From Sphingomonadales bacterium (lineage in GTDB: Bacteria > Pseudomonadota > Alphaproteobacteria > Sphingomonadales > Sphingomonadaceae), in the NCBI GenBank assembly GCA_013298745.1, contig JAAFIT010000046.1:1-10643 (forward strand): DNA of 10,643 nucleotides. Direction: 5' to 3'. The position numbers were made by a program, and so were the translations under genes. This document shows positions 1-10,643 of the stretch, piece by piece. The notes under the pieces were generated by a model. The model was not told the origin of the DNA. It searched no databases and saw only the letters and a list, made by a program, of their open reading frames with translations. Numbering within the stretch: position 1 is the stretch's first letter; each line of letters starts with the position of its first letter.

Positions 1-381
1 GCCCGGCAGCATCGCAGTGACTTCGATCTCGATGCGCATCGCTGGATCGATGAGGCCCGCCACCACCATCGTCGACGCCGGCGGGTTGGCGCCAAAGGCG
101 GCGCGCAACTGCGGCCAGCACGCTTCGAAATCGGCGCGTTCGGGGGCATAATAGGTAACGCGCACCACATCGGCAAAGCTCGCCCCCGCCTCGGCCAGCG
201 CGGTGCCGATGATTCGCAGCGCATTGGCACACTGGCTTTCGACATCGGCCGGCATTGCGCCGGTCTCGGGATCGCGGCCCACCGTACCCGCCACGAACAC
301 GAACGGCGGCTGCACGACAGCGCGGCAATAGCCGACCATGGCTTCGAATGGCGAACCCGAATGGATGTTGCGGCGTGTCAT
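1..381 (-). CDS. RidA/YjgF/YER057c/UK114-family protein (3' end cut by window edge)
   Basis: I read this reverse frame directly: 127 codons from ATG at 381, still open at base 1. The family forms small trimeric proteins of about 130 residues, so only a few residues should be missing. Family features are the AGTVG strand near residues 31-35, the long helix around 48-66, the DVVRVTYY segment at 71-78 and the closing RIEIEVTAML segment at 116-125. RidA proper deaminates reactive enamine/imine intermediates using an Arg in a PARS motif. An ungapped alignment to that motif puts Ser103 (P101-A-S-T) at the Arg position, so this is probably a non-canonical Rid subgroup and classical 2-aminoacrylate deaminase activity should not be assumed. 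The start is supported by TGAGG at 388-392, six bases upstream. That Shine-Dalgarno includes the stop codon of the upstream carboxypeptidase gene, so the two are probably co-transcribed and translationally coupled. Confidence 0.9.
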   Translation of the reverse strand, partial: MTRRNIHSGSPFEAMVGYCRAVVQPPFVFVAGTVGRDPETGAMPADVESQCANALRIIGTALAEAGASFADVVRVTYYAPERADFEACWPQLRAAFGANPPASTMVVAGLIDPAMRIEIEVTAMLPG

Positions 382-387
382 TGGCAA

Positions 388-392
388 CCTCA
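388..392 (-). promoter_or_regulatory. Shine-Dalgarno of the ridA-family gene, overlapping the upstream stop codon
   Basis: Read on the minus strand this is TGAGG. Its first three bases are the TGA stop of the carboxypeptidase gene. Six bases separate it from the ATG at 381. The overlap implies that ribosomes terminating on the first gene can re-initiate on the second. Confidence 0.7.
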
Positions 393-1361
393 ATTGCGCC
401 GTACGGGCGCACTCGTCCCCGGCCGCGGCGGCGCCACCAGACCATCGGCGGCCGGCATTTCACTCGTCAGCCGGTCCATGACGCTGTCCGACAGGTCATC
501 GGGCTCGGCAAAATTGGCGGCGACAGTGGTGCTTTCGCCGCGCGACCGCCGCGTCAACACCTCGAACCCGGTATCGAGCAATTCGGTGACATTGTTGTCG
601 CGCCCGATGCGATTGGGGCCGCCGAGCACCACGGCGATCAACCGCACACCGTCATGCGCTGCCGAGGCTGCCAGCGTGAAGCCGGCGGCATTGGTATAGC
701 CGGTCTTGATGCCATCGACGCCCGGCAGGGTTTTCAGCAACTGGTTGTGATTGCCGATCTGCTGGCCTTCGTAATCGAAGGTCACTTGCGAAAACAGCGG
801 ATAGCGTTTGGGGAAATCGCGGATGACGGCGCGTGATAGGGTGGCGATATCGCGCGCCGTGGTGACATGGCCGGGGTTGGGCAGGCCAGTGGCGTTGAGG
901 AAGGTCGTCCGGCTCATCCCCAGCCGCCGCGCCTCGCGTGTCATCCGCGCGGCAAAGGCTGACTCGCTGCCATCGATGAACTCGGCGAGCGCCACGGCAA
1001 TATCGTTCGCCGATCGTGTCGCGATGACCCCCATCGCCTCACGCACGGTGATCGTGCTGCCGGGCTTCAGGCCCAATTTGGACGGCGGCTGGGAGGCGGC
1101 TTTCGATGAAATGCGGATTTCGTCGCTCTCGCGGATATTGCCGCGGCGCAGCTCGTCAAAGGCAATGTACAGCGTCATCACCTTGGTGATCGACGCCGGA
1201 TAGCGCGTGGCATCGGCCTGGCGCGCATACATGACTTCGCCGGTGTCGCTGTTGATCAGGATCGCGGCATATTTGGGCACCGCGTAAAGGCTGGCGGCAG
1301 CGACGGGTTGCGGCACCGCAAAGCCGATCCCGAGCATCAATCCCAGAGTCCTGATCCGCAA
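390..1361 (-). CDS. D-alanyl-D-alanine carboxypeptidase, peptidase family S11 (low-molecular-weight PBP)
   Basis: A 323-residue periplasmic serine peptidase that should remove the terminal D-Ala from peptidoglycan pentapeptides. All three penicillin-binding motifs are present: SITK (Ser57 nucleophile, Lys60), SAN (117-119) and KTG (219-221). Residues 1-23 form a signal peptide with a positive MRIR start, a hydrophobic core and an AAA-S cleavage region. After the catalytic domain (ending about residue 265) there is only a short polar tail to 323, with no evident PBP5-type C-terminal beta domain or amphipathic membrane anchor. It may therefore be soluble, or held in some other way. The start is TTG at 1361. 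It is preferred because it supplies the charged signal-peptide N-terminus and has AAAGG about nine bases upstream; the ATG at codon 9 would lose that charge. A 97-base gap separates it from the regulator gene upstream, and ridA follows after 8 bases. dacC/dacF-like genes are the nearest named relatives. Confidence 0.95.
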   Translation of the reverse strand: MRIRTLGLMLGIGFAVPQPVAAASLYAVPKYAAILINSDTGEVMYARQADATRYPASITKVMTLYIAFDELRRGNIRESDEIRISSKAASQPPSKLGLKPGSTITVREAMGVIATRSANDIAVALAEFIDGSESAFAARMTREARRLGMSRTTFLNATGLPNPGHVTTARDIATLSRAVIRDFPKRYPLFSQVTFDYEGQQIGNHNQLLKTLPGVDGIKTGYTNAAGFTLAASAAHDGVRLIAVVLGGPNRIGRDNNVTELLDTGFEVLTRRSRGESTTVAANFAEPDDLSDSVMDRLTSEMPAADGLVAPPRPGTSAPVRRN

Positions 1362-1458
1362 ACCGCGAAGCCTTTCGTGTTTTCCGCCAACAGGATACCA
1401 AATTTCGGCTGGTCGGCCAAACCGGCTTGGCGCGGCGTTGAGTCGCCCTATCGCAACC

Positions 1459-2370
1459 TCAGGAGACGATGCGCAGTGCCGGAGGCGCCGGCGCGGTGTC
1501 GCTGCTGCGGGCCAGTGACCGCAGATGCGGCATCATCAAAAGCAGGTCGCCACCCGCCGCTGCCGCTGCTTTGCCCGTGTTGCGCAACAGATGATCACGG
1601 ATGTGTTGTGGGGTTGCGCCATCGGGCAAAACCGGATGCTGGGCACAAAGTGCAGAAAAGCGCCGATCATCAAAATCGGCATCGCCCGACAGATCGGCGA
1701 CGCGCTCACTATAGCAGGGCGTGGCCATCGGCGTCCCGCCAAGCCCGTCGCGACACGACAAGGTTATGCCGTCAAGCGTCTGTGCCTTGCCTTCGGCAAC
1801 ACAATTGAACATCGCCAGCGAAACCGTTCCGCGTGCAGGGTTGATGGCGATCTGGAACAGCTGGTTGTTGACCAGCAACGCCGCGCCCTCCAGTCGCACA
1901 TCGAAGATTCCGGCCCGACAGGATAATTGACCGCCCGGTTCAAGCCGCATCAGACCATAGGATTGCACGAACATGTCGGGCTGTTCGTTGACGCCGGCCG
2001 AATAGGTGACCCGCCAGATGCCTTCATAATCGGCAGCGCGCGCGCGGGTGGCGGCAGCGATCCCCGGCGGCACCGGGATGATCAACGCGTCGGCGACTTC
2101 GACAGCAGGCTTGGCGCGTTCGACCCCCAAACTGGCGGCGAGGTCGTCGATGCTGCGATCCCAATCGTGCATGGTGAAGCCGGGAACGCTCTCGGCGATC
2201 GTTTGGGTGATGCGTTCGAGATTGTGAGCGGCCGGCGCGTAGGTGCCGGCGCACCAGCGCCCGACCAGCGACTTGTCGACTCCGGCGGCCGCCGCCAGCC
2301 GTGCCCGGCTGATCGATAGCGCCTTCAGCACCAACGTCAGCTTATCCGCAAAATTGCCCGCCCGCTCCAT
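1459..2370 (-). CDS. XRE-family helix-turn-helix regulator with unrecognised Cys-containing C-terminal domain
   Basis: A 303-residue predicted cytoplasmic DNA-binding protein. Residues about 7-60 form a lambda-repressor/XRE-like domain; the helix-turn-helix core is around 22-41 (SRARLAAAAG then VDKSLVGRWCAG), followed by a helix (LERITQTIAE). A linker runs to about 112. From Y115-EGIWRVTYSA onward comes a mostly beta-strand region to about 245 that I do not recognise. It contains Cys151, Cys190, Cys206, Cys219 and Cys242. The tail (about 250-303) is Ala/Leu-rich, then Pro/Ala-rich. A ligand- or redox-sensing role for the C-terminal half is only inference. The gene is divergent from the PEPxxWA-CTERM pair across a 192-base region with repeated GTTGC motifs, which makes control of that pair and of itself plausible. 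No clear Shine-Dalgarno precedes ATG 2370; a possible promoter close to the start would give a very short leader. Confidence 0.85.
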   Translation of the reverse strand: MERAGNFADKLTLVLKALSISRARLAAAAGVDKSLVGRWCAGTYAPAAHNLERITQTIAESVPGFTMHDWDRSIDDLAASLGVERAKPAVEVADALIIPVPPGIAAATRARAADYEGIWRVTYSAGVNEQPDMFVQSYGLMRLEPGGQLSCRAGIFDVRLEGAALLVNNQLFQIAINPARGTVSLAMFNCVAEGKAQTLDGITLSCRDGLGGTPMATPCYSERVADLSGDADFDDRRFSALCAQHPVLPDGATPQHIRDHLLRNTGKAAAAAGGDLLLMMPHLRSLARSSDTAPAPPALRIVS

Positions 2371-2378
2371 CGGCGTTC

Positions 2379-2406
2379 AATCTAACCCGTAACGAGTGCG
2401 ATGCAA
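2379..2406 (-). promoter_or_regulatory. Possible promoter of the XRE regulator gene
   Basis: On the minus strand a TTGCAT hexamer (2401-2406) lies 16 bases upstream of TAGATT (2379-2384). The second matches TATAAT at four of six positions; the first matches TTGACA at only three. Transcription would then begin near 2372, almost at the ATG at 2370, giving a leaderless or nearly leaderless message. That would fit the missing Shine-Dalgarno. The -35 element overlaps the left arm of the inverted TGCAACC/GGTTGCA repeat, which would suit autoregulation. This is a weak match by eye only. Confidence 0.25.
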
Positions 2407-2471
2407 CCCGAAGACGCCGGCGGTTGCAGAAAAGTTGCAGTCACGGTTGCAACAGTTGCGCACCCGTTGCG
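2402..2471. repeat. GTTGC repeat cluster, candidate operator in the divergent intergenic region
   Basis: Five copies in direct orientation on the plus strand: GTTGCA at 2423-2428, 2434-2439 and 2446-2451, and GTTGCG at 2455-2460 and 2466-2471. Start-to-start distances are 11, 12, 9 and 11 bases, close to one helical turn. An inverted copy, TGCAACC at 2402-2408, pairs perfectly with GGTTGCA at 2422-2428 at a start-to-start distance of 20 bases, about two turns. The copy at 2446 extends to the self-complementary GTTGCAAC (2446-2453). The cluster lies between the start of the XRE gene (2370) and the PEPxxWA gene (2563). Several helically phased copies suggest cooperative protein binding, with the adjacent XRE protein as the obvious candidate. 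That assignment is inference. Confidence 0.5.
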
Positions 2472-2550
2472 CTCGCCGACGCTGTCCGCCGCAACTGCCG
2501 GAAGCAAAGCGGTCCGCCTAACTGAAAACCGGTTGGCATTTTCGGGCAAA

Positions 2551-2556
2551 AGGGGA
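2551..2556 (+). promoter_or_regulatory. Shine-Dalgarno fixing the start of the first PEPxxWA-CTERM gene
   Basis: AGGGGA lies six bases upstream of ATG 2563. The reading frame is open from an earlier ATG at 2401, but that ATG lacks a site of this kind and would put 54 non-signal residues ahead of the signal peptide. Confidence 0.75.
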
Positions 2557-2562
2557 CGCACA

Positions 2563-3570
2563 ATGACCAAACACTATTTTCTCGCAGGTGTATTCGCAGC
2601 ATCAGCGGCGTTGGCGACGCCGGCCGCTGCCAGCGTGCCGGGCTACAGCATGACCGTCGATGCCAAATGGGGCGGGTCGAACGAGCCCAACAAGTCGGGA
2701 ACCTATGCTTACACGCGTAGCAAGGCCAGCGGTTGGGCGAACGGCTATGACAACCCTATCTTTCTTGGTTCTTCGATGCACGGCGCTTCATCCGCGGCAA
2801 TGGTTAACCATATGGCTTCTATCCAGCCAGGCGTGATCAAGGCCAGCATCGATAGCCAGATTGAGGCCGAGAATCCCTTTCTGGTGTCACAGGAAAGCAC
2901 CTGGGCCGCCGTGGCTCTCGATCTTGCCGATAGGGACATCATCACCTTCGGCGGCATCAATTCCAGCGCGCTGGCGCAGATCACCAATTTCGTCGAACTG
3001 AAGTTTTTGAAGGAGGTGTTCTCCAACGCCGATGATGACAATGGCTCGATGAGCACGAAGAACGGCTTTTCCTATTCCAGCACCATCAAGGTGTACGACA
3101 GCATGGCGGCGCTGCAGTCCGGGCGTGTCCCGCCGAAATCGAATTCCAGCTGGACGCTTTGCAGCAGCACCTTGCTGTGCAACAGCCTGGCCAGTTTCAA
3201 CGGCGGCAAGAAGCTCAACCGCCGGCAGTTTCTGGTCGACGCCGATGACGTCATGGTCATCGACACCCACGTCTCGATGTTCAGCGACCTGTTCGCAACA
3301 CGGACGCGGCTTGGCAATAGTCCGAAAGACTTTTTCGGACTTCGCTATGCCATCCAGGACTATGACTTCGCGAATTCCGGCTACACGCTGATCGACATGC
3401 TGACACCCGGTGCCGAATATTACAGCGCCGCCGGAGCCTATCCCGCCTCGCTTCCGCCGAGTGCGGTTCCCGAGCCGCAAAGCTGGGCGATGCTGATCGT
3501 CGGCTTCGGCGTTGTCGGCGGCGCGATGCGCAGCCGGCGACAAGCGCCGCGCAATGCGGTCGCTGCATGA
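2563..3570 (+). CDS. Secreted PEPxxWA-CTERM sorting-domain protein, first of a tandem paralogous pair
   Basis: A 335-residue exported protein of unknown function. Residues 1-23 are a signal peptide (MTKHYFLAG, then an Ala-rich core, PAAA-S cleavage site). The C-terminus carries the sphingomonad PEPxxWA-CTERM tail: PEP at 303-305, SWAMLI, a GFGVVGGAM hydrophobic stretch and a basic RSRR cluster at 323-326. Such tails are thought to hold proteins at the membrane for processing by an exosortase-type transpeptidase. The mature region (24-300) looks rich in beta-strands, with a Cys pair at 200 and 206 after a Trp. Similarity to the next gene is clear in SGYTLIDMLTPGA (272-284), the DADDVMVID region (226-234), the DRDIITFGGI region (123-132) and the Trp/Cys-pair segment. 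The distance from SGYTLI to PEP is 31 residues in both. The start at 2563 has a strong Shine-Dalgarno and is the only one giving a good signal peptide. No enzymatic motif was recognised; an extracellular or surface-matrix role is inference. Confidence 0.88.
   Translation: MTKHYFLAGVFAASAALATPAAASVPGYSMTVDAKWGGSNEPNKSGTYAYTRSKASGWANGYDNPIFLGSSMHGASSAAMVNHMASIQPGVIKASIDSQIEAENPFLVSQESTWAAVALDLADRDIITFGGINSSALAQITNFVELKFLKEVFSNADDDNGSMSTKNGFSYSSTIKVYDSMAALQSGRVPPKSNSSWTLCSSTLLCNSLASFNGGKKLNRRQFLVDADDVMVIDTHVSMFSDLFATRTRLGNSPKDFFGLRYAIQDYDFANSGYTLIDMLTPGAEYYSAAGAYPASLPPSAVPEPQSWAMLIVGFGVVGGAMRSRRQAPRNAVAA
3480..3499 (+). repeat. 20-bp direct repeat, copy 1 (PEPxxWA sorting-tail coding sequence)
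   Basis: This 20-base stretch beginning AAGCTGGGCG recurs exactly at 4583-4602. Both copies encode the SWAMLI part of the sorting tail. Selection on the peptide explains some of the identity, but even synonymous positions match here. Confidence 0.8.
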
Positions 3571-3602
3571 TCCGCCGAGAACAGCGAGCCGTACAACAAC
3601 AA

Positions 3603-3608
3603 AAGGGA
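3603..3608 (+). promoter_or_regulatory. Shine-Dalgarno fixing the start of the second PEPxxWA-CTERM gene
   Basis: AAGGGA ends six bases before ATG 3615. An in-frame ATG at 3567 overlaps the end of the preceding gene but would add 16 charged residues before the signal peptide. Confidence 0.7.
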
Positions 3609-3614
3609 AAAATC

Positions 3615-4676
3615 ATGCGCACCAAAACGAAATTCGGAATAGCGGCACTTTTGCTGTTATCGGTCGTCCCAGCACACGCCATTACCACATCACGGCATAT
3701 CAGTGTCAACGGAAAGGTCGAAACTGCACAATATCCGGTTTACGACTACTATGACCGAAAGCTGTTTTCTTACAATAAGGTCGATCCTAACCCGACCGGA
3801 AATACTGTTTTTTCTGATTTTCTTTATGAAAACAATACATCGCGCTATCAGCGCAACTGTAGCCCTTATTCGCCGGTTGCGTGCTATCAGCCCGATCCCA
3901 AGGGTTTCGCCAGCACGCTGAGCACAGCCGATATCGGCACAGGGAGCATCAAGGCGAAATCGATCAACTACGTCAACATGCAAGCGCCGCATCTGTCACC
4001 GCAAAAATCGATTGCGGAAAATAATCTGTCCGCATCGTTGACTGATAGGATTACTTTCACCGGCATCGCACCCGGCACACAGGCGCTCGTGAAAATCACT
4101 GACTATGCGGCAGTCAAGACCGCCGTGAACCCAATCATGGAAGATCCCTGGGATAGCGGCTGGGTGACTAGCACCATGTCCTACACCAGCCGATTGGCGC
4201 TCTATGACAATCAGGCCGCCATCACGTCGGAAACGATCGGCCAGAAATTTCAGTCCGAATGGAAAGTCTGCAATGATTCGGCTGTGTTCCTCGCTTGCGG
4301 CGGATCCAACACCGTATTCAACGGCTACCGCAGCAACTCGAAAACCTTGTCGGTTGACAGCGACGACGTTCTCTTCATTTACAGTCAATTGAGTTTGAGC
4401 AACCTGATCGTTGTCAGTTACCTTTCCCCTGGCTACGGGACGAAAACTATCATTGGCCAACGAAACGATTTCGGCAGCTCGGGCTATACGCTGATCGAAA
4501 TGTTGACACCCGGCGCCGGCTACATCAGCGAATCCGGCGGCTCATACCTCACCTCGGCGCCGTCCTTTGTCCCCGAGCCAGCAAGCTGGGCGATGCTGAT
4601 CGCCGGTTTCGGCTTCACCGGCGCAGCAATGCGTCGACGGCGACAGGCGACGCAGCCCAAGCGCGTCACCGCCTGA
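3615..4676 (+). CDS. Secreted PEPxxWA-CTERM sorting-domain protein, second of a tandem paralogous pair
   Basis: A 353-residue exported protein, paralogous to the preceding gene and starting 44 bases after its stop. Residues 1-22 are a signal peptide (MRTKTKFG, a Leu-rich core, PAHA cleavage site). The C-terminal tail has PEP at 320-322, SWAMLIAGFGFTGAAM and a run of four Arg at 340-343. Shared blocks with its neighbour are SGYTLIEMLTPGA (289-301), DSDDVLFIY (248-256), TDRITFTGI (143-151) and a W-x-x-C segment with Cys219 and Cys228, where the neighbour has a shorter Cys spacing. Its N-terminal third (about 23-115) looks different and adds Cys82 and Cys90. Base composition is odd: bases 3721-3840 contain 43 G+C of 120 (36%), far below the surrounding genes. 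The function is unknown. I infer secretion and handling by the same sorting system, with co-expression from the same promoter. Confidence 0.88.
   Translation: MRTKTKFGIAALLLLSVVPAHAITTSRHISVNGKVETAQYPVYDYYDRKLFSYNKVDPNPTGNTVFSDFLYENNTSRYQRNCSPYSPVACYQPDPKGFASTLSTADIGTGSIKAKSINYVNMQAPHLSPQKSIAENNLSASLTDRITFTGIAPGTQALVKITDYAAVKTAVNPIMEDPWDSGWVTSTMSYTSRLALYDNQAAITSETIGQKFQSEWKVCNDSAVFLACGGSNTVFNGYRSNSKTLSVDSDDVLFIYSQLSLSNLIVVSYLSPGYGTKTIIGQRNDFGSSGYTLIEMLTPGAGYISESGGSYLTSAPSFVPEPASWAMLIAGFGFTGAAMRRRRQATQPKRVTA
4583..4602 (+). repeat. 20-bp direct repeat, copy 2 (PEPxxWA sorting-tail coding sequence)
   Basis: An exact copy of 3480-3499, about 1.1 kb downstream and in the same codon phase. Recombination between the copies would delete the intervening part and leave one in-frame fused PEPxxWA gene. 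Confidence 0.8.
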
Positions 4677-4724
4677 CGCACCAATGCTTGCCGGGGCGCG
4701 GGAAAATCGCCATCTAGCGCGGCC

Positions 4725-6293
4725 ATGTCTGCACCCGCACCCCGGCGCACCTTTGCCATCATCTCGCACCCTGATGCCGGCAAAACGACGCTGACCGAAA
4801 AGCTGCTGCTGTTCGGCGGCGCCATCCACATGGCCGGCGAAGTCCGTGCGCGCGGCCAGAACCGCCGCGCACGATCGGACTGGATGAAGATCGAGCAGGC
4901 GCGCGGCATTTCGGTGACGTCGTCGGTTATGACGTTTGAACGCGGCGGCATTGTCTTCAACCTGCTCGACACGCCGGGCCACGAGGATTTTTCCGAAGAC
5001 ACTTATCGCACGCTGACCGCGGTCGATTCCGCCGTCATGGTGATCGACGCGGCGCGCGGTATAGAAGCGCAGACGCGCAAGCTGTTCGAAGTCTGCCGGT
5101 TGCGCGACGTGCCGATCATCACCTTCATCAACAAGGTCGATCGCGAGGGGCGCGATCCGTTCGAGCTGCTCGACGAGATTTCCGACATACTGGCGCTGGA
5201 CGTCGCGCCGTTGAACTGGCCGGCCGGCATGGGCGGCGAGTTCAAGGGCCTGTACGACCTGCGCAGCCACAAGTTCCTGCGGCCCGATGGCACCGGCACC
5301 AATGCCGCCGGCGAGACGGTGCAGATGTCGGGCCTCGATGACCCGCAGATCGATGCGCTGTGCGGCCCGATTGCCGAGCGGCTGCGCGAACAGGCCGAGC
5401 TGGCGCTCGGCGGCTATGCGACGCTCGATGCCGATCTGTACCGCCAGGGGGCGCTGACCCCGGTGCTGTTCGGATCGGCGCTGAAGGATTTCGGGGTCGA
5501 GGCACTGATCGACGCGCTCGCCGAATTCGCACCGCCGCCGCGGCCGCAACCCGCGTTGCCGGAGCCGGTGTCGCCAACAGACGCGCAGGTGTCGGGCTTT
5601 GTTTTCAAGGTGCAGGCCAACATGAACCCGCAGCACCGCGACCGCATCGCCTTTCTGCGCATCGCTTCGGGCAAGTTCCGCCGCGGCATGAAGCTTCGCC
5701 AGGTCGCCACGGGCAAGGCCATCGCCATCAACTCGCCGATCTTCTTTTTCGCGCAAGACCGCGAGATCGCCGACGAGGCCTTTCCCGGCGACATCATCGG
5801 CATCCCCAACCATGGCGTACTGCGGGTGGGCGATTCATTGGTCGAAAAGGACGATGTCACCTTCACCGGCATCCCGAACTTTGCGCCGGAAATCCTGCGC
5901 CGGGTGCGGCTCGGCGATCCGACCAAATCGAAGCAGTTGCGCACCGCGCTGACCGACATGGCCGAAGAGGGCGTGACACAATTGTTCAAGCCACTGCTCG
6001 GTAGCCAATGGGTTGTCGGCGTCGTCGGCCAGTTGCAATTGGAGGTGCTGATTTCGCGGCTGGAAGCCGAATATCGCGTTGCCGCGAGTTTCGAGCCCAG
6101 CCCGTACGAAACCGCCCGCTGGATCAGCGGCGCCCCGGCCGAACTGAAGCGGTTCATCGACGATAATCGCGGCGCCATGGCCGAAGATCGTGACGGCGCC
6201 CCGGTGTTCATGGCGCGTGACCGCTGGGAACTGAACTACGTCACCCAGCGCGAGACGGCGATAAGGTTTTCGGCTACACGCGAACGGGCATGA
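4725..6293 (+). CDS. prfC: Peptide chain release factor 3 (RF3), translational GTPase
   Basis: A 522-residue cytoplasmic GTPase that ejects RF1/RF2 from the ribosome after peptide release; its length is close to the roughly 530 usual for RF3. The G domain is complete: P-loop SHPDAGKT (14-21), switch I RGISVTSS (60-67), DTPGH (82-86) and NKVD (136-139). The RF3-specific SDWMKIEQARGISVTSSVM context distinguishes it from EF-G, and EF-G domains IV and V are missing. A beta-barrel domain II begins near QVSGFVFKVQANMNP (about 287-301), and the RF3 C-terminal domain follows. No strong Shine-Dalgarno precedes ATG 4725. The weak hexamers TTGCCG (4688-4693) and CATCTA (4711-4716), 17 bases apart, are too poor to call as a promoter. 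No terminator is visible in the 48-base gap after the PEPxxWA gene, so read-through transcription is possible. The stop overlaps the start of the PBP gene (ATGA, 6290-6293). Confidence 0.97.
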   Translation: MSAPAPRRTFAIISHPDAGKTTLTEKLLLFGGAIHMAGEVRARGQNRRARSDWMKIEQARGISVTSSVMTFERGGIVFNLLDTPGHEDFSEDTYRTLTAVDSAVMVIDAARGIEAQTRKLFEVCRLRDVPIITFINKVDREGRDPFELLDEISDILALDVAPLNWPAGMGGEFKGLYDLRSHKFLRPDGTGTNAAGETVQMSGLDDPQIDALCGPIAERLREQAELALGGYATLDADLYRQGALTPVLFGSALKDFGVEALIDALAEFAPPPRPQPALPEPVSPTDAQVSGFVFKVQANMNPQHRDRIAFLRIASGKFRRGMKLRQVATGKAIAINSPIFFFAQDREIADEAFPGDIIGIPNHGVLRVGDSLVEKDDVTFTGIPNFAPEILRRVRLGDPTKSKQLRTALTDMAEEGVTQLFKPLLGSQWVVGVVGQLQLEVLISRLEAEYRVAASFEPSPYETARWISGAPAELKRFIDDNRGAMAEDRDGAPVFMARDRWELNYVTQRETAIRFSATRERA

Positions 6294-8287
6294 CCGAGGC
6301 GCCCGCCGCACCCCCCGAAGCCACAGCGCCGAAAACCCGGCCGCTTCGACATTATATTCTCCCCGCGCTCGCCGTCCTCACCGGCTTTGTCATAGCCATC
6401 ATCATTTGGCTGGTGTTCACAGCACCCCTAGGCCGCGCGCTCGAGCCGGCGCAGAAACCAGCGCTGGTGCTCACCGACAGCGGCGGCCGGCCGATCGCGC
6501 GGCGCGGCGACTACAAGGAAGCCCCGGTCGATCTCGACAAGCTGCCCAAATATGTCCCCGCCGCGCTAATCGCCATCGAGGACCGACGCTTTTACAGCCA
6601 TTGGGGCATCGATCCGCGCGGCATCGCCAGGGCGCTGACGCGCAATATCGCCGCCGGCGGCGTCACCGAGGGCGGCTCGACGCTGACCCAACAGCTCGCC
6701 AAGACGAGTTTCCTGTCCGCCGATCGCAGCATCACCCGCAAGCTGCAGGAGGTGATCATCGCCTTCTGGCTCGAAGCGCGGCTATCGAAGGAGGAAATCC
6801 TCGAGCGTTATCTCTCCAGCGTCTATTTCGGCGATGGCGCCTATGGCATCCGCGCTGCCTCTCGCGTCTATTTCGATAGCGATCCCGAGGATCTGACGCT
6901 TGGCGAAGCGGCCTTGCTCGCCGGCCTCGTGCAAGCGCCGTCGCGGCTCGCCCCCAGCCGCCACCTCGAGGATGCGCGCGAGCGCGCCGACCTCGTCCTC
7001 GCCGCCATGGTCGAAACCGGCGCGATCACCGCGGCCGAGGCCAAACGCGCCAAGCCTGCACGCTATACGCCGGGACGCCGGTCACTGCCGACCGGCAGCT
7101 ATTTCGCCGATTGGGCGCTGCCCCAGGCGCGTGCTGCGTTGCCCGAGGCCGGCTATGGCGATGTCATCGTCAAGACCACGCTCGATCGCAATCTGCAGCG
7201 GCTGGCGGAACGCGCCGTGCGCGATGCGGTGGCGGGCTCCAAAGGCCTCAACCTCACCCAGGCGGCGCTGGTCGCCATGCGCCCCGATGGCCGCGTCGTC
7301 GCCATGGTCGGCGGCACCGATTATGCCAAGACGCCGTTCAACCGCGCCACCCAGGCCGAGCGCCAGCCCGGTTCGTCGTTCAAGCTGTTCGTCTATCTCG
7401 CCGCGCTGGATGAAGGCATGCGCCCCGGTGACATGGTCGAGGATGCGCCGATCCAGATCGGCGACTATGCACCGAAGAATGACGATGGCCGCTATCGCGG
7501 CAAGATCAGCCTCGCCACCGCCTTTGCTGCCTCGTCGAACGTCGTCGCGGTGCGGCTGGCGCAGCAGTTCGGCACCGCGGCGGTGACCGCGCAGGCGCGC
7601 AAGCTGGGCATTACCACGCCGATTTCCGAATATCCCGCCATGGCGCTCGGCACCTCGCCAACGACACTGATCGAGATGACCCAGGCCTATGCCGCCATAT
7701 CCGCCGGCAAGCGCCCGATCACCGCCATAGCCTTGCCGCCGCAACCGCCCTCGGGCGTGCTCGCCAGCGTCAAGGCCACCGCAGACGCGTTGACGCCCTG
7801 GCCGTCGCTGGCGCCGATGCGCGAACTGCTCGCCAGCGTCATCCGCAACGGCACCGGCAATGCCGCGCGGCTGCCGATCCCCGCCTATGGCAAGACCGGC
7901 ACGACGCAGAACCACCGCGACGCGCTGTTCATCGGTTATGCCGGCGATCTGGTGGTCGGCGTCTGGGTCGGCAATGACGACAATTCGCCGATGAACGGTG
8001 TTGTCGGCGGCAGCGTGCCGGCGAGGACTTGGCGGCGCTTCATGCAATCGGCACTGGCGGCGGAAAAGGCCGCCAACGCCCCGCGCCGGCGCCAACCGGC
8101 CGCCGAAGCCATTGGCGATCTGGTGGAAAGCGTTGCCGGACCCGACGCCGGTGCCGCCGCGGATGCTGTGGCGGATGTCGTTGTCGATGCCGAAGCCGGT
8201 CCCATCGCCGCACCCGATGTCACTGATGCGCCGGCCCCGGTAGAGACGCAGCCCCCACCACCGCCGGAGCCTGCCCCGCCGCAATGA
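6290..8287 (+). CDS. Bifunctional class A penicillin-binding protein (transglycosylase/transpeptidase), PBP1A-like and compact
   Basis: A 665-residue inner-membrane peptidoglycan synthase. It has a cytoplasmic N-terminus (1-20), one membrane segment (about 22-44), then a GT51 transglycosylase domain with EDRRFYSHWG (Glu97 the likely catalytic acid), GGSTLTQQLAK (128-138), and RKLQEVIIAFWLE followed by YLSSVYFGDGAYG. The transpeptidase domain follows from about 320, with SSFK (Ser362, Lys365), SSN (415-417) and KTGT (535-538). The link between the domains (about 255-320) is short, leaving no room for the OB-fold insert found in many proteobacterial PBP1A proteins; total length is also well below the usual 750-850. 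After about 595 comes a low-complexity Ala/Asp/Pro tail ending in PPPPPEPAPPQ, probably a disordered periplasmic extension. The start overlaps the prfC stop as ATGA with no good Shine-Dalgarno, indicating translational coupling. Its own stop overlaps the next start in the same way. It could be named mrcA/ponA-like, but the subgroup is uncertain. Confidence 0.95.
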   Translation: MTEAPAAPPEATAPKTRPLRHYILPALAVLTGFVIAIIIWLVFTAPLGRALEPAQKPALVLTDSGGRPIARRGDYKEAPVDLDKLPKYVPAALIAIEDRRFYSHWGIDPRGIARALTRNIAAGGVTEGGSTLTQQLAKTSFLSADRSITRKLQEVIIAFWLEARLSKEEILERYLSSVYFGDGAYGIRAASRVYFDSDPEDLTLGEAALLAGLVQAPSRLAPSRHLEDARERADLVLAAMVETGAITAAEAKRAKPARYTPGRRSLPTGSYFADWALPQARAALPEAGYGDVIVKTTLDRNLQRLAERAVRDAVAGSKGLNLTQAALVAMRPDGRVVAMVGGTDYAKTPFNRATQAERQPGSSFKLFVYLAALDEGMRPGDMVEDAPIQIGDYAPKNDDGRYRGKISLATAFAASSNVVAVRLAQQFGTAAVTAQARKLGITTPISEYPAMALGTSPTTLIEMTQAYAAISAGKRPITAIALPPQPPSGVLASVKATADALTPWPSLAPMRELLASVIRNGTGNAARLPIPAYGKTGTTQNHRDALFIGYAGDLVVGVWVGNDDNSPMNGVVGGSVPARTWRRFMQSALAAEKAANAPRRRQPAAEAIGDLVESVAGPDAGAAADAVADVVVDAEAGPIAAPDVTDAPAPVETQPPPPPEPAPPQ

Positions 8288-9474
8288 TTGCCCTTGATGG
8301 TTTCTCGCCCAGCCGTGCCGCCGGATTGGCACGGCTGGCCGATTTCGCGCCGCGCGCCGGCCGTGCCTATGCCGAAGGCCGCAACAGTGATGCTGGGCCG
8401 AATGCGCCGGGCGCCGTCTCGCGGCTGTCGCCCTATGTGCGACACCGCCTGATCACCGAGCGCGAGGTGGCTGGCGCCGTGCTCGGCGCGCACAGCTTCG
8501 CGACGTGCGAAAAATTCGTCGCCGAGGTGTTGTGGCGCACCTATTGGAAAGGCTGGCTAGAACTGCGCCCCGGCATCTGGCGACGCTATTGCGACGAACG
8601 CGACGCCGCGCGTGAGCGCGTCAAACCCGGCGTGCTCGCCAGTGCCGAAACCGGTGCCACCGGCATCGAGGGCTTTGACCATTGGGCGCGCGAGCTGGTG
8701 GCGACGGGATATCTGCACAATCACGCCCGCATGTGGTTCGCCTCGATCTGGATTTTCACGCTGCGGCTGCCCTGGACGCTCGGCGCCGATTTTTTCATGC
8801 GCAACCTGATCGACGCCGATGCCGCCAGCAACACGCTGTCATGGCGCTGGGTCGCGGGGCTGCAAACACCGGGCAAGACCTATCTCGCCACGGCCGACAA
8901 CATCGCGCGCTATACCGATGGCCGCTTTTCGCCGCGCGGACTGGCGAACACGGCGATTGCATTGACCGAGGACCCGGTGCCGTCGCCACGGCCTTTGCCG
9001 GACTTGGTCACAGCCGATCCGGCGTTGCCGACGCTGCTGCTGGTGACGCCTGATGATTTTCACCCTGAATCGCTTTTCGCCAGCACGCGCGGCGTTGCCG
9101 GCGCGGTGGTGGTCGGCAGCGGCGCGGGTGGCCCGCTATCCCGCGCCTTTGTTGCAGACGCGATGGCGGACACCGCCGCGCGCGTAGCGGCGCACTTCGG
9201 TTGCCCGACACAGCGGTTGGCCGCACTGGACGCCGAAGCGCTGATCGCCGCCGCGGCAAATACCGGCGCGCGCCAGATCGTGATGCCTTATGCGTCCATC
9301 GGTCCCGATGCCGATGCGCTGGCGGCGCTGCTGCCAAAGCTCGACGCCGCCGGGGTGCGCGTGGTGGCAGTGCGGCGCGGCTGGGATTCCGCCTTCTGGC
9401 CGCACGCCACCAAGGGCTTTTTCGCGTTCAAGACCCAGATCCCCCGGCTGCTCGCCGCCGAAGGCCTAGGCTAG
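8284..9474 (+). CDS. Photolyase/cryptochrome-family flavoprotein with FAD domain first and a photolyase-like alpha/beta domain last
   Basis: A 396-residue protein. Residues about 1-225 match the helical FAD-binding domain of DNA photolyases: SRLSPYVRHRLI (46-57), EVLWRTYW (81-88), TGATG (123-127), ATGYLHNHARMWFAS (140-154), and LIDADAASNTLSWRWVAG (175-192). By-eye alignment to E. coli photolyase equates Glu81 with the catalytic Glu274, Trp84 with Trp277, Asn183 with Asn378, Trp164 with Trp359 and Trp187 with Trp382. No Trp sits where Trp306 would be (residues 112-130). Normal photolyases carry an alpha/beta antenna domain before the FAD domain. Here the FAD domain begins almost at the start, and an alpha/beta region (about 248-390) follows a Pro-rich linker. 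Segments TLLLVTPDD, VAGAVVVGSG, a long Ala-rich helix, ARQIVMPYASIGPDADA, GVRVVAVRRGW and ATKGFFAFKTQIPRLL resemble the strand order and final TKSG-FTPFWRAW region of the photolyase N-terminal domain. Function is unproven: repair of UV lesions or light sensing are both possible. The start overlaps the PBP stop (ATGA). Confidence 0.85.
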   Translation: MIALDGFSPSRAAGLARLADFAPRAGRAYAEGRNSDAGPNAPGAVSRLSPYVRHRLITEREVAGAVLGAHSFATCEKFVAEVLWRTYWKGWLELRPGIWRRYCDERDAARERVKPGVLASAETGATGIEGFDHWARELVATGYLHNHARMWFASIWIFTLRLPWTLGADFFMRNLIDADAASNTLSWRWVAGLQTPGKTYLATADNIARYTDGRFSPRGLANTAIALTEDPVPSPRPLPDLVTADPALPTLLLVTPDDFHPESLFASTRGVAGAVVVGSGAGGPLSRAFVADAMADTAARVAAHFGCPTQRLAALDAEALIAAAANTGARQIVMPYASIGPDADALAALLPKLDAAGVRVVAVRRGWDSAFWPHATKGFFAFKTQIPRLLAAEGLG

Positions 9475-9479
9475 CCAGC

Positions 9480-10127
9480 TCAGGCGAAGGTCATTCCCAG
9501 CAACCGCCCCAGATCATCGAGCGCCTGGGCTTCGCCATTCACCTTGATCGCCGCCATGCCCATGGCGGCGGCGGGTTTGCAGTTGATGCCGAGATCATCG
9601 AGGTAGATGCAGGCTTCGGGCGCCACCGCCAGCGCGTCGGTCATCATCGCGTAAATGCGCGGATCGGGCTTGCGCACCCCGGCCTTGGAGCTTTCGATGA
9701 CATGATCGAAGCGCGCCAGAATGGCGGACACCTTGTCCGACGTTTCGCGATCGGGGGCCATGCCGGCACCCTGGCCCACCGGCGCATTGTTGGTGATACA
9801 ACCAAGCTGCAACCCTGCCGCGCGGCAGGCATCGAGCGCGGCGACCATCCGCGGCCGCACCTGGCCCGACAACAGCGCCAGCACCGCGCTCCCTCGAATA
9901 TCATGCCCCAGCGCCGCGGCTTCGGCAGCAAACAACGCGTCAAAGCCGGCGCCGTCGATCTCGCTGCGCTCCAGCCGCGCCCAGGCGTTGCTGTCCGGAT
10001 TGATGGCGTTGATGCCGCGGATGGTGTTGTGCGGCAGGCCATGCGCCGCCTCATAGGCATTGAACGCATCGAACGGCGACGAGGTGATCACCCCACCAAA
10101 ATCCCAAATCACTGCCTGAAATGCCAT
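9480..10127 (-). CDS. HAD-superfamily (subfamily IA) hydrolase, YihX/epoxide-hydrolase N-domain-like phosphatase
   Basis: A 215-residue cytoplasmic protein. Motif I is VIWDFGGVIT with Asp9 as the likely nucleophile. The usual second Asp is Gly11, as in YihX-like members, where G or N at this position is common. Motif II is CITNN (Thr112), motif III KPDPRIY (Lys153), and motif IV YLDDLGIN (Asp177, Asp178), so a Mg-dependent phosphatase active site is plausible. The alpha-helical cap is around residues 16-85. The substrate cannot be read from sequence; sugar-phosphate or phospho-metabolite hydrolysis is typical. The frame is open upstream to 10259, but ATG 10127 is chosen because GGGGGGA sits six bases before it (10134-10140) and the HAD fold starts at once; a longer start would overlap the upstream gene. 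It lies 25 bases after the DUF2075 gene and is probably co-transcribed with it. It converges on the flavoprotein gene with a 5-base gap and no visible terminator. Confidence 0.92.
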   Translation of the reverse strand: MAFQAVIWDFGGVITSSPFDAFNAYEAAHGLPHNTIRGINAINPDSNAWARLERSEIDGAGFDALFAAEAAALGHDIRGSAVLALLSGQVRPRMVAALDACRAAGLQLGCITNNAPVGQGAGMAPDRETSDKVSAILARFDHVIESSKAGVRKPDPRIYAMMTDALAVAPEACIYLDDLGINCKPAAAMGMAAIKVNGEAQALDDLGRLLGMTFA

Positions 10128-10133
10128 TTTGAA

Positions 10134-10140
10134 TCCCCCC
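10134..10140 (-). promoter_or_regulatory. Shine-Dalgarno fixing the start of the HAD hydrolase gene
   Basis: On the minus strand this is GGGGGGA, six bases before ATG 10127. It supports the 215-residue protein over a longer form overlapping the upstream gene. Confidence 0.7.
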
Positions 10141-10152
10141 GTTTGCGGGGCC

Positions 10153-10643
10153 TTAGTCGGGGCGTACGGCAATGGCGTCAAGCGCCGGTACTCCACAAGC
10201 GGCGAGCCAAGCATCGATCGCGTCATACTCCGCCGGTGGCCGTGTCGAATCCTCGGCATCGCCGGGCGGCACGAAGATCACCATCCCCTGCCGGGCGCGG
10301 GTGAGCAGCACACGATAGGCGTTGCGGACGTAATCGGCGCGGCCGAGCATATCGGCGTCGCCGTGAATCGCCTGCCATTTGGTGCCGCGGAAATTGCGCG
10401 CCTGCCAACCATCAAGCCGGCGCAGGTTGAGATCCCAGGCGACCCCGGTCCAATCGAGCTCGAGACCCTGCACATCGAATTCGGTCGCCGCATCCTCGAG
10501 GGCATTCGATGACCGTACATCGTCGCCGGGGTTGAGGAACCAGTCGCAGACTTCGACCTTGGCCTTGACGTACAAGCCTTCGGGCTTGAGCCGCAGTGCG
10601 TTCGACGAGGCCAACAGCCCGGCCCGCTCGCCAGCGCGGCGCT
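10153..10643 (-). CDS. DUF2075/SF1-helicase-like ATPase, C-terminal part (5' end beyond window)
   Basis: The open frame enters from the right edge and ends at TAA 10153-10155, giving 163 complete codons with no internal start needed. The visible part contains a RAGLLASSNALRLKPEG segment, an ALEDAATEFDVQGLELDW segment with helicase motif V character, and NAYRVLLTRARQGMVIFVP, the motif VI-like NxxRVLLTRAR of UvrD/DUF2075 proteins whose Arg would contact ATP. The C-terminus has an acidic PPGDAEDSTRPPAEYD stretch. Full-length relatives are P-loop ATPases of around 600 residues or more annotated as DNA/RNA helicase domain proteins, with poorly defined roles in nucleic-acid metabolism or defence. 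The P-loop itself is off-window, so activity cannot be judged. A TTG at 10612-10614 could look like a start, but coding similarity continues upstream of it. The HAD gene follows 25 bases downstream. Confidence 0.85.
   Translation of the reverse strand, partial: RRAGERAGLLASSNALRLKPEGLYVKAKVEVCDWFLNPGDDVRSSNALEDAATEFDVQGLELDWTGVAWDLNLRRLDGWQARNFRGTKWQAIHGDADMLGRADYVRNAYRVLLTRARQGMVIFVPPGDAEDSTRPPAEYDAIDAWLAACGVPALDAIAVRPD

Follow-up and report, generated by a model that had tools for sequence, protein, structure and literature searches.

Photolyases of inverted topology, with the FAD domain first and a second domain last, are already in print as the NewPHL or SPL class; the class was reportedly described by Emmerich et al. 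in 2020 (NAR, gkaa1147), and Xu et al. are said to have worked on NewPHL/SPL photolyases in 2021. NewPHLs have also been proposed as a substitute for DASH, and an SPL gene of Rhodococcus has been characterised. Passages of the class literature report that characterised members repair CPDs and name members from Dinoroseobacter (D. shibae A8LJA9), Methylobacterium (M. mesophilicum M7YZC8), Erythrobacter (E. litoralis Q2N8F4) and Rhodospirillum (R. centenum B6IPR5). An SPL of Synechococcus elongatus is named in passages of PMC9178010. Passages of another paper (PMC9426592) describe Phr7 of Prochlorococcus, in which the FAD domain is followed by a Z-domain (citing Emmerich et al. 2020), and, in marine Synechococcus and Cyanobium, the split Phr4/Phr5 and the fused Phr6, both of reverse domain order, with FeS cysteines reported for Phr4 and Phr6. 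Judging by titles and abstract openings, we found no further papers on reversed domain order.

The window analysed here, a 10,643-nucleotide stretch of a Sphingomonadales contig (JAAFIT010000046.1), carries a gene that compares closely with these systems. With a probability of about 0.87, we read it as encoding a NewPHL-type (short photolyase-like) CPD photolyase whose alpha/beta domain has been moved whole behind the FAD domain. Architecture, residues and taxonomic range indicate that it is very probably an ordinary alphaproteobacterial NewPHL, a known kind. Added here, though the relation may already be in print, is a series of split and fused intermediates through which the C-terminal domain is linked with the alpha/beta domain of photolyases. 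We also add that the FAD-only 'short' forms checked carry an alpha/beta partner gene.

Gene and domain layout

8284..9474, plus strand: photolyase gene, probably of NewPHL type (396 aa, the FAD domain preceding the alpha/beta domain)
8284..8976, plus strand: FAD-binding catalytic domain, residues 1-231
8977..9027, plus strand: linker, residues 232-248, boundaries approximate, with no regular secondary structure
9028..9471, plus strand: C-terminal alpha/beta domain, residues about 249-396, apparent counterpart of the photolyase N-terminal alpha/beta domain

Computation shows both the order of the domains and their folds. The photolyase FAD domain lies at the N terminus, its motifs falling where a preliminary description of this DNA had placed them, and no alpha/beta domain comes before it: Pfam finds FAD_binding_7 only, at residues 78-200 (E 3.4e-19), which bears out the reversed order proposed in that description. 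The linker runs from the last FAD-domain helix to the first strand of a compact alpha/beta domain, which takes the second position, at residues about 249-396. A PDB sequence search with the 396-aa protein returned 43 distinct sequences at E <= 1, with no full-length match, and the photolyase and cryptochrome matches were confined to parts of residues 5-219.

Nothing found here separates the protein from NewPHL/SPL, with which it shares the FAD domain in first place, the second domain in last, a Trp dyad (reported for D. shibae) and occurrence in Alphaproteobacteria. Phr7 is alike by description, with an N-terminal FAD domain, a C-terminal Z-domain and no FeS cysteines, but is cyanobacterial. 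Phr4/Phr5 and Phr6 are likewise alike by description, having the FAD part before the alpha/beta part in two genes or one; FeS cysteines are reported for Phr4 and Phr6, whereas the window protein contains just three cysteines, at 75, 103 and 307, and lacks the four conserved FeS-cluster cysteines of FeS-BCP (6-4) photolyases. Class I CPD photolyase (E. coli, 1dnp) has the same FAD-domain fold and most of the same pocket residues, but its alpha/beta antenna domain precedes the FAD domain and its Trp triad is full. The cryptochrome DASH model, TIGR02765, scored 60.1 bits against a curated cut-off of 317.05 bits.

Electron chain, pocket residues and function

8614..8619, plus strand: E111-R112, presumed site of the canonical third, surface Trp; no Trp in relatives
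8773..8775, plus strand: W164, presumed second electron-chain Trp; invariant in 148/148 relatives
8830..8832, plus strand: N183, putative flavin-adjacent Asn; kept in 147/148 relatives
8842..8844, plus strand: W187, presumed FAD-proximal Trp; invariant in 148/148 relatives

We took the roles of pocket residues from E. coli photolyase, placing them through alignment with PDB photolyase sequences, and counted conservation over 148 non-redundant NewPHL relatives, with 30 canonical sequences for comparison. On this alignment W164 is presumably the equivalent of E. coli W359, W187 that of the FAD-proximal W382, and E111-R112 the place of W306, the third, surface Trp. The computed alignment shows that this third Trp is missing: none of the 148 relatives has Trp at 111 or 112, and the column beside E111 is W in 28 of the 30 canonical sequences. 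The suspicion raised earlier, that the Trp triad is cut to a dyad, is confirmed in this respect, and passages of PMC8948257 report 'a mere Trp dyad' for the D. shibae NewPHL. The FAD and pocket residues are conserved, E81, W84 and R85 in all 148 relatives and N146 and M150 in 147, with letters identical to those in at least 29 of the 30 canonical sequences. A flavin-side Asn is described in a passage of PMC12083526 as kept in most photolyase subfamilies, NewPHL included, and N183 is probably that residue.

A working enzyme of this type would have its FAD reduced by light through the dyad of W187 and W164; the reduced flavin would then take up blue or near-UV light and, once a cyclobutane pyrimidine dimer had flipped into the pocket, pass it an electron, and the dimer would be split. 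Both CPD specificity and a preference for single-stranded DNA are expected by analogy with characterised class members. The C-terminal domain may close off the FAD site, a sealing role that the first description of the class is said to give it.

A cryptochrome-like light sensor devoid of repair activity would fit the shortened Trp chain, as it would residue 147, which is His in the window protein and in 147 of the 148 relatives in place of the Arg that follows HN in all 30 canonical sequences. The other pocket residues examined are kept, and characterised class members are reported to repair CPDs; we regard such a sensor as quite unlikely. Elsewhere the genome, which is 79% complete, has a gene for a canonical antenna-first photolyase, next to which a second CPD enzyme could look redundant, and the protein could instead be a (6-4) photolyase complementing the canonical one. 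This is very improbable, in that the pocket has the residues of CPD photolyases, and genes resembling FeS-BCPs, the type known as prokaryotic (6-4) photolyases, are neighbors or near neighbors of the NewPHL gene at 8 of the 80 relatives' loci, where a (6-4) NewPHL would be redundant. A CPD photolyase of the NewPHL class is the reading that we prefer.

The C-terminal domain and its split and fused relatives

Direct sequence evidence for kinship between the C-terminal domain and the alpha/beta domain of photolyases is weak. PF00875 gave no match to the window's C-terminal domain above the Pfam gathering cut-off, and at E <= 0.1 it reached two members (best 0.0024) of a 63-member NewPHL C-domain alignment, made up of the window and 62 of 69 fragments, with 14 loci lacking the motif omitted. 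An unrelated Pfam phosphatase model, BLH_phosphatase, was matched by six of the same 63 (best 8e-5), and this match was put down to chance. A C-domain profile built from 129 of the 148 non-redundant NewPHL sequences (the other 19 lacking the strict motif, and one row being a 35-aa fragment) matched 30 canonical N-domains in hhalign at 30%, E 5.5e-4 and score 30.7, the hhalign E-values here and below being single-comparison values. The best of 24 control families scored 17.8; one family, number 12, is itself a PF04244 photolyase, and among the 23 true controls the highest scores were 17.8 with the C-domain and 17.2 with the split-plus-fused profile discussed below. The canonical N-domain profile scored 30.0 over 75 columns with universal stress proteins (Usp) versus 28.9 over 98 with the NewPHL C-domain. 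Set against the NewPHL C-domain, PF04244 photolyase N-domains (17.0 over 21 columns) and the N-domains of antenna-first photolyases beside NewPHL genes (17.7) stayed at the level of unrelated families. Both this PF04244 result and the Usp score count against a photolyase reading of the domain.

Foldseek with the C-domain returned no match at E <= 0.001, and phosphopantetheine adenylyltransferase ranked first. Photolyase or cryptochrome rows aligned over 139-155 of the 161 residues in 15 of 16 cases, with an rmsd of 6.8 in two of the 15, and 3zxs aligned over 112; a non-photolyase row, 6vwa, covered 144 residues at an rmsd of 8.1. The fold search alone could not choose between a photolyase alpha/beta domain and a different domain that shares its fold. 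When PDB sequences were searched with the C-domain profile, the 15 sequences at E <= 10 included no photolyase, the best matches being BdcA and a c-di-GMP-binding dispersal protein (62 columns, E 4e-4).

The intermediates make the link firmer. They include genes in which the FAD part and the alpha/beta part are encoded separately:

L008:3890-4663: FAD-only gene, Deinococcus sp. QL22, its 3' end overlapped by the alpha/beta gene
L008:4660-5181: 173-aa alpha/beta gene, Deinococcus sp. QL22; PF00875 E 2.3e-4, under the Pfam cut-off
L135:526-2630: split pair, FAD-only gene and alpha/beta gene
L136:1339-2684: split pair, FAD-only gene and alpha/beta gene
L138:1025-2151, minus strand: split pair, FAD-only gene and alpha/beta gene
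L140:975-2196, minus strand: split pair, FAD-only gene and alpha/beta gene

The alpha/beta-domain genes of these pairs are separate and encode 131-173 aa. Nine of the 11 members of a split alpha/beta alignment reach PF00875 at E <= 0.1, the best at 5e-7. Among 385 genomes of the window's class, 15 match this alignment at E <= 0.001. Ten of the matches are strong (E <= 2.4e-29): one falls within a 502-aa frame, and for the other nine the open frame is 138-179 aa long. The remaining five occupy frames of 466-649 aa, and three of them coincide with photolyases matched in the 240-genome scan described below. In all ten strong cases an FAD-domain gene is located directly upstream on the same strand: seven pairs overlap, one is separated by 14 bases, and in two an over-long mechanical ORF makes overlap indeterminable. 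Viewed from the FAD side, the six intact FAD-only genes (L135-L140) among 30 loci each have an alpha/beta gene downstream, in genomes that lie within the same ten cases. A CxxC..C motif resembling an FeS site is present in some split FAD halves and absent from others. Five further short FAD frames (G036, G050, G060, G133 and G137) have no split alpha/beta gene within the stretch taken; they score 74-103 bits, the level of canonical photolyases. A contig end cuts off at least three, one is also broken into two frames and one has a partial canonical N-domain. These five proved to be pieces of canonical-like photolyases.

A fused form occurs on three other Deinococcus plasmids as one protein of 456-472 aa with the FAD part first. 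In two of these proteins residues 300-395 match PF00875, under the cut-off (E 7e-4 and 1e-3), and each of the three hits the split-domain profile with E <= 6e-34. The split and fused forms from Deinococcus and Alphaproteobacteria are arranged like Phr4/Phr5 and Phr6. In two Persicobacter fused forms Pfam finds the FAD domain only, and a two-sequence profile of their C-domains matched no profile.

Against the NewPHL C-domains, the split-plus-fused profile reached 95.5% probability in hhalign (E 1.5e-8, 136 columns), or 90.9% (E 1.1e-6) when query and template changed places; canonical N-domains were matched with 97.5% (E 6.2e-12, 139 columns), and reversed profiles scored 9.9-14.8. The split profile, in which nine of ten loci (one with a stop) were added to the 11-row alignment and several loci are the same genes as rows already in it, scored 36.4 over 135 columns against the C-domain, and split plus fused 45.1-55.8 over 134-136. 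A TKG-FFAFKTQIP block near the end of the protein, singled out in the preliminary description, aligned to the closing helix of the split domains, and in the Deinococcus profile that helix aligned to the block that ends canonical N-domains. Profile comparison shows, through the intermediates only, that the C-terminal domain is a remote relative of the photolyase alpha/beta domain. The earlier interpretation holds as to reversed order, alpha/beta kinship and dyad, and fails where it invoked a circular permutation: because the alpha/beta domain aligns colinearly from first strand to closing helix, a permutation inside it is out.

The domain could also have a different origin within this broad fold, such as a universal stress protein-like domain that was recruited to the place after the FAD domain, a reading that the Usp score with canonical N-domains would favor. 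We consider it unlikely. In the fold search Usp rows aligned over 108-119 residues and the two-domain UspE over 128-134, with argininosuccinate synthases at 110-115, versus the 139-155 of most photolyase rows; profiles of Usp, CTP-transferases, argininosuccinate synthases and response regulators scored 14.6-20.3 over 17-62 columns against the C-domain, well short in length of the split and fused profiles; and Usp matched the split-plus-fused profile over only 37 columns (65.6%, E 5.8e-5).

We suggest tentatively, at somewhat short of even odds, that lone-FAD-domain 'short' photolyases belong to two-gene enzymes, with the alpha/beta part encoded by the next gene downstream, and that NewPHLs are the fused pair. 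If this were general, SPL/NewPHL proteins would not be simple one-domain ancestors of the family, and the antenna-first and FAD-first lineages would both derive from a two-part enzyme, joined in opposite orders. The split and fused relatives offer an intermediate, at the level of genes, between the two domain orders, and the comparison is relevant to the proposed ancestral position of short photolyases in the photolyase/cryptochrome family.

Relatives and genomic neighborhood

A scan of one genome per species gave at least 590 confirmed relatives, of which 80 were kept; going by record titles, these are mostly from Alphaproteobacteria, with others from Microbacteriaceae, Thioalkalivibrio, Nevskia and Spartobacteria. 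Of 240 alphaproteobacterial genomes, 12, counting that of the window, contain a match over nearly the full length, five more have a match of at least 316 bits, and none has a DASH match above the cut-off. In a tree of 62 FAD domains, with a midpoint root only, unsettled bootstrap and a long-branch warning, a branch (100/100) separates split and NewPHL forms from two groups of antenna-first photolyases; one order change therefore suffices in this sample, from which class II, DASH and cyanobacterial forms were left out. The set labelled 'classI' consists of canonical antenna-first photolyases found with PF00875, class not being assigned individually, and the entry L087, labelled split, is a NewPHL in two frames (L087:3001-4218, Spartobacteria), either a broken copy or a sequencing error.

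A second photolyase gene, antenna-first and of about 500 aa, lies beside the NewPHL gene on the same strand in 13 of the 80 relatives' loci, overlapping it or within about 110 bases, with a 4-base overlap in six of the 13. It is downstream in L010, L014, L015, L018, L019, L024, L025, L028, L030 and L034 and upstream in L051, L060 and L083. The two proteins of this group that were scanned have PF00875 and PF03441, and the group is not FeS-BCP. Persicobacter plasmids L287 and L288 have a like pairing of photolyase genes; the window has no such second gene beside its NewPHL gene. FeS-BCP-like genes (PF04244 in the one scanned) adjoin the NewPHL gene in L017, L022 and L060 and lie one gene further in L014, L018, L028, L030 and L034; in five of these eight loci NewPHL, 500-aa photolyase and FeS-BCP-like genes stand in a row.

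6290-8287: PBP1A-family gene, upstream of the photolyase gene
2401-3570 and 3567-4676: two adjoining ORFs
10153-10614, minus strand: C-terminal piece of a protein

The photolyase gene and the penicillin-binding protein gene upstream of it overlap by four bases (8284-8287), which hold the ATG of the one and the TGA of the other. At E <= 1e-10 the penicillin-binding protein has no match in any of the 80 relatives' loci, each with up to 3 kb of flank on either side, so the neighbor seems lineage-specific, and a link between the two genes was rejected. Elsewhere in the window, the two adjoining ORFs carry PEPxxWA-CTERM sorting signals and overlap at their ends, and the C-terminal piece near the window end matches the end of PF09848 (Schlafen group 3 helicase domain).
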